A stretch of 64,000 nt of DNA from Pseudomonadota bacterium (GTDB taxonomy: Bacteria; Pseudomonadota; Alphaproteobacteria; Rhizobiales; JAKPQE01). The stretch is from positions 1 through 64,000 of the forward strand of contig JAKPQE010000110.1 in NCBI GenBank assembly GCA_029572955.1, read 5' to 3'. Shown here in pieces: positions 1 through 64,000 of this stretch. Below the pieces are notes generated by a model. It was not told where the DNA came from, did no database searches, and saw nothing but the letters and a program-made list of their open reading frames with translations. The position numbers were made by a program, and so were the translations under genes. Position 1 is the first letter of the stretch. Each line of letters begins with the position of its first letter.

Positions 1-59
1 GCGAGGTCGATGACGTTGCCTTGGGCGATGAACTCGCGGAATTCCTTGACGACGCTCAT
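1..59 (-). CDS. mscL: Large-conductance mechanosensitive channel, N-terminal end only (partial)
   Basis: The 19 complete codons read MSVVKEFREFIAQGNVIDL, which matches the highly conserved cytoplasmic N-terminal helix that precedes TM1 in MscL. The protein forms an inner-membrane pore that opens under high membrane tension and releases solutes during hypo-osmotic shock. The start is supported by a GGGGGAGAA ribosome-binding site just upstream on the minus strand. The rest of the gene lies beyond the left edge. It is transcribed in the same direction as ihfB, but a terminator separates them, so it probably has its own promoter. The identification rests on a short but very characteristic stretch. 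Confidence 0.85.
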   Translation of the reverse strand, partial: MSVVKEFREFIAQGNVIDL

Positions 60-79
60 GGCGTTCTCCCCCTCGAATG

Positions 80-103
80 AAAAAGCCGGGCGCAGAGCCC
101 GGG
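80..103 (-). terminator. Intrinsic terminator after ihfB
   Basis: Six-base-pair GC stem (86-91 with 97-102, loop GCAGA), followed on the minus strand by five T. It lies 5 bases past the ihfB stop codon and upstream of mscL. Confidence 0.8.
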
Positions 104-107
104 TTCC

Positions 108-392
108 CTAGTCTTCCGCGTTCAGGCGAGCCCGAAGTTCCTTGCCGCTCTTGAAGAACGGCACATGCTTGGCGGGAACCGAGACCGCGTCGCCAGTGCG
201 CGGGTTACGACCGCTGCGGGCGGGACGGGCCCGAACCGAGAACGCGCCGAAGCCGCGAAGCTCGACACGGCCGCCCTGCTCCAGGGCGGTGATCATCCGC
301 TCGAGAATCACCCCGACCACACGCTCGATGTCGCGATGGGTCAGGTGCGGATTTTCCGCAGCAAGTTTCGCGATCAGTTCAGACTTGATCAA
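108..392 (-). CDS. ihfB: Integration host factor subunit beta
   Basis: A 94-residue HU/IHF-family DNA-bending protein that works as a heterodimer with IHF-alpha in nucleoid structure, recombination and sigma-54 promoter activation. The family signature lies in the beta-arm region around residues 48-78 ([24 protein letters not shown]). Pro64 is in the position of the proline that intercalates into the minor groove. The C-terminal acidic residues are typical of the beta subunit. The start codon used here is TTG (minus strand 392-390): the protein begins MIKSEL as in relatives, and no ATG or GTG is available at that point. It follows rpsA at a distance of 205 bases with a terminator between, so it is probably transcribed separately. 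Confidence 0.93.
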
Positions 393-532
393 TGTAAAGG
401 CCCCCCAAGGCCCCCAAATTCAAACGCTCTGGGTGCGCTGCCCCGGCGAAATCACGCACACTTTCGCCCGCTGTACTCTGGTCTTCATCGACCTTTGCCC
501 AATGAAAGCAGAGACTTCAAGGGGGCATGCGC

Positions 533-572
533 AAAAATGAAAACGGCGGCGCACTTTGCAGTGCGCCGCCGC
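533..572 (-). terminator. Intrinsic terminator after rpsA
   Basis: A perfect 12-base-pair GC-rich stem (545-556 with 561-572, loop of four bases), followed on the minus strand by TTTT, two other bases and TTTTT. It starts 25 bases past the rpsA stop. Confidence 0.92.
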
Positions 573-597
573 CCAAACACGCGGAGCGTGCCTTGGT

Positions 598-2298
598 CTA
601 TTCCTTGGAGGCCTTCTCACGAAGCGCGGCGCCCAGGATGTCGCCCAGCGAAGCGCCGGAATCCGAGGAACCGAACTTCTCGATGGCTTCCTTGTCCTCG
701 GCCACTTCGAGCGACTTGATCGACAGGGACACGCGGCGAGCCGCCTTGTCGACGTTGGTCACCTGCGCGTCGATGCGGTCGCCGACGGCGAAACGCTCGG
801 GGCGCTGCTCCTGGCGGTCGCGGCTCAGATCGGTCTTGCGGATGAAGGCGGTCATCGGAGCGCCCTCTTCACCGAACTTCACTTCGATGCCGCCGCTGGT
901 GACTTCCACCACCTGGACGGTGATGGTCTGACCCTTGCGGTAGGTGTCGTCGCCGGCCATCGGATCGCCGCCGAGCTGCTTGATGCCCAGGCTGATGCGT
1001 TCCTTCTCGACGTCGACGTCCAGCACCTTGGCCTGGACCATCTCGCCCTTGCGGTACTTGGCGATGGCTTCCTCGCCGGCCAGGTTCCAGTCCAAGTCGG
1101 ACAGGTGGACCATGCCGTCGATGTCGTTTTCCAGACCGATGAACAGGCCGAACTCGGTGGCGTTCTTGACTTCGCCCTCGACGGTCGAACCGACCGGGTG
1201 TGCTTCGATGAACGCGTCCCAGGGGTTGGCTTGGGCTTGCTTCAGGCCCAGCGACACGCGGCGCTTGGACGGATCGACGTCCAGGACCACCACGTCGACT
1301 TCTTGGCTGGTGGAGACGATCTTGCCCGGGTGGACGTTCTTCTTGGTCCAGGACATTTCCGAGACGTGGACCAGGCCTTCAACGCCGGCTTCCAGCTCAA
1401 CAAACGCGCCGTAGTCGGTGATGTTGGTGATGCGGCCGGTGAAGCGCGCGCCGGGCGGATACTTGGCTTCGACGCCGTCCCAGGGGTCGGACTGCAGTTG
1501 CTTCATGCCGAGGCTGATGCGGTGGGTTTCCTGGTTGACGCGGATGATCTGGACCTTGATGGTCTGGCCGATCGACAGCACCTCGGTCGGGTGGTTGATG
1601 CGGCGCCAGGCGATGTCGGTCACATGCAGCAGGCCGTCGATGCCGCCGAGGTCGACGAACGCACCGTAGTCGGTGATGTTCTTGACGACACCCTCGACGA
1701 TCTGGCCTTCCTCGAGGCTCTGGACGAGCTCGGAGCGCTGCTCGGCGCGGGTCTCCTCGAGCACCGTGCGGCGCGAGACGACGATGTTGCCGCGGCGCTT
1801 GTCCATCTTGAGGATCTGGAACGGCTGCGGGTTGTGCATCAGCGGGCTGACATCGCGCACCGGACGGATGTCGACCTGGCTGCGCGGCAGGAAGGCGACG
1901 GCGCCGTCGAGATCGACGGTGAAGCCACCCTTGACCTGATTGAAGATGACGCCCTGGACCTTCTCGTTCTTCTCGAAGGCGACCTCGAGCTTGACCCAGC
2001 TCTCTTCGCGGCGCGCCTTGTCGCGCGACAGCATGGCCTCACCCATCGCGTTCTCGACGCGCTCCAGGTAGACCTCGACTTCGTCGCCGACCTTCAGTTC
2101 GCCGTCCTTGGCCTTGGCGCCGAATTCCTTGAGGGCGACGCGGCCTTCGGTCTTCAGACCGACGTCGATGACGGCCAGGTCCTTTTCGATGGCGACGATC
2201 GTGCCCTTGACGACGGAGCCTTCCTGCAGGTCGGCCTTGGCGAAGGATTCCTCGAGAAGAGCGGCGAAATCTTCCCGGCTCGGATTCATAGCGGTCAT
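598..2298 (-). CDS. rpsA: 30S ribosomal protein S1
   Basis: A 566-residue protein that brings mRNA to the small ribosomal subunit. Six S1 OB-fold repeats are visible, beginning near residues 27, 111, 198, 283, 370 and 457. The third to fifth are closest to consensus (for example ITDYGAFVDL, LLHVTD). The first two are divergent, as expected for the ribosome-binding repeats. The ATG at 2298 is preceded by AGGAG five bases upstream, which fixes the start. In many proteobacteria cmk lies directly upstream of rpsA; here the upstream neighbour is the argD-argF-hslO operon with its own terminator, so rpsA has its own promoter region. Confidence 0.97.
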   Translation of the reverse strand: MTAMNPSREDFAALLEESFAKADLQEGSVVKGTIVAIEKDLAVIDVGLKTEGRVALKEFGAKAKDGELKVGDEVEVYLERVENAMGEAMLSRDKARREESWVKLEVAFEKNEKVQGVIFNQVKGGFTVDLDGAVAFLPRSQVDIRPVRDVSPLMHNPQPFQILKMDKRRGNIVVSRRTVLEETRAEQRSELVQSLEEGQIVEGVVKNITDYGAFVDLGGIDGLLHVTDIAWRRINHPTEVLSIGQTIKVQIIRVNQETHRISLGMKQLQSDPWDGVEAKYPPGARFTGRITNITDYGAFVELEAGVEGLVHVSEMSWTKKNVHPGKIVSTSQEVDVVVLDVDPSKRRVSLGLKQAQANPWDAFIEAHPVGSTVEGEVKNATEFGLFIGLENDIDGMVHLSDLDWNLAGEEAIAKYRKGEMVQAKVLDVDVEKERISLGIKQLGGDPMAGDDTYRKGQTITVQVVEVTSGGIEVKFGEEGAPMTAFIRKTDLSRDRQEQRPERFAVGDRIDAQVTNVDKAARRVSLSIKSLEVAEDKEAIEKFGSSDSGASLGDILGAALREKASKE

Positions 2299-2674
2299 TT
2301 AAACTCCTGATGCCGTAGCGGCGGCGCCGGCGGTTGGTGTTGACGTTCCCTCGCCAGTCTCCCCGGCCCGAAACTCGGGCGGCCGCCCCGATCGATCGAG
2401 GGGCGTGCCGGCGCATTCTCGGGAGAGAGCGGCGACGGTTTCCGCGGCCCGGTCGGATGCAAGGCTCGATCGAAACGCAAAAGCCGGGCGTATCCGGTGG
2501 ATACACCCCGGTGCCTTGATGCGCCTCGTCGAGGGCCGAGCGTCGTTCCCGGTGGCCGTGGAACGGGGCTTCCATACTCCACTCGGGCCGTGCGGGCAAC
2601 GGCGGAATCGCCGGAATCCCGGCGGGAAGGCCGATTTTCGCCTCGCCGGCGGCCGAATCCGGGCAGCCCGGCGT
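2299..2674. other. Intergenic region between hslO and rpsA
   Basis: A 376-base stretch without a convincing gene. It contains the hslO-operon terminator (2479-2511) and must hold the rpsA promoter and leader, between about 2299 and 2478. I see no conserved small ORF, tRNA or riboswitch fold. Confidence 0.6.
2479..2511 (-). terminator. Intrinsic terminator after argD-argF-hslO
   Basis: On the minus strand, a roughly 12-base-pair stem with a three-base loop (arms at about 2484-2495 and 2499-2511, one G-U pair and one bulge) is followed by CTTTTGCGTTT. It lies about 165 bases past the hslO stop and is the only strong terminator before rpsA. Confidence 0.7.
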
Positions 2675-3640
2675 TCAGCCGAAGTCCGCCGGATCGAAAT
2701 GGTAGCTGAGATTGCAGAACTCGCAGGTGACGACGATCTCGCCGTCGACGGTCATGTCGGCCCGGTCCTCGGGCGTGAAGGAGCGCAAGAGGCCCTCGAC
2801 ATGATCGTGCGAGCAGCGGCAGCGCTCGACGACCGGCTCGGCCGGGAAGACGCGCACGCCGCGTTCGTGGAACAGGCGATAGAGCAGCCGCTCGGGCGGC
2901 AGCGCCGGGTCGACGAGTTCGTGGTCGGCGATGGTGGCGACCAGCGAGCGGGCCTCGACCCAGGCGTCGTCCTCGTCGAACTCGGCCGTCTCGGCACCTT
3001 CGGGCACGTCGCCGCCGGGCAGGTCGGCGAGCCGGGCGCGCTCGCCCGAGGCCGGCAGGAACTGCGCCATCAGGCCGCCGGCACGCCAGCTCGCGCCGCC
3101 GGCCTCGACGACTTCGGCAACGGCGAGGCGGACGACCGTCGGGATCTGCTCGGACTGGGCGAAATAGCGGTGGGCGGCTGCCTCGAGGCTCTCGCCGTCG
3201 AGCACGACGACGCCCTGATAGCGGTTGCGGTCGTCGCCCTGGTCGACGGTCATGGCGAGATGGCCGTTGCCGAGCAGTTCGACCGGTGCGACCCGGCCGG
3301 CCTCGATGGCGGCGGCGAGCGCCGTCTCGTCGAGGCGGGCGCAGGCGCGGACCCGGTCGGGCGTCTGGAAATCGACGACCAGCATGCGCACCGGGCCGTC
3401 GGACTGGGTCTGCAGGATGAAGCGGCCCTCGAATTTCAGCGACGAGCCGAGCATCACGGTCAGCGCCACCGCTTCGGCGAGGAGGCGCGAGACGGGCTCG
3501 GGATAGGCATGGCGCTTCAGCATGGCGTCGAGCGCCGGGCCGAGCACGACGACGCGGCCGCGCAGATCGAGCGCTTCGACGGTGAAGGGCAGGATGCCGT
3601 CGGTAAGGCCGGCGGGAGCCGGCGCGGCCTTGCCGGTCAT
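2675..3640 (-). CDS. hslO: Hsp33 redox-regulated chaperone
   Basis: A 321-residue cytoplasmic holdase chaperone activated by oxidation. The C-terminal zinc-binding redox switch is intact: C274-x-C276 and C306-x-x-C309 (CRC and CEFC). The N-terminal domain has the usual Hsp33 features, including [20 protein letters not shown] near residues 45-65. The start ATG overlaps the argF stop by four bases (ATGA), so translation is coupled. The argD-argF-hslO order is common in Rhizobiales and puts an oxidative-stress chaperone under the arginine operon promoter. Length is slightly above that of enterobacterial Hsp33, as in other alphaproteobacteria. Confidence 0.95.
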
Positions 3641-4560
3641 CGGCCGGCGTCTCCGGCAAGGCACCAGGCAAGGACGCCCTTCTGGGCGTGCAGGCGGTTC
3701 TCGGCTTCGTCGAAGACCACCGACTGCGGGCCGTCCATGACGCCGGAGGTGACTTCCTCCTCGCGATGGGCCGGCAGGCAATGCATGAAGATCGCCGCGC
3801 TGTCGGCGGCGGCCATCAGCTTCTCGTTGACCTGATAGGGCCGCAGCAGATTGTGGCGGCGGGCAGCCTCGTCGTCGCCCATCGACACCCAGGTGTCGGT
3901 GATGACGCAATCGGCGCCGGCGACCGCGGCGAAGGGATCGGTGCCGACATTGACGCGGGCGCCGGCGGCGCGGGCCTTGTCGATGATGACCGGCGGCGGC
4001 GCGAGCTCGGCCGGCGTCGCGATGTTGAGGGTGAAGGGGAAGCGCTCGGCGGCGTGGATCCACGAGGCGACGACATTGTTGAAGTCGCCGGTCCAGGCGA
4101 CGGTCGCATTGTCGATCGGGCCCTTCCTCTCCTCGTAGGTCAGGATGTCGGCCATCACCTGGCAGGGATGGGAGCGCCGCGTCAGGCCGTTGATCACCGG
4201 CACGGTCGCATGGGCGGCGAGCTCGGCGAGGGCATCGTGATCGAGGATGCGGATCATGATGGCGTCGACATAGCGCGACAGCACGCGGGCGGTGTCGGCG
4301 ATGGTCTCGCCGCGGCCGAGCTGCATCTCGGCGCCGGTCAGCATCATCGTGTCGCCGCCGAGATCGCGCATGGCGACGTCGAAGGAGACGCGGGTGCGGG
4401 TCGAGGGCTGCTCGAAGATCATGGCGAGCATCAGCCCGGAAAGCGGGCCGTCCTTGCCGCGACGGGCGGCGCGGGACGCCTTCATGGCGTGGCTGTCGTC
4501 GAGGATCGCCCGGAGCTCTTCGGTCGACAGCTCGGTCAGGTCGAGAAAGTGGCGGGTCAT
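3637..4560 (-). CDS. argF: Ornithine carbamoyltransferase
   Basis: A 307-residue enzyme making citrulline from ornithine and carbamoyl phosphate in arginine biosynthesis. The carbamoyl-phosphate loop STRTR is at residues 53-57 in the context [12 protein letters not shown]. The other family motifs follow: HPCQ, then HCLPAHR with the catalytic cysteine near the C-terminus. The start at 4560 (MTRHFLDL) is chosen because it begins the conserved N-terminus and overlaps the argD stop by four bases (ATGA). The reading frame continues upstream into argD, but this extension has no family similarity. It is co-transcribed with argD and hslO. Confidence 0.96.
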
Positions 4561-5762
4561 GATGTCTTCTCCGCATCGGTCGCGGCGGTCGCCGCCCGAT
4601 CGAGCGCGGTCAGCCCGGCATCGATGCGGGCGATCGCCTCGGCGATTTCCGCCTCGCCGATGATCAGTGGCGGCAGCAGGCGCACGACGTTGTCGCCCGC
4701 TCCGACGGTCAGGAAACGCTCGGCGCGCAGGGCCGCGACGACTTCGCCGGCCGGCACCTTGCACTTCATGCCGAGCATCAGGCCTTCGCCGCGCACCGTC
4801 TCGACGAGATCGGGATGGGCGTCGGCGACGGCGGCGAGGCGCTGCATCAGGACGAGGCCGGTCTGGCGCACATGCTCGAGGAAGCCCGGCCCGGTGACGA
4901 CGTCGAGCACCGCGCCGGCGACGCTCGAGGCGAGCGGATTGCCGCCGAAGGTCGAGCCGTGGGTGCCCGGCGTCATGCCGGAGGCGGCGGCCGCGGTCGC
5001 CAGGCAGGCGCCGATCGGGAAACCGCCGCCGAGGCCCTTGGCGATCGCCATCACGTCGGGCGCGACGCCGGCATTCTCATAAGCAAAGAGACGGCCGGTG
5101 CGGCCCATGCCGGTCTGCACCTCGTCATAGGCGAGCAGCAGGCCGTGCTCGTCGCAGAGCGCCCGCAGCGCCTTGAGGAAACCGGGGACGAACGGACGGA
5201 TGCCGCCCTCGCCCTGCACCGGTTCGACGAGAATGCCGGCGGTCTCCGGCCCGATCGCCGCCTTGACGGCGTCGAGATCGCCGAACGGCACCTGGTCGAA
5301 GCCCGGCGCCGCGGGACCGAAGCCCTCGAGGTATTTCGGCTGGCCGCCGGCGGCGATGGTGCCGAGAGTGCGGCCATGGAAGGCGCCCTCGAAGGTGACA
5401 ATGCGGAAGCGCTCCGGCGCGCCGTTGGCGAAGTGGTAGCGGCGCACCGTCTTGATGCCGCATTCCACCGCCTCGGCGCCGGAATTGCAGACGAACACCC
5501 GGTCGGCGAAGGTCGCCTCGACGAGGCGCTCGGCGAGGCGCTCCTGCTCGGGCACGCGATAGAGGTTGGAGACGTGCCAGAGCTTCTCGCCCTGCGCCTT
5601 CAGCGTGGCGACGAGATGGGGATGGGAATGGCCGAGCGAGTTCACCGCAACACCGGCGGCGAAATCGAGATAGGCGGTTCCATCCGCCGTATAGAGCCAC
5701 GCACCTTCACCCCGCTCGAATGCGAGGTCGCTGCGCGCATATGTCGAATAAAGCGCCGCCAC
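4557..5762 (-). CDS. argD: Acetylornithine aminotransferase
   Basis: A class III PLP-dependent aminotransferase of about 401 residues that converts N-acetylglutamate semialdehyde to N-acetylornithine. Visible motifs are [18 protein letters not shown], the PLP-phosphate/aspartate segment [11 protein letters not shown], and the Schiff-base lysine in [13 protein letters not shown]. The conserved N-terminus ([18 protein letters not shown]) points to a GTG start at 5762. A further ATG at 5852 in the same frame lies inside a hairpin with terminator character, and the extra 30 residues do not resemble the family, so I prefer the GTG. First gene of argD-argF-hslO. Confidence 0.92.
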
Positions 5763-5819
5763 GACGATCCCGTCCGCTGACCGAGTTTCCCGAAGTCCCC
5801 GAGCCGGACATACCGGCCG

Positions 5820-5855
5820 AAAAAAATCAAACGTGCCGCCATTCGGCGGCACGTT
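5820..5855 (-). terminator. Terminator-like hairpin in the argD leader (possible attenuator)
   Basis: A perfect 11-base-pair stem (5830-5840 with 5845-5855, loop ATTC on the plus strand) is followed on the minus strand by TTGATTTTTTT (the T-run is at 5826-5820). It lies 57 bases upstream of the preferred argD start and faces argD. No minus-strand gene lies upstream that it could terminate, which suggests either transcription attenuation of the operon or the end of an unannotated small RNA. Confidence 0.7.
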
Positions 5856-5987
5856 GCAGCCCGAATAATGCGCGCAAGCCCCGAAATGTCAACGGAAAGT
5901 GCCGATTTTCGGCGGATGCGACCCGCCCCGGCGTTGTGGCGGAAAGGATACGCCGTTTCCGATTAGCTGGGGAAAAGAGCGGATCGT

Positions 5988-6142
5988 GAGTCCGCGAGCG
6001 CCGGCGACTCTTGCCACGGAGTCACGCCATATTGTAGCGTTGCCTTCATCAAACACGATATCTCGTGCGGCGAACCAATCCCTGAGTAGCGCGTGACACT
6101 TGCCGGCGGCGTTTCGGCCGGACGGCGAGGGATTCCGGATTC
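5988..6142. promoter_or_regulatory. Cluster of five GANTC sites upstream of gcrA
   Basis: GAGTC at 5988 and 6019, GACTC at 6006, and GATTC at 6131 and 6138. GANTC is the target of the CcrM cell-cycle DNA methyltransferase in alphaproteobacteria, and GcrA itself acts with methylated GANTC promoters. The density is well above the roughly one per 256 bases expected at random. Confidence 0.6.
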
Positions 6143-6176
6143 GGCGGACGGCCTCGAAACGGCGGAGAGGACATCG

Positions 6177-6686
6177 ATGACGTGGACCGATGAACGGGTC
6201 GAGCAGCTGAAGAAACTGTGGGCGGAGGGGCTGAGCGCGAGCCGCATCGCCGCCGAGCTCGGCGGCGTGACCCGCAATGCGGTGATCGGCAAGGTTCACC
6301 GCCTCGGCCTTTCCGGCCGGGTCAAGACCAGCACGACCCCGCAGCAGCGTCCGCGCCGCAATGCCCGTCCGAACGGCCCGCAGCGGCCGGCGAGCGGACC
6401 GGTGACCATCGGCGCGACGGCCCTCAAGGTCGATCCGGCTCCGCGGCCCGAGCCGAAGGCCGAGCCGGCGCCGGTCGAGGAGCTGGTGATCCCGATCTCG
6501 GAGCGGGCGACCATCCTCACGCTGACCGACAGCACCTGCAAATGGCCGATCGGCGATCCCGGCACCGCGGATTTCCACTTCTGCGGCCGGCGCTCCGATC
6601 CGGGCATTCCCTATTGCCAGCACCACGCCCGCATCGCCTACCAGCCGGTCAGCGACCGGCGCCGCGAGAAGCGCGCCGCGGGCTGA
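6177..6686 (+). CDS. gcrA: GcrA cell-cycle regulator
   Basis: A 169-residue alphaproteobacterial transcription factor that binds sigma-70 RNA polymerase and activates promoters carrying methylated GANTC. The N-terminal helix-turn-helix (MTWTDERVEQLKKLWAEGL, then SASRIAAELGGVTRNAVIGK) is nearly canonical. The C-terminal part has the conserved CKWPIGDP, FHFCGR and YCQHHARIAY motifs. The Pro-rich linker at residues 55-95 is normal. The start at 6177 follows a GGAGAGG site; upstream codons in the same frame lack similarity. It is monocistronic, with its own terminator at 6713-6745. Confidence 0.96.
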   Translation: MTWTDERVEQLKKLWAEGLSASRIAAELGGVTRNAVIGKVHRLGLSGRVKTSTTPQQRPRRNARPNGPQRPASGPVTIGATALKVDPAPRPEPKAEPAPVEELVIPISERATILTLTDSTCKWPIGDPGTADFHFCGRRSDPGIPYCQHHARIAYQPVSDRRREKRAAG

Positions 6687-6712
6687 GCACCCGTCACCAT
6701 CGCCCTTTTTCG

Positions 6713-6745
6713 AAAGCCGCCGGGCGCATCGTCCGGCGGCTTTTT
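6713..6745. terminator. Terminator shared by gcrA and the MATE gene
   Basis: An 11-base-pair stem (6713-6723 with 6733-6743) followed by TTTTT on the plus strand. It lies between the convergent stops of gcrA (6686) and the MATE gene (6750). The minus-strand side has only a short T tract, so it serves gcrA best. Confidence 0.85.
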
Positions 6746-6749
6746 CGCG

Positions 6750-8141
6750 TCAGTGCCGCAACCGGCGCGGCGGCCGGGCCGAGACGCGCGAGAAGCGCGG
6801 CAGGAGCAGCGACAGCGAGGCGAGGATGCCGACGAGGATGCCGGCGATGAGCCCGACCGGGCCGTAGCCGAGAACCATGGCAAAGCCATAGGCCGCCGGC
6901 AGCATGGCGATCCAGAAGGCGCCCGCCTGCAGGCCGAGCGGCACCCAGACGTCGCCGGTGCCGCGCAGGGCGCCCATGGCGACCGCCATCATGGCATCGA
7001 AAACGAGGATGAAGCCGGCGACCCTGACCGTCCCCTCGGCAAGGCCGAGCACCGCCTCGTCCCTGACGAAGAGGCCGGCGAGCTCGCGCGGCAGGGCGAT
7101 ATAGATCGCGGCGAAGGGCAGTGCGATCGCCGCGCCGAGGCCGATGCCGATCCAGCCGGCAACGCGCACGGCATGGGCATCGCCGCGGCCGACGGCGCGA
7201 CCGACCCGGATCGAGGTCGCGCCCGACATGCCGATGGCGTTCATGAAGACGAGGGTGACGAGCAGCATGGTGAGCTGGTGGGCGGCAAGCGCCTTCTCGC
7301 CGAGATGGCCGGCCAGCAGCACCACCGTGGCGAAGGCGGCGCTCTCGACGCCCTGGGCGAGGCCGATGGGCAGGCCGAGGCGGCGCATCGCCTTGCCGAT
7401 CGGTCCGCCGAGCGCGACGAGCGCGCGCCACCAGACGGCGAGCGGCACGAGCACGGCGAAGCGGTCGTCGCGGCGCGCCGCCCGGAGGGCATAGCCGAGG
7501 ACGGCGAGGAAGGCGAGCCAGCGCAGGGCGGCGCTCGTTCCCATGGCGCCGACCGCGCCGAGCGGTTCGGTGAAGCCGCCCCAGCCGAGGGCGAAGAGGC
7601 CGTTCAGCGGGATGTTGAGGAGATTGGCGACGAGCATCACGGTCATGCCGACGCGCTGGCGGCCGGTCGCCTCGAGAAAGAGGTTGGTGGTGACGTAGAG
7701 CAGCATGCCGGGGACGCTTATGGCAAAGACCTGCGTCACCCTTGCGGCGCCGGCGGCGATGCCGGGATCCTGTCCGGTCAGGAGGAAGAACGGCTCGGCA
7801 AGGAAGGAGAGGGCGAAGATGCCGGCGCCGAGCAGCAGGCCATGGGCGAGGCCGGCGCGCCAGATTTCGCCGCAGCGCTCGTATTCGCGGGCGCCGAAGG
7901 CCTGCGAGGTCAGCACCACCGTCGAGGTGAGGAGACCGATGGCGACGAGCATCAGGGTGAGCTGCGGCGCCATGCCGAGGCCGAGATAGGCAAGCTCGCG
8001 CGCGCCGGACCAGCCGGTCATCATGGTGTCGACGGTGAACATGACGAGGATCGCCGAGCGGGCGACGACGATCGGCAGCGCGAAGGAGAAGGTGCGGCGG
8101 ATCTGGAGCCAGAGCGGGGCGTTTGCGGGCAGGTCTTCCAT
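6750..8141 (-). CDS. MATE-family multidrug/toxin exporter
   Basis: A 463-residue inner-membrane protein with about 12 hydrophobic segments in two MatE halves (about 20-180 and 240-400). The N-terminal segment (FALPIVVARSAILVMFTVDTMMTG, residues about 20-43) matches the usual 'LPI...FVDTxM.G' start of NorM-type transporters. Later segments carry typical Gly/Pro-rich helices such as QPFGAREYE-like QAFGAREYE near residue 84. These proteins export cationic compounds using Na+ or H+ gradients; the substrate cannot be told from sequence. It is 95 bases downstream of the unknown membrane protein and may be co-transcribed with it. Confidence 0.9.
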   Translation of the reverse strand: MEDLPANAPLWLQIRRTFSFALPIVVARSAILVMFTVDTMMTGWSGARELAYLGLGMAPQLTLMLVAIGLLTSTVVLTSQAFGAREYERCGEIWRAGLAHGLLLGAGIFALSFLAEPFFLLTGQDPGIAAGAARVTQVFAISVPGMLLYVTTNLFLEATGRQRVGMTVMLVANLLNIPLNGLFALGWGGFTEPLGAVGAMGTSAALRWLAFLAVLGYALRAARRDDRFAVLVPLAVWWRALVALGGPIGKAMRRLGLPIGLAQGVESAAFATVVLLAGHLGEKALAAHQLTMLLVTLVFMNAIGMSGATSIRVGRAVGRGDAHAVRVAGWIGIGLGAAIALPFAAIYIALPRELAGLFVRDEAVLGLAEGTVRVAGFILVFDAMMAVAMGALRGTGDVWVPLGLQAGAFWIAMLPAAYGFAMVLGYGPVGLIAGILVGILASLSLLLPRFSRVSARPPRRLRH

Positions 8142-8235
8142 CGGGCTCTCGATCGTCGGCGGGCGGCGTGTCGATGCCGCGCGTGGGGCGAGAGGTATCA
8201 GGAAAGGATCGCGAGGGACAGGCCGCCGGCCCGGA

Positions 8236-9390
8236 TCAGGCCGCGACGGGAACGGGGCGGCGCGCCAGGGTACGGCCGAGCCAGCGGCCGAGGCGCCACA
8301 GGCGGCGGGTGACGATGGTAAGGGCGACGAGCGTCCAGAAGACCGCGCCGGCGAGCCAGGCGACGGCCGAGACGAGAACGGCGCCGAGGGTCAGCGCGCC
8401 GTCGGCGAGGAGCACGAGGGCGCCGCGGGTCGCCTTGCCGAAACGCTGCGAGACGCGCGCGAGGCGGCCGACTTCGGCGGCATCGTCGGCGCGGGCGAGC
8501 ACCTGCAGCGTGCCGCGATAGCCGGTGTTGCGACCGACGACCGCGACGTCGTCGGCGAGCTGGCGGATCGCCGCGCCAGGACCGGGACGCAGCACCGAGC
8601 GCGCCGCACCCTTGGCCGCCGCCCCGTCGAAGCGCGCGACCGCCTTGCCGACCGCGCCGAGGGCCTTGGTGTCGACGGCCTCGCGGGCCAGCCGACCGAC
8701 CTCGCGGGCGAGCGGGCGCGACAGGCGGCCGGCGCGGCTCGCCGCCTTCAGGGTGCTGACGCCGGCCTTGGCCGGCGTGCCGGAACCGAAGGAAGCGACC
8801 GTGACCGCGGTCAGCCCGAGGCCGACGGCGGCGAGCGCCACCATCGTGGTGTCGACCGGCCGGCCGGCGAGATGGTTGCCCGCCTCGCGGAAGAGATCGC
8901 GGATATCGCCGAAGCCCGAGAGGTCGGCGGCGATCGATCCGGCAAGCTCGGTCTCGGTCGTCGCGGTGCCGGAGACGAAGCCGTTCCAGGCGTCGCTCGC
9001 CACCCGCACCTCTTCGACCGCCCGGGCCGCGGCGATCTCGCGCCCGGCATCGGGACCGACATCGACTCCCTTTTCGCGTGCGAGGTCGGCGAGGCTTTCG
9101 GCAAGCCCGGCATCGCCGGCCGCGATCGCCTCGGCAAAGGCCGTCCGGTAGTCGGCGGCCTTGCGGCCGGCGAGGTGCCAGTCGGCGACGGCGACCGGAT
9201 CGTCGCCGGCCCGCAGCAGCGTCAGCGCCGCCTCGGCGCGTGGCAGGAACAGGATGGCGGCGGCGGCAAGGCCGAGCACGAGGGCAAGTTCGGCGAGACA
9301 GCGGGCACGGCGCCATCGACGACCCGGCCCCGTCCGCGCGGTCTGCGGCGGGGTGCGGAAGGCCGTCTCGTCCTTTGGCCGTTCGGTCAT
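8236..9390 (-). CDS. Membrane protein of unknown function
   Basis: A 384-residue protein I cannot assign. A short basic N-terminus (GPGRRWRRAR, residues 21-30) is followed by a hydrophobic segment at 31-50, a largely soluble, acidic, alpha-helical part to about 180, a second segment at 182-201, another polar stretch rich in Ala/Gly/Arg, and two C-terminal segments at about 322-358. The tail is strongly basic (RRLWRLGRWLGRTLARR). The start ATG at 9390 (MTERPKDE) is preferred over an in-frame codon 12 residues upstream. Conserved hypothetical membrane proteins with this layout occur in Rhizobiales, but I know no function. It lies downstream of pckG past a terminator, and upstream of the MATE exporter. 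Confidence 0.75.
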   Translation of the reverse strand: MTERPKDETAFRTPPQTARTGPGRRWRRARCLAELALVLGLAAAAILFLPRAEAALTLLRAGDDPVAVADWHLAGRKAADYRTAFAEAIAAGDAGLAESLADLAREKGVDVGPDAGREIAAARAVEEVRVASDAWNGFVSGTATTETELAGSIAADLSGFGDIRDLFREAGNHLAGRPVDTTMVALAAVGLGLTAVTVASFGSGTPAKAGVSTLKAASRAGRLSRPLAREVGRLAREAVDTKALGAVGKAVARFDGAAAKGAARSVLRPGPGAAIRQLADDVAVVGRNTGYRGTLQVLARADDAAEVGRLARVSQRFGKATRGALVLLADGALTLGAVLVSAVAWLAGAVFWTLVALTIVTRRLWRLGRWLGRTLARRPVPVAA

Positions 9391-9430
9391 GCCCGAAGAT
9401 ATGGGCGGGCAATCGGGCACCACCAAGGCG

Positions 9431-9462
9431 AAAAAGCGAAGGGCCGGCGCAGCGGCCGGCCC
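9431..9462 (-). terminator. Intrinsic terminator after pckG
   Basis: An 8-base-pair stem (9441-9448 with 9455-9462), followed on the minus strand by TTCGCTTTTT. It lies 33 bases past the pckG stop. Confidence 0.85.
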
Positions 9463-9495
9463 TCCCCTCGTCTCGTATTGCTTCGCGGCGTGCCG

Positions 9496-11325
9496 TCAGG
9501 CGGCCGAGCTCCAGACGTCCGGCGCACCCTTGGCGCGGTCTTCGAGAGCCTTGCGCTCGGCTTCCATCTCGGCCGGCAGGGCATCGCCGAACTGGCCGAA
9601 ATAGTCCTTCAGCGCATCGGCCTCGTGGACCGCGCCGGCGCGGGCGATGTCGGTGATGCCGTGGTACTTGTCGCGACCGAAGTCGAGGCCGGCCCAGTTG
9701 ATCGCCTGATAGCTCGGCATCATGCCGAACGGGCTCTCGACGGCCTCGGTGCGGCCCTTGACGCGCTCGACGATCCACTCGAGGACGCGCATGTTCTGGC
9801 CGAAGCCCGGCCAGATGAACTTGCCGTTGTCGTCCTTGCGGAACCAGTTGACGCGGAAGATCTTCGGCAGCTTCAGGCCCTCGCGCTCGGCGAAGGTCAG
9901 CCAGTGGCCCCAGTATTCCGCCATGTTGTAGCCGATGAACGGCAGCATGGCGAAGGGATCGCGGCGGATGGATTCCTGGCCGATGGCGGCGGCGGTCGCT
10001 TCCGACCCCATCGAGGCGGCGAGGAAGACGCCGTGCTGCCAGTCGAAGGCCTCGTAGACGAGCGGGAAGGTGCTCGACAGGCGGCCGCCGAACAGGAAGG
10101 CGCTGATCGGCACGCCCTCGGGATCCTCCCAGGCCGGGTCGATGGTCGGGCACTGGCCGGCCGGCGCGGTGAAGCGGCTGTTGGGATGGGCCGCCGGGGT
10201 GCCGGACGCCGGCGTCCACTCGTTGCCCTTCCAGTCGATGGCGTGGGCCGGCGGCTCGCCGTCCATGCCTTCCCACCACACGTCGCCATCGTCGGTCAGC
10301 GCGACGTTGGTGAAGATGCAGTTGGCCCGAAGGGTCTCCATGGCCATCGGATTGGACTTGTAGTTGGTGCCCGGGGCGACGCCGAAGAAGCCGTATTCCG
10401 GATTGATGGCGCGCAGCGTGCCGTCCGGGCGCGGCTTGATCCAGGCGATGTCGTCACCGACGGTGGTCGCCTTCCAGCCTTCGAGCCCCTTCGGCGGCAG
10501 CACCATGGCGAGGTTGGTCTTGCCGCAGGCGCTCGGGAAGGCGCCGGCGACATAGGTGCGCTCGCCGTCCGGCGACTCGAGGCCGAGGATCAGCATGTGC
10601 TCGGCGAGCCAGCCCTCGTCGCGGGCCATGGTCGAGGCGATGCGCAGGGCGAGACACTTCTTGCCGAGGAGCGCGTTGCCGCCATAGCCGGAGCCGTAGG
10701 ACCAGATCTCGCGGGTCTCCGGATAGTGGACGATGTACTTGTTGTCGATGTCGGGCTCGCACGGCCAGGGCACGTCGGCCTGACCGTCCGCCAGCGGCGC
10801 GCCGACCGAATGGACGCACGGGATGAAGAAGCCGTCCTCGCCGATCGAGTCGAGCACCGCGGTGCCGACGCGGGTCATGATGTGCATGTTGACGACGACG
10901 TAAGGGCTGTCGGTGATCTCGATGGCGTTGTAGGCGATCGGCGAGCCGATCGGACCCATGCTGAAGGGGATGACGTACATCGTCCGGCCCTTCATGCAGC
11001 CGGCGAAGGCCTTGTCGAGCGTCGCGCGCATCTCGGCCGGGGCCATCCAGTTGTTGGTCGGGCCGGCGTCTTCCTTCTTCTCGGTGCAGATGAAGGTGCG
11101 GTTCTCGACGCGGGCGACGTCGCTCGGATGGGAGCGGCACAGATAGCTGTTCGGGCGCTTCTCCCCGTCGAGGCGAACGAAGGTTCCCGAGTCGACCATC
11201 TCCTGACACAGGCGATCGTATTCCTCGGTGGAGCCGTCGCACCAGACCACCGCGTCCGGTGTCGTCAGTGCCGCAACACGATCGACGAAGTCGATCAGTT
11301 TCTGATTCCTGGTCGGAGCGGTCAT
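9496..11325 (-). CDS. pckG: Phosphoenolpyruvate carboxykinase (GTP)
   Basis: A 609-residue enzyme that converts oxaloacetate and GTP to PEP in gluconeogenesis. It belongs to the GTP-dependent family: [12 protein letters not shown] contains the P-loop and active-site cysteine, and [25 protein letters not shown] and [14 protein letters not shown] are family blocks. The start at 11325 is chosen because GAGGGA lies seven bases upstream; an in-frame ATG at 11346 has no such site. The many alphaproteobacteria I know use the unrelated ATP-dependent PckA, so the GTP form is a point of interest. It is preceded by a hairpin at 11349-11370. Confidence 0.96.
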
Positions 11326-11348
11326 GGGGGTCCCTCGCACGGTCATCG

Positions 11349-11370
11349 GTTGGAGATAGTTGCCTCCAAC
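11349..11370 (-). promoter_or_regulatory. Inverted repeat in the pckG leader
   Basis: GTTGGAG (11349-11355) and CTCCAAC (11364-11370) form a perfect 7-base inverted repeat with an 8-base spacer. It begins 24 bases upstream of the pckG start codon. It could be an operator or an mRNA hairpin. Confidence 0.45.
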
Positions 11371-11695
11371 AATCTTCTCATCTCAGCGGCACGCAACCTC
11401 GACAAAGGTCGGAAAATCAGCGGCGCCAAAGGGTTCCAAACAGCGAAGTCTAGGTCATTTCGCACCGCAAGCAACCCGGAACGGGGCGGCGGATTCGCGC
11501 GGATCGCGACCAACCCGCTGAAAACCGGGCAGATTGCGGGCAAGCCCTGACGTGGCGTCAGCGCCGCCGGCCGTTTCGCCGGTTCACGAAACCGAGGCCT
11601 GCGATTTCGGAATGGCCGCCCTTCGACCGGCGATCGGCTCGGATTGCGGCGATAACGCGCGGCGACCGGTGGCAGATACGTTGCCGCCGGACGCG

Positions 11696-11730
11696 AAAAG
11701 GCCCCCGGCGAGGGCACGCCGGAGGCCTTT
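11696..11730 (-). terminator. Intrinsic terminator after the small secreted protein gene
   Basis: Arms AAAGGCC/GGCCTTT (11697-11703 and 11724-11730) and CCGGC/GCCGG (11705-11709 and 11718-11722) with one internal mismatch; on the minus strand the stem runs into a TTTT tract. Confidence 0.8.
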
Positions 11731-11763
11731 CGTTCGCCGGTCCGCGCCGCGGCGCGGCAGGGA

Positions 11764-12114
11764 TCACTTGCCGTATTTCGCGACGATGTCGTTGTAGGCG
11801 GCGGCCCAGGCGCCGCGCGGGTCGCAGACCTTGTCCCAGTCCGCGGCGCCGAGCGCGTTCTCGGTCTCCAGATAGAGCTTGTCGGCATCGTCGTCGGAGA
11901 GCTGCATCTTGCCGACGAGTTCGTCCATCGCCGCGCCGATGGCCTCGGCCTGATCGTCCGACATCTCGAAATTGCAGGCGTCGGCCGAAATGGCGACCTT
12001 GTAGAGAGCAACGAGCGCTTCGCGGTCGTCGGCCCGGGCGGCACCGGGCAGAGCGAGAGCGGCGAGCGCGCCGACGGCGAAGGCCGTCGAGGCAAGCATG
12101 CGACCGGTCCACAT
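11764..12114 (-). CDS. Small secreted protein of unknown function
   Basis: A 116-residue protein with an N-terminal signal peptide (hydrophobic segment about residues 7-22, then ALPGAARADD, with probable cleavage after ARA near residue 28). The mature part is acidic and helical with two cysteines (DACNFEMSD and DKVCDPRGAW) that could form a disulfide in the periplasm. The start at 12114 has GAGGAT eight bases upstream; an internal ATG at 12099 is an alternative. I do not recognise a family. It is downstream of the AsmA gene on the same strand with about 100 bases between, and is followed by a terminator. Confidence 0.75.
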   Translation of the reverse strand: MWTGRMLASTAFAVGALAALALPGAARADDREALVALYKVAISADACNFEMSDDQAEAIGAAMDELVGKMQLSDDDADKLYLETENALGAADWDKVCDPRGAWAAAYNDIVAKYGK

Positions 12115-12212
12115 GTGCGGGGATCCTCTGAAACACCGCCTCCTGCGGCGGCAGCGCCTGATATAGGCGAATCGCCCCCGCATCGCGAGTGAAATCGTGG
12201 ATCTGTGCCGGC

Positions 12213-15200
12213 TCAGCGGCCGAGCAGACCCTTGAGGAGATCGACCGCTTCGTCGGGCACCTGCAGCTGTTCTTCGGCCGGCGCCGGGGCGGGCGTCGCC
12301 TCGGCCGGGGCCGGCTCGGCAGGGGCCGTCGTCTTCTTGCCGCCGAGCGCCTTGCCGAGCGCCTTGGCGGCGGCACCGAGCGCCTTTTCCTGGTCGATCT
12401 TGCCGTCGCCGCGCACCAGGCCTTCGAGATCGAGACCGGCATCGCCGGTATTCTCGATGAGCTTGCGCACCGCTTCCTCGGTCTTCTCGCCGGCAAAGAG
12501 ACCGCCGCCGAGCTCGCGCAGCTGGGCGAAACCCGCCTCGGGGTTCTCCAGGATGCCGGCGATGTCGGGATAGATGCGCGGCTTCGACCAGGGGCCCTCG
12601 ATCACCACCGGCACCTTCATGCCCTGCAGATCCTCGCGGCCGCCCTGGCCCTTGAGCGAGGAAACGAGCATCGGCTCGACCTTGTAGGACAGGGTCTTTC
12701 TCGGCAGGTCGACGGTGCCGCCGCCGGTGAGGCGGACCAGCGGGCCGACCATCTTCAGATCGTCGTTGCGGGCGATGCCGTTGGCGATGGTGTAGTTCGC
12801 CGTGAGGCTGGCGAAGTCGGTCTTCTCGGTCTTGTTGTCCTGCCAGCCGAGGAGGACGTCGCTCGTCACGCCGCGGATCAGCTTGGCGACGTTGATGCCG
12901 CGCACGGCGCCGTCGGTAAAGGCGAAGGCGGCCTTGCCGCTGAGGCCCTCGACGAGTTCGAGCTGGCTCGCGCCGGCGGTTGCGACATCGAAGGAGATGG
13001 CGCCGGTCCCCTCGATGCGCTCGAAGCCGGCGGCATCGCGCAGGAACGGATAGGCGTCGAGGCCGCCGAGATCGAAGACCGCCGTCAGCGTCGCCTTTTC
13101 GCGGGTGCCGTCGAGCTCGAGGCGGCCCTTGCCGGCCCCCTTGTAGAGCGAGAGGCCGGAAAGATCGGCGTCGAGCACGCCGCCGGCGATCGTCACGCCG
13201 AGGGCGCTCGCGTCGATCGTCATGTCGCCGGCGAGGATCTTCTCGGCCGAGATCCTGAGGTCGGCATCGAGGGCGCGAAGGCCCGAGAAGTCGATCGGCG
13301 TCGTGTCCCAGCCGCCGCCCGCGGCAGCCGCCTTGCCGCCGCCGCCACCGCCGCCGGCGGGCGCGCTGCCGCCGACCGAGGCGCCGAGATAGGGATTGAC
13401 GTCGAGGGTCGAGAGGGCGAGCCGGCCGGTGACGTTGGGCTTGGCACCGAAGACGACGCGGCCCTCGCCGGTGCCGGACGAGCCGTCGAGCGCGATGGTG
13501 GCGTCCGAGAAGGTGACCGTCTCGGGCCCGGCCTCCAGCACGCCGTCGATGGCGAAGCGGCCGAGGCCGGCGCCCGGGGCGAGCGGCTGGCCGACCCAGG
13601 CGAGCAGATCGCGCAGCGAGGCGGTCTTCAGCCGGACGCGGCCGGCGAGCGCGGTCTTTGCCCCGGCCGCGACCGTGCCGGAGAAGCCCGCTTCGAGGCG
13701 CTTGGCGACGACGTCGACCGAGGCCTCGGTGCGGCCGTCCTCCAGGAAGGCGCGCGGCGAGAGCCCGGCCTTGACGTCGAAGCGCTCGCCGCGCCAGACG
13801 AGCGACCCGGTCGCCTTGACCGGGGCGGCGAGCGAGGCGAAATCGGCGCGGATGTTGATCTTCTCGACGACGTCGGCGGCCGGGTCGCCGCCGACCGCAT
13901 CCTTCAGGCCGAGCCCGGCGACGCGGCCGTCGGCGAGGCGCAGCGTGCCTTTGCCGTCGAGGCTTTTGGCAAGCGCCGCGCGGGTTGCGCCCCTCGCCGA
14001 AAAGCTCATGTCGAGGCTCGCCGCGCCACTCGCCGGCAAGGGCCGGGCGGCGACCTTGCCGATCGCCTCGAGATCGAGGCCGTCGAGCATGACCGTGCCG
14101 GCAAAGGCCGGTGTCTTCCTGGTCGCGTCGGCGACGAGGCGGGCGCGGGCGCGGCCGCCGAGGGCCTTGGCATCGAAGAGCGAGAGTTCGAGCCGGCGAT
14201 CGACGAGCTCGACGCCGAGGCCGACATTGCGCGCCTCGGCCCCCGAGACGACGAGTTCGCCGATGTCGAGCTCGACGGCGGCATCGAGCGCGGCAAGGGC
14301 CGAAAGGTCGATCGGCGCGTCGGCTGCGTCCGCCTTGGCCGCATCGGCCTTGCCGGATCCGGCGGCCGGCGCCGGGGCGGCGGCGCTCGTCAGGCGATCG
14401 AGGTCGAGACGGTCGACGACACCGCGGGCGTCGATGCGCGGCCGTGCGCCGAAGAGGCTGAGGCTGGCGTCGGCGGTGAGCGTGCCACCGGCGAGGCCGA
14501 GCCTCAGGCCTTCGGCGGCGATCGCCTTTTCGCCGGCAAAGAGCCGGGTGTCGAGGCTCGCGGCGCCGAGGCCGCGCGGCGCGGCGGCAAGGCCGAGCCA
14601 GTCGAAGAGCGCGTCGAGCGAGGGAATCGCGGCCGAGACGTCGCCCTCGAAGGCGGTGACGGCCTTCGGCGCGAGCGTGCCTTTCGCCTCGAGCTTCGCC
14701 TTGTCGCCGGCAAGAGCGAGGCGGAGCGGCGCGGCACCGTCGGCAAGGAGGGCGCCGGGTCCGTCGATGCCGGCGTCGATCGTCACGGTCTCGCCCTTGT
14801 AGCGGACGCTGCCGGTGATCTCGCTCTCGTCGGTCGGCGAGGGCAGGCGCGCCGAGAGGTCGATTGCCTCGACCCTTTCGTCGCGGCCGCTCGCCGCATC
14901 ACGATAGACGAGGGTGCCGTTCTCGATATCGACGCGGCCGAGCCAGAAGGCGGCCGGATCGAAGCCGCCGCCGGCAGCGGGAGCACCCGGTTCGGCGGGC
15001 GCGGCGGTCGCGCCGTCGCCGGCGGGCTTCTGGAAATCCCAGTTGGGCCGGCCCGCGGCGTCGACCTCGAGGGTGATCACCGGCTCGCGCAGGCGCACGC
15101 CGGTCACTTCCAGGCGGCCCGAGAGCATCGGCAGCAGCGCGACGCCGACGTCGAGGCCGGCGAGGCGGACCATTTCGCCCTCGCCGCCGGGGCCGGACAG

Positions 15201-15407
15201 CGCGGCATCGGAGATCGAGACGGCGACGCGGGGGACGAGCGAGAATCTGGCGGAGCCGACGAGATCGAGCCGGCGGCCGGTCGCCTCGGCGACGGCCTTT
15301 GTGACCTTGCCCTTGACGAAGCCGGTCTCGACGAAGGCCGGCGCGACCACGAGAACGGCCGCGATCACGGCGACGATCACCACGGCGGCGATGGCAATTC
15401 TCTTCAT
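12213..15407 (-). CDS. AsmA-family envelope protein
   Basis: A 1064-residue protein with an N-terminal membrane anchor (residues about 3-25, KRIAIAAVVIVAVIAAVLVV) and a very long periplasmic part. The AsmA N-terminal domain follows (GRRLDLVGSARFSLVPRVAV near residue 45), and the C-terminal half has the AsmA_2 pattern (GTGAISFDVATAG, ALGGK-like SLKGQGGRED). AsmA-like proteins are TamB-related and probably take part in phospholipid transport or outer-membrane homeostasis. An odd Gly/Ala-rich linker (GGGGGGGKAAAAGGG) lies around residue 690. The tail (about 1030-1050) is Pro/Ala/Glu-rich. Directly downstream of two small membrane-protein genes. Confidence 0.9.
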   Translation of the reverse strand: MKRIAIAAVVIVAVIAAVLVVAPAFVETGFVKGKVTKAVAEATGRRLDLVGSARFSLVPRVAVSISDAALSGPGGEGEMVRLAGLDVGVALLPMLSGRLEVTGVRLREPVITLEVDAAGRPNWDFQKPAGDGATAAPAEPGAPAAGGGFDPAAFWLGRVDIENGTLVYRDAASGRDERVEAIDLSARLPSPTDESEITGSVRYKGETVTIDAGIDGPGALLADGAAPLRLALAGDKAKLEAKGTLAPKAVTAFEGDVSAAIPSLDALFDWLGLAAAPRGLGAASLDTRLFAGEKAIAAEGLRLGLAGGTLTADASLSLFGARPRIDARGVVDRLDLDRLTSAAAPAPAAGSGKADAAKADAADAPIDLSALAALDAAVELDIGELVVSGAEARNVGLGVELVDRRLELSLFDAKALGGRARARLVADATRKTPAFAGTVMLDGLDLEAIGKVAARPLPASGAASLDMSFSARGATRAALAKSLDGKGTLRLADGRVAGLGLKDAVGGDPAADVVEKINIRADFASLAAPVKATGSLVWRGERFDVKAGLSPRAFLEDGRTEASVDVVAKRLEAGFSGTVAAGAKTALAGRVRLKTASLRDLLAWVGQPLAPGAGLGRFAIDGVLEAGPETVTFSDATIALDGSSGTGEGRVVFGAKPNVTGRLALSTLDVNPYLGASVGGSAPAGGGGGGGKAAAAGGGWDTTPIDFSGLRALDADLRISAEKILAGDMTIDASALGVTIAGGVLDADLSGLSLYKGAGKGRLELDGTREKATLTAVFDLGGLDAYPFLRDAAGFERIEGTGAISFDVATAGASQLELVEGLSGKAAFAFTDGAVRGINVAKLIRGVTSDVLLGWQDNKTEKTDFASLTANYTIANGIARNDDLKMVGPLVRLTGGGTVDLPRKTLSYKVEPMLVSSLKGQGGREDLQGMKVPVVIEGPWSKPRIYPDIAGILENPEAGFAQLRELGGGLFAGEKTEEAVRKLIENTGDAGLDLEGLVRGDGKIDQEKALGAAAKALGKALGGKKTTAPAEPAPAEATPAPAPAEEQLQVPDEAVDLLKGLLGR

Positions 15408-15518
15408 CGAGCGGCCCTTCCATCTTTCCGGGCATCGACCGGGCGCGATCCGCCTTCGCGCGAATCGCTCGGCAGCGCCGGATATGGCCCGGCATGGTGT
15501 CCGATGGCGGCGCCCGGC

Positions 15519-15839
15519 TCAACCGGCAAGGCTGAGGGCGACGATAAGCGCGGGCAGCGAGATGGCCGCCATCGTCGCGAGCCAGATCGCGAAGGCGACG
15601 CCATCGGTCTCGGTGCGGCCGGTCGCCCGCTCGAAGAGCGCCGCCGGCACGCCGGCAACCATGATGGTGGCCGTCGAGAGCAACAATGAGGCAAGGAGGA
15701 AGAGCATGCCGGTCGAGCCGACGAAAAACGCCGGCGCCATGACGAGGGCGATACCGATCGCCTGGGGCAGGAGCGGCGAGAAGAGGCCGTTGAGGATGCC
15801 GAGGGCGACGATGGTGAAGATGAAGAATTCGCGCGGCAT
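15519..15839 (-). CDS. Small membrane protein of unknown function
   Basis: A 106-residue, almost wholly hydrophobic protein with about four membrane segments (about residues 4-26, 28-48, 50-66 and 84-104), with one polar loop at about 68-82 (FERATGRTETDG). I do not recognise a family. Its start lies 12 bases downstream of the stop of the preceding small membrane protein gene, so the two are almost certainly co-transcribed. Its stop lies 111 bases before the AsmA start. Confidence 0.7.
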   Translation of the reverse strand: MPREFFIFTIVALGILNGLFSPLLPQAIGIALVMAPAFFVGSTGMLFLLASLLLSTATIMVAGVPAALFERATGRTETDGVAFAIWLATMAAISLPALIVALSLAG

Positions 15840-15851
15840 TTTCCCCCTCCC

Positions 15852-16163
15852 CTAGCCGGTCGCGACGGTCGGGGCGAGACCTGCCCCGGCGAGGCCGACG
15901 AGAAAGGCGAAGCGCGCGAGGAGCACCCAGAGCGCGGCAAAAAGAATGACGATGCGGGCCGGGACGGCGGCGGGCGTTATGAGGCCGACGAGGGCGAGCA
16001 GCGGATCGGTCAGCCGCACGAAGGCGCGGTTGATGTAGTTCGGCGCTTGCGGAGCGAAGAAGAACGACAGGAGGAAGCGGCCGAGGAGCGAATACATCAG
16101 CGCCGCCAGCGCATAGTTCGGCAGGTGGAAATACCAGTAGGCGAGAAAGGGATTGTCGGTCAC
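15852..16163 (-). CDS. Small membrane protein, YggT-like
   Basis: A 103-residue membrane protein with hydrophobic segments at about residues 12-36 and 55-95. The order 'segment, short loop NYINRAFVRLTDPLLALVG, segment' resembles the YggT family (usual length 80-190 residues), whose conserved core is R..L..T(D/E)P.L. YggT members are inner-membrane proteins of unclear role, linked in some bacteria to osmotic stress or membrane-protein organisation. The similarity is by eye and modest. It lies between the symporter gene (about 106 bases upstream) and the second small membrane protein. Confidence 0.65.
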   Translation of the reverse strand: MTDNPFLAYWYFHLPNYALAALMYSLLGRFLLSFFFAPQAPNYINRAFVRLTDPLLALVGLITPAAVPARIVILFAALWVLLARFAFLVGLAGAGLAPTVATG

Positions 16164-16269
16164 CGGCGGTGCCTTCGCTCGAGCCTGCGGCCGGCCGGCG
16201 CCGGCCGCAAGGTTCGGGCGGCGGAGCGCCCGTCGCGTCCCGCCGCCCGGCCTTCGTTCCGATGTGCCG

Positions 16270-18234
16270 TCAGGCGGCTTTCTCCTTCATCACGACCCCG
16301 CCGGCCGGGCGGCGGATCTCGTCGATGAAGTCCTGCATCTCCTTCGACGGCGCCGGGGTCACCAGGCTGACGAGGACCATCACGATGAAGCCGACCGGCA
16401 GGCCGAAGAGAGCGGCCGAGATGTTGTTGACCCCGCCCCACTTGGCGATCGACTGGGCGTATTTGTCGAAGGCGGCGCTGGCCGCGGCCCGGGCCGTCTC
16501 GTCGCCGGCGGCGGCGACGGCCGCCTTCAGCGTCTCGAACTTGTCGGTGGCAAGGCCCCACATCTCGACGAAGCCCGGCGCGTAGTAGCGCGTCGCGACG
16601 AGGTAGTAGGCGGTCACCGCGAAGCCGGCGATGATGCCGGCGACGGCGCCGGCAGTCGTGGTGCGCTTCCACCAGACGCCGAGCACGAGGGCCGGGAAGT
16701 TGCCGGCGGCGGCCAGCGAGAAGGCCCAGGCGACCATCGAGAGGATGTCGGCCGGCCGCGTCGAGGCGACCCAGGCGGCGAACACCGCGACGATGATCAG
16801 GAGGACGCGGGCGATCAGCAGGCGCCGGCCGGTCGGGGCGTTGGGATCGACCATCTTGTAGTAGATGTCGTGGCTCAGCGCGTTGGCGATGGCAAGCAGC
16901 AGGCCATCGGCGGTCGACAGCGAAGCGGCGAGGCCACCGGCGGCGACGAGGCCGGCGATGACATAGGGCAGGCCGGCGATCTCGGGCGTCGAGATGACGA
17001 TCACGTCGTTGTTGATCGAGAGATCGGGGAAGCGCAGGAGCCCGGTGTTGCCCTCGACGCCGGCGCAGGCGGTCTTGATCGCCTCGACGGCCTCGGCATT
17101 GACGCCGCAGACCTTGACCAGGCCGAGCTGGCCGTAGGTGTAGATCCACTGCGGCAGGGCGTCGAGGCTGGCGCCGATGACGTTCTGGTAGACCTCGAGC
17201 TTGGCAAAGGCCGCATAGGCCGGCGCGGTGAAATAGAGCAGGAAGATGAACAGCAGCGACCAGGCGACGGACTTCCTCGCCTCGCGCACCGACGGCGTCG
17301 TGAAGTAGCGCATCAGGATGTGCGGCAGCGAGGCCGTGCCGATCATCAGGCACAGGATCAGGCCGAAGAAGTTCAGCGGATTGTAGGTCGTGAACGGCGT
17401 GATGTGCGATTTCAGCTTCTCGCCGGTGGCGAGGCCGTTCTGGAGCATCTGCTGCTCGAGGCTGGCGATGTCCTGCAGGGCATGGCCGTACATGAGCTGC
17501 GGCACCGGCACGCCGTATTTCTGGGCCGAGAGCCAGATCACCGGGATGAGATAGGCGACGATCAGCACGATGTACTGGGCGACCTGGGTCCAGGTGACGG
17601 CGCGCATGCCGCCGAGCATCGAGCAGAGCAGGATGCCGAGCAGGCCGACGAAGACGGCGACCTCGAAGGAAATGCCGATGAAGCGCGAGGCGATGATGCC
17701 GGTCGCGTAGATCTGCGCCACCACATAGGTGAAGGAACAGCAGAACAGGACGATGATGCCGAGCAGGCGGGCGAAATTGCCGCCGTAGCGCGCGGCGAGG
17801 AAGTCGGGCACCGTGTAGGCGCCGAACTTGCGCAGATACGGCGCGACGAGCACGGCGACGAGGACGTAGCCGCCGGTCCAGCCGAGGACGAAGGCGAGGC
17901 CGTCATAGCCGAGCGCATAGAGCGTGCCGGCCATGCCGACGAAGGAGGCGCCCGACATCCAGTCGGCGCCGGTCGCCATGCCGTTGTAGAAGGCGGGCAC
18001 CCGGCGGCCGGCGACGTAATATTCGCTGACCTGCATGGTGCGCGAGAGAATGCCGATGCCGGCATAGACGGCGATCGTGAAGAACACGAACAGATAGCCG
18101 ATGATCCGGTTGGGAAGACCGAGCTGTTCGAGGATCGCCAGGAGAATGACGAAGGCGGCGAAGCCGCCGGTGTAGAGGCCGTAGACCTTGCCGAGATTCG
18201 ACGTGAAGTCGGAGCCGTCGTGTCGCGATGCCAT
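16270..18234 (-). CDS. Sodium/solute symporter, VC_2705/ActP-like
   Basis: A 654-residue SSS-family transporter with about 13-14 membrane segments. Family landmarks are SEYYVAGRRVPAFYNGMATGADWMSGASF near residue 70-100, DFLAARYG, and the pair MGGMRAVTWTQVAQY (here LGGMRAVTWTQVAQY). It resembles acetate permease ActP but carries a hydrophilic insertion near residues 340-400 and a C-terminal soluble extension, as in the VC_2705 subgroup. A small DUF4212 protein gene lies 15 bases upstream, the usual partner of this subgroup. The transported solute is probably a short-chain monocarboxylate; this is inferred from family only. Confidence 0.92.
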   Translation of the reverse strand: MASRHDGSDFTSNLGKVYGLYTGGFAAFVILLAILEQLGLPNRIIGYLFVFFTIAVYAGIGILSRTMQVSEYYVAGRRVPAFYNGMATGADWMSGASFVGMAGTLYALGYDGLAFVLGWTGGYVLVAVLVAPYLRKFGAYTVPDFLAARYGGNFARLLGIIVLFCCSFTYVVAQIYATGIIASRFIGISFEVAVFVGLLGILLCSMLGGMRAVTWTQVAQYIVLIVAYLIPVIWLSAQKYGVPVPQLMYGHALQDIASLEQQMLQNGLATGEKLKSHITPFTTYNPLNFFGLILCLMIGTASLPHILMRYFTTPSVREARKSVAWSLLFIFLLYFTAPAYAAFAKLEVYQNVIGASLDALPQWIYTYGQLGLVKVCGVNAEAVEAIKTACAGVEGNTGLLRFPDLSINNDVIVISTPEIAGLPYVIAGLVAAGGLAASLSTADGLLLAIANALSHDIYYKMVDPNAPTGRRLLIARVLLIIVAVFAAWVASTRPADILSMVAWAFSLAAAGNFPALVLGVWWKRTTTAGAVAGIIAGFAVTAYYLVATRYYAPGFVEMWGLATDKFETLKAAVAAAGDETARAAASAAFDKYAQSIAKWGGVNNISAALFGLPVGFIVMVLVSLVTPAPSKEMQDFIDEIRRPAGGVVMKEKAA

Positions 18235-18249
18235 GGGTCAGCCTTCCCC

Positions 18250-18504
18250 TCAGTCTTCCGCCACGCCGTGTTCGCGATCGATGGCGTCCTGACGCCTCGC
18301 GAACCAGAACAGCATCACCACGAACACGATCAGCGACCCCTGCGCGGCCATGTAGAAGCCGAGCGGGAAGCCGAAGACCACGATTTCATTCAGCGAATTG
18401 ACGAAGAAATGGATGAAGAAGCTGAAGATCGCCCAGATCACCAGCATGGTGATCATCAGGCCGCGCGTCTTGCCCCACCAGGCGACGTCGTTGCCGCTCG
18501 CCAT
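18250..18504 (-). CDS. DUF4212 membrane subunit of the symporter
   Basis: An 84-residue protein with two membrane segments (about 17-36 and 44-66) and the DUF4212 patterns WWGKTRGLMITMLVIW and FGFPLGFYMAAQGS. Genes of this family almost always precede a VC_2705-type sodium/solute symporter, as here, and the product is thought to be a small accessory subunit. The start at 18504 is set by GGGAGG nine bases upstream. The reading frame continues further upstream without similarity. Confidence 0.93.
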   Translation of the reverse strand: MASGNDVAWWGKTRGLMITMLVIWAIFSFFIHFFVNSLNEIVVFGFPLGFYMAAQGSLIVFVVMLFWFARRQDAIDREHGVAED

Positions 18505-18980
18505 CTGCCGTACCTCCCTTGTGACGACCGACAACGGTCGCCCCGCCCAACGCACCGCACCGCCCGGGGCACACCGATCGCCCTGCCCCCTGCGACGCAT
18601 TCGCCGAAACCCTAGCATCAAACGATCGGTTGGCAACATGGCAGGCGGGGCGCACGAGGCGTCTTGCGAACGACTTTCGATGTTGCGGCGCACAAGAGGT
18701 GGTTCTCGTCACATGCGACGTATTTCGCGTCATATCGACCGTGGCCCGATCGTCTTTCACCGCCGGCGGAAGGCATATCCGGCGACGCGGGCCAGCATCG
18801 CGGCCGGTTCAGCCATCGCGGCGGCGCAGAAATTCAATTGTGCGGCCTGCCCCCAAAGCACTTGCGCGGCGTGCTTCGACTGACAATAATTCGACAAAGG
18901 TCGCGCCTTCCGGGGGGCAACACCGTTCTCGTCGGCGGGCGAGCGGTCTCGGAAGCGACCTCAAGAACGGCTGGAAAGGG
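18505..18980. other. Divergent region between the symporter operon and the response regulator
   Basis: A 476-base region without a supported gene. A small perfect hairpin CGACCG/CGGTCG (18525-18540) lies in the DUF4212 leader, about 20 bases before its start codon. On the response-regulator side I see no clear operator. Both promoters must be in this stretch. Confidence 0.6.
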
Positions 18981-19667
18981 ATGAACGTGCCAGGCGAGTC
19001 AGGGTCTGCCTATCGTTTTGTCATTGCTGACGACCATCCATTGTTTCGTGGTGCACTGCGGCAAACGCTCGAGGGGATGTTCCAGGGCGTGGAAATTCTA
19101 GAGGCGGGTGCGCTCGACGAGGTATCGGCCAAGCTCGAACAGGATTCCAACGTCGATCTCGTGCTGCTCGATCTCTCGATGCCGGGGGTGCGCGGCTTTT
19201 CCGGCCTGATGTTCCTCAGGGCCCAGTATCCGTCGGTGCCGGTGGTCGTCGTCTCGGCGACCGAGGATCCGGCGGCGATCCGGCGCTGCATGGAGTTCGG
19301 CGCCTCGGGCTTCATCCCGAAATCGCTCGGCATCGAGGTGATCCGGACCGCGGTCTCGGCGGTGCTGGCCGGTGGCGTCTGGACGCCGCCCGACGTCGAC
19401 CTCGGCTCGAGCGACGACGACGAGCTGACCGCGCTCGTCGGCCGGCTGTCGACGCTGACGCCGCAGCAGGTGCGCGTGCTGATGATGCTGTCGGAGGGTC
19501 TGCTCAACAAGCAGATCGCCTACGAGCTCGGCGTCTCCGAGGCGACCGTCAAGGCGCATGTCTCGGCGATCCTGCAGAAGCTCAGCGTCGAGAGCCGCAC
19601 CCAGGCGGTGATCGCGGCGAGCCGCATCGAGGCCGGCCAGTGGCAGGCGGTGCTGCCGGACGCCTGA
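18981..19667 (+). CDS. NarL/FixJ-type response regulator
   Basis: A 228-residue two-domain regulator. The receiver domain has the acidic pair D17/D18, the phosphoacceptor D64 (VLLDLSMPG), S92 and K114 (FIPKS). The LuxR-type helix-turn-helix spans about 161-205 (LTPQQVRVLMML, NKQIAYELGVSEATVKAHVS). No histidine kinase gene is next to it. It is divergent from the DUF4212/symporter operon, which is a plausible target: relatives of this symporter are often linked with two-component genes. The ATG at 18981 follows GGAAAGGG closely; upstream in-frame codons are not family-like. Confidence 0.9.
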   Translation: MNVPGESGSAYRFVIADDHPLFRGALRQTLEGMFQGVEILEAGALDEVSAKLEQDSNVDLVLLDLSMPGVRGFSGLMFLRAQYPSVPVVVVSATEDPAAIRRCMEFGASGFIPKSLGIEVIRTAVSAVLAGGVWTPPDVDLGSSDDDELTALVGRLSTLTPQQVRVLMMLSEGLLNKQIAYELGVSEATVKAHVSAILQKLSVESRTQAVIAASRIEAGQWQAVLPDA

Positions 19668-19811
19668 GCCGGCGGCGCATTCTCGTCGTTTCCATTCCTT
19701 ACCCGCTCCGTCGCCGGACGGCGATGGCGCGCGGGCGTTCGGCCGGGCCCGGCGCGGTCCTCTCGACGGAGCCGACGGGTGGCTTCGCGTCCTTGTCTCG
19801 TCGTTTCTGCC

Positions 19812-19848
19812 GACGGCGAAGCGGTTTCCACTTCGCCTGGAAACGCTC
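19812..19848 (+). repeat. 37-bp intergenic repeat, copy A
   Basis: Starts GACGGCGAAGCGGTTTCC and ends TCGCCTGGAAACGCTC. It matches the copy at 22813-22849 at 33 of 37 positions. Within it GGCGAAG and CTTCGCC form a hairpin, and CGTTTC just upstream can pair with GAAACG. It ends 38 bases before the argE start codon. Confidence 0.75.
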
Positions 19849-19886
19849 TAGGATGCGGCCGCCGATTCACCGTCCGGAACGCCGAG

Positions 19887-21074
19887 ATGCCTGCAAAGAC
19901 CGCCCCTGCCGCCGCGATGAGCTCGGCCGAGATCCTCGGCCATCTCGTCGCCTTTCCGACGGTGAGCGACCGCTCCAACCTCGCCCTCATCGACTGGGTC
20001 GCCGACTATCTCGCCGGCTATGGCATCGCCAGCGTGAAGGTGCCGAACGAGGCCGGGGACAAGGCCTCGCTCTTTGCCACCATCGGCCCGGCCGACACGG
20101 CGGGCCTGGCGCTCTCCGGCCATACCGACGTCGTGCCGGTCGTCGACCAGCCCTGGACCAGCGATCCCTTCACCCTCGTCGAGCGCGGCGACCGGCTCTA
20201 TGGCCGCGGCACCACCGACATGAAGGGCTTCATCGCCTGCGCCCTCGCGGCCGTGCCGAAGGCCGTCGAGAAGCCGCTGAAGACGCCGATCCATCTCGTT
20301 TTTTCCTATGACGAGGAAATCGGCTGCCTCGGCGTGCTGCCGACCGTCGAACGGCTCGGCTTCGATTTGCCGAAGCCCCTCGCCGTCTTCGTCGGCGAGC
20401 CGACCGAGATGGCGGTCGTCGACGCCCACAAGAGCATCTTCGGCTTCATCACCGAGGTGACCGGCCACGAGGCGCATTCGAGCAAGCCGCATCTCGGCGC
20501 CAACGCCATTCTCGCCGCCGCCGAGATCATCGGCGAGATCGACCGCATCGCCGCCGAGATGCGCGAGCGCGGCGATCCGAGCGGCCGCTTCGATCCGCCC
20601 TATACCACCGTCCATGTCGGCACCATCGAGGGCGGCACGCAGCTCAACATCGTGCCGCGCCATTGCCGCTTCCATTGGGAATTCCGCGGCCTGCCCAATC
20701 TCGACGAGAGCGAGATCGCCGCGCGGGTGAAGCGCTTCTCGGACGAAAAGGTCCTGCCGCGCCTCAAGGCGACCTGTCCGGAGGCGCGGATCGAGACGGT
20801 GCTCGACAATCACGTGCCGATGCTCGCCCCCGATCCGGGCTCGATCGCCGAGCGGCTGGCCAAGCGCTTCGCCAGGGCCAACCACACCGACGCCGTGCCG
20901 TTCGGCACCGAGGCCGGCCATTTCCAGGCGGCCGGCGTGCCGACCGTCGTCTGCGGCCCCGGCTCGATCAACCAGGCCCATGCCCCGGACGAGTTCGTCG
21001 AGAAGGCGGAACTCGCCCGCTGCGATGCGTTCCTTGCCCGCCTCGTCGCGGCGTGCCGGGAAGGGGTCGCCTGA
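19887..21074 (+). CDS. argE: Acetylornithine deacetylase
   Basis: A 395-residue M20-family zinc amidohydrolase that releases ornithine from N-acetylornithine in arginine synthesis. Metal and catalytic residues are in SGHTDVVPV, GRGTTDMKGF, YDEEIGCLG, GEPTEM and GTEAGHF. The dimerisation domain segment GHEAHSSKPHLGANAI is intact. The start at 19887 (MPAKTAPAAAM) is chosen over an ATG 36 codons upstream, which would run through the repeat element; an internal ATG 10 residues later is also possible. It is far from argD-argF and has its own promoter. Confidence 0.93.
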   Translation: MPAKTAPAAAMSSAEILGHLVAFPTVSDRSNLALIDWVADYLAGYGIASVKVPNEAGDKASLFATIGPADTAGLALSGHTDVVPVVDQPWTSDPFTLVERGDRLYGRGTTDMKGFIACALAAVPKAVEKPLKTPIHLVFSYDEEIGCLGVLPTVERLGFDLPKPLAVFVGEPTEMAVVDAHKSIFGFITEVTGHEAHSSKPHLGANAILAAAEIIGEIDRIAAEMRERGDPSGRFDPPYTTVHVGTIEGGTQLNIVPRHCRFHWEFRGLPNLDESEIAARVKRFSDEKVLPRLKATCPEARIETVLDNHVPMLAPDPGSIAERLAKRFARANHTDAVPFGTEAGHFQAAGVPTVVCGPGSINQAHAPDEFVEKAELARCDAFLARLVAACREGVA

Positions 21075-21130
21075 GCCGCCACCCGCGAGCCTCGGAATAC
21101 ATTCTGTCCGGTTGTATCGGGTTGTAGTCG

Positions 21131-22066
21131 TCAGGCGCCCGTGACGGGCGCGCCGGCGCGCATGGCGACGAGCGTCGGCACCTCCTGGCGGATGTGGTCG
21201 ACGAGCCGGGCAAGATGGGCCTTTTCCTGCGCCCCGGCGTCCCACACCCATTCGAAGGCGAAGGCGGCGGGCCGGCCGTCATTGGCAAGGAGCGCGCGCG
21301 GCGCCGCCGCCTTGGCCGAGAGCTTGGCGGCCGGCAGGATGCCGGCGCCGATGCCGAGATCGGCCCATTCCTCGATGGTGGCATAGCTCGCGGCTTCGCC
21401 CGGATAGGCCGGAAGGGCGACGCCCTCGCGATCGAAGAGCGCCTTCAGCGTGCCGTTGAGGCCGCAGCCGCCGCCGGTCATGACGACGGGGGCCTCCGGC
21501 AGGGCCGAGATCGGCAGCGGTGCCCGGGTCGCGCCGAGGGCGGCGTCGGCGCCGCCGGCCGGCAGGTAGAAGAGATCGTCGCTGTAGAAGGCGAAATGGG
21601 CGAAGCGCGCCGGCAGCGTGCCGTGCGGCACGATGGCGATGTCGATGCGGTCGTTCGCCAGCCGCTCGGCGAGATCGTCGAGCAGGCATTCCTTGTAGAA
21701 CACCGAAACCTCCGGCCGGCGCTTCAGGAACGGCTCGAGGGCGGCATCGAGCCGGCGCATGTCGACGAGCGGCGAGAAGCCGATCCGGAGCAGCTTGTGG
21801 CTCGGGTCGTGGAAGGTCTCGGCCGCCTTCTTCAGCTCGTCGCGGGCGTCGAGCACGGCCCTGAGATGCGGCAGGATGTAGGTGCCGAAGGCGGTCGGCT
21901 CGACATGCCGGGTGGTGCGCACGAAGAGGCGGCCGCCGAGTTCGGCCTCGAGCTGGCCGACGGCATTGGACAGCGTCGGCTGGGTGGCGTGGCAAGCCTC
22001 GGCCGCCCGGCTGAACGAGCGGGTCTCGGCGACGGCGACGACGAATTGCAGCTGCCTGAGGTTCAT
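21131..22066 (-). CDS. LysR-family transcriptional regulator
   Basis: A 311-residue regulator. The N-terminal winged helix-turn-helix reads MNLRQLQFVVAVAE then RAAEACHATQPTLSNAV and LGGRLFVRTTR. The rest is the substrate-binding fold (RIGFSPLVDMRRLDAALEPF, IDIAIVPHG). The effector is unknown. The start ATG at 22066 is chosen because LysR proteins start with MNLRQL; the frame could be extended two codons to a TTG. It is divergent from the DUF4142 gene over 133 AT-rich bases, the classical arrangement for a LysR regulator and its target. Confidence 0.92.
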   Translation of the reverse strand: MNLRQLQFVVAVAETRSFSRAAEACHATQPTLSNAVGQLEAELGGRLFVRTTRHVEPTAFGTYILPHLRAVLDARDELKKAAETFHDPSHKLLRIGFSPLVDMRRLDAALEPFLKRRPEVSVFYKECLLDDLAERLANDRIDIAIVPHGTLPARFAHFAFYSDDLFYLPAGGADAALGATRAPLPISALPEAPVVMTGGGCGLNGTLKALFDREGVALPAYPGEAASYATIEEWADLGIGAGILPAAKLSAKAAAPRALLANDGRPAAFAFEWVWDAGAQEKAHLARLVDHIRQEVPTLVAMRAGAPVTGA

Positions 22067-22199
22067 GGGCAATTCATATCATTCTTCTATGAGTTTCATA
22101 TATCGAAAAAATTTATCAAATGACGCCGCGCCGCCTAGTCTCCCGGTGACGCGCCGCCGGCGCTCGATGACCACCAGACGAACTCGGGAGACCCCATCC

Positions 22200-22721
22200 A
22201 TGTTCAAACGACACGCCCTCGCGGCGATCGCCACCGCCACCCTCGCCCTTACGGCGCCGGCCATCGGCCATGCCGACGATGCCGCGCTCTTTGCCGTCTA
22301 CGACCAGGTCAACGGTTTCGACATCGAGACCGCCACCCTCGGCGCGGTGAAGGGCTCGAGCGAGGAGGTGCGGGCGCTCGCCGCCATGGTGCTGCGCGAC
22401 CACAGCGCCGTGCGCCAGATGACCCGCGACCTCGCCAAGCGGCTCGACGTCGCCTACGCCATCGACGCGGCGAGCGCCGGCGCGGCCGACCACGAGAAGG
22501 CGATCGGCAAGCTCTCGGCGCTCTCCGGCGCGGAATTCGACAAGGCCTATCTGGAGCACGAGATCGGCTTTCACCGCGCCGCCATCGATGCGGTGAAGAC
22601 GAGCCTCCTGCCGGCGATCGAGAACGCCGAGTTCAAGGGCCTCGTCGAGGCGGTGCTGCCCGGCTTCGAGCATCACCTCGCCGAGACGCTGCGCGTCGCC
22701 GGCATGCCCGCCGCCCACTGA
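22200..22721 (+). CDS. DUF4142 periplasmic protein
   Basis: A 173-residue protein with a signal peptide (hydrophobic about residues 7-22, then GHADD with cleavage near residue 25). The mature part is the DUF4142 four-helix fold, related to ferritin-like bundles, with the usual pattern of helices carrying EVRALAAMVLRDH and HEIGFHRAAIDAV. The conserved histidines (DHSAV, DHEKA, EHEIGFH) are consistent with the family. Role unknown; members are often stress-induced periplasmic proteins. It is divergent from the LysR gene and precedes the di-haem cytochrome gene. Confidence 0.85.
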   Translation: MFKRHALAAIATATLALTAPAIGHADDAALFAVYDQVNGFDIETATLGAVKGSSEEVRALAAMVLRDHSAVRQMTRDLAKRLDVAYAIDAASAGAADHEKAIGKLSALSGAEFDKAYLEHEIGFHRAAIDAVKTSLLPAIENAEFKGLVEAVLPGFEHHLAETLRVAGMPAAH

Positions 22722-22812
22722 TCCACCCCGGCCAGGCCGCCTCCCCCCTCGCCGCTCATCTCGTCACGGAATCGATGTGCGGCTCGAAATCGCAAGTCTT
22801 GTCGCGTTTCCA

Positions 22813-22849
22813 GACGGCGAACCGGTTTCCGTCTCGCCTGGAAACGCTC
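22813..22849 (+). repeat. 37-bp intergenic repeat, copy B
   Basis: Starts GACGGCGAACCGGTTTCC and ends TCGCCTGGAAACGCTC. Together with GCGTTTCCAG just upstream, the end CTGGAAACGC gives a perfect 10-base terminal inverted repeat. It ends 46 bases before the start codon of the di-haem cytochrome gene; copy A ends 38 bases before argE on the same strand. Confidence 0.75.
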
Positions 22850-22895
22850 AGGGGCGGCCCGGCACCTGACGGGAGACCGGCTCCGGCCGGTCCCG

Positions 22896-24200
22896 ATGGC
22901 CATGATGACGGCATCCAGCAGTCTCCTCGCGATCCTTGCCGGCGTTTTCGTCGGCGCCCTCGCCCTCGTCCTCGTCGCCAACGAGATCGGCGGCAGGGCC
23001 GGCCTGCCCCCGCCCGGCCGGCTCCTTCTCGCCGGTGGCCTCGGCTTCGGCGTCTTCGCCTTCGCCATCAAGGCGATTCTCATCGTCGAGATCGGCTCGA
23101 TGGGGCGGGACGATCTGGCGCCGACGCCGAGGCCGCGCGCGACCGCCCATGCCACGGCCGCCGACGAGGCCTGGCCGGCGCGCGCCCGCGTCTCGCCGTT
23201 CTGGTCGACCTGGCAGGCACTGCCCGCCACCCCGCCCGAGCCGGCCGGCAACCGCTCGACGGCGGCCAAGATCGCCCTCGGCAAGCGGCTCTTCGAGGAC
23301 CGCGACCTTTCCGCCGACCGCACCGTCGCCTGCGCCTCCTGCCACGGCCTTGCCGGCGGCGGCGACGACGGCCGTGCGGTCTCGCTCGGCGTCGGCAATC
23401 AGGCGGGCGGCCGCAATGCGCCGAGCGTCGTCGACGCGGCCTGGCTCTCGCGCCTCTTCTGGGACGGCCGGGCCGGCTCGCTCGAGGAACAGGCCAAGGG
23501 ACCGCTGCTCAACCCGGTCGAGATGGCGATGCCCTCGGGCGAGGCGGTGGTCGCGCGTATCGCCGAAAAGCCCGGCTATGAAGAGATGTTCGCTGAGGCT
23601 TTCGGGCCCGGCCGGGCGATCGATTTCGATGGCGTCGCGAAGGCCATCGCCGCCTTCGAGCGCACCCTCGTCTCGCGGGACGCACCTTACGACCGCTTCG
23701 TTTCCGGCGAGGATGGCGCGCTCGGGCCGGCCGCGCTGCGCGGCATGGCGCTCTTCGAGGAAATCGGCTGCCGCAGCTGCCACATCGATCCGACCTTCAG
23801 CGCCGCCGGCCGCGACAAGCCCTTCGGCGTCTACCGGCCGTTCCCGGTCTTTGCCGACGACGGTCTCCTCGCCCGCCACCGGCTCGACGAGGAGCGGCGG
23901 GCCGCCTGGCGCGTGCCGTCCCTGCGCAATGTCGCGCTGACCGCTCCCTACATGCACAATGGTGCGGTCGAAAGCCTCGAGGAGGCAGTGCGCCTGATGG
24001 CGGTGCTGCAGCTCGGGCTGAAGCTCTCCAACGATCCGGCGCTGCGCATGGCGGTCACGCCCGGCCCGGTCGAGGACGGCAACCGGCGCAGCCTGACGGC
24101 CGGCCGGCGCCGGGCGCTCGGCGATGACGACATCGCCGATCTCGTGGCGTTCCTCGAAAGCCTGACGGGGTGGCCGGCGGCCGCGCTCGCGGCGAAGTGA
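22896..24200 (+). CDS. Di-haem cytochrome c peroxidase-like protein
   Basis: A 434-residue protein of the MauG/CcpA superfamily. Two c-type haem sites are present, C146ASCH150 and C292RSCH296. The typical LGKRLFEDRDLS before the first haem, FWDGRAGSLEEQA, LNPVEM and a C-terminal PSLRNVALTAPYMHNGAVESLEE are all present. It is unusual in having two predicted membrane segments (about 8-28 and 43-65) in place of a simple signal peptide, so it is probably inner-membrane-anchored with its haem domains in the periplasm. Start at 22896 (MAMM) is preferred; an ATG three codons later is possible. Confidence 0.9.
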   Translation: MAMMTASSSLLAILAGVFVGALALVLVANEIGGRAGLPPPGRLLLAGGLGFGVFAFAIKAILIVEIGSMGRDDLAPTPRPRATAHATAADEAWPARARVSPFWSTWQALPATPPEPAGNRSTAAKIALGKRLFEDRDLSADRTVACASCHGLAGGGDDGRAVSLGVGNQAGGRNAPSVVDAAWLSRLFWDGRAGSLEEQAKGPLLNPVEMAMPSGEAVVARIAEKPGYEEMFAEAFGPGRAIDFDGVAKAIAAFERTLVSRDAPYDRFVSGEDGALGPAALRGMALFEEIGCRSCHIDPTFSAAGRDKPFGVYRPFPVFADDGLLARHRLDEERRAAWRVPSLRNVALTAPYMHNGAVESLEEAVRLMAVLQLGLKLSNDPALRMAVTPGPVEDGNRRSLTAGRRRALGDDDIADLVAFLESLTGWPAAALAAK

Positions 24201-24230
24201 GGGCGGAGCGGGCCTCCGCCGCGCCGGTGC

Positions 24231-24800
24231 TCAGTTCTTGCCGGTCTTCGGCTTGTCCTTGTTCGAGCCGGGCAGGAACAGGCCCTGGACGCGGCCGGGT
24301 TTGCCGGAACTCGTCTCGACCCGCGATTCCTTGGTCTTCAGATTGACCACCAGCTTGTCGCCGCGCACCGCGTTGCCGTTCTGCGTCAGCTCGACATTGC
24401 CGAGCATGGTGACGACCTCGGTCGCCATGTCGAAGATGGCGTGGTCGCCGCTCGCGGTCTGGTCCTGATTGGTCACGAAGACGTTGCCGTCGGCCTCGAT
24501 GCGCTTGATGCGCTGGCGACCGCCGCCGGTCGTGTCGCCGTCGTAATAGACCTTGAGTTCGTTGGTGGTCAGCTTGGTCTCGTTCTGCTGGACGACGACG
24601 CTGCCGGAGAAGGTCGCGACCTTGCCGCCGTCCTGGACGACGAGGGTCTCCGATTCGATGAGGATCGGGTCGTTGGAGCCCGAGGAGAAGCCGACGAGGC
24701 CCTGCGACAGTTCCTGCGCCGACGCCGGCACCAGGGCGGAAAGGCCAACGAGCGCGGCGGCGGCGAGCCACCGGCGCAGATGCGGACGAAGCAGGCTCAC
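24231..24800 (-). CDS. lptA: Lipopolysaccharide transport periplasmic protein LptA
   Basis: A 189-residue periplasmic protein of the LPS bridge between inner and outer membranes. A signal peptide (about residues 10-29, ending VPASAQ) is followed by an OstA domain: DPILIESETLVV, GKVATFSGSVVVQQ, DGNVFVTNQDQTASGDHAIFD and GDKLVVNL. The C-terminal tail is basic (NKDKPKTGKN). Its ATG overlaps the lptC stop by four bases (ATGA), so the pair is translationally coupled. In many Rhizobiales lptB and rpoN follow directly; here the next gene is convergent. Confidence 0.92.
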   Translation of the reverse strand: MSLLRPHLRRWLAAAALVGLSALVPASAQELSQGLVGFSSGSNDPILIESETLVVQDGGKVATFSGSVVVQQNETKLTTNELKVYYDGDTTGGGRQRIKRIEADGNVFVTNQDQTASGDHAIFDMATEVVTMLGNVELTQNGNAVRGDKLVVNLKTKESRVETSSGKPGRVQGLFLPGSNKDKPKTGKN

Positions 24801-25492
24801 TCCTCGCCCTCCTTGGCACCGCTCGGCACGACCGTCATCCGGACGCCCTTGCGGAACACGATGGTGTCGCCCTTGTCGCGGATCTCGAGGCCCTTGGCCT
24901 TGACGTTGCCGGCATTGGTCTTGACCTCGACCGGATTGTCGCTGGTGACGAGCCCGCCCTTGAGGTCGATCCTGGCCGCCTCGAGGAAGGCCTCGTAGCC
25001 GGTCGTCGAGCGCACCACCACGTCGTCCTTGAGGATCAGCGTTTCCTTGTCGCTGTCGAAGACGCCGCTCGCCGCGTCGAGCGTGGCGAACGCCGACTGG
25101 TCGATCTGCAGCCGCGCGTCGATCTGGTCGAGGGCGATGACCTTCGGGTTGGAGAGGTTCTGGCGGGCCTGCTTGGCCATCACCTCGTAGGAGCGCTGCG
25201 CCTTGTCGAAGCCGGTCAGCCGCGGCCGCTCCATGGTCAGTGCATCGCCGGAAAGCTCGATCTTGTCGATCTGCACCGGGCCGAGGTCGATCTGCGGGGT
25301 GACGGTCGGCAAGAGGCCGTAGACGGCGAGCGCCACGCCGCTCACCGGCAGCAGCACCTTCAGGAGGCGCACCATCCGGCTGTGGCGCCGGGCCGCGCGA
25401 AAGGCCTGCTGACGGCGATCGACATCACCGTCGATGCCATTGCCCGCCAGGGCGCCGCGCGATCGGCGCATGCTCAGCGCAACATCGGTCAT
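24797..25492 (-). CDS. lptC: LPS export ABC transporter periplasmic protein LptC
   Basis: A 231-residue bitopic protein linking the LptBFG complex to LptA. After a cytoplasmic basic N-terminus (RRQQAFRAARRHSRMVRLLK) a membrane segment runs about residues 43-62. The periplasmic part has the LptC beta-jellyroll with PRLTGFDKAQRSYEVMAKQA, a signature of alphaproteobacterial LptC. First of the coupled lptC-lptA pair; the RNase D-like gene ends 139 bases upstream on the same strand and may belong to the same transcript. Confidence 0.92.
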   Translation of the reverse strand: MTDVALSMRRSRGALAGNGIDGDVDRRQQAFRAARRHSRMVRLLKVLLPVSGVALAVYGLLPTVTPQIDLGPVQIDKIELSGDALTMERPRLTGFDKAQRSYEVMAKQARQNLSNPKVIALDQIDARLQIDQSAFATLDAASGVFDSDKETLILKDDVVVRSTTGYEAFLEAARIDLKGGLVTSDNPVEVKTNAGNVKAKGLEIRDKGDTIVFRKGVRMTVVPSGAKEGEE

Positions 25493-25631
25493 CAGGCCTT
25501 CGGAAAACCCCGTCTCGAATACTCGCCCCGGCCGGGCCGGGCATCGGCCACCGGCCGAGTGATTTGTCCGGCAACGATCCTACAGGAATTTGGTCGTTTT
25601 GCGACCGGCTCCGATACCGCCCCGCGGCGGC

Positions 25632-26246
25632 TCAGGCGTGCGAGAAGATGTCCTGCTCGGCCCAGCCGGCGAGATCGAGCCGGGCCCGGGTCGGCAGGAA
25701 GTCGAAACAGGCGGCGGCGAGCGCCGTGCGGTCCTCGCGGGCCAGCATCTCGTCGAGCCGGGCACGGAGCTGGTGCAGATGGAGCACGTCCGAGGCGGCA
25801 TAGGCGAGCTGCGCCTCGGACAGGGTGTCGGCGCCCCAGTCCGAGCTCTGCTGCTGCTTGGAGAGATCGAAGCCGAGCAGTTCCTTGACGAGGTCCTTCA
25901 GCCCGTGCCGGTCGGTATAGGTGCGGGTCAGCTTGGAGGCGATCTTGGTGCAGTAGATCGGCCGGGTGACGACGCCGAAGGCCTTTTCGAGGACGGCGAC
26001 GTCGAAGCGCGCGAAATGGAAGATCTTGGTGACCGCCGGGTCGGCGAGCAGCTTCTCGATGTTCGGCGCGCGGCTCTGGCCCTGTGCGATCTGCACCACG
26101 TCCGCGGTGCCGTCGCCGGGCGAGAGCTGGACGACGCAGAGCCGGTCGCGATGCGGATTGAGACCGAGGGTCTCGGTGTCGATGGCGACGGAATCGCCAT
26201 AGGCGGAAAGATCGGGCAGGTCGCCCTTGTGCACTCTGATCGTCAT
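25632..26246 (-). CDS. Ribonuclease D-like 3'-5' exonuclease
   Basis: A 204-residue DEDDy exonuclease. Catalytic residues are in AIDTETLG (Asp and Glu), FHFARFDVAVL (Asp) and YAASDVLHL (Tyr and Asp). It is only the catalytic domain: the two HRDC domains of E. coli RNase D (about 375 residues) are absent, as in many short rhizobial versions. Probable role in 3' end trimming of stable RNA. The start at 26246 (MTIRVHKGDL) is the usual N-terminus; an in-frame upstream codon is less likely. Confidence 0.9.
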   Translation of the reverse strand: MTIRVHKGDLPDLSAYGDSVAIDTETLGLNPHRDRLCVVQLSPGDGTADVVQIAQGQSRAPNIEKLLADPAVTKIFHFARFDVAVLEKAFGVVTRPIYCTKIASKLTRTYTDRHGLKDLVKELLGFDLSKQQQSSDWGADTLSEAQLAYAASDVLHLHQLRARLDEMLAREDRTALAAACFDFLPTRARLDLAGWAEQDIFSHA

Positions 26247-26304
26247 CGGTCCGTTCGGTTCTGGCCGCATCGGCGGCGTTCATGTCTCGCGCGGTGGCGA
26301 GGAT

Positions 26305-28203
26305 CTATTTCGGCAGTCCCGTCTTAGCCGCCTTTGCCGCGTCCCACCACCATACCGTCGGGAAGCCGGTGGAATATTCCGGCAGCGGGTCGGGATGGGA
26401 GAAGCGGTCCCAGCGGGCGACGCGCTCGGCCGGCAGCGTCCAGCCGGGCACGACGTAATGGTTCCACAGCAGCACCCGGTCGAGGGCGCGGCTCGCGGCA
26501 ATGAGGTCGTCGCGGTCGGTGGCGTAGATGACCCGGTCGATCAGCGCGTCGACCGCCGGATTCCGGATGCCCGGATAGTTGCGCGAACCCGCACGGTCGG
26601 CCGCCGCCGAGCCGAAATAGTCGCGCTGCTCGTTGCCGGGCGACAGCGACTGGGCCCAGCCGGTGTAGATCATCTCGAAATCGTTGGAGCGCACGCGGTT
26701 GACGTATTGCGAGGAATCGACGGTGCGCAGGTTCATGTCGATGCCGATCCGCGCCAGCGTCTCCTTGTAGCGCAGGCCGACGCGCTCGAAGGTCGGACCG
26801 TTCAAGAGGAACTCGATCGTGAACGGCGTGCCGCTCGCCTTCTCGACCATCTTGCCGCGGCGGATCTCGTAGCCGGCCTCGGTGAAGAGCTTCACCGCCT
26901 CGCGCAGATTGTCGCGCAGCGCGGCCGAATCGGCGACGAGCGGATTGGTGAAGGGCGTCGTGAAGACCTCCGCCGGCACCCGGTCGCGCAGCGGCTCGAG
27001 GATCTCCAGCTCCTTGCCCTCGGGCAGGCCGGACGCGGCAAGCTCGGTGCCGAAGAAATAGGAATCGATGCGGCTGTACTGGCCGAAGAAGATGGTGCGG
27101 TTCATCTCCTCGAAATCGAGCGCGTAGTCGAGCGCCCGGCGCACCTTGGGGTCGGCGAATTTCGGCAGGCGGCCGTTCGGCAGGAAGCCGACCATCAGGC
27201 CGCGGCCGCGCTCGGGGAACATCTCGGTGACGACGCGGCCGTCGCGTTTGGCCGGAATGTCGTAAGCGGTCGCCCAGTTCTTGGCCGAGGACTCCTCGCG
27301 CCAGTCGTACTGGTCGGCCTTGAAGGCCTGCAGCTCGACCGTCTCGTCGAGGAAATACTCGTAGCGGATCTCGTCGAAATTGTTGATGCCGACATTGACG
27401 GGCAGGTCGCGGCCCCAATAGTCGGCGACGCGGACATAGGAGATCGTGCGCCCGGCATTGACCGCGCCGATCCGGTACGGCCCGGAGCCGAGCGGCGGCT
27501 CGAGCGTGCCGGCGGTGACGTCGCGCGCCTTGCCGTTGGTGTCCGTGCCGGTCCACCAGTGCTTCGGCAGCACCATCAGCTGGCCGACGATGTGCGGCAG
27601 CTCGCGGTTGCCCGGCTGGTCGAAGGTGAAGGTCACCTCGCCCTCGCCGCTGACCTCGGCTTTCGCGACATGCTGGTAGTAGAAGGCCTGCTGCGGATTG
27701 TTGGCGGTCAGCACCTCGAACGACCAGACGACGTCCTCGGCGGTCACCGGCTCGCCGTCGTGCCAACGCGCCTCGGGCCGCAGGTGGAACGTCGCCGAGG
27801 AGAAGTCGGCCGGATAGCGCAGGCGGTCGGCGAGCCGGCCGTACATCGTCGAGGCCTCGTCGAGCGACGAGGTCATCAGCGTCTCGTAGACGAGGCCGAG
27901 GCCGTTCGGCGTGGTGCCCTTGGGGATGACGAAATTGAGCGTGTCGAACGTGCCGGTGTCGGAAAAGCGCACGAGGCCGCCCTTCGGCGCATCCGGATCG
28001 ACATAGTCGAAACGGGCGAAACCGGCGGGGTATTTCGGCTCGCCGATCAGCGCGGTGGCGTGGCGCCAGGCCGGCGCTTCGCCCTCGGCCGAGGCCGGCG
28101 CAACGCAGAAGAGGCTCGCCGCGGCAAGGACCGCGCCGGCGAGGGCCGCCAGCGACCGGGCTCGCAAGGTCGTCGATAGGGCTCGGTTCGCGCCACCCGT
28201 CAT
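26305..28203 (-). CDS. Extracellular solute-binding protein, family 5 (YejA-like)
   Basis: A 632-residue periplasmic binding protein with a signal peptide (about residues 15-40, ending APASA). The start matches YejA-type proteins (HATALIGEPKYPAGFARFDYVDPDAPKGG), followed by DTLNFVIPKG, the family-5 core RWHDGEPVTAEDVVWSFE, and near the end EMIYTGWAQSLSPGNEQRDYFGS. YejA delivers oligopeptides or microcin C-like compounds to the YejBEF ABC transporter. No permease or ATPase gene is adjacent, so its partner is encoded elsewhere. Start at 28203 gives a proper signal peptide; 28263 is an in-frame alternative. Confidence 0.92.
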   Translation of the reverse strand: MTGGANRALSTTLRARSLAALAGAVLAAASLFCVAPASAEGEAPAWRHATALIGEPKYPAGFARFDYVDPDAPKGGLVRFSDTGTFDTLNFVIPKGTTPNGLGLVYETLMTSSLDEASTMYGRLADRLRYPADFSSATFHLRPEARWHDGEPVTAEDVVWSFEVLTANNPQQAFYYQHVAKAEVSGEGEVTFTFDQPGNRELPHIVGQLMVLPKHWWTGTDTNGKARDVTAGTLEPPLGSGPYRIGAVNAGRTISYVRVADYWGRDLPVNVGINNFDEIRYEYFLDETVELQAFKADQYDWREESSAKNWATAYDIPAKRDGRVVTEMFPERGRGLMVGFLPNGRLPKFADPKVRRALDYALDFEEMNRTIFFGQYSRIDSYFFGTELAASGLPEGKELEILEPLRDRVPAEVFTTPFTNPLVADSAALRDNLREAVKLFTEAGYEIRRGKMVEKASGTPFTIEFLLNGPTFERVGLRYKETLARIGIDMNLRTVDSSQYVNRVRSNDFEMIYTGWAQSLSPGNEQRDYFGSAAADRAGSRNYPGIRNPAVDALIDRVIYATDRDDLIAASRALDRVLLWNHYVVPGWTLPAERVARWDRFSHPDPLPEYSTGFPTVWWWDAAKAAKTGLPK

Positions 28204-28335
28204 GTCGGCTCCGTTTCGCTCGATGTCCGCGTCGGGGACATTTCTTGCGACAAAAATCGGCAAGATTTGGCTCGCGGCCGATCATAGAGATGCGCACCGC
28301 CGGAAACGAGGGCGATTTCCCGTCATTTGCCCCCG

Positions 28336-28367
28336 AAACGAAAAGGCCGGGCGCGCGGCCCGGCCTT
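28336..28367 (-). terminator. Intrinsic terminator after the two-haem cytochrome gene
   Basis: A perfect 9-base-pair stem (28343-28351 with 28359-28367), then TTCGTTTCG on the minus strand. It lies 24 bases past the stop codon of the cytochrome gene. Confidence 0.8.
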
Positions 28368-28391
28368 CCCTCAAATCGCGGAAGCCGCGGC

Positions 28392-29561
28392 TCACTGGCC
28401 CGGCAGCGGCACCGGACTGGCCGAGAGCGTGCGCAGATAGGCCATCAGATCGGCGCGCTCCTTGGCATCCTTGACGCCGGCGAAGGCCATCTTGTTGCCC
28501 GGCACGGCACCCTTCGGGTCGGTCAGGTAGGTGTCGAGGGCCGCGAAGGACCACTCGCCGCCATGACCCCTCATGGCGTCGGAGTACTTGAAGGTCTCGA
28601 CGCCGGCGACCGGACGGCCGACGACGCTCCAAAGGTTCGGGCCGACCCGGTTCGGCGCCCCTTCCTCCATGGTGTGGCAGGCGAGGCACTTCTTGGCGAC
28701 CTTCTGGCCGGCAGCGGCATCGGCGGTGGCGAGCATGGCGAGGGCGCCATCACCGGCCGGCGCGGCCGGAGCCTCGGCGGCGGCCATGCCCGACATACCG
28801 GACATGCCGTCCATCCCGGCCATACCGGACATCCCACTCATGCCTTCCAGGGCGGCCGGCGCGTCGGCGGTCATGCCGCCCATGCCCGACATGCCGTCCA
28901 TTCCGGCCATGCCCGACATGCCGCTCATGCCTTCCGGGGCAGCCGGCGCGTCGGCGGTCATGCCGCCCATGCCGGACATGCCGGACATGCCTTCCATGCC
29001 GCTCATGCCGGTCTGCTCGGCGGCCGGCAGCGGCAGCGGCGCATCGGACCGGGTGTTCAGCCAGGCGATCAGGTTGGCGCGGTCGGCGGCGGAGGCGATG
29101 CCGGCGAAAGCCATCGTTGTGCCGGGCACGTAGTCCTTCGGCTTGGTGAGATAGGTGTCGAGGTGATCGAACGACCAGGGATCGTTGTTCGCCTTCATCG
29201 CATCGGAATAGGCAAAGCCCTCGTGCGTGGCGCGGGCGCGGCCGACGATGCCCCAGAGATTCGGGCCGACCTTGTTCGGGCCGCCCTGGCTGGCGTCATG
29301 GCAGGCGGTGCACTTCTTGAAGACCTTTTCGCCGGCAGCGGTATCGGCGCCGGCAAGCAGGGTGGCGAAGGGAACGGCCTCGGCGGGCGCGGCGTCCTTC
29401 GGCGCCTCGGCGGCCGCCTGCTCCGGCGCGGCGGCCTCGAGCGCCGGGTGTTCCGGCTCGGAGGTGCCGTAGAGAAGGTCGACATAGGCGCCGATGCCGA
29501 ACATCAGCAGCACGGCACCGAGCAGCGCGCCGATCATCTTGTTGATCTGGAAGAAGTCCAT
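28392..29561 (-). CDS. Two-domain CycM-like cytochrome c with methionine-rich linker
   Basis: A 389-residue membrane-anchored cytochrome. The N-terminus (MDFFQINKMIGALLGAVLLM, anchor about residues 8-30) matches CycM-type cytochrome c552, normally one haem domain of about 180 residues that carries electrons to a terminal oxidase. Here two class I domains are present in tandem, with haem sites C84TACH88 and C292LACH296. Each is followed by the same pattern (VGPNLW, YSDAM, YLT, P..M.FAG) with an axial methionine (about M150 and M358). Between them residues 186-259 form a (Gly-Met-x) triplet stretch with about 20 methionines spaced every third residue in three blocks. The divergent neighbours kdsB-pheA are the usual neighbours of cycM in Rhizobiales. 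Confidence 0.9.
   Translation of the reverse strand: MDFFQINKMIGALLGAVLLMFGIGAYVDLLYGTSEPEHPALEAAAPEQAAAEAPKDAAPAEAVPFATLLAGADTAAGEKVFKKCTACHDASQGGPNKVGPNLWGIVGRARATHEGFAYSDAMKANNDPWSFDHLDTYLTKPKDYVPGTTMAFAGIASAADRANLIAWLNTRSDAPLPLPAAEQTGMSGMEGMSGMSGMGGMTADAPAAPEGMSGMSGMAGMDGMSGMGGMTADAPAALEGMSGMSGMAGMDGMSGMSGMAAAEAPAAPAGDGALAMLATADAAAGQKVAKKCLACHTMEEGAPNRVGPNLWSVVGRPVAGVETFKYSDAMRGHGGEWSFAALDTYLTDPKGAVPGNKMAFAGVKDAKERADLMAYLRTLSASPVPLPGQ
28785..29006 (-). repeat. In-frame tandem repeats encoding the Met-rich linker
   Basis: Three blocks, encoding residues 186-211, 212-240 and 241-259. The complete unit is 87 bp (28842-28928), that is 29 residues: seven MxG triplets then TADAPAALEG. The first block is one triplet shorter and the third is truncated after seven methionines. 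The DNA is also nearly repeated, which marks recent expansion. Confidence 0.9.
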
Positions 29562-29725
29562 CCGTTTCCTCGTCTTTTCGGGGGGATTGGCCGGCCCGGC
29601 CAGCCATTTTGTCGCAGCTTCCTGCCGTTTCGGGGAACCTAACTGCTTTCGCGAGTCCGTTGCAACACCTATAAGCGCTGGTCGAAGGCCGCAAATACAC
29701 GGTTTCCAGCGAAAGCCGAGCGCTC

Positions 29726-30469
29726 ATGACGACCGAAGACGCACTCGTTCTCATCCCCGCCCGCATGGCGTCGACCCGCCTGCCCGGCAAGCCACTCGCC
29801 GATATCTGCGGCGCGCCGATGATCGTTCAAGTATGGCGCCGCGCCGTCGAGGCAAATGTCGGCAAGGTGGTGGTCGCCGCCGATACCGCCGAGATCGTCG
29901 AGGCGGTCCGGGCGGCCGGCGGCATGGCGGTGATGACCCGACCGGACCACCCGTCGGGCTCGGACCGCATCTTCGAGGCGCTCGCCATCGCCGATCCCGA
30001 CGGCGCCGCCCGGATCGTCGTCAACGTCCAGGGCGACCTGCCGACCATCGACCCGGAGGCGATCCGCGCGGCGATCGCGCCGCTCGCCGACCCGGCCGTC
30101 GACATCGCGACGCTCGCCGCCGAGATCGTGCGCGAGGAGGAGCGCGACAATCCGAACGTCGTCAAGGTGGTCGGCACGACGATCGCGCCGGGCCGCATGC
30201 GGGCGCTCTATTTCACCCGCGCCACCGCGCCCTGGGGCGAGGGGCCGCTCCATCATCACATCGGGCTCTACGCCTATCGCCGGACGGCGCTCGCCCGCTT
30301 CGTCGCAATGCCGCCGAGCCCGCTCGAGACGCGCGAGCGGCTGGAGCAATTGCGGGCGCTCGAGGCCGGCATGCGCATCGACGTCGCGGTCGTTGACTCG
30401 GTCCCGCTCGGTGTCGATACTCCGGCCGACCTCGAACGGGCCCGCGAAATTCTCGGAAAAAACGGATGA
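29726..30469 (+). CDS. kdsB: 3-deoxy-manno-octulosonate cytidylyltransferase
   Basis: A 247-residue enzyme that activates KDO to CMP-KDO for lipid A core synthesis. Motifs: [16 protein letters not shown] (nucleotide site), the Asp-containing [18 protein letters not shown] and [13 protein letters not shown]. The length is typical. The pheA start overlaps its stop by four bases (ATGA). It is divergent from the cytochrome gene, with 164 bases between. Confidence 0.96.
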
Positions 30470-31344
30470 TGACGACTGCCCAGCCCTCGGCCGACGCCGA
30501 GGCAGCCAACCGTATCGCCTTCCAGGGCGAACTCGGCGCCTTCTCCCACCAGGCCTGCGCCGAGGTCTTTCCCGACATGGAACCCCTGCCCTGCGCGACC
30601 TTCGAGGACGCCTTCCAGGCAGTGAAGACGGGCGCTGCCAAGCGCGCCATGATTCCGGTCGACAATTCGCTCTACGGCCGCGTCGCCGACGTGCACACGC
30701 TCCTGCCGGAGTACGGGCTCTACATCATCGGCGAGCATTTCCTGCGCATCCGCCTGCAGCTGATGGCGCCGCAGGGCGCGACCATCGCCGGGCTCGAAGC
30801 GGTGCACAGCCACACGGTGGCGCTCGGCCAGTGTCGCCGCTTCATCAAGGAACACGGCCTTCGAACCGTGGTCCAGGCCGACACCGCCGGCTCGGCCCAT
30901 CACGTCGCCGGCCTCGGCGACGTCAAGCACGGCGCGATCGCCTCGGAACTCGCCGCCGAGACCTACGGCCTCGACATCCTCGCGCCGAACATCGAGGACG
31001 CCGAGCACAACACCACGCGCTTCCTCATCCTGTCGCGCCAGAAGATCGAGGCCGATCCGCTCGACGGTCCGGCGATCACCAGCTTCGTCTTCCGCGTCCG
31101 CAACGTGCCGGCGGCGCTCTACAAGGCGCTCGGCGGTTTCGCCACCTGCGGCGTCAACATGGTCAAGCTCGAGAGCTACATGGTCGGCGGCTCGTTCACG
31201 GCGACGCAGTTCTATGCCGAGATCGAGGGACACCCGGAAGACCGGCTCGTGGCGCTCGCCCTCGAGGAGGCGCAGTTCTTCTGCTCCCACCTCAAGATCC
31301 TCGGCGTCTACCAGTCCCACCCGTTCCGGCGCATGGAGCGCTGA
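30466..31344 (+). CDS. pheA: Prephenate dehydratase
   Basis: A 292-residue stand-alone prephenate dehydratase of phenylalanine synthesis with no chorismate mutase domain. The catalytic part has [24 protein letters not shown] and the T-x-R motif in HNTTRFLIL near residue 185. A C-terminal ACT domain (about 200-280: [17 protein letters not shown]) would bind phenylalanine for feedback control. It is coupled to kdsB by a four-base overlap. Confidence 0.95.
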
Positions 31345-31361
31345 TCCGGCACGGAGCCGGT

Positions 31362-32351
31362 TCATTCGAGGGTGAGCGTTTCTTCCGCGACGAAGGCGCG
31401 CACCAGCCAGTGCGCGATGGCCAGCGGCAGCGGCACGAACGGGCCGTCGGCCTCGGCGCCTCCGTACACCTCCGGCGTTGCCCGGGCGAGCATCGCGGCC
31501 GCCTCGGCGCGGCTGAACCAGCGGCAATCCTCGAGCTCGGTCTCGTCCGGCACGATCTCATCGCCGAGCGCCTCGGCAAGGCAGCCGATCATCAGCGTCG
31601 AGGGGAACGGCCAAGGCTGGCTCGCATAGTAGACGACGCGGCCGACCGCGATGCCGGCCTCCTCGGCGATCTCGCGGCGGACGGCATCCTCGAAGGTCTC
31701 GCCCGGCTCGACATAGCCGGCGAGCGCCGAATACATGCCGGCCGGAAAGCGTGGCTGGCGACCCATCAGGCAGTGGCCGCGGCGTACCGCGAGCATGATC
31801 ACCACCGGATCGACGCGCGGAAAATGCTCGGCGCCGCAGGACGGGCAGAGCCGCTTCCAGCCGCCCTCGGCGAGCGCCGACGGAGCGCCGCAATTGGAGC
31901 AGAAGCCGTGACGCTCGTGCCAGCCAACGAGCGAGCGCGCCTCGGCGGCGATGCCGAGATCCTCCGGTGCGACGGCGCCGCGAATGGCCAGCGACCTCAG
32001 GTCGATCGCCTTCAGCCCTTCCGGCAGGACGAGGCCGGCCTCGTCGTCGGCCTTCGGTGCCGCGAGGCCGAAGAGCGGGCCGCCCGCCTCGAGGCCGAGA
32101 AAGACCGCGTGATCGAAATCGACGCCGAGGGCGGCGGCTTCGCCACGCGCGAGGCGCAGGCGCGGCGCCGTGCCGGCGACGTCGAAGACGAGCCGGTCGG
32201 TCGCGACGACAACGAAGCGGGCGTCCGCATCGGCCGCCCGTGCGGCGAGCCAGCCGGTGTCGCTGCGCCGCTCGCTCGCCCGGTCGAGGGCGTTGTGGGT
32301 GAAGGCGGCGCGGCGCGACGGCTCGCCGGCGAGAAGCGAGATCGCGGCCAT
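31362..32351 (-). CDS. nudC: NAD(+) diphosphatase / NADH pyrophosphatase (Nudix)
   Basis: A 329-residue Nudix hydrolase. Zinc ribbon CSNCG...CPSCG near residues 150-170, then a complete Nudix box (GYVEPGETFEDAVRRE then EEAGI), followed by the NudC-specific SQPWPFPS. It cleaves NADH to NMNH and AMP and also removes the NAD cap from RNA. The ATG at 32351 overlaps the stop of the HIT gene by one base (TGATG), so the two are translationally coupled. Upstream in-frame codons have no family similarity. Confidence 0.95.
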   Translation of the reverse strand: MAAISLLAGEPSRRAAFTHNALDRASERRSDTGWLAARAADADARFVVVATDRLVFDVAGTAPRLRLARGEAAALGVDFDHAVFLGLEAGGPLFGLAAPKADDEAGLVLPEGLKAIDLRSLAIRGAVAPEDLGIAAEARSLVGWHERHGFCSNCGAPSALAEGGWKRLCPSCGAEHFPRVDPVVIMLAVRRGHCLMGRQPRFPAGMYSALAGYVEPGETFEDAVRREIAEEAGIAVGRVVYYASQPWPFPSTLMIGCLAEALGDEIVPDETELEDCRWFSRAEAAAMLARATPEVYGGAEADGPFVPLPLAIAHWLVRAFVAEETLTLE

Positions 32352-32782
32352 CAGCGCGCCACCGCCGCGGTGCCGGGAAGGGTGTCGGCGAGACGCGCGG
32401 CAAGAGCCTCGAGCGCGCCCTCGGCATAGGCGAGGGCCGGCACCTTGTTCCAGACCGGGCCGGGCCAGGCGGCATCGGTCGCAAAGCGGGCGATGACATG
32501 GACATGGAGCTGGGCGACGACGTTGCCGAGCGCGGCGACGTTGAGCTTGTCGCAGCCGGTCACCGCCTTCAGCACTTCCGAGACGGTGGCGATCTCCTCG
32601 ACGAGCACCGCCCGCTCGTCGCAATCGAGGTCGATGAGTTCCACCGCGCCGGCCTTCTTCGGGACGACGAGCAGCCAGGGATAGTTGGCGTCCTTCATCA
32701 GGCGCACGGTCGAGAGCGCGAGATCGGCGACGGGCACGCTGTCGGCGGCGAGCCGCGCGTCGAGTTCGAAGGGCGCCTTCAT
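32351..32782 (-). CDS. HIT-family protein
   Basis: A 143-residue nucleotide-binding hydrolase of the histidine triad superfamily. The triad is QLHVHVIARF: the first His is Gln, the two following His including the catalytic one are kept. This variant is common in alphaproteobacterial relatives, so it is not evidence of decay. Substrate unknown, probably a dinucleotide or AMP conjugate. Coupled to nudC, a mononucleotide-forming dinucleotide hydrolase, which supports a shared role in clearing nucleotide by-products. Confidence 0.88.
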   Translation of the reverse strand: MKAPFELDARLAADSVPVADLALSTVRLMKDANYPWLLVVPKKAGAVELIDLDCDERAVLVEEIATVSEVLKAVTGCDKLNVAALGNVVAQLHVHVIARFATDAAWPGPVWNKVPALAYAEGALEALAARLADTLPGTAAVAR

Positions 32783-32941
32783 CGAATGCCTCCTCTCACC
32801 ACGGCGTCGATCCCGACACCGATCCGCCTCTTCTGACAGAAACCGGCCTGCTTCGCAAAACCCGGCTGCGACGATTTTCGCGATACAACCGTCTGCACGC
32901 GAAACGCGAAATCCGGTCGATGGCGGTCGCACCGGGATGCG

Positions 32942-34075
32942 TCAGTTCGCGCCGGCCTCGCCCCTCGCCTCGGCGAGTTCCGCTTCGAGCCGGGCGCGCG
33001 TCCGGCGCATGTCGTCCAGCTCCTTGCGGAAATGGAGAAGCTGTTCGGCACTCCAGGTCCAGAGGTCGGCGGCGATCCCGACCGCGTCCTCGACCGTGAG
33101 GCTGTCGACGTCGGGATCGTCCGCCATGTCCTCGAGCGGCGGGAAGAACGCGCCCGCGGTACCGCCGTGGCGGCGGGCGAGCGCGGCGTTCGATGCGGCG
33201 AACCGGGCAAGGATCGCCTCGCGCTCGGCGAGCGGGATGCCACGCTTGCGGCGCGCCGAGACATGCTCGTCGATGGCGTCGTAGATGCCCCAGCGCGCCT
33301 CGTTGGCGGCACTTTTCTCGTAGCGGGGCAGGAGCGCGTTGAAGCGCTGCAGGAATTCCTCCTTCAGCATGTCGAGACCGAGATTGGTCTCGGCGGCATG
33401 GGGCAGCGCCACCGGATCGACACCGAGGATGCCGGCGAAGAAATCGACGACGTCGCGGTTCGGAAAACCGGCGCGCACGAACGGCACGGCCCGGACATCG
33501 GCGATCCCGAACCGGTCTTCCCAGTGCCGAAGCTGGCGCGTGTAATCGAGATGCGGCGCGCGCGCGATCTCGTCGAGCAGGACGAATTCGCGGGTCGCGC
33601 CGAGGCGGCGGCCATGGACGAACTCGCTGACGAGAGCCTCGTCCTGGCGGCGCAGGAAAACGACGACCGTCACCGTCTCGGCCAGCGCCGCGCAGACCGT
33701 CGCCAGCCGGCCGACCGAAGCGCGATCGCTGAAGCGGTTGAAAAGGCCCTCATATGAAATCACGAGGGTCTCCGGCCGATGGGCGTCGATCTCGGCGCCA
33801 AGGGCGGTGACGAGGTTCTGCCGCTCGGCGGCGGCGGCGCGCAGGGCGCGGATCGGACCGGCGCCGCGCCGGCCGAGATCGCGCCACAGCGGCGTCGCAA
33901 GGCGCGTGACGAGGGAATGGGTCCGGGCGCCGAGGCTCGCCGGATAGAGCACACCCTTCTCGAGGAGCGCGGCCCGATTCGCCGCGAGGGCGACCTGGAT
34001 CGAGGTGCTGCCCGTCTTCGCCGCGCCGATGTGGAGAATGAGGCGTTTCGCCCTCTGGCAGGCGGGAACGTGCAT
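32942..34075 (-). CDS. Sulfotransferase-like P-loop protein
   Basis: A protein of about 377 residues. Residues 13-30 ([18 protein letters not shown]) fit the 5'-phosphosulfate-binding P-loop of PAPS-dependent sulfotransferases, and SYEGLFNRF plus [15 protein letters not shown] resemble their 3'-phosphate-binding region. The C-terminal 100 residues are charged, helical and partly coiled ([18 protein letters not shown]). It may modify a surface polysaccharide or lipid; the substrate is unknown. The start at 34075 (MHVPACQ) is a guess; GTG at 34093 and a distant ATG at 34168 are alternatives. It lies next to tRNA-Pro. Confidence 0.75.
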
Positions 34076-34236
34076 GGCCACCCGGATGTTGTTCACAGCC
34101 CGTCGCGAGGCGGTCGAGGATCGCCCGCTTCGGCCGGTATAGCGGTCGCGCGGCGATCTTGCCAGCACCGAGATGGCACGGGCGACCGGCCGGCGGTGCG
34201 GCTTGCGGAACAGGTTTTTCGGGGAGAGCGGGAAAA

Positions 34237-34313
34237 TGGTCGGAGTGGCAGGATTTGAACCTGCGACCCCCTCGTCCCGAACGAGGTGCGCTACCAGGCT
34301 GCGCTACACTCCG
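34237..34313 (-). tRNA. tRNA-Pro (anticodon CGG)
   Basis: A 77-nt cloverleaf on the minus strand. Acceptor stem CGGAGTG/CACTCCG (34307-34313 with 34241-34247), discriminator A, encoded CCA (34239-34237). Anticodon loop TTCGGGA in the stem CCTCG/CGAGG gives anticodon CGG for proline codon CCG. T-arm GGTTCAAATCC is standard. Confidence 0.97.
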
Positions 34314-34445
34314 ACGCCGTTTGCGGGGCGGGTTATAGCCGCTCGCCGCCTGCCCTGCAAGACGTTACGAACGACTCTTTGACATATGGGTGACGTTTGC
34401 CGCGCCGACCGTTAACGAGCCGGCGCGACTGGCGTTTTCGGGTGC

Positions 34446-36653
<2,208 letters not shown>

Positions 36654-36665
36654 CGTCAGGCGCTC

Positions 36666-37127
36666 CTATGCGTAGGGCGTTTTGTCTTTGTGCAGGAAGC
36701 GGAAGCCCGTGGCGTCCTTTTCCGCGTAGAGATCGTCGTCCGGGTAATGCGCGCGCTCGGTCGGCGCGCGGGTACCGATTTCGAGATAAAGGGCCGGCCG
36801 GCCGCTGCGGTTGACGAGGTGGTGGCCATTGGCGACGCCGGCCTTGAAGGCGGCGGCATCGCCGGCCGTCAGCGGCGTCTCGCCGCCGTCCTCGATCAGC
36901 ACCACCTCGCCTTCGAGGACGTAGACGAATTCGTCCTCGTTCTCGTGCCAGTGGCGCAGCGCCGAGGCGGCGCCGGGCTCGAGCCGGGCGAGGTTGACGC
37001 CGAACTGGTCGAGACCGCCGGCATCGCCGAGCCGCTTGCGCGTGCGACCGTCCACGACCGCCCGGAACGGCGCCGGATATCCGGTGCCGCCGGTGAAGGC
37101 GAGGGCGTCGATGTCGACCTTCGGCAT
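36666..37127 (-). CDS. Cupin-domain protein
   Basis: A 153-residue single-cupin protein. The metal-binding motif 1 is [16 protein letters not shown] (two His and Glu) and motif 2 includes [10 protein letters not shown]. The enzymatic activity or ligand is unknown. It lies between fadA (4 bases upstream) and fadB (12 bases downstream), so it is clearly part of the beta-oxidation operon. A role in handling a side product or in sensing is possible but unproven. Confidence 0.88.
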
Positions 37128-37131
37128 CGCC

Positions 37132-38340
37132 TCAGACCCGCTCGATGATCGTCGCGGTGCCCATGCCGGCGCCGATGCACAGCGTGACGAGGGCGGTGTT
37201 GAGGTCGCGGCGCTCCAGCTCGTCGAGCACCGTGCCGAGGATCATCGCGCCGGTGGCGCCGAGCGGATGGCCCATGGCGATGGCGCCGCCATTGACGTTG
37301 ACCTTGTCGGGATCGAGGTCGAAGGCCTGGATGTAGCGCAGCACCACCGAGGCGAAGGCCTCGTTGATCTCGATGAGGTCGATGTCGGCGAAGGACATGC
37401 CGGCGCGGGCAAAGAGCTTCCTGGTCACGTCGACCGGGCCGGTCAGCATGATTGCCGGCTCCGAGCCGATATTGGCGAAGGCGCGGATGCGGGCGCGCGG
37501 CTTCAGGCCGGCGGCCTTGCCGGCCTCGGCCGAGCCGACGAGCACGGCGGCGGCGCCGTCGACGATGCCCGACGAGTTGCCGGCATGGTGGACGTGGGTG
37601 ATCGTCTCGATCTCGGGATGGGCCTGGATGGCGACGGCGTCGAAGCCGCCCATCTCGCCCATCAGCGCGAAGGAGGCGTTGAGGCTGCCGAGCGACTGCA
37701 TCGTCGTCTCCGGGCGCATGTGCTCGTCATGGGCAAGGATGGTGATGCCGTTGATGTCCTTGACCGGAATGACCGAGTTGGCGAAGCGGCCGTCCTTCCA
37801 GGCGGCGGCGGCGCGCTGCTGGCTCGCCACGGCATAGCCGTCGACGTCGGCGCGCGAGAAGCCGTGCTTCGTTGCGATAAGATCGGCCGAGACGCCCTGC
37901 GGCATGAAGTAGGCCGGCACGGCGACCTGCGGGTCCATCGGCCAGGCGCCGCCCGAGGCGCCGATGCCGATGCGGCTCATCGATTCGACGCCACCGCCGA
38001 TCGCCATGTCGTGCTGGCCGCTCATCACCTGGGCCGCCGCCATGTTGACCGCGTCGAGGCCGGAGGCGCAGAAGCGGTTGATCTGCATGCCCGGCACCTT
38101 CTCGTCGTAGCCGGCGGTGATCGCCGCGGCGCGGGCGATGTCGCCGCCCGCCTCGCCGATCGGATCGACGCAGCCGAGCACCACGTCGTCGACGAGCGCC
38201 GTGTCGAGGCCGTTGCGGTCGCGCACGGCCCTCAGCGCCTGGGCGGCGAGCGAGAGCGCCGTCACCTCGTGCAGCGCGCCGTCCTTCTTGCCGCGCCCGC
38301 GCGGGGTGCGCACGTGGTCGTAGATGAATGCGTCGGGCAT
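37132..38340 (-). CDS. fadA: Acetyl-CoA C-acyltransferase (thiolase)
   Basis: A 402-residue thiolase. The nucleophilic cysteine is in [14 protein letters not shown] near residue 87. The C-terminal signatures [16 protein letters not shown] (with active-site His) and [13 protein letters not shown] (with second active-site Cys) are intact. It cleaves 3-ketoacyl-CoA at the end of the beta-oxidation cycle. The start ATG at 38340 has GGAGG five bases upstream. It follows the acyl-CoA dehydrogenase gene by 32 bases. Confidence 0.95.
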
Positions 38341-38372
38341 GGGATCCTCCTTGGCCGTCGCCTGGGATGTGG

Positions 38373-39530
38373 TTACAGGCTGCGCGCGATGAGCAGCTTC
38401 ATGATCTCGTTGGTGCCGGCATAGATGCGCTGCACCCGGGCGTCGCGGTACATCCGCGAGATCGGGTACTCGTCCATGTAGCCGTAGCCGCCGAACAGCT
38501 GCAGGCAGCGGTCGACGACGGTGTTCTGCAAATCGGTCAGCCAGTATTTGGCCATCGATGCGGTGACGCTGTCGAGACCGCCGGCGACATGACGCTCGAT
38601 ACAATGGTCGAGGAACACCCTGGCGATGGTCGACTCGGTCTTGACTTCCGCTAACGTAAACTGCGTGTTCTGGAAGTCGATGATCGCCTTGCCGAAGGCC
38701 TTGCGGTCCTTGACGTAGTCGGTGGTCAGCGCCAGCGCCCGCTCGATCATCGCCACCGCCTGCACGCCGACGAGCAGGCGCTCCTGCGGCAGCTGCTGCA
38801 TCAGCTGGACGAAGCCCATGCCTTCGGCGCCGCCGAGGAGATTGTCGGCGGTGAGCCTGACGTCGTCGAAGAAGAGCTCGGAGGTGTCCTGCGCGTCGAG
38901 GCCCATCTTGGCGAGCTTGCGGCCGCGCCGGTAGCCGTCGACCTCCCCGGTCTCGAAGGCGAAGAGCGAGACGCCCCTGGAACCGGCCGACGGGTCGGTC
39001 TTGGCGACGACGATGACGAAATTGGCGTGCTGGCCGTTGGTGATGAAGGTCTTCGAGCCGTTCATCACATAGCCGTTGCCGTCCTTCTTGGCCCCCGTGC
39101 GGATGCCCTGCAGGTCGGAGCCGGCGGCCGGCTCGGTCATGGCGATGGCGCCGACGAGTTCGCCGCTGGCGAGGCGCGGCAACCAGCGCTGCTTCTGCTC
39201 CTCGGTGCCGTAGTGCAGGATGTAGGGAGCGACGATCGCCGAATGGAGCGGCGCGCCGAAGCTGTCGAGCCCGGCAAGGCCGATCGCCCGGGTGATCACC
39301 GCCTCGTGGGCGAAGCTGCCGCCGGCGCCGCCATATTCCTCGGGCATCGAGGCGCAGAGGAGGCCGGCCGCGCCGGTCTTGTCCCAGGCATCGCGGTCCA
39401 TGATGCCGGCCTCGAGCCAGCGCTCGTTGTGCGGCGCGAGTTCCTGATCGAAGAACTTCTGGGCGGCGTCCTCGAGGATGACGAGGTCCTCGCTCATCCA
39501 GCTCGGGCGGGGGACGTCGAGTGCGGCCAT
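38373..39530 (-). CDS. Acyl-CoA dehydrogenase (about 42 kDa type)
   Basis: A 385-residue flavoprotein dehydrogenase that introduces the alpha-beta double bond in acyl-CoA. Signatures: MTEPAAGSDLQGIRT (FAD/substrate), FITNGQHANFVIVVAKT, AFGKAIIDFQNTQF and the C-terminal QLFGGYGYMDEYPISRMYRDARVQRIYAGTNEIMK containing the catalytic Glu region. Start ATG at 39530 (MAALDVPRPSW); the open frame extends upstream through the neighbouring dehydrogenase in another frame without homology. Confidence 0.95.
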   Translation of the reverse strand: MAALDVPRPSWMSEDLVILEDAAQKFFDQELAPHNERWLEAGIMDRDAWDKTGAAGLLCASMPEEYGGAGGSFAHEAVITRAIGLAGLDSFGAPLHSAIVAPYILHYGTEEQKQRWLPRLASGELVGAIAMTEPAAGSDLQGIRTGAKKDGNGYVMNGSKTFITNGQHANFVIVVAKTDPSAGSRGVSLFAFETGEVDGYRRGRKLAKMGLDAQDTSELFFDDVRLTADNLLGGAEGMGFVQLMQQLPQERLLVGVQAVAMIERALALTTDYVKDRKAFGKAIIDFQNTQFTLAEVKTESTIARVFLDHCIERHVAGGLDSVTASMAKYWLTDLQNTVVDRCLQLFGGYGYMDEYPISRMYRDARVQRIYAGTNEIMKLLIARSL

Positions 39531-39631
39531 GGCGATCGTCCTCTTCAAGGGCTTTCTGGTCGGTGGGCCGCCCGGCGGACCGGGCGGCGGGAGGGGAGCG
39601 CGGCTCCCCCGGAAGAGGCTCTGCGACTGCC

Positions 39632-41425
39632 TCAGAAGGCCTCGGCCGGCAGTGCCATCAGCGAGTCGGCGCCGGCCTCGATGCGGGCGAGATGGGCCCG
39701 CGTCTCGGGCATCAGCCGCTCGAAGAAGAAGCGGGCGGTGACCAGCTTGGCGTCGTAGAAGGCGTCGGCGCGATCGCCCGAGCCCTTCTTGTCGAGCGCG
39801 ACCCTGGCCATCTTGCCCCACATCAGGCCGAGCGCGACGAGACCGAACAGGTGCATGAAGTCGGTCGAGCCGGCGCCGGCATTGTCGGGCCTGGTGAGCG
39901 CGTTCTGCATGAACCACATCGCCGCCTTCTCGAGGTCGGCGCGGCCGGCTTCGAGGCTCTTCAGCATCGGGGCGAGCTCGGCATTGCCGGCGTTTTCCTT
40001 GAGGAACCGGCCGACCTGCTTGAAGAAGGCCATGATCGCGCGGCCGCCATTGGCGCCGAGCTTGCGGCCGACGAGGTCGAGCGCCTGGATGCCGTTGGCG
40101 CCCTCGTAGATCATCGGGATGCGGGCGTCGCGGACGAACTGCTCCATGCCCCATTCGGCGATGAAGCCGTGGCCGCCATAGACCTGCTGGGCCATCACCG
40201 CGTTCTGGAAACCGAGGTCGGTCAGCACGCCCTTGATGACCGGGGTGAGCAGGGCCATGTGGTCCTCGGCGGCCTCGGCCTCCTTCTCGTCGATCGAGCG
40301 GTCGGCGACGTCGCCCTGCAGCGAGGTCCACACGACGAGGGCGCGGCCGGCCTCGTTGATGGCACGGATGGTCATCAGCATGCGCCGCACGTCCGGGTGG
40401 ACGATGATCGGGTCGGCCGCCTTGTCGGGCGCCTTGGCACCGGTCAGGGCGCGGCCCTGCAGGCGCTCGCGGGCGTAGGTGACGGCGTTCTGGTAGGCGA
40501 CCTCGGAGAGCGCGAGGCCCTGCACGCCGACGCCGAGGCGGGCGTGGTTCATCATCGTGAACATGGCGCGCAGGCCCTTGTTGGCCTCGCCGAGGAGGAA
40601 GCCGGTCGCCTCGTCGTAGTTCATCACGCAGGTCGAATTGGCGTGGATGCCCATCTTCTCCTCGATCGAGCCGCAGGAGACGCCGTTGCGCGCGCCGGCA
40701 TCGCCGTTCGCGTCGGGCAGGAACTTCGGCACGATGAAGAGCGAGATGCCGGCGGTGCCTTCCGGCGCGCCCTCGATGCGGGCCAGCACCAGATGGACGA
40801 TGTTCTTCGACAAATCGTGCTCGCCGGCCGAGATGAAGATCTTGGTGCCGGAGATCTTGTAGCTGCCGTCGGCCTCGGGCACCGCCTTCGTCCGGATGAG
40901 GCCGAGATCGGTGCCGCAATGCGGCTCGGTGAGGTTCATCGTGCCGGTCCATTCGCCGGCGACGATCTTCGGCAGATAGGCGCGCTTCTGCTCGTCGGTG
41001 CCGTGGGCGTGGATCGCCGCATAGGCGCCCTGGCTGAGGCCCGGATACATCGAGAAGGAGAGGTTCGCCGAGCCCATGTACTCGTTGAGGATCACGGTCA
41101 GCGTGTGCGGCAGGCCCTGGCCGCCATATTCCGGATCGGCCGAGACGCTGATCCAGCCGCCCTCGGTGTAGAGGTCGTAGGCTTCCTTGAAGCCCTTCGG
41201 CGTCGTCACGCTGCCGTCCTCGTGCCGGGTGCAGCCTTCCTGGTCGCCGGACAGGTTGATCGGCGCGATGGTCTCCTCGGTGAGCTTGGCGCCCTCCTCG
41301 AGGATCGCGGCGACGAGATCCGGGGTCGCGTCGGCGAAGCCCGGCAGGTTGCCGTAGCGTTCCAGGCCGAACACGTCGTTGATGAGAAAGAGGGTTTCGT
41401 CGACGGGTGCTTTGTAGGCGGGCAT
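39632..41425 (-). CDS. Long acyl-CoA dehydrogenase (DmdC/AidB-like)
   Basis: A 597-residue flavoprotein. The central acyl-CoA dehydrogenase region is clear (MNLTEPHCGTDLGLIRTKA, GEHDLSKNIVHLVLARI, YGGHGFIAEWGMEQFVRDARI, YEGANGIQALDLVGRK). It has the extra N-terminal segment and C-terminal domain found in 3-methylmercaptopropionyl-CoA dehydrogenase (DmdC) and related long dehydrogenases (590-600 residues). The chain-length preference is not evident from sequence. It is the second gene of the operon, 45 bases from merR. Confidence 0.93.
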   Translation of the reverse strand: MPAYKAPVDETLFLINDVFGLERYGNLPGFADATPDLVAAILEEGAKLTEETIAPINLSGDQEGCTRHEDGSVTTPKGFKEAYDLYTEGGWISVSADPEYGGQGLPHTLTVILNEYMGSANLSFSMYPGLSQGAYAAIHAHGTDEQKRAYLPKIVAGEWTGTMNLTEPHCGTDLGLIRTKAVPEADGSYKISGTKIFISAGEHDLSKNIVHLVLARIEGAPEGTAGISLFIVPKFLPDANGDAGARNGVSCGSIEEKMGIHANSTCVMNYDEATGFLLGEANKGLRAMFTMMNHARLGVGVQGLALSEVAYQNAVTYARERLQGRALTGAKAPDKAADPIIVHPDVRRMLMTIRAINEAGRALVVWTSLQGDVADRSIDEKEAEAAEDHMALLTPVIKGVLTDLGFQNAVMAQQVYGGHGFIAEWGMEQFVRDARIPMIYEGANGIQALDLVGRKLGANGGRAIMAFFKQVGRFLKENAGNAELAPMLKSLEAGRADLEKAAMWFMQNALTRPDNAGAGSTDFMHLFGLVALGLMWGKMARVALDKKGSGDRADAFYDAKLVTARFFFERLMPETRAHLARIEAGADSLMALPAEAF

Positions 41426-41470
41426 CTTCGTTTTCCTCGTCCGGGTCCGGTGGTCTGGCGTTCGGTCGGG

Positions 41471-41920
41471 TCAGGCCGACTGGCGTTCCTTTTCCTTCAG
41501 GATGCCGCCGACGATCTCGATGGTGCGCGACAGTTCGGTGATCGCTTCCTCGATGTCCTCTTTCTGGCGCCTGAGGTTGTCGACCTGCTTCTCGAAGCGC
41601 GACAGGGCGACGCGCATCTGCGTCACCTGGCCGTCGCGCAGGTCGTAGAGATCGAGCATCTCGCGGATCTCGGAGAGCGAGAAGCCGACGCGCTTGCCGC
41701 GCAGGATGAGCCCGAGGCGGGCGCGGTCGCGACGCGAGTAGAGCCGCTGCTGGCCCTCGCGGCGCGGGTTGAGCAGGCCCTTGTCTTCGTAAAAGCGCAG
41801 CGTGCGCAGCGTCGTTCCGAATTCGCGGGCGAGGTCGCCGATCGTGAACTGGCTCTTGGAGTTGGCGTCCGCCATCCCCGCCTGCCGGTCGATCAGGCGT
41901 CGTTCTTCGTGTTCGGTCAT
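41471..41920 (-). CDS. MerR-family regulator of the beta-oxidation operon (LiuR-like)
   Basis: A 149-residue regulator. The MerR helix-turn-helix is at about residues 25-45 (FTIGDLAREFGTTLRTLRFYEDKGLL), followed by the wing and the long coiled dimerisation helix (VALSRFEKQVDNLRRQKEDIEEAI). There is no metal-binding cysteine motif. The layout and an operator just upstream match LiuR-type acyl-CoA-responsive repressors of alphaproteobacteria. It is the first gene of merR-acd-acd-fadA-cupin-fadB, so it would repress its own operon. Confidence 0.9.
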   Translation of the reverse strand: MTEHEERRLIDRQAGMADANSKSQFTIGDLAREFGTTLRTLRFYEDKGLLNPRREGQQRLYSRRDRARLGLILRGKRVGFSLSEIREMLDLYDLRDGQVTQMRVALSRFEKQVDNLRRQKEDIEEAITELSRTIEIVGGILKEKERQSA

Positions 41921-41979
41921 TGCCGACTTCCGTGTTTGCAGATGGGTGTCCGTGTGGTTGGCTCCTCATATAATAACGC

Positions 41980-41994
41980 TTACGTAAACGTCAA
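41980..41994. promoter_or_regulatory. Probable MerR (LiuR-like) operator
   Basis: TTACGTAAACGTCAA, an imperfect palindrome. Read on the other strand it is TTGACGTTTACGTAA, matching the ACGT-TT-ACGT core described for LiuR-like regulators in alphaproteobacteria. It lies 60 bases upstream of the merR start codon. Confidence 0.7.
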
Positions 41995-42119
41995 CTGCAA
42001 AACGCAGGAATATGCGATCAATTCGCAAAACCGAATATGAGGTCGCCCCCCGCCGCCGTTTTGGACCAGCCCGTCACCGGCCCTTCGGCAGAGCGATTTT
42101 CGCAGGTCGCGACGGTAGG

Positions 42120-42134
42120 TTAACCGGTTGTTTA
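42120..42134. promoter_or_regulatory. Near-consensus CtrA box upstream of the podJ-like gene
   Basis: TTAA-N7-TTTA, one base off the TTAA-N7-TTAA consensus bound by the cell-cycle regulator CtrA. It lies 138 bases before the start of the podJ-like gene. A single near match is weak evidence by itself. Confidence 0.35.
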
Positions 42135-42271
42135 CCGTAATTGGGAAAACCTCGGAGCCTGACGAATAGGCTGGCACGGTGCGTGCTCTCTCGCGCCTTT
42201 TCCAAAAGGGCGGGTGCCGGTCACCGGCGAAAATGGATTGCCGGACGTCTCGTGGGTGACGGGGTCGCAAG

Positions 42272-45200
42272 ATGAAGTCTGATTATTCCTGGAGCGGTCG
42301 CGAAGCTGAGGACTCGGCGCGGGATATCGCCCGCCGGGCCGCTCGCCGTTCCGGCATGTCGCTGGCCGAATGGCTGGACGAGGCCATGCACGCCCCGCAG
42401 GACGACGACCTGCCGTCGCGACGCGGCCGGCGCCGCCACCGCGCCGCCTACGACGAGACCGACGAGGTCACCGAGATCGGCGAGGCGGTCTCGCGCCTTT
42501 CGCGCCAGATGCAGTCGACCGAACGCCAGGCGGTGCGCGCGCTTTCCGAGCTGCGCGACCGCATCGACCAGGTCGAGCGCTACGACGACGACGGCCGCGG
42601 CCGGCGCCGCCGCGACGCGCGCTCCCTCGCCCGCCTCGTCGAGGAACTGACCGAGGAGATGGACGACGCCGATTCGGCCGCCCGGGTGATGATCGACGGC
42701 CTGCGCGGCCGCGCCTCGAACCTCAGCGGCCGCAACCGCGACCGCCGCCTCGACGCCGTCCTCGAAGCGATTTCCGAACTCGACGACCGCATGCGCGACG
42801 TCGAGGGGCACGGCCGCGGCCGCCGTTCCGGTCGCGGCGATACCGGCTACGACGATTTCGACGACGGCCTTTCCGGCCTGCGCGACCGCATCGATTCGCT
42901 GACGCGCGGCCGCGCCGACGACCATGACGAGGCCCATCGCGCCGCACCGCGCGGTCGCGGTCAACGCGCCACCGATCCGATGGAGCATCGCTTCGAGGCG
43001 ATCGAGGAGCGCCTGGCCGGTATCGCCGCGGTGCTCGACCGTTCCGACAAGACCGGCGCGCCGGCGCCGCGCAACGACGAGCCGGCCGTCTCGGCCGAAC
43101 TCGCGCGCGCCGTCGCCGAGATCGAGGCGCGCCGCCGCGCCCTCGACAGCGAGACCGCCGCACCGGCCGCCCGGGCCCCTGCCCCCGAACCGGCGCCGGC
43201 CCCGGCCGTGCCGGCCTTTGCGCCCGGCTCCGCCCCGGCGCCCGTCGACAATGCCCTCGAACAGCAGCTCGAGGCGCTCGCCCTGAAGATCGACGGCCTG
43301 CGCTCCGGCGTTGAGAAGCCGTCGAGCGAGGTCACCGCGCTCAAGTCCGAGATCCGCACGCTGAAGACCGCGGTCGACCGCAGCGGCGCCGCGCTGCAGG
43401 CGGTCGGCACGCTCAGCGAGAAGATCGAGGCCTTGTCGCGCCGCGACGACGAGCAGAACGAACTCGCCGCGATGCGCGCCGAGATCGCCGACCTGCGCAC
43501 CGTCGTCGAACGCAGCGGCAATGCCGCCCGCGCCGTCGAAGGCCTCGGCGCCAAGATCGATCGCCTCGCTTCGGCGCCGCGCGAGAACCCGGCGATGGAG
43601 GCACTGCGCGACGACATCGCCGGCCTTCATGCCGCGATGTCCCGGGGCGGCGCCACCGAAAGCGGCATCGCCCGGCTGCAGACCCAGATCGCCGCCCTTC
43701 AGCAGGCGGTCGACGTCACCCCGGCGATGCGCGCCCTCGACAAGCTCGAGGCCGGCTACGACGACATCCGCAAGCGCCTCGACGGCCTGCAGAAGCAGGG
43801 CGTCGGCGGCGCCGCGCTCGACGAGATCCGCGGCGAGCTGAAGGGCCTGCGCCAGGCCATGGACAAGCTCGACGCGCGCGACGTGCTCGTCGGCCTCGAA
43901 TCGCGCATCGCCGTGCTCGACGACAAGGTCGGCCGCCTCGAGAACGCCGGCTCGCTCGCCGACCCGCGCATTTCCGACGAGATCGGCCGCCGCCTCGAGG
44001 AACTGAAGGCCGCCGTCGCGAGCCCCGTCTCGATGAAGTCGATCGAGGCGCTGGAGCGCCGCATCGCCGCGCTCGGCGAGAAGCTCGACAAGGTCGCCGC
44101 CGCGCCGCAGGCGAGCGAGGAACTGTTCACCTCGCTGCACGCCCAGATGCAGCAGATCAACGCCAAGCTGACGGCCAAGCCGGCCGAGACCGATCTCACC
44201 GGCATCACTTCCGAGCTGGCCGCGCTGCGCGACACGGTGACGAAGTCGGCCGCCCCGGCCGCCAATTCCGGCGTGCTCGAAGCGCAGATGCGCGAGCTCG
44301 CCGCCCGCCTCGAGGCGAGCCAGCGCCCGGACGCCGACAACGAGACGCTGAGCCAGCTCGAGGAGCAGGTGAAGCGCATGACGGCGCAGCTCGAGGCGAG
44401 CGACCGGCGCTTCGCCTCGATCGGCCAGATCGAGGAAAACCTCGGCCGCATCCACTCGATGCTGTCGACCGGCCGCGAGGGCGTCGCCGAAGCCGCCGCC
44501 CGGGCCGCCCAGGAAGCCGTGCGCGACCTCGCCGGCAAGCTCACCGCCACCGCCCCGGCGGACGGCGAGACGATCCGCGAGCTGCGCGCCGGCCTCGACT
44601 CCCTGCAGAAGGCGACGAGCGCCTCCGACCAGCGCACGGTCGAGACGCTCGATGCCGTGCAAAAGACGCTGAAGACCATCGTCTCGCGCCTGTCGACGCT
44701 GGAATCGGGCGATGCCGGCCCGCGTGCCGCCAAGGCGGCGAGCGTTCCGGCCGCCGTCGCCGCCGCAATGGCCGCCGCGCCGCTGCCGGCCGCGGCCAAG
44801 GCGATGCCCGACATGCCGACCCCGGCGCTGATGCCGAAGGTCGAGGCCGCCCCGGAAGTCTCGCTCGGCGCGCCGCCGGCCCGTCCGCGCCCGCCCGGCA
44901 CCAAGGCTCCGGCCGGCAAGGGTCCCGGCCCGCGCAGCGAGCCCAAGGTCGAGGCCGAGGCCGCGCCCGAGGATCACCGCCCGCTCGAGCCGGGCTCCGG
45001 CAAGCCGCGCCCCGGCATGGTGCCGCCGCCGTTCGCCGGCAGCCGGCCGCAGGGTGGCGAGGCCGCCGAGGCCGCGCTCGATTCGACCGATCCGAAGGCG
45101 AGCTTCATCGCCGCCGCGCGCCGCGCCGCCCAGGCCGCCGCCGCCGAGATGGCCGCCGAGGAAGTCGCCGGCGACAAGCGCCGCTGGTCGCTGTTCAAGC

Positions 45201-46702
45201 GCTCCGGCAAGTCCGCCGACAAGCCGAAGCCCGCCGATCGCAAGGGCAAGGTCGAGGAAGAACTGCCGGGGCTCGACGAGCTCGCCGGCGAGACCGGTGG
45301 CCGCTTCGGCAGGATCGGCGAGGCGATCGCCGCCCGCAAGCGCCCGCTGGTGCTGGCCGCCGCGGTGCTGCTGCTCGCCATCGGCACGCTGCAGCTGTTC
45401 GTGCCGTCGGGTGACGATGTCCGCGTCGTCGACAACGGCCCGGCGGTCGAGCAGCCGGTGGTTGCCGAAACCGCGACACCGGCCGACGCGCCGCGTGACG
45501 TGACCGCGCCGAACGCCGCGCCCGCCACCGAGATCGCCCGGACCGACGGACCCGCCGATGCCATGCCGGGCATGGGCATGACCGCCGACGGCACGGCTAC
45601 CGACGGCATGGCCGCGATGACGCCGCCGAGCGCCGATGCCGGCACCACCTTCGTCGCCCCGGCCGCCGAGCCGCGGACATTCGCCGCCGCCGACGCCGGC
45701 GCGCCGAGCACCGTTTCGGGCGCCGTTTCGGGCGATGCCGGAGCGCCGGTCGCCGCCGCCGTCGATCAGGCCCCGGCAACCGCCGGCGATGCGGCGGACG
45801 CCGCCGCGAGCCGTCTCGCGGTCGCGCCGATGCCGCCCGAGAAGGTCGGCTCGCTGCGCCTGCGCACCGCCGCCTCGCGCGGCAACGCCGCAGCCCAGTA
45901 CGAGGTCGGCGTGCGCTATACCGAAGGCCACGGCGTCGGCCAGGACCTCGCCCAGGCCGCCGAATGGTACGAGCGCGCCGCCGGCCAGGGCCTCGCCATG
46001 GCGCAGTATCGCCTCGGCAGCCTCTACGAGAAGGGCCAGGGCGTCGCCAAGGATCTCGCCGTCGCCCGCAGCTGGTACGAGAAGGCGGCCGCCACCGGCA
46101 ACGTCAAGGCCATGCACAACCTCGCCGTTCTCCACGCCGAGGGCGGTACCGGCTCGCCGGACATCGCCAATGCGGTGAAGTGGTTCTCCAAGGCCGCCGA
46201 CTACGGCCTCAAGGACAGCCAGTTCAATCTCGGCATCCTCTATGCCAAGGGCATCGGCGTCGAGCGCGACTTCAAGGAGTCCTACAAGTGGTTCGCGCTG
46301 GCCGCCAATCAGGGCGACCAGGACGCCGCCAAGAAGCGCGACGCGATCGCCAACGCCCTCGACCAGCAGTCGCTCGCCGCGGCCCGCCTCGCCGTCCAGT
46401 CCTGGCAGATGGCGGTCCCGGACGAGGTTTCCAACACCGTCCCGGTGCCGGAAAAGGGCTGGGACGACGGCGACGGCAACACCGCATCGGTCGGCGCCGG
46501 CAAGGCGGTCGGCGAGAGCGACTACGTCCAGAAGGCGCAGCAGCTCCTCAACGAGCGCGGCTTCAGTGCCGGCAGCGCCGACGGCGTCATCGGCCCGCGC
46601 ACCATCGAGGCGGTGAAGGCGTTCCAGCGCCAGGCCGGCCTGCCGCAGACCGGCATCATCGACCGCCAGCTGATCGAAGCCCTGTCGGCGCGCGCCATCT
46701 GA
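42272..46702 (+). CDS. PodJ-like polar localisation protein (coiled coil, Sel1, peptidoglycan-binding)
   Basis: A 1476-residue protein with the layout of alphaproteobacterial PodJ. The N-terminus (residues 1-40, REAEDSARDIARRAARRSG and MSLAEWLDEAM) is the conserved family start. A very long coiled-coil region runs about 50-850 with repeated helical heptads. A Pro/Ala-rich segment leads to one membrane segment near residue 1025-1045 (RPLVLAAAVLLLAIGTLQLF). Outside the membrane, Sel1 repeats lie at about 1190-1350 (for example AAEWYERAAGQGLAMAQYRLG) and a peptidoglycan-binding domain at about 1415-1473. Such proteins organise the cell pole and mark it for division or appendage assembly. The start ATG at 42272 follows an unremarkable site. 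Confidence 0.9.
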   Translation: MKSDYSWSGREAEDSARDIARRAARRSGMSLAEWLDEAMHAPQDDDLPSRRGRRRHRAAYDETDEVTEIGEAVSRLSRQMQSTERQAVRALSELRDRIDQVERYDDDGRGRRRRDARSLARLVEELTEEMDDADSAARVMIDGLRGRASNLSGRNRDRRLDAVLEAISELDDRMRDVEGHGRGRRSGRGDTGYDDFDDGLSGLRDRIDSLTRGRADDHDEAHRAAPRGRGQRATDPMEHRFEAIEERLAGIAAVLDRSDKTGAPAPRNDEPAVSAELARAVAEIEARRRALDSETAAPAARAPAPEPAPAPAVPAFAPGSAPAPVDNALEQQLEALALKIDGLRSGVEKPSSEVTALKSEIRTLKTAVDRSGAALQAVGTLSEKIEALSRRDDEQNELAAMRAEIADLRTVVERSGNAARAVEGLGAKIDRLASAPRENPAMEALRDDIAGLHAAMSRGGATESGIARLQTQIAALQQAVDVTPAMRALDKLEAGYDDIRKRLDGLQKQGVGGAALDEIRGELKGLRQAMDKLDARDVLVGLESRIAVLDDKVGRLENAGSLADPRISDEIGRRLEELKAAVASPVSMKSIEALERRIAALGEKLDKVAAAPQASEELFTSLHAQMQQINAKLTAKPAETDLTGITSELAALRDTVTKSAAPAANSGVLEAQMRELAARLEASQRPDADNETLSQLEEQVKRMTAQLEASDRRFASIGQIEENLGRIHSMLSTGREGVAEAAARAAQEAVRDLAGKLTATAPADGETIRELRAGLDSLQKATSASDQRTVETLDAVQKTLKTIVSRLSTLESGDAGPRAAKAASVPAAVAAAMAAAPLPAAAKAMPDMPTPALMPKVEAAPEVSLGAPPARPRPPGTKAPAGKGPGPRSEPKVEAEAAPEDHRPLEPGSGKPRPGMVPPPFAGSRPQGGEAAEAALDSTDPKASFIAAARRAAQAAAAEMAAEEVAGDKRRWSLFKRSGKSADKPKPADRKGKVEEELPGLDELAGETGGRFGRIGEAIAARKRPLVLAAAVLLLAIGTLQLFVPSGDDVRVVDNGPAVEQPVVAETATPADAPRDVTAPNAAPATEIARTDGPADAMPGMGMTADGTATDGMAAMTPPSADAGTTFVAPAAEPRTFAAADAGAPSTVSGAVSGDAGAPVAAAVDQAPATAGDAADAAASRLAVAPMPPEKVGSLRLRTAASRGNAAAQYEVGVRYTEGHGVGQDLAQAAEWYERAAGQGLAMAQYRLGSLYEKGQGVAKDLAVARSWYEKAAATGNVKAMHNLAVLHAEGGTGSPDIANAVKWFSKAADYGLKDSQFNLGILYAKGIGVERDFKESYKWFALAANQGDQDAAKKRDAIANALDQQSLAAARLAVQSWQMAVPDEVSNTVPVPEKGWDDGDGNTASVGAGKAVGESDYVQKAQQLLNERGFSAGSADGVIGPRTIEAVKAFQRQAGLPQTGIIDRQLIEALSARAI

Positions 46703-46722
46703 GCGCCCTCGCCCACCCAACG

Positions 46723-46756
46723 AAAAGGCCCGGCGGAGACCATCGCCGGGCCTTTT
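46723..46756. terminator. Terminator between the podJ-like and pdeM genes
   Basis: A perfect 13-base-pair stem (46723-46735 with 46744-46756), with AAAA at the left and TTTT at the right. It can end transcription from both sides; the genes converge here with stops at 46702 and 46781. Confidence 0.9.
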
Positions 46757-46780
46757 GCGTTGTCGGGGAACCGCGTCCGG

Positions 46781-47494
46781 TCAGTCGCGCACGAGGCCGG
46801 CGAGCGGCACGGCATGCACCGTCTCGCTGCCGATCAGGAAGGCGCGGAAGCCCGTCGGCGAAAAGAGGCCCCGGAAGGCCGCATCGAGCACGTTGAGGCC
46901 GCCGGTATAGGCGCCGAAGGCGGGCAGGACGACGCGGTCGCGGTCGACGGCGAAGCAGCGCCGGCGGAACGACATGCCGCGCACCCGGACCTTGGCGGCC
47001 GGATGGAGATGGCCGGCGAGCGAGCCCGGCGCGTCGCCGGGGCGCGGCTCGTGGCGGAAGCTGAGCGGACCGATCTCGGCGACATCGGTCGAGATGCCGC
47101 CAAGGCCGCTCGCCGCGGCGCCGTCGTGATTGCCCTCGATCCAGATCCACTCGCGGCCGGCGACGAGGCCGGCGAGGCGCTCCCGCTCACCGATGGCGAG
47201 GCGTTCCGGGCCTCCCGCGTCGTGGAAGCTGTCGCCGAGGGCGACGACCCGGCGCGGCCGGTAGCGGGCAACGAGGCTGGCGAGGGCGGCGAGCGTCGCC
47301 GTCGTGTCGTAGGGCGGCAGGAGCCGGCCGCGGCCGGCCAGCGCCGAGCCCTTTTCGAGATGCAGGTCGGCAACGATCAGCGTTTCCGCGTCGGCCCACC
47401 AGACGGCGCCGGCCGGATCGAGCAGCAGCGCCGCGCCGGCGACCAGCACCGGCGCCGGCTGGATTTCGCCAAGTCTTGCCGCGCTCGTCGTCAT
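46781..47494 (-). CDS. pdeM: Ligase-associated DNA-damage response endonuclease PdeM
   Basis: A 237-residue metallophosphatase-fold nuclease. Metal-binding motifs are in order: IVADLHLEKG, ALGDSFHD, EGNHDG and GHLHPAAKV. The family sits with an Lhr-type helicase and, in many genomes, an ATP-dependent ligase and a DNA exonuclease, and is thought to act in repair of damaged DNA. Here its ATG overlaps the helicase stop by four bases. The other two partners are not in this window. Confidence 0.9.
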   Translation of the reverse strand: MTTSAARLGEIQPAPVLVAGAALLLDPAGAVWWADAETLIVADLHLEKGSALAGRGRLLPPYDTTATLAALASLVARYRPRRVVALGDSFHDAGGPERLAIGERERLAGLVAGREWIWIEGNHDGAAASGLGGISTDVAEIGPLSFRHEPRPGDAPGSLAGHLHPAAKVRVRGMSFRRRCFAVDRDRVVLPAFGAYTGGLNVLDAAFRGLFSPTGFRAFLIGSETVHAVPLAGLVRD

Positions 47495-49965
47495 GTTCCG
47501 AGGGCTTCCCGCATCAGCTCTTCCGCCGCCGCACCGAGCAGGCTTTCGCGCGCCTCGCCGATGATCGCCTCGCGGCCGATCTCGAGCAACACCGGCACGG
47601 CGAGGGGCGACACGCGATCGAGGCCAATTTGCATGATTCGGCCGCGGATGCGGGAGAGCATTTCACCGAGGCGGGCGATGTCGAGAAGGCCGGTCGCCGC
47701 GTCGGCATAGGTCGCCTCGAGCAGGATGTGGTCGGGCTCGTGCGCCCGCAGCACGTCGTAGACGAGGTCGGAAGAGACCGAGAGCTGGCGCCCGGTCTTC
47801 TCGGCGCCCGGATGGCGGCGTTCGATCAGCCCGGCGATGATGGCGCAGTTGCGGAAGGTGCGCTTCATCAGGTTCGATTCGACGAGCCAGGCCTCGAGGT
47901 CGTCGCCGAGCATGTCCTCGGCAAAGAGCGCGTCGAGGTCGAGCCGGCCGAGGCGGATCATCGCCGAGAGGTCGCCGAGGCCCCAGACGGCGAGGGCATA
48001 TTCGCTGGCGACGAAGCCGAGCGGCCGGGCCCGGGCCCGCTCGAGGCGGCGGGTCAGCAGCATGCCGAGGGTCTGGTGGGCGAGCCGGCCCTCGAAGGGA
48101 TAGCAGACGAGGTAGGACTTGCCCTCGTGCGGGAAGGTCTCGACGAGGAGACCGTCGCGGCGCGGCAGGCGCGATTTCTCTGCCTGCAGGGCGAGCCAGT
48201 CGCGGACCTGGCCGGGCAGCACATCCCAGGCGGCCGGCTCGGCGAGCAGCGCCCGCACGCGGCCGGCAAGATAGGTCGAGAGCGGGAACTTGCCGCCCTG
48301 ATAGGCCGGGATGCGCGGGTCCGGGTCGTGCGCCCGCGAGACATAGGCCTCGGTCTCGACGAGGGCCTCGAAGCGCAGCACCTCGCCGGCAAAGAGGAAG
48401 GTGTCGCCGGGGCTGAGCTGCTCGATGAAATATTCCTCGATCTCGCCGAGCATCCGGCCGCCGCGGCCGATCGGCCCGGTGCGCCGGCCCGTCTTCTCGC
48501 CGCGGCCGCGCACCAGGCGGACCTTCAGCATCGGCGCCTCGACGATGGTGCCGGCATTGAGGCGGTATTGCTGGGCAAAGCGCGGATGGGCGAGGCGCCA
48601 TAGACCATCCGGGCGCTGCTTCAGCCGGGCGTAGCGCTCGTAGGCGGCAAGCGCATAGCCGCCGGTCGCGACGAAGGCGAGGACGCGATCGAAGGTCTCG
48701 CGGGCAAGCCTTGCATAGGGCACCGCGCCGACGACCTCGCCATAGAGGGCATCGGCGTCGAACGGCCCGGCGCAGGCGATGCAGAGAATGTGCTGGGCGA
48801 GGACGTCGAGGCCGCCGGTGCGCAGCGGCGGGGTGTCCTGCGCCCCGGCCTTCGCCGCCTCGATGGCGGCCCGGCATTCCAGCACCTCGAAGCGGTTGGC
48901 CGGAACGAGCAGGGCCTTCGAAGGCTCGTCGAGGCGATGATTGGCGCGGCCGATGCGCTGCTGCAGGCGGCTCGCCCCCTTCGGCGCGCCGACATTGACG
49001 ACGAGGTCGACGTCGCCCCAGTCGATGCCGAGGTCGAGGGTCGAGGTACAGACCACCGCCTTCAGGCGGCCGGCCGCCATCGCCGCCTCGACCCTGCGGC
49101 GCTGCTCGACGTCGAGCGAGCCGTGGTGCAGCGCGATCGGCAGATTGTCCTCGTTGATGGTCCACAGTTCCTGGAAGACGAGTTCGGCCTGCGAGCGGGT
49201 GTTGACGAAGACGAGCGTCGTCCTGTGCGCCTTGATCTCGGCATAGATGTCGCCGATCGCGTGGCGGGCCGAATGGCCGGCCCAGGGCACCCGCTCGTTG
49301 GTCGCAAGGATCGAGATGTCGGGCGCTGCGCCGCCCGCGGCGGTGACGATCGCCGTATCCGGGCCGAGATAGGAGGCGAGTTCGCCGGGGTCGGCGACGG
49401 TCGCCGAGAGCCCGGTGGCAATGAGGCCGGGGGCGAGCGCCCTGAGCCGGGCAAGGCCGAGGGCGAGGAGATCGCCGCGCTTCGAGATGACGAGCGAATG
49501 GAGTTCGTCGAGGACGATGCGCCGGAGACCGGCAAAGAGCTGCGCCGAATCGGAATGCGAGAGCAGCAGCGCCAGCTGCTCGGGCGTCGTCATCAGGATG
49601 TCGGGCGGATCGCGGCGCTGGCGCTGGCGTCGGGCGGCCGGGGTATCGCCGGTGCGCGTCTCGAGCCGCAGGCCGAGGCCGATGCCGGCGACCGGCGCCT
49701 CGAGATTGCGGGCAACGTCGACGGCTAGGGCCTTCAGCGGCGAGATGTAGAGCGTGTGGAGGCCGCGCCTTTCGGGCGGACCGTCGGCGAAATCGACGAG
49801 CGTGGGGAGGAAGCCGGCGAGCGTCTTGCCGGCGCCGGTCGGGGCGATCAGCAATGTCGAGCGGCCGGCCCGCGCCGCCTCGAGCAGGGCGAGCTGATGC
49901 GGCCGCGGCTGCCAGCCACGGGCGGCGAACCAGTCGGCGAAGCGTTGCGGCAGCGCCGCGACCAT
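47491..49965 (-). CDS. Ligase-associated DEXH-box DNA helicase (Lhr family)
   Basis: An 824-residue SF2 helicase. Walker A is APTGAGKT (41-48), DEXH box is DELH (155-158), and later motifs VFVNTRSQAELVFQEL (about 255) and QRIGRANHRL (about 335) are present. The C-terminal half is the Lhr-specific winged-helix/beta-barrel part. The length (about 820) suits the ligase-associated subfamily, shorter than E. coli Lhr. It translocates on ssDNA and unwinds RNA:DNA or DNA duplexes. Coupled to pdeM by a four-base overlap. Confidence 0.94.
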   Translation of the reverse strand: MVAALPQRFADWFAARGWQPRPHQLALLEAARAGRSTLLIAPTGAGKTLAGFLPTLVDFADGPPERRGLHTLYISPLKALAVDVARNLEAPVAGIGLGLRLETRTGDTPAARRQRQRRDPPDILMTTPEQLALLLSHSDSAQLFAGLRRIVLDELHSLVISKRGDLLALGLARLRALAPGLIATGLSATVADPGELASYLGPDTAIVTAAGGAAPDISILATNERVPWAGHSARHAIGDIYAEIKAHRTTLVFVNTRSQAELVFQELWTINEDNLPIALHHGSLDVEQRRRVEAAMAAGRLKAVVCTSTLDLGIDWGDVDLVVNVGAPKGASRLQQRIGRANHRLDEPSKALLVPANRFEVLECRAAIEAAKAGAQDTPPLRTGGLDVLAQHILCIACAGPFDADALYGEVVGAVPYARLARETFDRVLAFVATGGYALAAYERYARLKQRPDGLWRLAHPRFAQQYRLNAGTIVEAPMLKVRLVRGRGEKTGRRTGPIGRGGRMLGEIEEYFIEQLSPGDTFLFAGEVLRFEALVETEAYVSRAHDPDPRIPAYQGGKFPLSTYLAGRVRALLAEPAAWDVLPGQVRDWLALQAEKSRLPRRDGLLVETFPHEGKSYLVCYPFEGRLAHQTLGMLLTRRLERARARPLGFVASEYALAVWGLGDLSAMIRLGRLDLDALFAEDMLGDDLEAWLVESNLMKRTFRNCAIIAGLIERRHPGAEKTGRQLSVSSDLVYDVLRAHEPDHILLEATYADAATGLLDIARLGEMLSRIRGRIMQIGLDRVSPLAVPVLLEIGREAIIGEARESLLGAAAEELMREALGT

Positions 49966-50060
49966 GGCGAACGATCCCGGTTGCGCGCCGGCCCGAGCCC
50001 GGCGCTGAGGCTACCGGGATAGCGCGGATCGCGGCAAAGGGGAAATCGCCCGGCGCCGGA

Positions 50061-51071
50061 TCAGTTCGGCAGCAGGCCGTCGTCGATCTCGGCGCCGTCG
50101 GCGGGATCGTGCGCCGGGCGGCCGAGGGTTGCCGGTTTTTCGAGGAAGACGACGAGGCCGTCGACCGGCAGACCGCGATCGCAGCGGCAGACGGCGTCCT
50201 CGACGAGGCGCGCCGCAAGGCCGTTCGCCGCGGCCAGCGATTCGAGATAGCGGCGCGAATGGTGGTAGCGCATGTCCTCGCCGAGCACCCAGCCGGGGCC
50301 GCCGGGCTCGCCGGCGTGGAGCTGGACGGAGAAGGCGAAGATGCCGCCCGGATCGAGCACACGGGCGACGCCGGCAAAGACCGGGGCGAGGTCGCCGAGA
50401 TAGATGAGCACGTCGGCGGCGGTGACGAGGTCGTAGCCGGCCGCCTCGCCGGCCAGCGCCTCGGCGAGGTCGCCGGTCGCGAGCGTGTCGTAGATGCCCT
50501 TGCGCCCGGCCGCGGCGATCATCGCCGGCGAGAGATCGACGCCGGCGAGCCAGCCGACGCGGCGGCGCAGCGCCTCACCGGCAAGGCCGGTGCCGCAGCC
50601 GAGGTCGAGGGCGCGCGCGAAGGCCGGGCCGTCGCCGGCCGGCACGAGGCGTTCCAGCCGGTCGGCGATGGTCCAGGGCACCGAATAGGCGAGGCGCTCG
50701 ACGAGGGCGACGTCGAAATCGGCGGCATATTGGTCGAAGAGATCGCGGACATAGGCGGCCGGCGCGACCTCGGGGGTCGGCGCCTCGCCGATCAGCGCCA
50801 GCTTCAGCATGGCGCCGAAGCGGTCGGCCGGGTCGATGCGCAGCACCTGGCGGTAGGCTTCGGCGGCGCCGGCGCGATCCTCGGCGGCAAGGCGCGCCGT
50901 GCCCAGCGCGAACCAGCCGGCGGCCCAGCCGGGCACCAGTTCCAGCGCCTGGGCGAAGAGGTCGGCGGCGGCGGCGTGGTCGCCGGCCGCGCCGAGCATC
51001 ACACCATATTCGTAGCGACGGTCGGCGACGACGTCGCCGGACGAGACGAAGACGAGGGTCTTGGACGACAA
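50061..51071 (-). CDS. TPR-containing SAM-dependent methyltransferase
   Basis: A protein of about 336 residues. TPR-like repeats (about 22-85: AAADLFAQALELVPGW, AAEAYRQVLRIDP) precede a class I methyltransferase fold with SAM motif LDLGCGTGLAGEAL near residue 170 and VTAADVLIYLGDL near 230. Substrate unknown. The start is probably the TTG at 51071 (M-SSKTLVFVSSGDVVADRRYEYG), because homologues begin with the SSGD...ADRR block; the next ATG lies after that block. The long open frame further upstream has no similarity. Confidence 0.8.
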   Translation of the reverse strand: MSSKTLVFVSSGDVVADRRYEYGVMLGAAGDHAAAADLFAQALELVPGWAAGWFALGTARLAAEDRAGAAEAYRQVLRIDPADRFGAMLKLALIGEAPTPEVAPAAYVRDLFDQYAADFDVALVERLAYSVPWTIADRLERLVPAGDGPAFARALDLGCGTGLAGEALRRRVGWLAGVDLSPAMIAAAGRKGIYDTLATGDLAEALAGEAAGYDLVTAADVLIYLGDLAPVFAGVARVLDPGGIFAFSVQLHAGEPGGPGWVLGEDMRYHHSRRYLESLAAANGLAARLVEDAVCRCDRGLPVDGLVVFLEKPATLGRPAHDPADGAEIDDGLLPN

Positions 51072-51228
51072 GGACGGACTGCCCCGGCGCGGTTGTCGAC
51101 GGCCCGCCGCGCGAAATCGTCGGTCGGGTCCGGCGGAGCGCCCCGGCATGGCCTGGCGGCTCTGGTCGATCGGACGGCGGGGATATGCGCCTGCCCGGGA
51201 ATTTCCGCAAGGGGGATCGAGCCTGTCT

Positions 51229-51978
51229 TCAGGCGACCTCGGCGAGCGGCGGGTCGGTCGGCGGCGGGCCGGCGGCCTCGACGCGGTTGCGGCCGCGATG
51301 CTTGGCCCGATAGAGCGCTTCGTCGGCAAGACGATAGAGCTCGTCGATCGTGTCCATGCCGTGCGTTTCGGCGACCCCGAAGCTGGCGGTCATGCGGATC
51401 GTCGCGCCATCGCAGCCGATGCGCAGGAGCTCGATGTGATGGCGGATCTTCTCGGCCGTCGCCATCGCTTCGGTGAAGCCGACATCGGGCAGCAGAATGG
51501 CGAACTCCTCGCCGCCGACACGGGCGGCGATGCCATCCCGGCCGATCTCGGCAACGACCGTTGCCGCGACCGCCTTCAACGCCTCGTCGCCGCCGCGATG
51601 ACCGTGCGTGTCGTTGATCTTCTTGAAGAAGTCGGCATCGAACAGGATCAGCGTGCAGCAGCGGCCGGGCATCATTCGCTTGATCGCCGCGTCCCAGAAG
51701 GCCCGGCGGTTCATGAGACCGGTCAGCATGTCTTCGGAGGCCAGTCGCTGCAGCTCGAGCGACTGCCGGTAGATTCGCAGATGCATCAGCCCGTACCGAT
51801 AGGAGACGAACGGTGCGACCAGCAGCGGCGTCAATGTTGCCGGGACGACCGCATCCGCCAGCAGCTGGGCATCCGCCGGAAACATGATGAGATAGGTAAT
51901 TCCCCACGAAATGAAGATGGACACCACCGTGACGATCGCCGCCATGCGCAGAGCGTCACGTCTGTTGCGGATGATCAT
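51229..51978 (-). CDS. Membrane-bound diguanylate cyclase (GGDEF)
   Basis: A 249-residue protein with two membrane segments (about 13-33 and 43-62) and a GGDEF domain from about 80. The active site is intact (RVGGEEFAILL), with DADFFKKINDTHGHRGGDEAL as metal- and substrate-binding motif. No EAL domain and no obvious RxxD inhibitory site just before GGEEF (the upstream residues are GRDGIAA). It should make cyclic di-GMP, linking to surface attachment or motility. The signal sensed is unknown. Start ATG at 51978 (MIIRNRRD). Confidence 0.92.
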   Translation of the reverse strand: MIIRNRRDALRMAAIVTVVSIFISWGITYLIMFPADAQLLADAVVPATLTPLLVAPFVSYRYGLMHLRIYRQSLELQRLASEDMLTGLMNRRAFWDAAIKRMMPGRCCTLILFDADFFKKINDTHGHRGGDEALKAVAATVVAEIGRDGIAARVGGEEFAILLPDVGFTEAMATAEKIRHHIELLRIGCDGATIRMTASFGVAETHGMDTIDELYRLADEALYRAKHRGRNRVEAAGPPPTDPPLAEVA

Positions 51979-52145
51979 CACAGTCGTCCTGACCCGGGTT
52001 GAAGGGACAGGATAGGGTGGCGATCTGAATCGGCCGTGTACGAAGACGATTAACAATCGATGTCGGGACCGGGGCGGTCGGCTGCTCCGCGGCGCCGTTT
52101 CGGTGCGCCTCGGCACGGCTCCGGCGGCGACCCGCGAAGGCGGTG

Positions 52146-53591
52146 TCAGTCGTCGAAGAGACTGCCCTGACCGGGGGCCGGCTTGCCGCGGGACTTGCCG
52201 CTGCGCCGCGCCGGTGCCGGCCGGGATTCGAGAGCATCCGCGGACGGGCCGGCCGTTGCCGTGACGTGCCCGTCGGCGAACTCGATGTCGAGCACGCTGC
52301 CGGCCGCGACACCGGCAGCGAGGCGCAACGGTGCCCCGGCGGCATCGCGGACGAGCGCGTAGCCGCGCTTCAGCACGTTGCGATAGGAGAGCGAGTCCAT
52401 CAGCTTGGCGAGCGCGGCGAGGCGTTCGCGCGCCCGCTCGATCCGCGCCTCGATATTGGCGGGACGCAGGCGGTCGCCGGTGCGCTCGAAGCGCGAGCGG
52501 TGCGCGGCAAGGCCGCCGCGCAGGGCCGGGGCGAGACGCCAGCCGCTGCGCTCGAAGCGATTGCGGGCCTTCAGGGTCGCCGTGCGAAGGGCGGGATCGA
52601 GCCTCACCGCTGCCGTGTCGACGCGCTGGCGCGGCACGAGGAACACCTGTTCGGCCGACGGCAGGGCGCGCGCGGCGCTCCTCAGCACCGTGCGGGCGGC
52701 CTCGATGCGCCGGCCGGCGGCGCCGGTCAGCCGGGCGCCGAGATCGGCGACATTGCCGAGGAGTTCGGCACGCACCGGCACGGCCATCTCGGCGGCGCCG
52801 GTCGGTGTCGGCGCCCGGAGGTCGGCGGCAAGGTCGATCAGCGTCCAGTCGGTCTCGTGGCCGATCGCCGAGATGACCGGAATGGTGCTCTCCGCCGTCG
52901 CCCGGACGACGATCTCCTCGTTGAAGCTCCACAGGTCCTCGAGGCTGCCGCCGCCGCGCGCGACGATGAGCACGTCGGGGCGCGGCACCGGACCGCCGGG
53001 CGAGACCGCGTTGAAGCCGCGAATGGCGGCGGCGACTTCCTCGGCGCTGGTCTCGCCCTGGACCCGCACCGGCCAGACGACGACGCGGCGCGGGAAGCGG
53101 TCGGCAAGGCGATGCAGGATGTCGCGGATGACGGCGCCGGTCGGCGAGGTGACGACACCGACGACGGTGGGCAGGAACGGGATCGGCCGCTTCCTCGCCT
53201 CGTCGAACAACCCCTCGGCGGCGAGCTTCTTCCTGCGCTCCTCGAGCAGCGCCATCAGGGCGCCGACGCCGGCCGGTTCCAGCGCCTCGATGACGATCTG
53301 GTATTTCGAGGAACCCGGGAAGGTCGTGATCTTGCCCGTGGCGACGACCTCGATGCCCTCCTCGGGCTTGAAGCGCAGGCGCGAGAAGGTGCCCTTCCAG
53401 ACCACGGCCTCGAGCCGGGCGCGGTCGTCCTTCAGCGCGAAATAGGCGTGGCCGGAGGAATGCGGGCCGCGATAGCCGGAAATCTCGCCGCGGACGCGAA
53501 CGTAAGGGTAAGCCTCCTCGATCGTCCGCTTCAGCGAGAAGGAGAGGTCCGAGACCGTGAATTCGGGAAGGTTGCTGGCCTGATCGGTCAT
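52146..53591 (-). CDS. xseA: Exodeoxyribonuclease VII large subunit
   Basis: A 481-residue nuclease subunit. N-terminal OB-fold (about 8-110: [29 protein letters not shown]), then the catalytic core (about 130-360) with [27 protein letters not shown] and [30 protein letters not shown] helical region follows, and the C-terminus (GYALVRD, then a basic tail) is usual for alphaproteobacteria, where the length is larger than the E. coli enzyme. Start ATG at 53591 ([13 protein letters not shown]). XseB is not adjacent. Confidence 0.95.
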
Positions 53592-53714
53592 CTCGGGTCT
53601 GTCGCCACCGCTCCTGTCTCGGCCGTGCCGCGACCGATTCCGACAAGCATACAGCATCGCCGGCGGGGCTGAGGACCCCTCATCCAGTTCGGATCGGTCG
53701 GTTGTGTCGCGGGA

Positions 53715-54308
53715 TCAGGCCCTGGTGTCGAGGCAGCGCATCGACAGGCGCATGATGTGGCGCAGCACGTGCTCGGGCGGATCGCCGGCGCGGGCCAGCA
53801 TGCGGATGCCCTGCAGGGCGTTCTGCAGGGTGAGCGCCAGCATCAGCGGATCCTCGTCGCGGACGATCGAGCCGTCCTCCTGACCGCGGCGGACGGCGCC
53901 CATGAAATTCTCCATCATCTCGAAGAAGATCTTGCGCAGGCGCTCGATGATCGGCGGCGAGGTGAAGCCGAGTTCGCCGGCCGTGTTGGTGAGGAAGCAG
54001 CCGAGGCCGTGGCCCTCGTTGCACAGGAACGCGATCTGGCCGTCGAAATAGGCCTCGATGGCGGCACGGCCGCTGTCCTGGCCGCGCAATTCCTCGGCGT
54101 TCTGGCGCGTGATCGAGTCGCAATAGAAGTCGATCACGGCGGAGAAGAACTGCTCCTTGTTCGTCCAGGTGTTGTAGATGCTGGCCTTGTTGATGCCGCA
54201 GGCATCGGCGAGATCCTGCATCGACGTCTCGGCGTAGCCCTTGCGCCAGAACACCTGCATGGCGTTCCCGAGAACGTCCTGCTTGTCGAATTCCAGGTGT
54301 CTGCCCAT
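53715..54308 (-). CDS. TetR-family transcriptional regulator
   Basis: A 197-residue repressor. The helix-turn-helix is at about 28-52 (TSMQDLADACGINKASIYNTW), preceded by LGNAMQVFWRKGYAET. The C-terminal ligand-binding part has the TetR_C-type pattern with a conserved Cys (FLCNEGHGLGCFL). The effector is unknown. It lies downstream of, and on the same strand as, the GS-like ligase, so it may control the TRAP cluster or be an independent gene. Confidence 0.9.
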   Translation of the reverse strand: MGRHLEFDKQDVLGNAMQVFWRKGYAETSMQDLADACGINKASIYNTWTNKEQFFSAVIDFYCDSITRQNAEELRGQDSGRAAIEAYFDGQIAFLCNEGHGLGCFLTNTAGELGFTSPPIIERLRKIFFEMMENFMGAVRRGQEDGSIVRDEDPLMLALTLQNALQGIRMLARAGDPPEHVLRHIMRLSMRCLDTRA

Positions 54309-54498
54309 CGTCCCGTCAAATCACGGCGCCCGGGACATCCGCCATGGAGACCCCGACCCGCAGGGGCGTGCGGCGGCCGGAAGACCGGCCGGCACCACGG
54401 CGGGATCGCGACCTCGCGCCCGCCCTGACGCGCACCGCAGCGTTTCTGGGCAGCAATCCTAGTCGCCCGGAAATTGCACAACCATGTGACTAATGATC

Positions 54499-55863
54499 CT
54501 ATGATCGTTCGAAACCGCGGGCGACCTCCCAGTCGGTGACGCGACGGTCGTATTCGGCCTGCTCCCAGCGCCCGGTATGGACGTAATGGTCGACGGCGTC
54601 GTCGCCGAGGGCGGCGCGCAGCATGGTCGAGGAATCGAGAGCGGCGATGGCATCGCGCAGGGTCTTCGGGATCTCCTTCAGCGCCGCGCCGTAATAGGCA
54701 TCGCCGACGAACGGCTCGGGCAACTCCATCTGCTGTTCGATGCCGGCGATGCCGGCGGCGAGCAGCGCGGCAAAGGCCGGATAAGGGTTGAGGTCGGCGC
54801 CGCCGACGCGACATTCGATGCGGATCGCCTTCGACCCCTCGCCGCACAGACGGAAGCCGGCGGTGCGGTTGTCACGGCTCCAGATCGCCCGGGTCGGGGC
54901 GAAGGTGCCGACCTGGAAGCGCTTGTAGGAGTTGATGTAGGGCGCGAGGAAATAGGTGAAATCGCTGCTGTGGGCGAGCAGCCCGGCGACGAAGGCGCGC
55001 ATCGTGTCGGACATGCCGTAGGGCTTGCCCGGGTCATAGAAGGCCGACGAGCCGTCCTTGTTGGCGAGCGAGGCGTGGATGTGGCAGGACGAACCGGCCA
55101 GGTCGTAGCGCCACTTGGCCATGAAGGTGACGGCCTTGCCCTGCAGATGGGCGATCTCCTTGATGCCGTTCTTCAGGATCACGTGGCGGTCGGCCATGGT
55201 CAGCGCATCGGTGTAGCGCACGTTGATCTCTTCCTGGCCGGGACCCCATTCGCCCTTCGAGTTCTCGACCGGGATGCCGGCCGCCTCGAGGTTCTTGCGG
55301 ATCGCCCGCATGACCGGCTCTTCCTTGGTGGTCTGCAGGATGTGGTAATCCTCGATGTAGTAGCCGGCGGTCTTGGGGTTGCGGTAGCCCTTGGCGTGGA
55401 TCGCCTCGAAGCTCTCGTCGAAGAGATAGAATTCGAGTTCGGACGCGGTGTTGGCGGTCAAGCCCATGGCGTCGAGCCGCTTCAGCTGCTTCTTCAGCAT
55501 GCCGCGCGGCGAATGCGGCAGGTCGTCGCCGTGATGGTCGCAGACGTCGGCGAGAACGAGGGCGGTGCCTTCGAGCCAGGGAATGCGCCGCAGCGTCGCC
55601 ATGTCCGGGACCATGGCGAAATCGCCGTAGCCCTTGTCCCAGCTCGCCGCCGCATAGCCCGGCACCGGCTCCATGTCGATGTCGCAGGCGAGCAGGTAGT
55701 TGCAGCCGTGGGTCGCCTCGACCGCAGCATCGAGGAAGAATTCGGCCTGGAAGCGCTTGCCGATGAGGCGGCCGAAGAGGTCCACAAAGCACACCAGCAC
55801 CGTGTCGATCGAGCCGTCGGCCGTCGCGGCCTTGAGCTCGTCCAAAGTCATCATTCCGGCCAT
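54499..55863 (-). CDS. Glutamine synthetase-family ligase (gamma-glutamyl ligase-like)
   Basis: A 454-residue ATP-dependent ligase of the glutamine synthetase superfamily. Catalytic residues: E142-x-E144 (ELEFYLF), GPGQEEINVRY (207-217), GSSCHIHASL with His (257-266), NRTAGFR and RIECRVGGADLNPYPA. The N-terminal VDLFGRLIGKR is the GS beta-grasp loop. The length and the missing adenylylation-type context fit PuuA/GlnT-like enzymes that join glutamate to an amine, not the housekeeping GlnA. Start ATG at 55863 (MAGMMTL) has GGGAGA upstream. It lies downstream of the TRAP genes, so it probably acts on the imported solute. Confidence 0.85.
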   Translation of the reverse strand: MAGMMTLDELKAATADGSIDTVLVCFVDLFGRLIGKRFQAEFFLDAAVEATHGCNYLLACDIDMEPVPGYAAASWDKGYGDFAMVPDMATLRRIPWLEGTALVLADVCDHHGDDLPHSPRGMLKKQLKRLDAMGLTANTASELEFYLFDESFEAIHAKGYRNPKTAGYYIEDYHILQTTKEEPVMRAIRKNLEAAGIPVENSKGEWGPGQEEINVRYTDALTMADRHVILKNGIKEIAHLQGKAVTFMAKWRYDLAGSSCHIHASLANKDGSSAFYDPGKPYGMSDTMRAFVAGLLAHSSDFTYFLAPYINSYKRFQVGTFAPTRAIWSRDNRTAGFRLCGEGSKAIRIECRVGGADLNPYPAFAALLAAGIAGIEQQMELPEPFVGDAYYGAALKEIPKTLRDAIAALDSSTMLRAALGDDAVDHYVHTGRWEQAEYDRRVTDWEVARGFERS

Positions 55864-55900
55864 TTCGGCTCGTCTCCCGTCGTTTGGTTCGCGCGACGAA

Positions 55901-55995
55901 CCGCCCGGCACGAAACCGGGCGGCTCGCAGATGTCGATGCGCTCGCGGGCCCTCTGGCCCACTTCGGGGGTCGGCCGTGGCCGGCCCCCCGGTTC
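55901..55995 (-). repeat. Two hairpins between the dctP and GS-like genes
   Basis: A perfect 8-base-pair stem CCGCCCGG/CCGGGCGG (55901-55908 with 55916-55923) and a GC-rich imperfect stem near 55966-55995. Neither is followed by a T-run on the minus strand. Such structures after a binding-protein gene often stabilise the upstream mRNA and lower expression of the downstream gene. Confidence 0.5.
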
Positions 55996-56021
55996 TGTCG
56001 TCAAGAAGTGGCGGCCACCGA

Positions 56022-57074
56022 TCAACCGTAGCGGTACGGAGGACCGGCCTTCTTCATCGTCTCGTTGTAGGTGCGCAGGATCTTGACGACCTTGGCGTTG
56101 CGCTCGCTCTTGGCGGCGATCTCGTCCCAGAACTTGTCGGCTTCGTCCTCGACCTTCTTCCATTCCTCGGCCGGAATGGTGGTCAGTTCCATCTTGCCGC
56201 CGTTGACGCGCAGATCGGCCTCGCCGCCCCAGTACCAGTGCTGGCGGTAGTAATGCGACGAGTCCATGCACAGCCGGAACAGTTCCTTGAGGTGCTCCGG
56301 CACCTCGTTCCAGCGCTCGGTGTTGGCGAAGTAGGAGCCGATCCAGGCGCCCGAGATGTTGTTGGTCAGGAAGTACTTGGTCACATCGGCCCAGCCGACC
56401 GTGTAGTCCTCGGTGATGCCCGACCAGGCGATGCCGTCGAGCTCGCCGGTCTGCACCGCGACCTCGACGTCTTCCCACGGCAGCGTCACCGGGACGACGC
56501 CGAAGCGGGCGAGGAACTTGCCCGCCGTCGGGAAGGTGAAGACCTTGAGGCCCTTGAGGTCGTCGAGGCTCCTGATCGGGTTCTTGGTGTTGAAATGGCA
56601 CGGATCCCAGGAGCCGGCCGACAGCCAGGTCACGTTCTCGACCTCGGCATAGGCCTCTTCCCAGATTTCCTTCAGGCCGTACTTGTTGAACAGCACCGGC
56701 ACGTCGAGGCTGTAGCGGGTGCCGAACGGGAAGTAGCCGCCGAACACCGCAACGTCGACCGGGGCCGCGATCGAATCGTCGTCGCTCTGCACCGCGTCGA
56801 TGGTGCCCTTCTGCATGGCGCGGAAAAGCTCGCCGGTCGGCACCAGCTGGTCGGCGAAATAGAGCTCGATGACCATTTCGCCGTTGGCGACCTTGTTGAA
56901 GGCGTCGATCGACGGCTTGATGACATGCTCGGCCAGCGCCGGGCCGGCATAGGTCTGGAGACGCCACTTGATCGGGCCCTGTGCCTTGACGTAGGGCGTG
57001 GCGAGCGTGGTGGCGGCGACTGCCGAAGCGGTCGTTACACCGGCGTTTTTGATAAATTCGCGTCTGCTCTTCAT
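56022..57074 (-). CDS. dctP: TRAP transporter substrate-binding protein
   Basis: A 350-residue periplasmic binding protein of the DctP family. The N-terminus MKSRREFIKNAGVTTASAVA has a twin-arginine type signal (residues 3-7 SRREF), then PYVKAQG as cleavage area. The mature part has KWRLQTYAGPALAEHVIK and NGEMVIELYFADQLVP, and the characteristic LKGLKVFTFPTAGKFLARFG region. The start at 57074 is preferred over 57101 because it gives the usual signal; GGGGAG lies nine bases upstream. Substrate class unknown. Its membrane partners are directly upstream. Confidence 0.93.
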   Translation of the reverse strand: MKSRREFIKNAGVTTASAVAATTLATPYVKAQGPIKWRLQTYAGPALAEHVIKPSIDAFNKVANGEMVIELYFADQLVPTGELFRAMQKGTIDAVQSDDDSIAAPVDVAVFGGYFPFGTRYSLDVPVLFNKYGLKEIWEEAYAEVENVTWLSAGSWDPCHFNTKNPIRSLDDLKGLKVFTFPTAGKFLARFGVVPVTLPWEDVEVAVQTGELDGIAWSGITEDYTVGWADVTKYFLTNNISGAWIGSYFANTERWNEVPEHLKELFRLCMDSSHYYRQHWYWGGEADLRVNGGKMELTTIPAEEWKKVEDEADKFWDEIAAKSERNAKVVKILRTYNETMKKAGPPYRYG

Positions 57075-57224
57075 CTTGTCCGACTCCCCTTCAGTGTTCA
57101 TCTCGTTTCAAAGGCCGTCCCGTCCCGTCGTGGTGCCCGGATCGGGGACGCTGGTTGCAGCTCCAGTCTCCTTCTCATCCGGCGGATGCCATCTGCCACC
57201 CGCCGGGCTTCCCGTCGTTGAACG

Positions 57225-58547
57225 TCATTTGATGTAGAAGTTCTGCGGCAGCCACAGCGCGATCTGCGGGAACACCATGACCAGCACCAGGGCGATGGTC
57301 ATGACGATCACGAACGGCACGATCGAGCGGTAGATGTCGGTCAGCGTGACTTCCGGCGGCGCCATGGCGCGCATCAGGAAGAGGTTGTAGCCGAAGGGCG
57401 GCGTCATGTAGGCGATCTGGCAGGTGATCGTGTAGAGCACGCCGTACCAGATCAGATCGAAGCCGAGATGGCCGGCGAGCGGCACATAGAGCGGCGCGAC
57501 GATGACGAGCATCGCGGTGTCGTCGAGAAACATGCCCATCACGATGTAGGAGAGCTGCATCAGGATGAGGATTTCCCAGGGGGAGAGGCCGAGCCGGTCG
57601 ACGAAGAAGGCCTCCAGCGCCTTGACCGCGCCGAGGCCGTCGAACACCGCGCCGAAGCACAGCGCCGCCAGGATGATCCACATGAACATGGCGCTGATGC
57701 CGAGGGTCTTCTCGGTGGTGTCGTAGAGCACCTTCCAGGTCAGCCGGCCCTTGACGAGGGCGGCGAGCAGGGAGGCGACCGCGCCGACGGCCGAGCTTTC
57801 GACAAGGCTCGTGTAGCCCATCATGAACAGGCCGGTCATGGCGAAGAAGATGAACAGCGGCAGGACGCCGGCGCGCAGCAGCTTCAGCTTCTCGGTGAAG
57901 CTGACATTGCGCTCCTCGGGCGGCAGCGCCGGCCCCATCTGCGGCTGAATCCAGCAGCGCACCACCACGTAGATGACGAACAGCGCGGCCATCATCAGGC
58001 CCGGGAAGACGCCGGCGAGCCAGAGCTGGCCGACCGGCTGGCGGGCGATCATGCCGTAGAGGACGAGAACGACGCTCGGCGGCACGAGGATGCCGAGCGA
58101 GGAGCCGGCCTGGATGACGCCGGTCACCATCACCTTGTCGTAGCCGCGCCGCAGCAGTTCGGGCAGGGCGATGGTGGCACCGATCGCCATGCCGGCGACG
58201 CTGAGGCCGTTCATCGCCGAGATCACCACCATGAGGCCGATGGTGCCGACGGCGAGGCCGCCGCGCAGCGGCCCCGACCAGACGTGGAACATCCGGTAGA
58301 GGTCGTCGGCAATGCCCGATTCCGACAGCATGTAGCCCATGAAGATGAACATCGGCAGCGTCAGCAGCGGATACCACTTCATCAGCTTCATGGCCGCGCT
58401 GAAGGCGAGTTCGGAGCCGCCGTCGCCCCACAGGAGCAAGGCCGCCGCCACCGCGACGAAACCGATGCCGCCGAACACCCGCTGACCGGTGAGCAGCATG
58501 CCCATCATGCCGAGGAACATGGCAAGGGCGATCGCTTCGTAGGACAT
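57225..58547 (-). CDS. dctM: TRAP transporter large permease (DctM)
   Basis: A 440-residue inner-membrane protein with about 12 segments. Signatures: MLLTGQRVFGGIGFVAVA, GYMLSESGIADDLYRMFHVW, ATIALPELLRRGYDKVMVTGVIQAGSSLGILVPPSVVLVLYG, and FLDDTAMLVIVAPLYVPLAGHLGFD. It moves the bound solute with Na+. It abuts the small permease stop: TAG at 58548 and ATG at 58547 touch without overlap. No fusion with DctQ. Confidence 0.95.
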   Translation of the reverse strand: MSYEAIALAMFLGMMGMLLTGQRVFGGIGFVAVAAALLLWGDGGSELAFSAAMKLMKWYPLLTLPMFIFMGYMLSESGIADDLYRMFHVWSGPLRGGLAVGTIGLMVVISAMNGLSVAGMAIGATIALPELLRRGYDKVMVTGVIQAGSSLGILVPPSVVLVLYGMIARQPVGQLWLAGVFPGLMMAALFVIYVVVRCWIQPQMGPALPPEERNVSFTEKLKLLRAGVLPLFIFFAMTGLFMMGYTSLVESSAVGAVASLLAALVKGRLTWKVLYDTTEKTLGISAMFMWIILAALCFGAVFDGLGAVKALEAFFVDRLGLSPWEILILMQLSYIVMGMFLDDTAMLVIVAPLYVPLAGHLGFDLIWYGVLYTITCQIAYMTPPFGYNLFLMRAMAPPEVTLTDIYRSIVPFVIVMTIALVLVMVFPQIALWLPQNFYIK

Positions 58548-59054
58548 CTAGAGTTTCTCCCCGCGCACGAGCGCGATGTCCTTGAAGAACTGCGCGATTG
58601 CCTGCAGCAGCGTCAGGAAGATGCCGATGCACATGATGATCTTGATCGGCGCCATGTAGGGCGCCCAGGCCGAGTAGCTCTGTTCGCCGTACTGGATGGC
58701 GTATTCGGTGCTGGAGAGGCCGCCATAGAGCAGCACGCAGAGGAAGAAGAGCAGGAACAGGCTGGTGAAGGCGTCCATCGCCGCCCGCATCTTCGGCGAC
58801 CAGCGCCCGTAGAGAAGGTCCATGCGGACGTGATGGTCCTTCTGCAGGGTGTAGCCGCCGCCGAGCAGGTAGTAGGCGACCATCAGGAACTGCGCCATCT
58901 CCAGCGTCCACAGCGACGGCGTGAAGAAGGTCTTGGAGATCGACGACTTGAACAGCACGGCGAGCATCGCGAAGACCAGCAGCATCGCGATATGGCCCAT
59001 GACCCGGTTCAGGGCATCGACATATTTCACGTAGAGTTTGATCGCCTTCGGCAT
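58548..59054 (-). CDS. dctQ: TRAP transporter small permease (DctQ)
   Basis: A 168-residue inner-membrane protein with four segments (about 14-34, 49-69, 90-110 and 134-155). The typical TRAP motif YYLLGGGYTLQKDHHVRMDLLYGRWSPKMRA is present. Start ATG at 59054 (MPKAIKLYVKYVDALN) is preferred; an ATG at 59129 would add 25 polar residues. It lies 87 bases downstream of the N-formylglutamate amidohydrolase stop. Confidence 0.92.
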   Translation of the reverse strand: MPKAIKLYVKYVDALNRVMGHIAMLLVFAMLAVLFKSSISKTFFTPSLWTLEMAQFLMVAYYLLGGGYTLQKDHHVRMDLLYGRWSPKMRAAMDAFTSLFLLFFLCVLLYGGLSSTEYAIQYGEQSYSAWAPYMAPIKIIMCIGIFLTLLQAIAQFFKDIALVRGEKL

Positions 59055-59141
59055 CGTCCAGCTTTCATTCTCCGCCGACGGCAACGGCCCCTCCCGCCCC
59101 GTCGATTTCCCCCGTTGTTCGGCCGGCACGCCGGCCGCGTC

Positions 59142-59921
59142 TCAGCCGCCGACCGCCACGCGGCGGCTCGGCATCGCGCCGGCGACGAGGCCGGCGAGCC
59201 GCTCGGCCCACCTTTCCTCGGCCGCCGCGTCGGCGATTTCGTCATTGCGGATTTCCAGCATCACCGACGCAAGACCGCGCGGCTCGGCATGGTATTCGAG
59301 CGTCCGGTAGACCCGGTCCCCGGGCCCGTAAGGTTCGTTGACGCCGACGACGACATCGCCGCCGGCCCGGAGCCCGGCGATCAGCGGCTCGGCGAGCCGC
59401 CGGTCGGCGCCGAAGACGACGCCGATCTGCCAGGGCCGGTCCCTGCCGCCATAGACCGGCGTGAAGGAATGGACCGCGATGATCGCCGGCGCCGCCGGCA
59501 TCTCGTCGATCAGCGCCGCGACCGCAGCATGATAGGGCGCGTGATAGGTGGCGACGCGGCGGTCGCGCTCGGCCTGCGACAGATCGCGATTGCCGGGGAT
59601 CTCGATGCCGTCGCTGACGGTCACGACGAGATCGTCGTCATCGGCGAAGCGGTTGAGGTCGACGACCAGGCGGGTGACCCTTCCGTAAACGAGAGGCGCG
59701 TCGAGCCGCGCCGCGAGGCCGCGGGCGACGCCGAGCGCGCCCGGATCCCAGGCGATGTGCGCGTCGAGCGCCGCGCGGTCGAGACCGAGCGTGCCGAATT
59801 CGGCGGGAACGAAATTGGAGGCGTGGTCGCAGAGAACGAGGAACGGCGCCTTGCCGCCGCGGTTTTCCACCGCGAGCGGTCCGTCGGCTGGCTCGATGGC
59901 CGATTTGCTGCGCCCCACCAT
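59142..59921 (-). CDS. N-formylglutamate amidohydrolase-family enzyme
   Basis: A 259-residue enzyme of the FGase family, a zinc-dependent amidase. Landmarks: PFLVLCDHASNFVPAEFG, HIAWDPGALGVARGLAARL, YGRVTRLVVDLNR and IIAVHSFTPVYGG. Canonical members hydrolyse N-formylglutamate to formate and glutamate. This gene lies with a TRAP transporter and a GS-like ligase, not with histidine degradation genes, so its substrate may be another N-acyl or gamma-linked amino acid. It shares the divergent promoter region with rpiR. Confidence 0.88.
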   Translation of the reverse strand: MVGRSKSAIEPADGPLAVENRGGKAPFLVLCDHASNFVPAEFGTLGLDRAALDAHIAWDPGALGVARGLAARLDAPLVYGRVTRLVVDLNRFADDDDLVVTVSDGIEIPGNRDLSQAERDRRVATYHAPYHAAVAALIDEMPAAPAIIAVHSFTPVYGGRDRPWQIGVVFGADRRLAEPLIAGLRAGGDVVVGVNEPYGPGDRVYRTLEYHAEPRGLASVMLEIRNDEIADAAAEERWAERLAGLVAGAMPSRRVAVGG

Positions 59922-59930
59922 GCCCTGCTC

Positions 59931-59974
59931 GTAACGTTTGTTACAGGGGCTTCCATATCCCCCGATTTTGTAAC
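59931..59974. promoter_or_regulatory. Operator-like GTAAC/GTTAC repeats between amidohydrolase and rpiR genes
   Basis: GTAAC-gttt-GTTAC (59931-59944) forms an inverted repeat, and GTAAC occurs again at 59970-59974. It lies between the divergent N-formylglutamate amidohydrolase and rpiR genes, where an RpiR dimer or tetramer could control both. Confidence 0.5.
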
Positions 59975-60096
59975 AGGGTTGACGATGTAAGACTTTTTGT
60001 CAATTCGCGACGGTGGTGAAAAAACCGCCATCGCTGCACAGCCGCGCGGCACCGTTCGCAGGCCGGACCGGGCGGGCTGAAGAAGAGGCGACGACC

Positions 60097-60957
60097 ATGA
60101 CGGGAACGCTGGACAGCCCCTCGATCGCCGAGCGCGTGCGGGCAAGCATGGCGCGCTTCACCACGACCGAGCGCAAGGCGGCGCACGTGCTGCTCGCCGC
60201 CTATCCGGTGGCCGGGCTCGAGACGGTCGCCGAGTTCGCCCGCCGGGCCGACGTCAGCGCCCCGACCATCCTCAGGTTTGTCGGCCGGCTCGGCTTTGCG
60301 AGCTATCCCGACTTTCAGAAGCAGCTGCGCACCGAGCTCGACGCGCAGTCGAAGACGCCGCTCGCCAAGACGCCGGAGCGCAGCAGCGCGATGCGCGATG
60401 GCGGCGCCTTCCTCAACACCTTCGCCGCCGCCGTGCTCGACAACATCTCGACGACCTTCGCCAACCTGCCGGCCGCCGAGTTCGAGGCCGTGGTCGGCCT
60501 CCTCGCCGCAACGCGCCGGCGCGTCTTCGTCGTCGGCGGCCGCTTCACCGACGCGCTCGCCCAGTACCTCTCGGCCCATCTCAGGATCGTGCGGCCCGGC
60601 GTCGTCCATTTCGACGGCCAGGCGGACAACTGGCGCGACCAGCTGCTCGACGTCAATCGCAAGGACATCCTCCTCGTCTTCGACATCCGCCGCTATCAGG
60701 AAAGCCTGTTCTCGCTCGCCGCCAAGGCCGAGGCCCGCGGCGCCACCGTCGTCCTCGTCACCGACCAGTGGCTGTCGCCGATCGCCCGCCATGCGGCGCA
60801 TGTGCTGGCGGCGCGCATCGCCGTTCCCTCGAACTGGGATTCGAGCGCGGCGATGCTCGGCCTCGTCGAGGCGCTGGTGGCGGCGACGACCGACCGGCTC
60901 TGGGATTCGGCGAGCGACCGCATCGCCGCCGTCGAGGAACTGCGCCGCGACGGCTGA
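60097..60957 (+). CDS. RpiR/MurR-family transcriptional regulator
   Basis: A 286-residue regulator. N-terminal helix-turn-helix (about 1-77, ETVAEFARRADVSAPTILRFVGRLGFASYPDFQKQLR) and a C-terminal SIS domain (about 125-265, VFVVGGRFTDALAQYL and DILLVFDIRRYQESLFSLAAKAEARGATVVLVTD). The SIS domain usually binds a phosphorylated sugar, but some members bind amino acid-derived compounds. The start at 60097 (MTGTLD) has GAAGAGG eight bases upstream. It is divergent from the TRAP cluster. Confidence 0.92.
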   Translation: MTGTLDSPSIAERVRASMARFTTTERKAAHVLLAAYPVAGLETVAEFARRADVSAPTILRFVGRLGFASYPDFQKQLRTELDAQSKTPLAKTPERSSAMRDGGAFLNTFAAAVLDNISTTFANLPAAEFEAVVGLLAATRRRVFVVGGRFTDALAQYLSAHLRIVRPGVVHFDGQADNWRDQLLDVNRKDILLVFDIRRYQESLFSLAAKAEARGATVVLVTDQWLSPIARHAAHVLAARIAVPSNWDSSAAMLGLVEALVAATTDRLWDSASDRIAAVEELRRDG

Positions 60958-60989
60958 GCCGGTCGCCGACCCTGCGGCTTCTCGAAGCG

Positions 60990-61925
60990 TCAGTCGTCGA
61001 GGCCGACCGGGGCGAGGCCGTCGAGATCGTGCAGCCCGGTGTGGCTGGCGAGCGTCGCAAAGAGCGCCCGCGCGCCGCTCTCGGAGAGCGCGGTGAAGGG
61101 CGGCAGCACGCGCGCGAAATCCGGCTCGCCGAGCCGCGCCGCGACGATCGCCTTGAGGACCGGGATCATCGGCTGGCGCTGCAGGGCGACGCGCGCCGCG
61201 GTCGCCTTCGCCTGCGTCGCCTCGAAGGCGTCGGTGCCCCTTGCGGCATAGACGGCGCCGACGAGCGGCGCGGTGACGTTGACGGAAGCGGAAATGCAGC
61301 CGGCGCCGCCGGCCTCGAGATTGCGGGCGAGGAATTCCTCGGAGCCCGAATAGACCGCGAAGTCGTCGAAGGCCTCGATCATCGCCCGGGTGTTGTCGAA
61401 ATCGCCCGAGGAATCCTTGAGGCCGATGAAGACGCCGGGATAGGCCTCGCGCAGGCGCCGGGTTAGCTCGAGGGTGATCGGCACGGCGCTCATCTGCGGG
61501 AAATGATAGAGCAGGATGCGGGGCTCGAGGCCGCCGAGGCCGTCGACGAGCCGCGAGTAGAAGGCGTAGAGCCCCTCCTCGCTCGGATTCTTGTAGTAGA
61601 ACGGCGGCAGCAGCAGCAGCGCCGCGCCGGCCTGGGTGGCGACGCGCGACAGCACCATGGCGTCGGCCAGCGCCGGGGCGCCGGTGCCGACGACGATCCG
61701 GTCCATCGGCAGGTGGTCGGCGATGTCCTCGATGAAGGCGAGACGGTCGCCGACGCCGATCGAATTGGCTTCGCCGGTGGTGCCGAGCGGGGCAAGGCCG
61801 TTGCAGCCGCTCTCCAGGAGGTGCCTCGCAAACGGCACGAACAGCCCGACATCCGGCTCGCCCTGCGGCGAGACGGGAGTCACCGCGGCGGCGAACACGC
61901 CCTTGGGCGGCAGGACGACGGTCAT
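60990..61925 (-). CDS. DapA-family aldolase/lyase
   Basis: A 311-residue class I aldolase of the dihydrodipicolinate synthase/N-acetylneuraminate lyase superfamily. The signature LGTTGE is at 47-52, the catalytic Tyr is Y140 (LLYHFPQ) and the Schiff-base lysine is K170 (IGLKDSSGDF). It may be a genuine DapA, but a lone copy beside an RpiR regulator and a catabolic cluster fits a carbohydrate- or hydroxy-acid lyase better. Start ATG at 61925 (MTVVLPPKGVFAAAVTP). Confidence 0.9.
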   Translation of the reverse strand: MTVVLPPKGVFAAAVTPVSPQGEPDVGLFVPFARHLLESGCNGLAPLGTTGEANSIGVGDRLAFIEDIADHLPMDRIVVGTGAPALADAMVLSRVATQAGAALLLLPPFYYKNPSEEGLYAFYSRLVDGLGGLEPRILLYHFPQMSAVPITLELTRRLREAYPGVFIGLKDSSGDFDNTRAMIEAFDDFAVYSGSEEFLARNLEAGGAGCISASVNVTAPLVGAVYAARGTDAFEATQAKATAARVALQRQPMIPVLKAIVAARLGEPDFARVLPPFTALSESGARALFATLASHTGLHDLDGLAPVGLDD

Positions 61926-62304
61926 CTCTCGTTCCTTCGTATGAGTGGTCGGCTGCAAGATAGTGCCTTTGACGGTTAGTTGGAAAACGCTTTTCCAAAG
62001 GAAAGCCCCGCCGGGCGCACGATGTCGCGCACCAAAGCGTGTCCCAATGAGGACTTGCACGGGAAGGCATGATCGCATTAGCTCGCGGAAGCGGCGAAGA
62101 TCTACCGGTTCGCCGGAGCGCCAACCGCCGGAACGGTCCGCAAAGAGACCGGACGGCGACAGCAACGGGAAACCTGCCCCGCATCGACGGCACCGTCGGC
62201 GTCGCGCGCGGCGGAGTTGAACCGGCTCGTCCTCATCTTCGTCGTCAGACCAGCCGCCGTTCCGACCGTCGGGCGGGAACGGCTCTGTGGGAGACAAAAG
62301 CGCA
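61926..62304. other. Divergent region between the DapA-like and acyl-CoA dehydrogenase genes
   Basis: A 379-base region without a supported gene. It holds the palindrome at 61980-61998 near the DapA-like gene. Nothing else is obvious. Confidence 0.6.
61980..61998. promoter_or_regulatory. Perfect palindromic operator upstream of the DapA-like gene
   Basis: TTGGAAAACGCTTTTCCAA: 8-base arms (61980-61987 and 61991-61998) around CGC, 54 bases before the DapA-like start codon. It is a typical length for a dimeric repressor of the LacI or RpiR type; the regulator is not known. Confidence 0.6.
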
Positions 62305-63513
62305 ATGGACTTCACCCTTCCCAAGGATATCGAGCGCATTCGCCGGCGCACCCGGATCTTCGTCGAGGAAAACGTGCTGCCGGTCGAGGCGGACCGGTCC
62401 AACTGGAACGAGCACGAACACCTCGAGGACAAGGTCCTCGACGCGCTGCGGGCGAGCGCCCGCGCCGAAGGCCTCTGGGCGCCGCAGGTGCCGGTCGCGA
62501 TGGGCGGCATGGGCCTGCCGGTGGTCGGCTGGGCGGCGATGTACGAGGAAGCCAACTACTCGCTGTTCGGCCCGGCCGCCTTCAATTGCGCGGCGCCGGA
62601 CGACGGCAACATGAACCTCCTCAACCGGGTCGGCACGGCCGAGCAGAAGGAGCGCTGGCTGAAGCCGATCGTCGAGGGCAAGGTGCGCTCGTCCTTCGTC
62701 ATGACCGAACCGCATCCCGGCGGCGGCTCCGATCCCGGCATGATCCGCACCACCGCCGAGCGCCGCGGCGACACCTGGGTCGTCAACGGCCACAAATGGT
62801 TCGCGACCGGCGCCGAAGGAGCCGGGCACTACATCCTCGTCGCCCGTACCGACCCGAACGCCGCCGAGACCCGCCGGCACCTGACCGCCTTCCTCTTCCA
62901 CAAGGACCAGCCGGGCTGGAAGATCGTGCGCCGCGTGCCGGTGATGGGGCCGGAAGAGCCCGGCGGGCATTGCGAGCTCTCGTTCGAGGGGCTCGAAATC
63001 CCCGACGAGAACCGGCTGATGGAGATCGGCGACGGCCTCAAGGCGACGCAGATCCGCCTCGGCCCGGCCCGGCTTACCCACTGCATGCGCTGGCTCGGCC
63101 TCGCCAAGCGCTCGCTCGCCATCGCCCGGCAGTATTGCGGCAAGCGCGAGGGCTTCGGCGTGCGCCTCATCGAGCGCGAATCGGTGCAGACCAAGCTCGG
63201 CGAGGTCGCCCACGACATCGAGATCGGCCGGCTGCTGGTGATGAAGGCGGCCTGGAAGATCGACCAGGGCGATTTCGCCCGCAAGGAAGTGTCGATGGCC
63301 AAGATCCACGTCGCCGACACGCTGCACAAGGCGGTCGACACGGCGATCCAGCTCAACGGCGCGCGCGGCTATTCGACCGACACGATCCTCGAATGGATCT
63401 ATCGCTACGCCCGCCAGGCGCGCCTCGTCGACGGCGCCAGCGAGGTCCACAAGATGGTGCTGTCGCGGTTCTATCGCCGCGAGGGCGACGACTTCTGGCG
63501 CTGGGGCATCTGA
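62305..63513 (+). CDS. Acyl-CoA dehydrogenase
   Basis: A 402-residue flavoprotein. MTEPHPGGGSDPGMIRT is the FAD/substrate segment, followed by NGHKWFATGAEGAGHYILVART and, near the C-terminus, IQLNGARGYSTDTILEWIYRYARQARLVDGASEVHKMVLSR. It differs from the two dehydrogenases of the fad operon and belongs to the subgroup with a long 'DGA.EVH' end. Substrate unknown. Start ATG at 62305 has GGGAGA about nine bases upstream; a GTG at 62287 is less likely. Confidence 0.92.
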   Translation: MDFTLPKDIERIRRRTRIFVEENVLPVEADRSNWNEHEHLEDKVLDALRASARAEGLWAPQVPVAMGGMGLPVVGWAAMYEEANYSLFGPAAFNCAAPDDGNMNLLNRVGTAEQKERWLKPIVEGKVRSSFVMTEPHPGGGSDPGMIRTTAERRGDTWVVNGHKWFATGAEGAGHYILVARTDPNAAETRRHLTAFLFHKDQPGWKIVRRVPVMGPEEPGGHCELSFEGLEIPDENRLMEIGDGLKATQIRLGPARLTHCMRWLGLAKRSLAIARQYCGKREGFGVRLIERESVQTKLGEVAHDIEIGRLLVMKAAWKIDQGDFARKEVSMAKIHVADTLHKAVDTAIQLNGARGYSTDTILEWIYRYARQARLVDGASEVHKMVLSRFYRREGDDFWRWGI

Positions 63514-63578
63514 GGCACGGCCGGGGACGGGCAGCGCCCGGTCCCGGCGTTCCGGCCTCCACGTCGCCCGGAAAGGCT

Positions 63579-64000
63579 TTAGCGCATCTGGCCGAGCCAG
63601 AACTCCATGCCCCTGGCGAGGAATTCCCCGACCTCGAGATAGTGGGTGCCGTCGCAGGAGAAGTTGAGGCTGACGAGCCCGTTGAAGAGATTGAGCGAGC
63701 CCGAGCGCAGGTAGACGGTCTCGTCGGCGAAGCGCAGCGCCTTGAACATCTGCAGCACCGGCATCACCTGGTCCGGCCGGACCCGCGCCTTTTCCGGAAA
63801 CGGGGCGCGCGGATAGGCAAGGCAGGTATCGGCATCGAGCAGTTCGTCGATGGCGAGCAGGCGATAGACGTACGGGTCGTTGATCGGCCAGATCACGGCG
63901 CGGTTGCTGGAGAAGTGGATCTTGGCGTGAAAGACGCCGCGCTCCGTCATCAGCTCGTTCAGGAGGGGCAGCACCTCGTCGACATTGTCGTCGAGCATGC
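63579..64000 (-). CDS. Unrecognised protein, C-terminal part (partial)
   Basis: A reading frame of at least 140 codons that runs off the right edge. The first visible ATG is at 63998, but the true start may be outside. The protein is soluble and acidic (DDNVDEVLPLLNELMTERG; PYVYRLLAIDELLDADTCLAYPRAPFPEKARVRPDQVMPVLQMFKALRFADETVYLRSG is not quoted in full here because of length). Two aromatic-rich stretches occur near its end (NLFNGLVSLNF, FLARGMEFWLGQMR). I see no known domain, signal peptide or membrane segment. Confidence 0.6.
   Translation of the reverse strand, partial: MLDDNVDEVLPLLNELMTERGVFHAKIHFSSNRAVIWPINDPYVYRLLAIDELLDADTCLAYPRAPFPEKARVRPDQVMPVLQMFKALRFADETVYLRSGSLNLFNGLVSLNFSCDGTHYLEVGEFLARGMEFWLGQMR

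Follow-up and report, generated by a model that had tools for sequence, protein, structure and literature searches.

A two-haem cytochrome at the kdsB/pheA locus

The window analyzed here, a 64,000-nucleotide stretch of DNA from a genome of the alphaproteobacterial order Rhizobiales, carries on its minus strand a gene for a cytochrome c in which two haem domains are joined by a linker with runs of the triplet repeat Gly-Met-x (GMx). The parts of the gene and the neighbors that anchor the locus are given below with their window coordinates.

28392–29561, minus strand: the whole gene, encoding the 389-aa membrane-anchored cytochrome c with two haem domains and a GMx linker
29469–29555, minus strand: N-terminal membrane anchor helix, aa 3–31 (AlphaFold2 helix; best 15-aa hydropathy 2.49)
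29016–29369, minus strand: cytochrome c domain 1, aa 65–182, CTACH at 84–88, Met ligand M150 (PF00034; alignment)
28782–29009, minus strand: disordered GMx linker with 20 Met, aa 185–260, in which Ala/Pro spacers divide three GMx runs
28395–28751, minus strand: cytochrome c domain 2, aa 271–389, CLACH at 292–296, Met ligand M358 (second stretch of PF00034)
29726–30469, plus strand: kdsB (3-deoxy-manno-octulosonate cytidylyltransferase), divergent neighbor and locus anchor (NF003948, E 1e-122)
30466–31344, plus strand: pheA (prephenate dehydratase), locus anchor (NF008866, E 1.7e-134)
26305–28224, minus strand: SBP_bac_5 extracellular solute-binding protein, downstream neighbor and locus anchor (PF00496, E 8.5e-68)

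The 389-aa frame starts with ATG, and plus-strand open reading frames across its repeat stretch are shadows of the repeat. Two stretches of the protein match Cytochrom_C above the Pfam cut-off (PF00034, E 2.6e-18), each with a haem motif (C84TACH88 and C292LACH296) and a sixth ligand, M150 or M358, inferred by alignment. In domain 1, C84, C87, H88 and M150 are invariant in the alignment, which makes it a class I CXXCH domain with a Met ligand; the closest solved structures are Paracoccus c552 (3m97, 9fks) and Rhodobacter cy (6xkw). The two domains are identical at 62 of 104 positions (60%), and the best NCBIfam stretch falls in domain 2 (aa 278–377, CycA-like NF043008). AlphaFold2 predicts a helix at residues 3–31, two confidently folded haem domains and disorder at residues 194–269 (pLDDT 32–45). 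The protein begins with MDFFQINK, which aligns with the MDSFEFNK-type starts of relatives, as for an uncleaved N-terminal anchor. Anatomy, synteny and homology show the predicted product to be a CycM/cy-type, membrane-anchored periplasmic electron carrier with a duplicated cytochrome domain. This bears out two points of the original prediction: that two haem domains sit on one anchor, and that the gene is of the CycM type, usually single-haem, at the kdsB-pheA locus, where synteny with kdsB, pheA and SBP_bac_5 is conserved.

Nearly all of the relatives that were checked keep the order kdsB-pheA, divergent cytochrome, SBP_bac_5. No other genome of the same genus was found and the family sample consists of one other genome (G001), which carries at this locus a cytochrome with one haem domain and no GMx. 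Among 397 genomes of the order, however, nine others carry two-domain versions here (G165, G282, G130, G072, G266, G261, G137, G106 and G029) and at least two carry three-domain versions (G325 and G362), with a third probable in G374, where the frame is broken; two-domain versions also occur in another order of the class (G430 and G731). All two-domain relatives have plain linkers of about 76–205 residues, rich in Ala/Pro/Glu/Gln or Gly/Ser, and those of the three-domain relatives are of the same kind; the linker of one relative (L192) has scattered Met and no GMx. In a tree of individual domains, both domains of the GMx cytochrome fall on an open polytomy that does not separate a local from an ancestral duplication, while at least one further domain pair, that of L049, duplicated independently (96/93). 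Of the three-haem proteins at the kdsB locus, the one in G325 (L052) has nearly identical domains 1 and 2, and thus a recent tandem duplication; that in G362 (L053) is another.

Since two- and three-haem versions recur at the same locus, the two-haem form is not itself new. The original prediction knew of no described protein of this form; for the two-haem layout this is not supported, two- and three-haem versions with plain linkers being present at the kdsB/pheA locus. The protein departs from the single haem domain of CycM/cy and, as read from its sequence, is a variant at a known locus. The two-haem GMx cytochrome is nonetheless real, and its linker makes it a new variant of the CycM/cy-type cytochromes.

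The peptide pattern of the linker is constrained and not freshly copied

Residues 185–260 contain three GMx runs of six to seven triplets, GMSGMEGMSGMSGMGGMT, GMSGMSGMAGMDGMSGMGGMT and GMSGMSGMAGMDGMSGMSGMA, separated by the spacers TADAPAAPE and TADAPAALE. The 76 residues include 20 Met and 21 Gly with no His or Cys, as against 10 Met in the remaining 313 residues of the protein, and the longest run, 21 residues, was reached by none of 20,000 shuffles of the linker residues. The pattern described originally (glycine at every third position and about 20 methionines at i+3 spacing across residues 186–259) is therefore accurate, and Mx2M spacing, the Cu(I)-type MxnM motif in a flexible region, runs throughout. 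A collagen-like assignment was rejected: PF01391 scores 21.4 bits against a gathering cut-off of 27.2, and there is no Pro within the GMx runs.

At the DNA level, Tandem Repeats Finder reports 2.7 copies of an 87-bp unit with 84% match. The blocks had been called near-identical, but of the 29 codons compared between blocks 2 and 3, 7 differ synonymously and 8 non-synonymously, and within their GMx part pS is 0.67 and pN 0.045; block 1 has diverged further (pN 0.15–0.19). The blocks are thus not freshly copied: the recent repeat expansion proposed at first is not supported, and recent slippage is rejected, the differences in the GMx part being mostly synonymous.

A collapsed or chimeric repeat, arising in assembly or annotation, is very improbable. 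Other GMx arrays of this genome do end at contig edges, and so break assembly, but the array of the cytochrome spans only 233 bp inside a 110-kb contig, its units have diverged, the reading frame stays open across both haem domains and the flanking genes are conserved.

GMx runs recur on exported proteins of the same genome

A search of the whole genome (G000) returned 198 matches to GMxGMxGM and none to a control pattern. The carriers are the cytochrome gene and about a dozen other exported or anchored proteins, located as follows.

Contig C7: 97-GM secreted protein, the longest GMx
Contig C79: shorter secreted GMx protein, with a truncated paralogue on C107
Ends of contigs C97/C79: GMx lipoprotein
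Contigs C68/C175: GMx LysM protein
Contig C100: GMx cyt c'-like protein
Contig C2: GMx Sel1-repeat protein
Contig C7, at 89k: GMx MotE-like protein
Contig C153: GMx DUF4384 protein
Contigs C117 and C53: further GMx proteins, one and two, respectively

Every carrier with a readable N-terminus has a signal peptide, a transmembrane anchor or a lipobox, as judged by eye and hydropathy. The linker of the cytochrome is best regarded as one example of a GMx module that occurs across the genome and is not specific to the cytochrome.

DNA substrings shared between the cytochrome array and 13 other GMx arrays lie within a synonymous-shuffle null. The arrays thus share no more DNA than their amino acids and codon use predict, and are not recent DNA copies of one another; for the same reason, spread of the repeats by a mobile or duplicated DNA element is unsupported. 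Because the linker blocks vary mainly at synonymous sites and the arrays have no excess of shared DNA, it is the peptide pattern that selection holds: the GMx run of the linker is under purifying selection, with the peptide kept while the DNA drifts.

This constraint bears on the simplest account, that GMx is just the low-complexity sequence this lineage uses in linkers and tails, with no special role for Met. The two-haem relatives all have linkers of about 76–205 residues built from other residues (Ala/Pro/Glu/Gln or Gly/Ser), shorter GMx runs occupy linkers and tails of unrelated exported proteins of this genome, and the linker of the cytochrome is predicted to be disordered, all as a passive tether would have it. 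Yet the amino-acid sequence of the runs is constrained, a linker built with Met is both expensive and oxidizable, and GMx abundance follows one molybdoenzyme across genomes (see below); we regard the passive tether as somewhat unlikely.

GMx arrays also lie at contig ends, both in this genome (C68, C79, C97, C107 and C175) and in others (G164 C21/C40, G136 C15 and G394 C79). Because draft assemblies break at such repeats, GMx proteins go under-reported and the lengths of their arrays are uncertain.

GMx abundance follows a molybdoenzyme operon

Downstream of the 97-GM gene lie genes for a pentahaem cytochrome and for a DmsA-like molybdoenzyme with a Tat signal, together with a DmsB-like FeS protein and a TorD-like chaperone; a ferredoxin-like protein and a sensor kinase are encoded there as well. 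The DmsA-like enzyme scores 603 bits against TIGR02166, below the family cut-off of 777.7. By tblastn, the core of pentahaem cytochrome and molybdoenzyme stands beside GMx genes at 12 loci of other Alpha- and Betaproteobacteria, five alphaproteobacterial (L001-L003, L006 and L007) and seven betaproteobacterial (L011-L014, L016, L020 and L021), the molybdoenzyme matching at 74–81% identity. The same cluster is present in Rhodobacterales and Betaproteobacteria, including on a Rhodobacter plasmid where its annotation is generic only. Searches of the open-access literature turned up no account of the GMx operon. The cluster at L163:2538-10461 (G000:C7), seen also at L001, L013, L176-L178 and L196, is conserved and apparently undescribed; besides the genes above it includes a small secreted protein, its kinase is a histidine kinase, and its Gly-Met-x polymer carries W-x-C-T-Q-[WY] motifs.

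Within the order, the molybdoenzyme is found in 15 of 397 genomes (E ≤ 1e-200). All 15 have at least seven matches to GMxGMxGMxGM, compared with 3 of the 382 enzyme-less genomes (G001, G334 and G062; Fisher p = 1.5e-24 over the 397 genomes), where the threshold of seven was set after the counts were seen and the sample is phylogenetically clustered, the enzyme-bearing genomes spanning eight families. One GMx run outside this association is in G334, where a phosphatase/haloperoxidase-like protein with no evident signal peptide has (GMA)12 close to its start (L183:7944-9413).

In several of the clusters (L001-L003, L006, L007 and L245; for instance L001:3267-4775 and L245:634-2406) a CycM-like cytochrome domain and the pentahaem protein form a single fusion. 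These fusions link CycM-type domains to the GMx/molybdoenzyme system. They are also what one might expect if GMx stretches on different envelope proteins associate with one another, or with the GMx protein encoded in the molybdoenzyme operon, and so gather cytochromes and molybdoenzyme into an assembly for electron transfer, perhaps switched by Met oxidation. The cytochrome and the cyt c'-like protein have GMx in common with the protein of that operon, and an oxidation-switched phase separation has a precedent in the Met-rich domain of yeast ataxin-2 (cited in PMC7402097 as its reference 4). Shorter GMx runs, however, occur on proteins that have no obvious part in redox chemistry (Sel1-repeat, MotE-like and LysM), and we consider docking as the role of the repeat quite improbable.

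The operon also weighs on the suggestion, made originally, that the linker binds Cu(I); its Mx2M motifs would then buffer copper or deliver it together with electrons to a haem-copper oxidase. The Mx2M spacing is real and GM-rich inserts occur elsewhere in multicopper-oxidase-type proteins (L019:2214-4274 and L147:1108-2724). However, the linker lacks His and Cys, the conserved neighbors of GMx genes are the pentahaem cytochrome and the molybdoenzyme and not copper genes, and the annotated neighbors of the cytochrome include no copper-handling gene, nor do those of the main GMx operon show copper-gene linkage. We consider a Cu(I)-binding cytochrome improbable; the inserts at L019 and L147 offer a natural control for a copper role.

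A possible methionine sink at the cell envelope

Our tentatively preferred reading, held with a little less than even confidence, is that the protein is a CycM/cy-type carrier whose linker serves as a methionine sink, with a molybdenum S-oxide reductase reversing the oxidation. The two tethered haem domains would let electrons hop between partners without diffusion. The linker, usually a disordered Ala/Pro/Glu-rich tether in relatives, has turned into a GMx run in the source lineage. We infer both the sink function of GMx and the recycling of its Met: most likely, GMx runs would serve as reversible sinks at the cell envelope, their thioethers taking up oxidants such as H2O2 or hypohalous acids to give Met-sulfoxide, which could then be re-reduced by the DmsA-like enzyme of the longest-GMx operon, by MsrP, or by both. 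On the cytochrome, such a sink might shield the two haem domains, or else would place oxidizable Met near haem.

Related chemistry is known: Met-rich MrpX/BcrX scavenge HOCl together with MsrPQ (PMC8315932, PMC4623255), and DorA is described as reducing protein-bound Met-sulfoxide, faster on a G-M(O) peptide than on ...GYM(O)E... (PMC7402097). The genome has one MsrP-type gene, on contig C131. The cytochrome and the molybdoenzyme operon lie on different contigs and are not co-localized, and the CycM homologues examined in other molybdoenzyme genomes all lack GMx.

Since the potentials of class I His/Met cytochromes are normally high, electrons could pass either to or from the molybdoenzyme, and the DmsA-like enzyme could run as an oxidase. 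A wider reading, possible but held with somewhat lower confidence than the sink in the linker, takes GMx as the part that can be seen of a redox system of the envelope that has not been described before, in which an exported polymer would form a reversible thioether/sulfoxide pool, a dedicated enzyme of the DMSO-reductase family would charge and discharge it via the pentahaem (sometimes CycM-fused) cytochrome, and the polymer would also be built into the two-haem cytochrome linker and other envelope proteins.

On its own, the cytochrome is a variant of a familiar carrier, and the genome-wide GMx pattern and its partner operon matter more. The near-perfect co-occurrence of GMx with the DmsA-like enzyme across Alpha- and Betaproteobacteria points to a candidate substrate for that enzyme, protein-bound Met-sulfoxide, and makes directly testable the question of whether bacterial methionine polymers act as rechargeable redox buffers.

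Comparison with known systems

Paracoccus CycM (c552) and Rhodobacter cy share with the GMx protein an N-terminal anchor, a disordered acidic or Ala-Pro stretch and a class I domain, but the known forms have one haem domain where the GMx protein has two, joined by GMx. Membership of the CycM/cy class would also entail carrying electrons from bc1 to a terminal oxidase. Closer in layout are the two- and three-haem CycM-type relatives (such as L047-L054, L185-L187, L192 and L193), with the same kdsB/pheA locus, anchor and tandem domains; their linkers are of similar length but consist of Ala/Pro/Glu/Gln or Gly/Ser instead of GMx. Tandem class I domains working as a tethered electron relay are also found in actinobacterial cytochrome cc (QcrC) and dihaem cytochrome c4, which differ in lineage, locus and anchor and have no Met-rich linker.

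For the linker itself, the nearest parallels are MrpX/BcrX (Azospira yedYZ-mrpX and Brucella bcrXQP), for which sacrificial Met oxidation has been proposed (PMC8315932, PMC4623255). As in those systems, the GMx sequence is exported, Met-rich and of low complexity, a description that the linker of the two-haem cytochrome fits, and a molybdoenzyme is genetically linked. MrpX/BcrX, however, are stand-alone peptides encoded with MsrP (with an MXKDX repeat in Brucella), whereas GMx here is a linker within a cytochrome, and in place of an operon of MsrP/MsrQ with ECF sigma and anti-sigma factors its neighbors are kdsB, pheA and SBP_bac_5. The molybdoenzyme linked to GMx also differs from the MsrP of MrpX/BcrX, belonging to the DMSO-reductase family and being accompanied by a pentahaem cytochrome.
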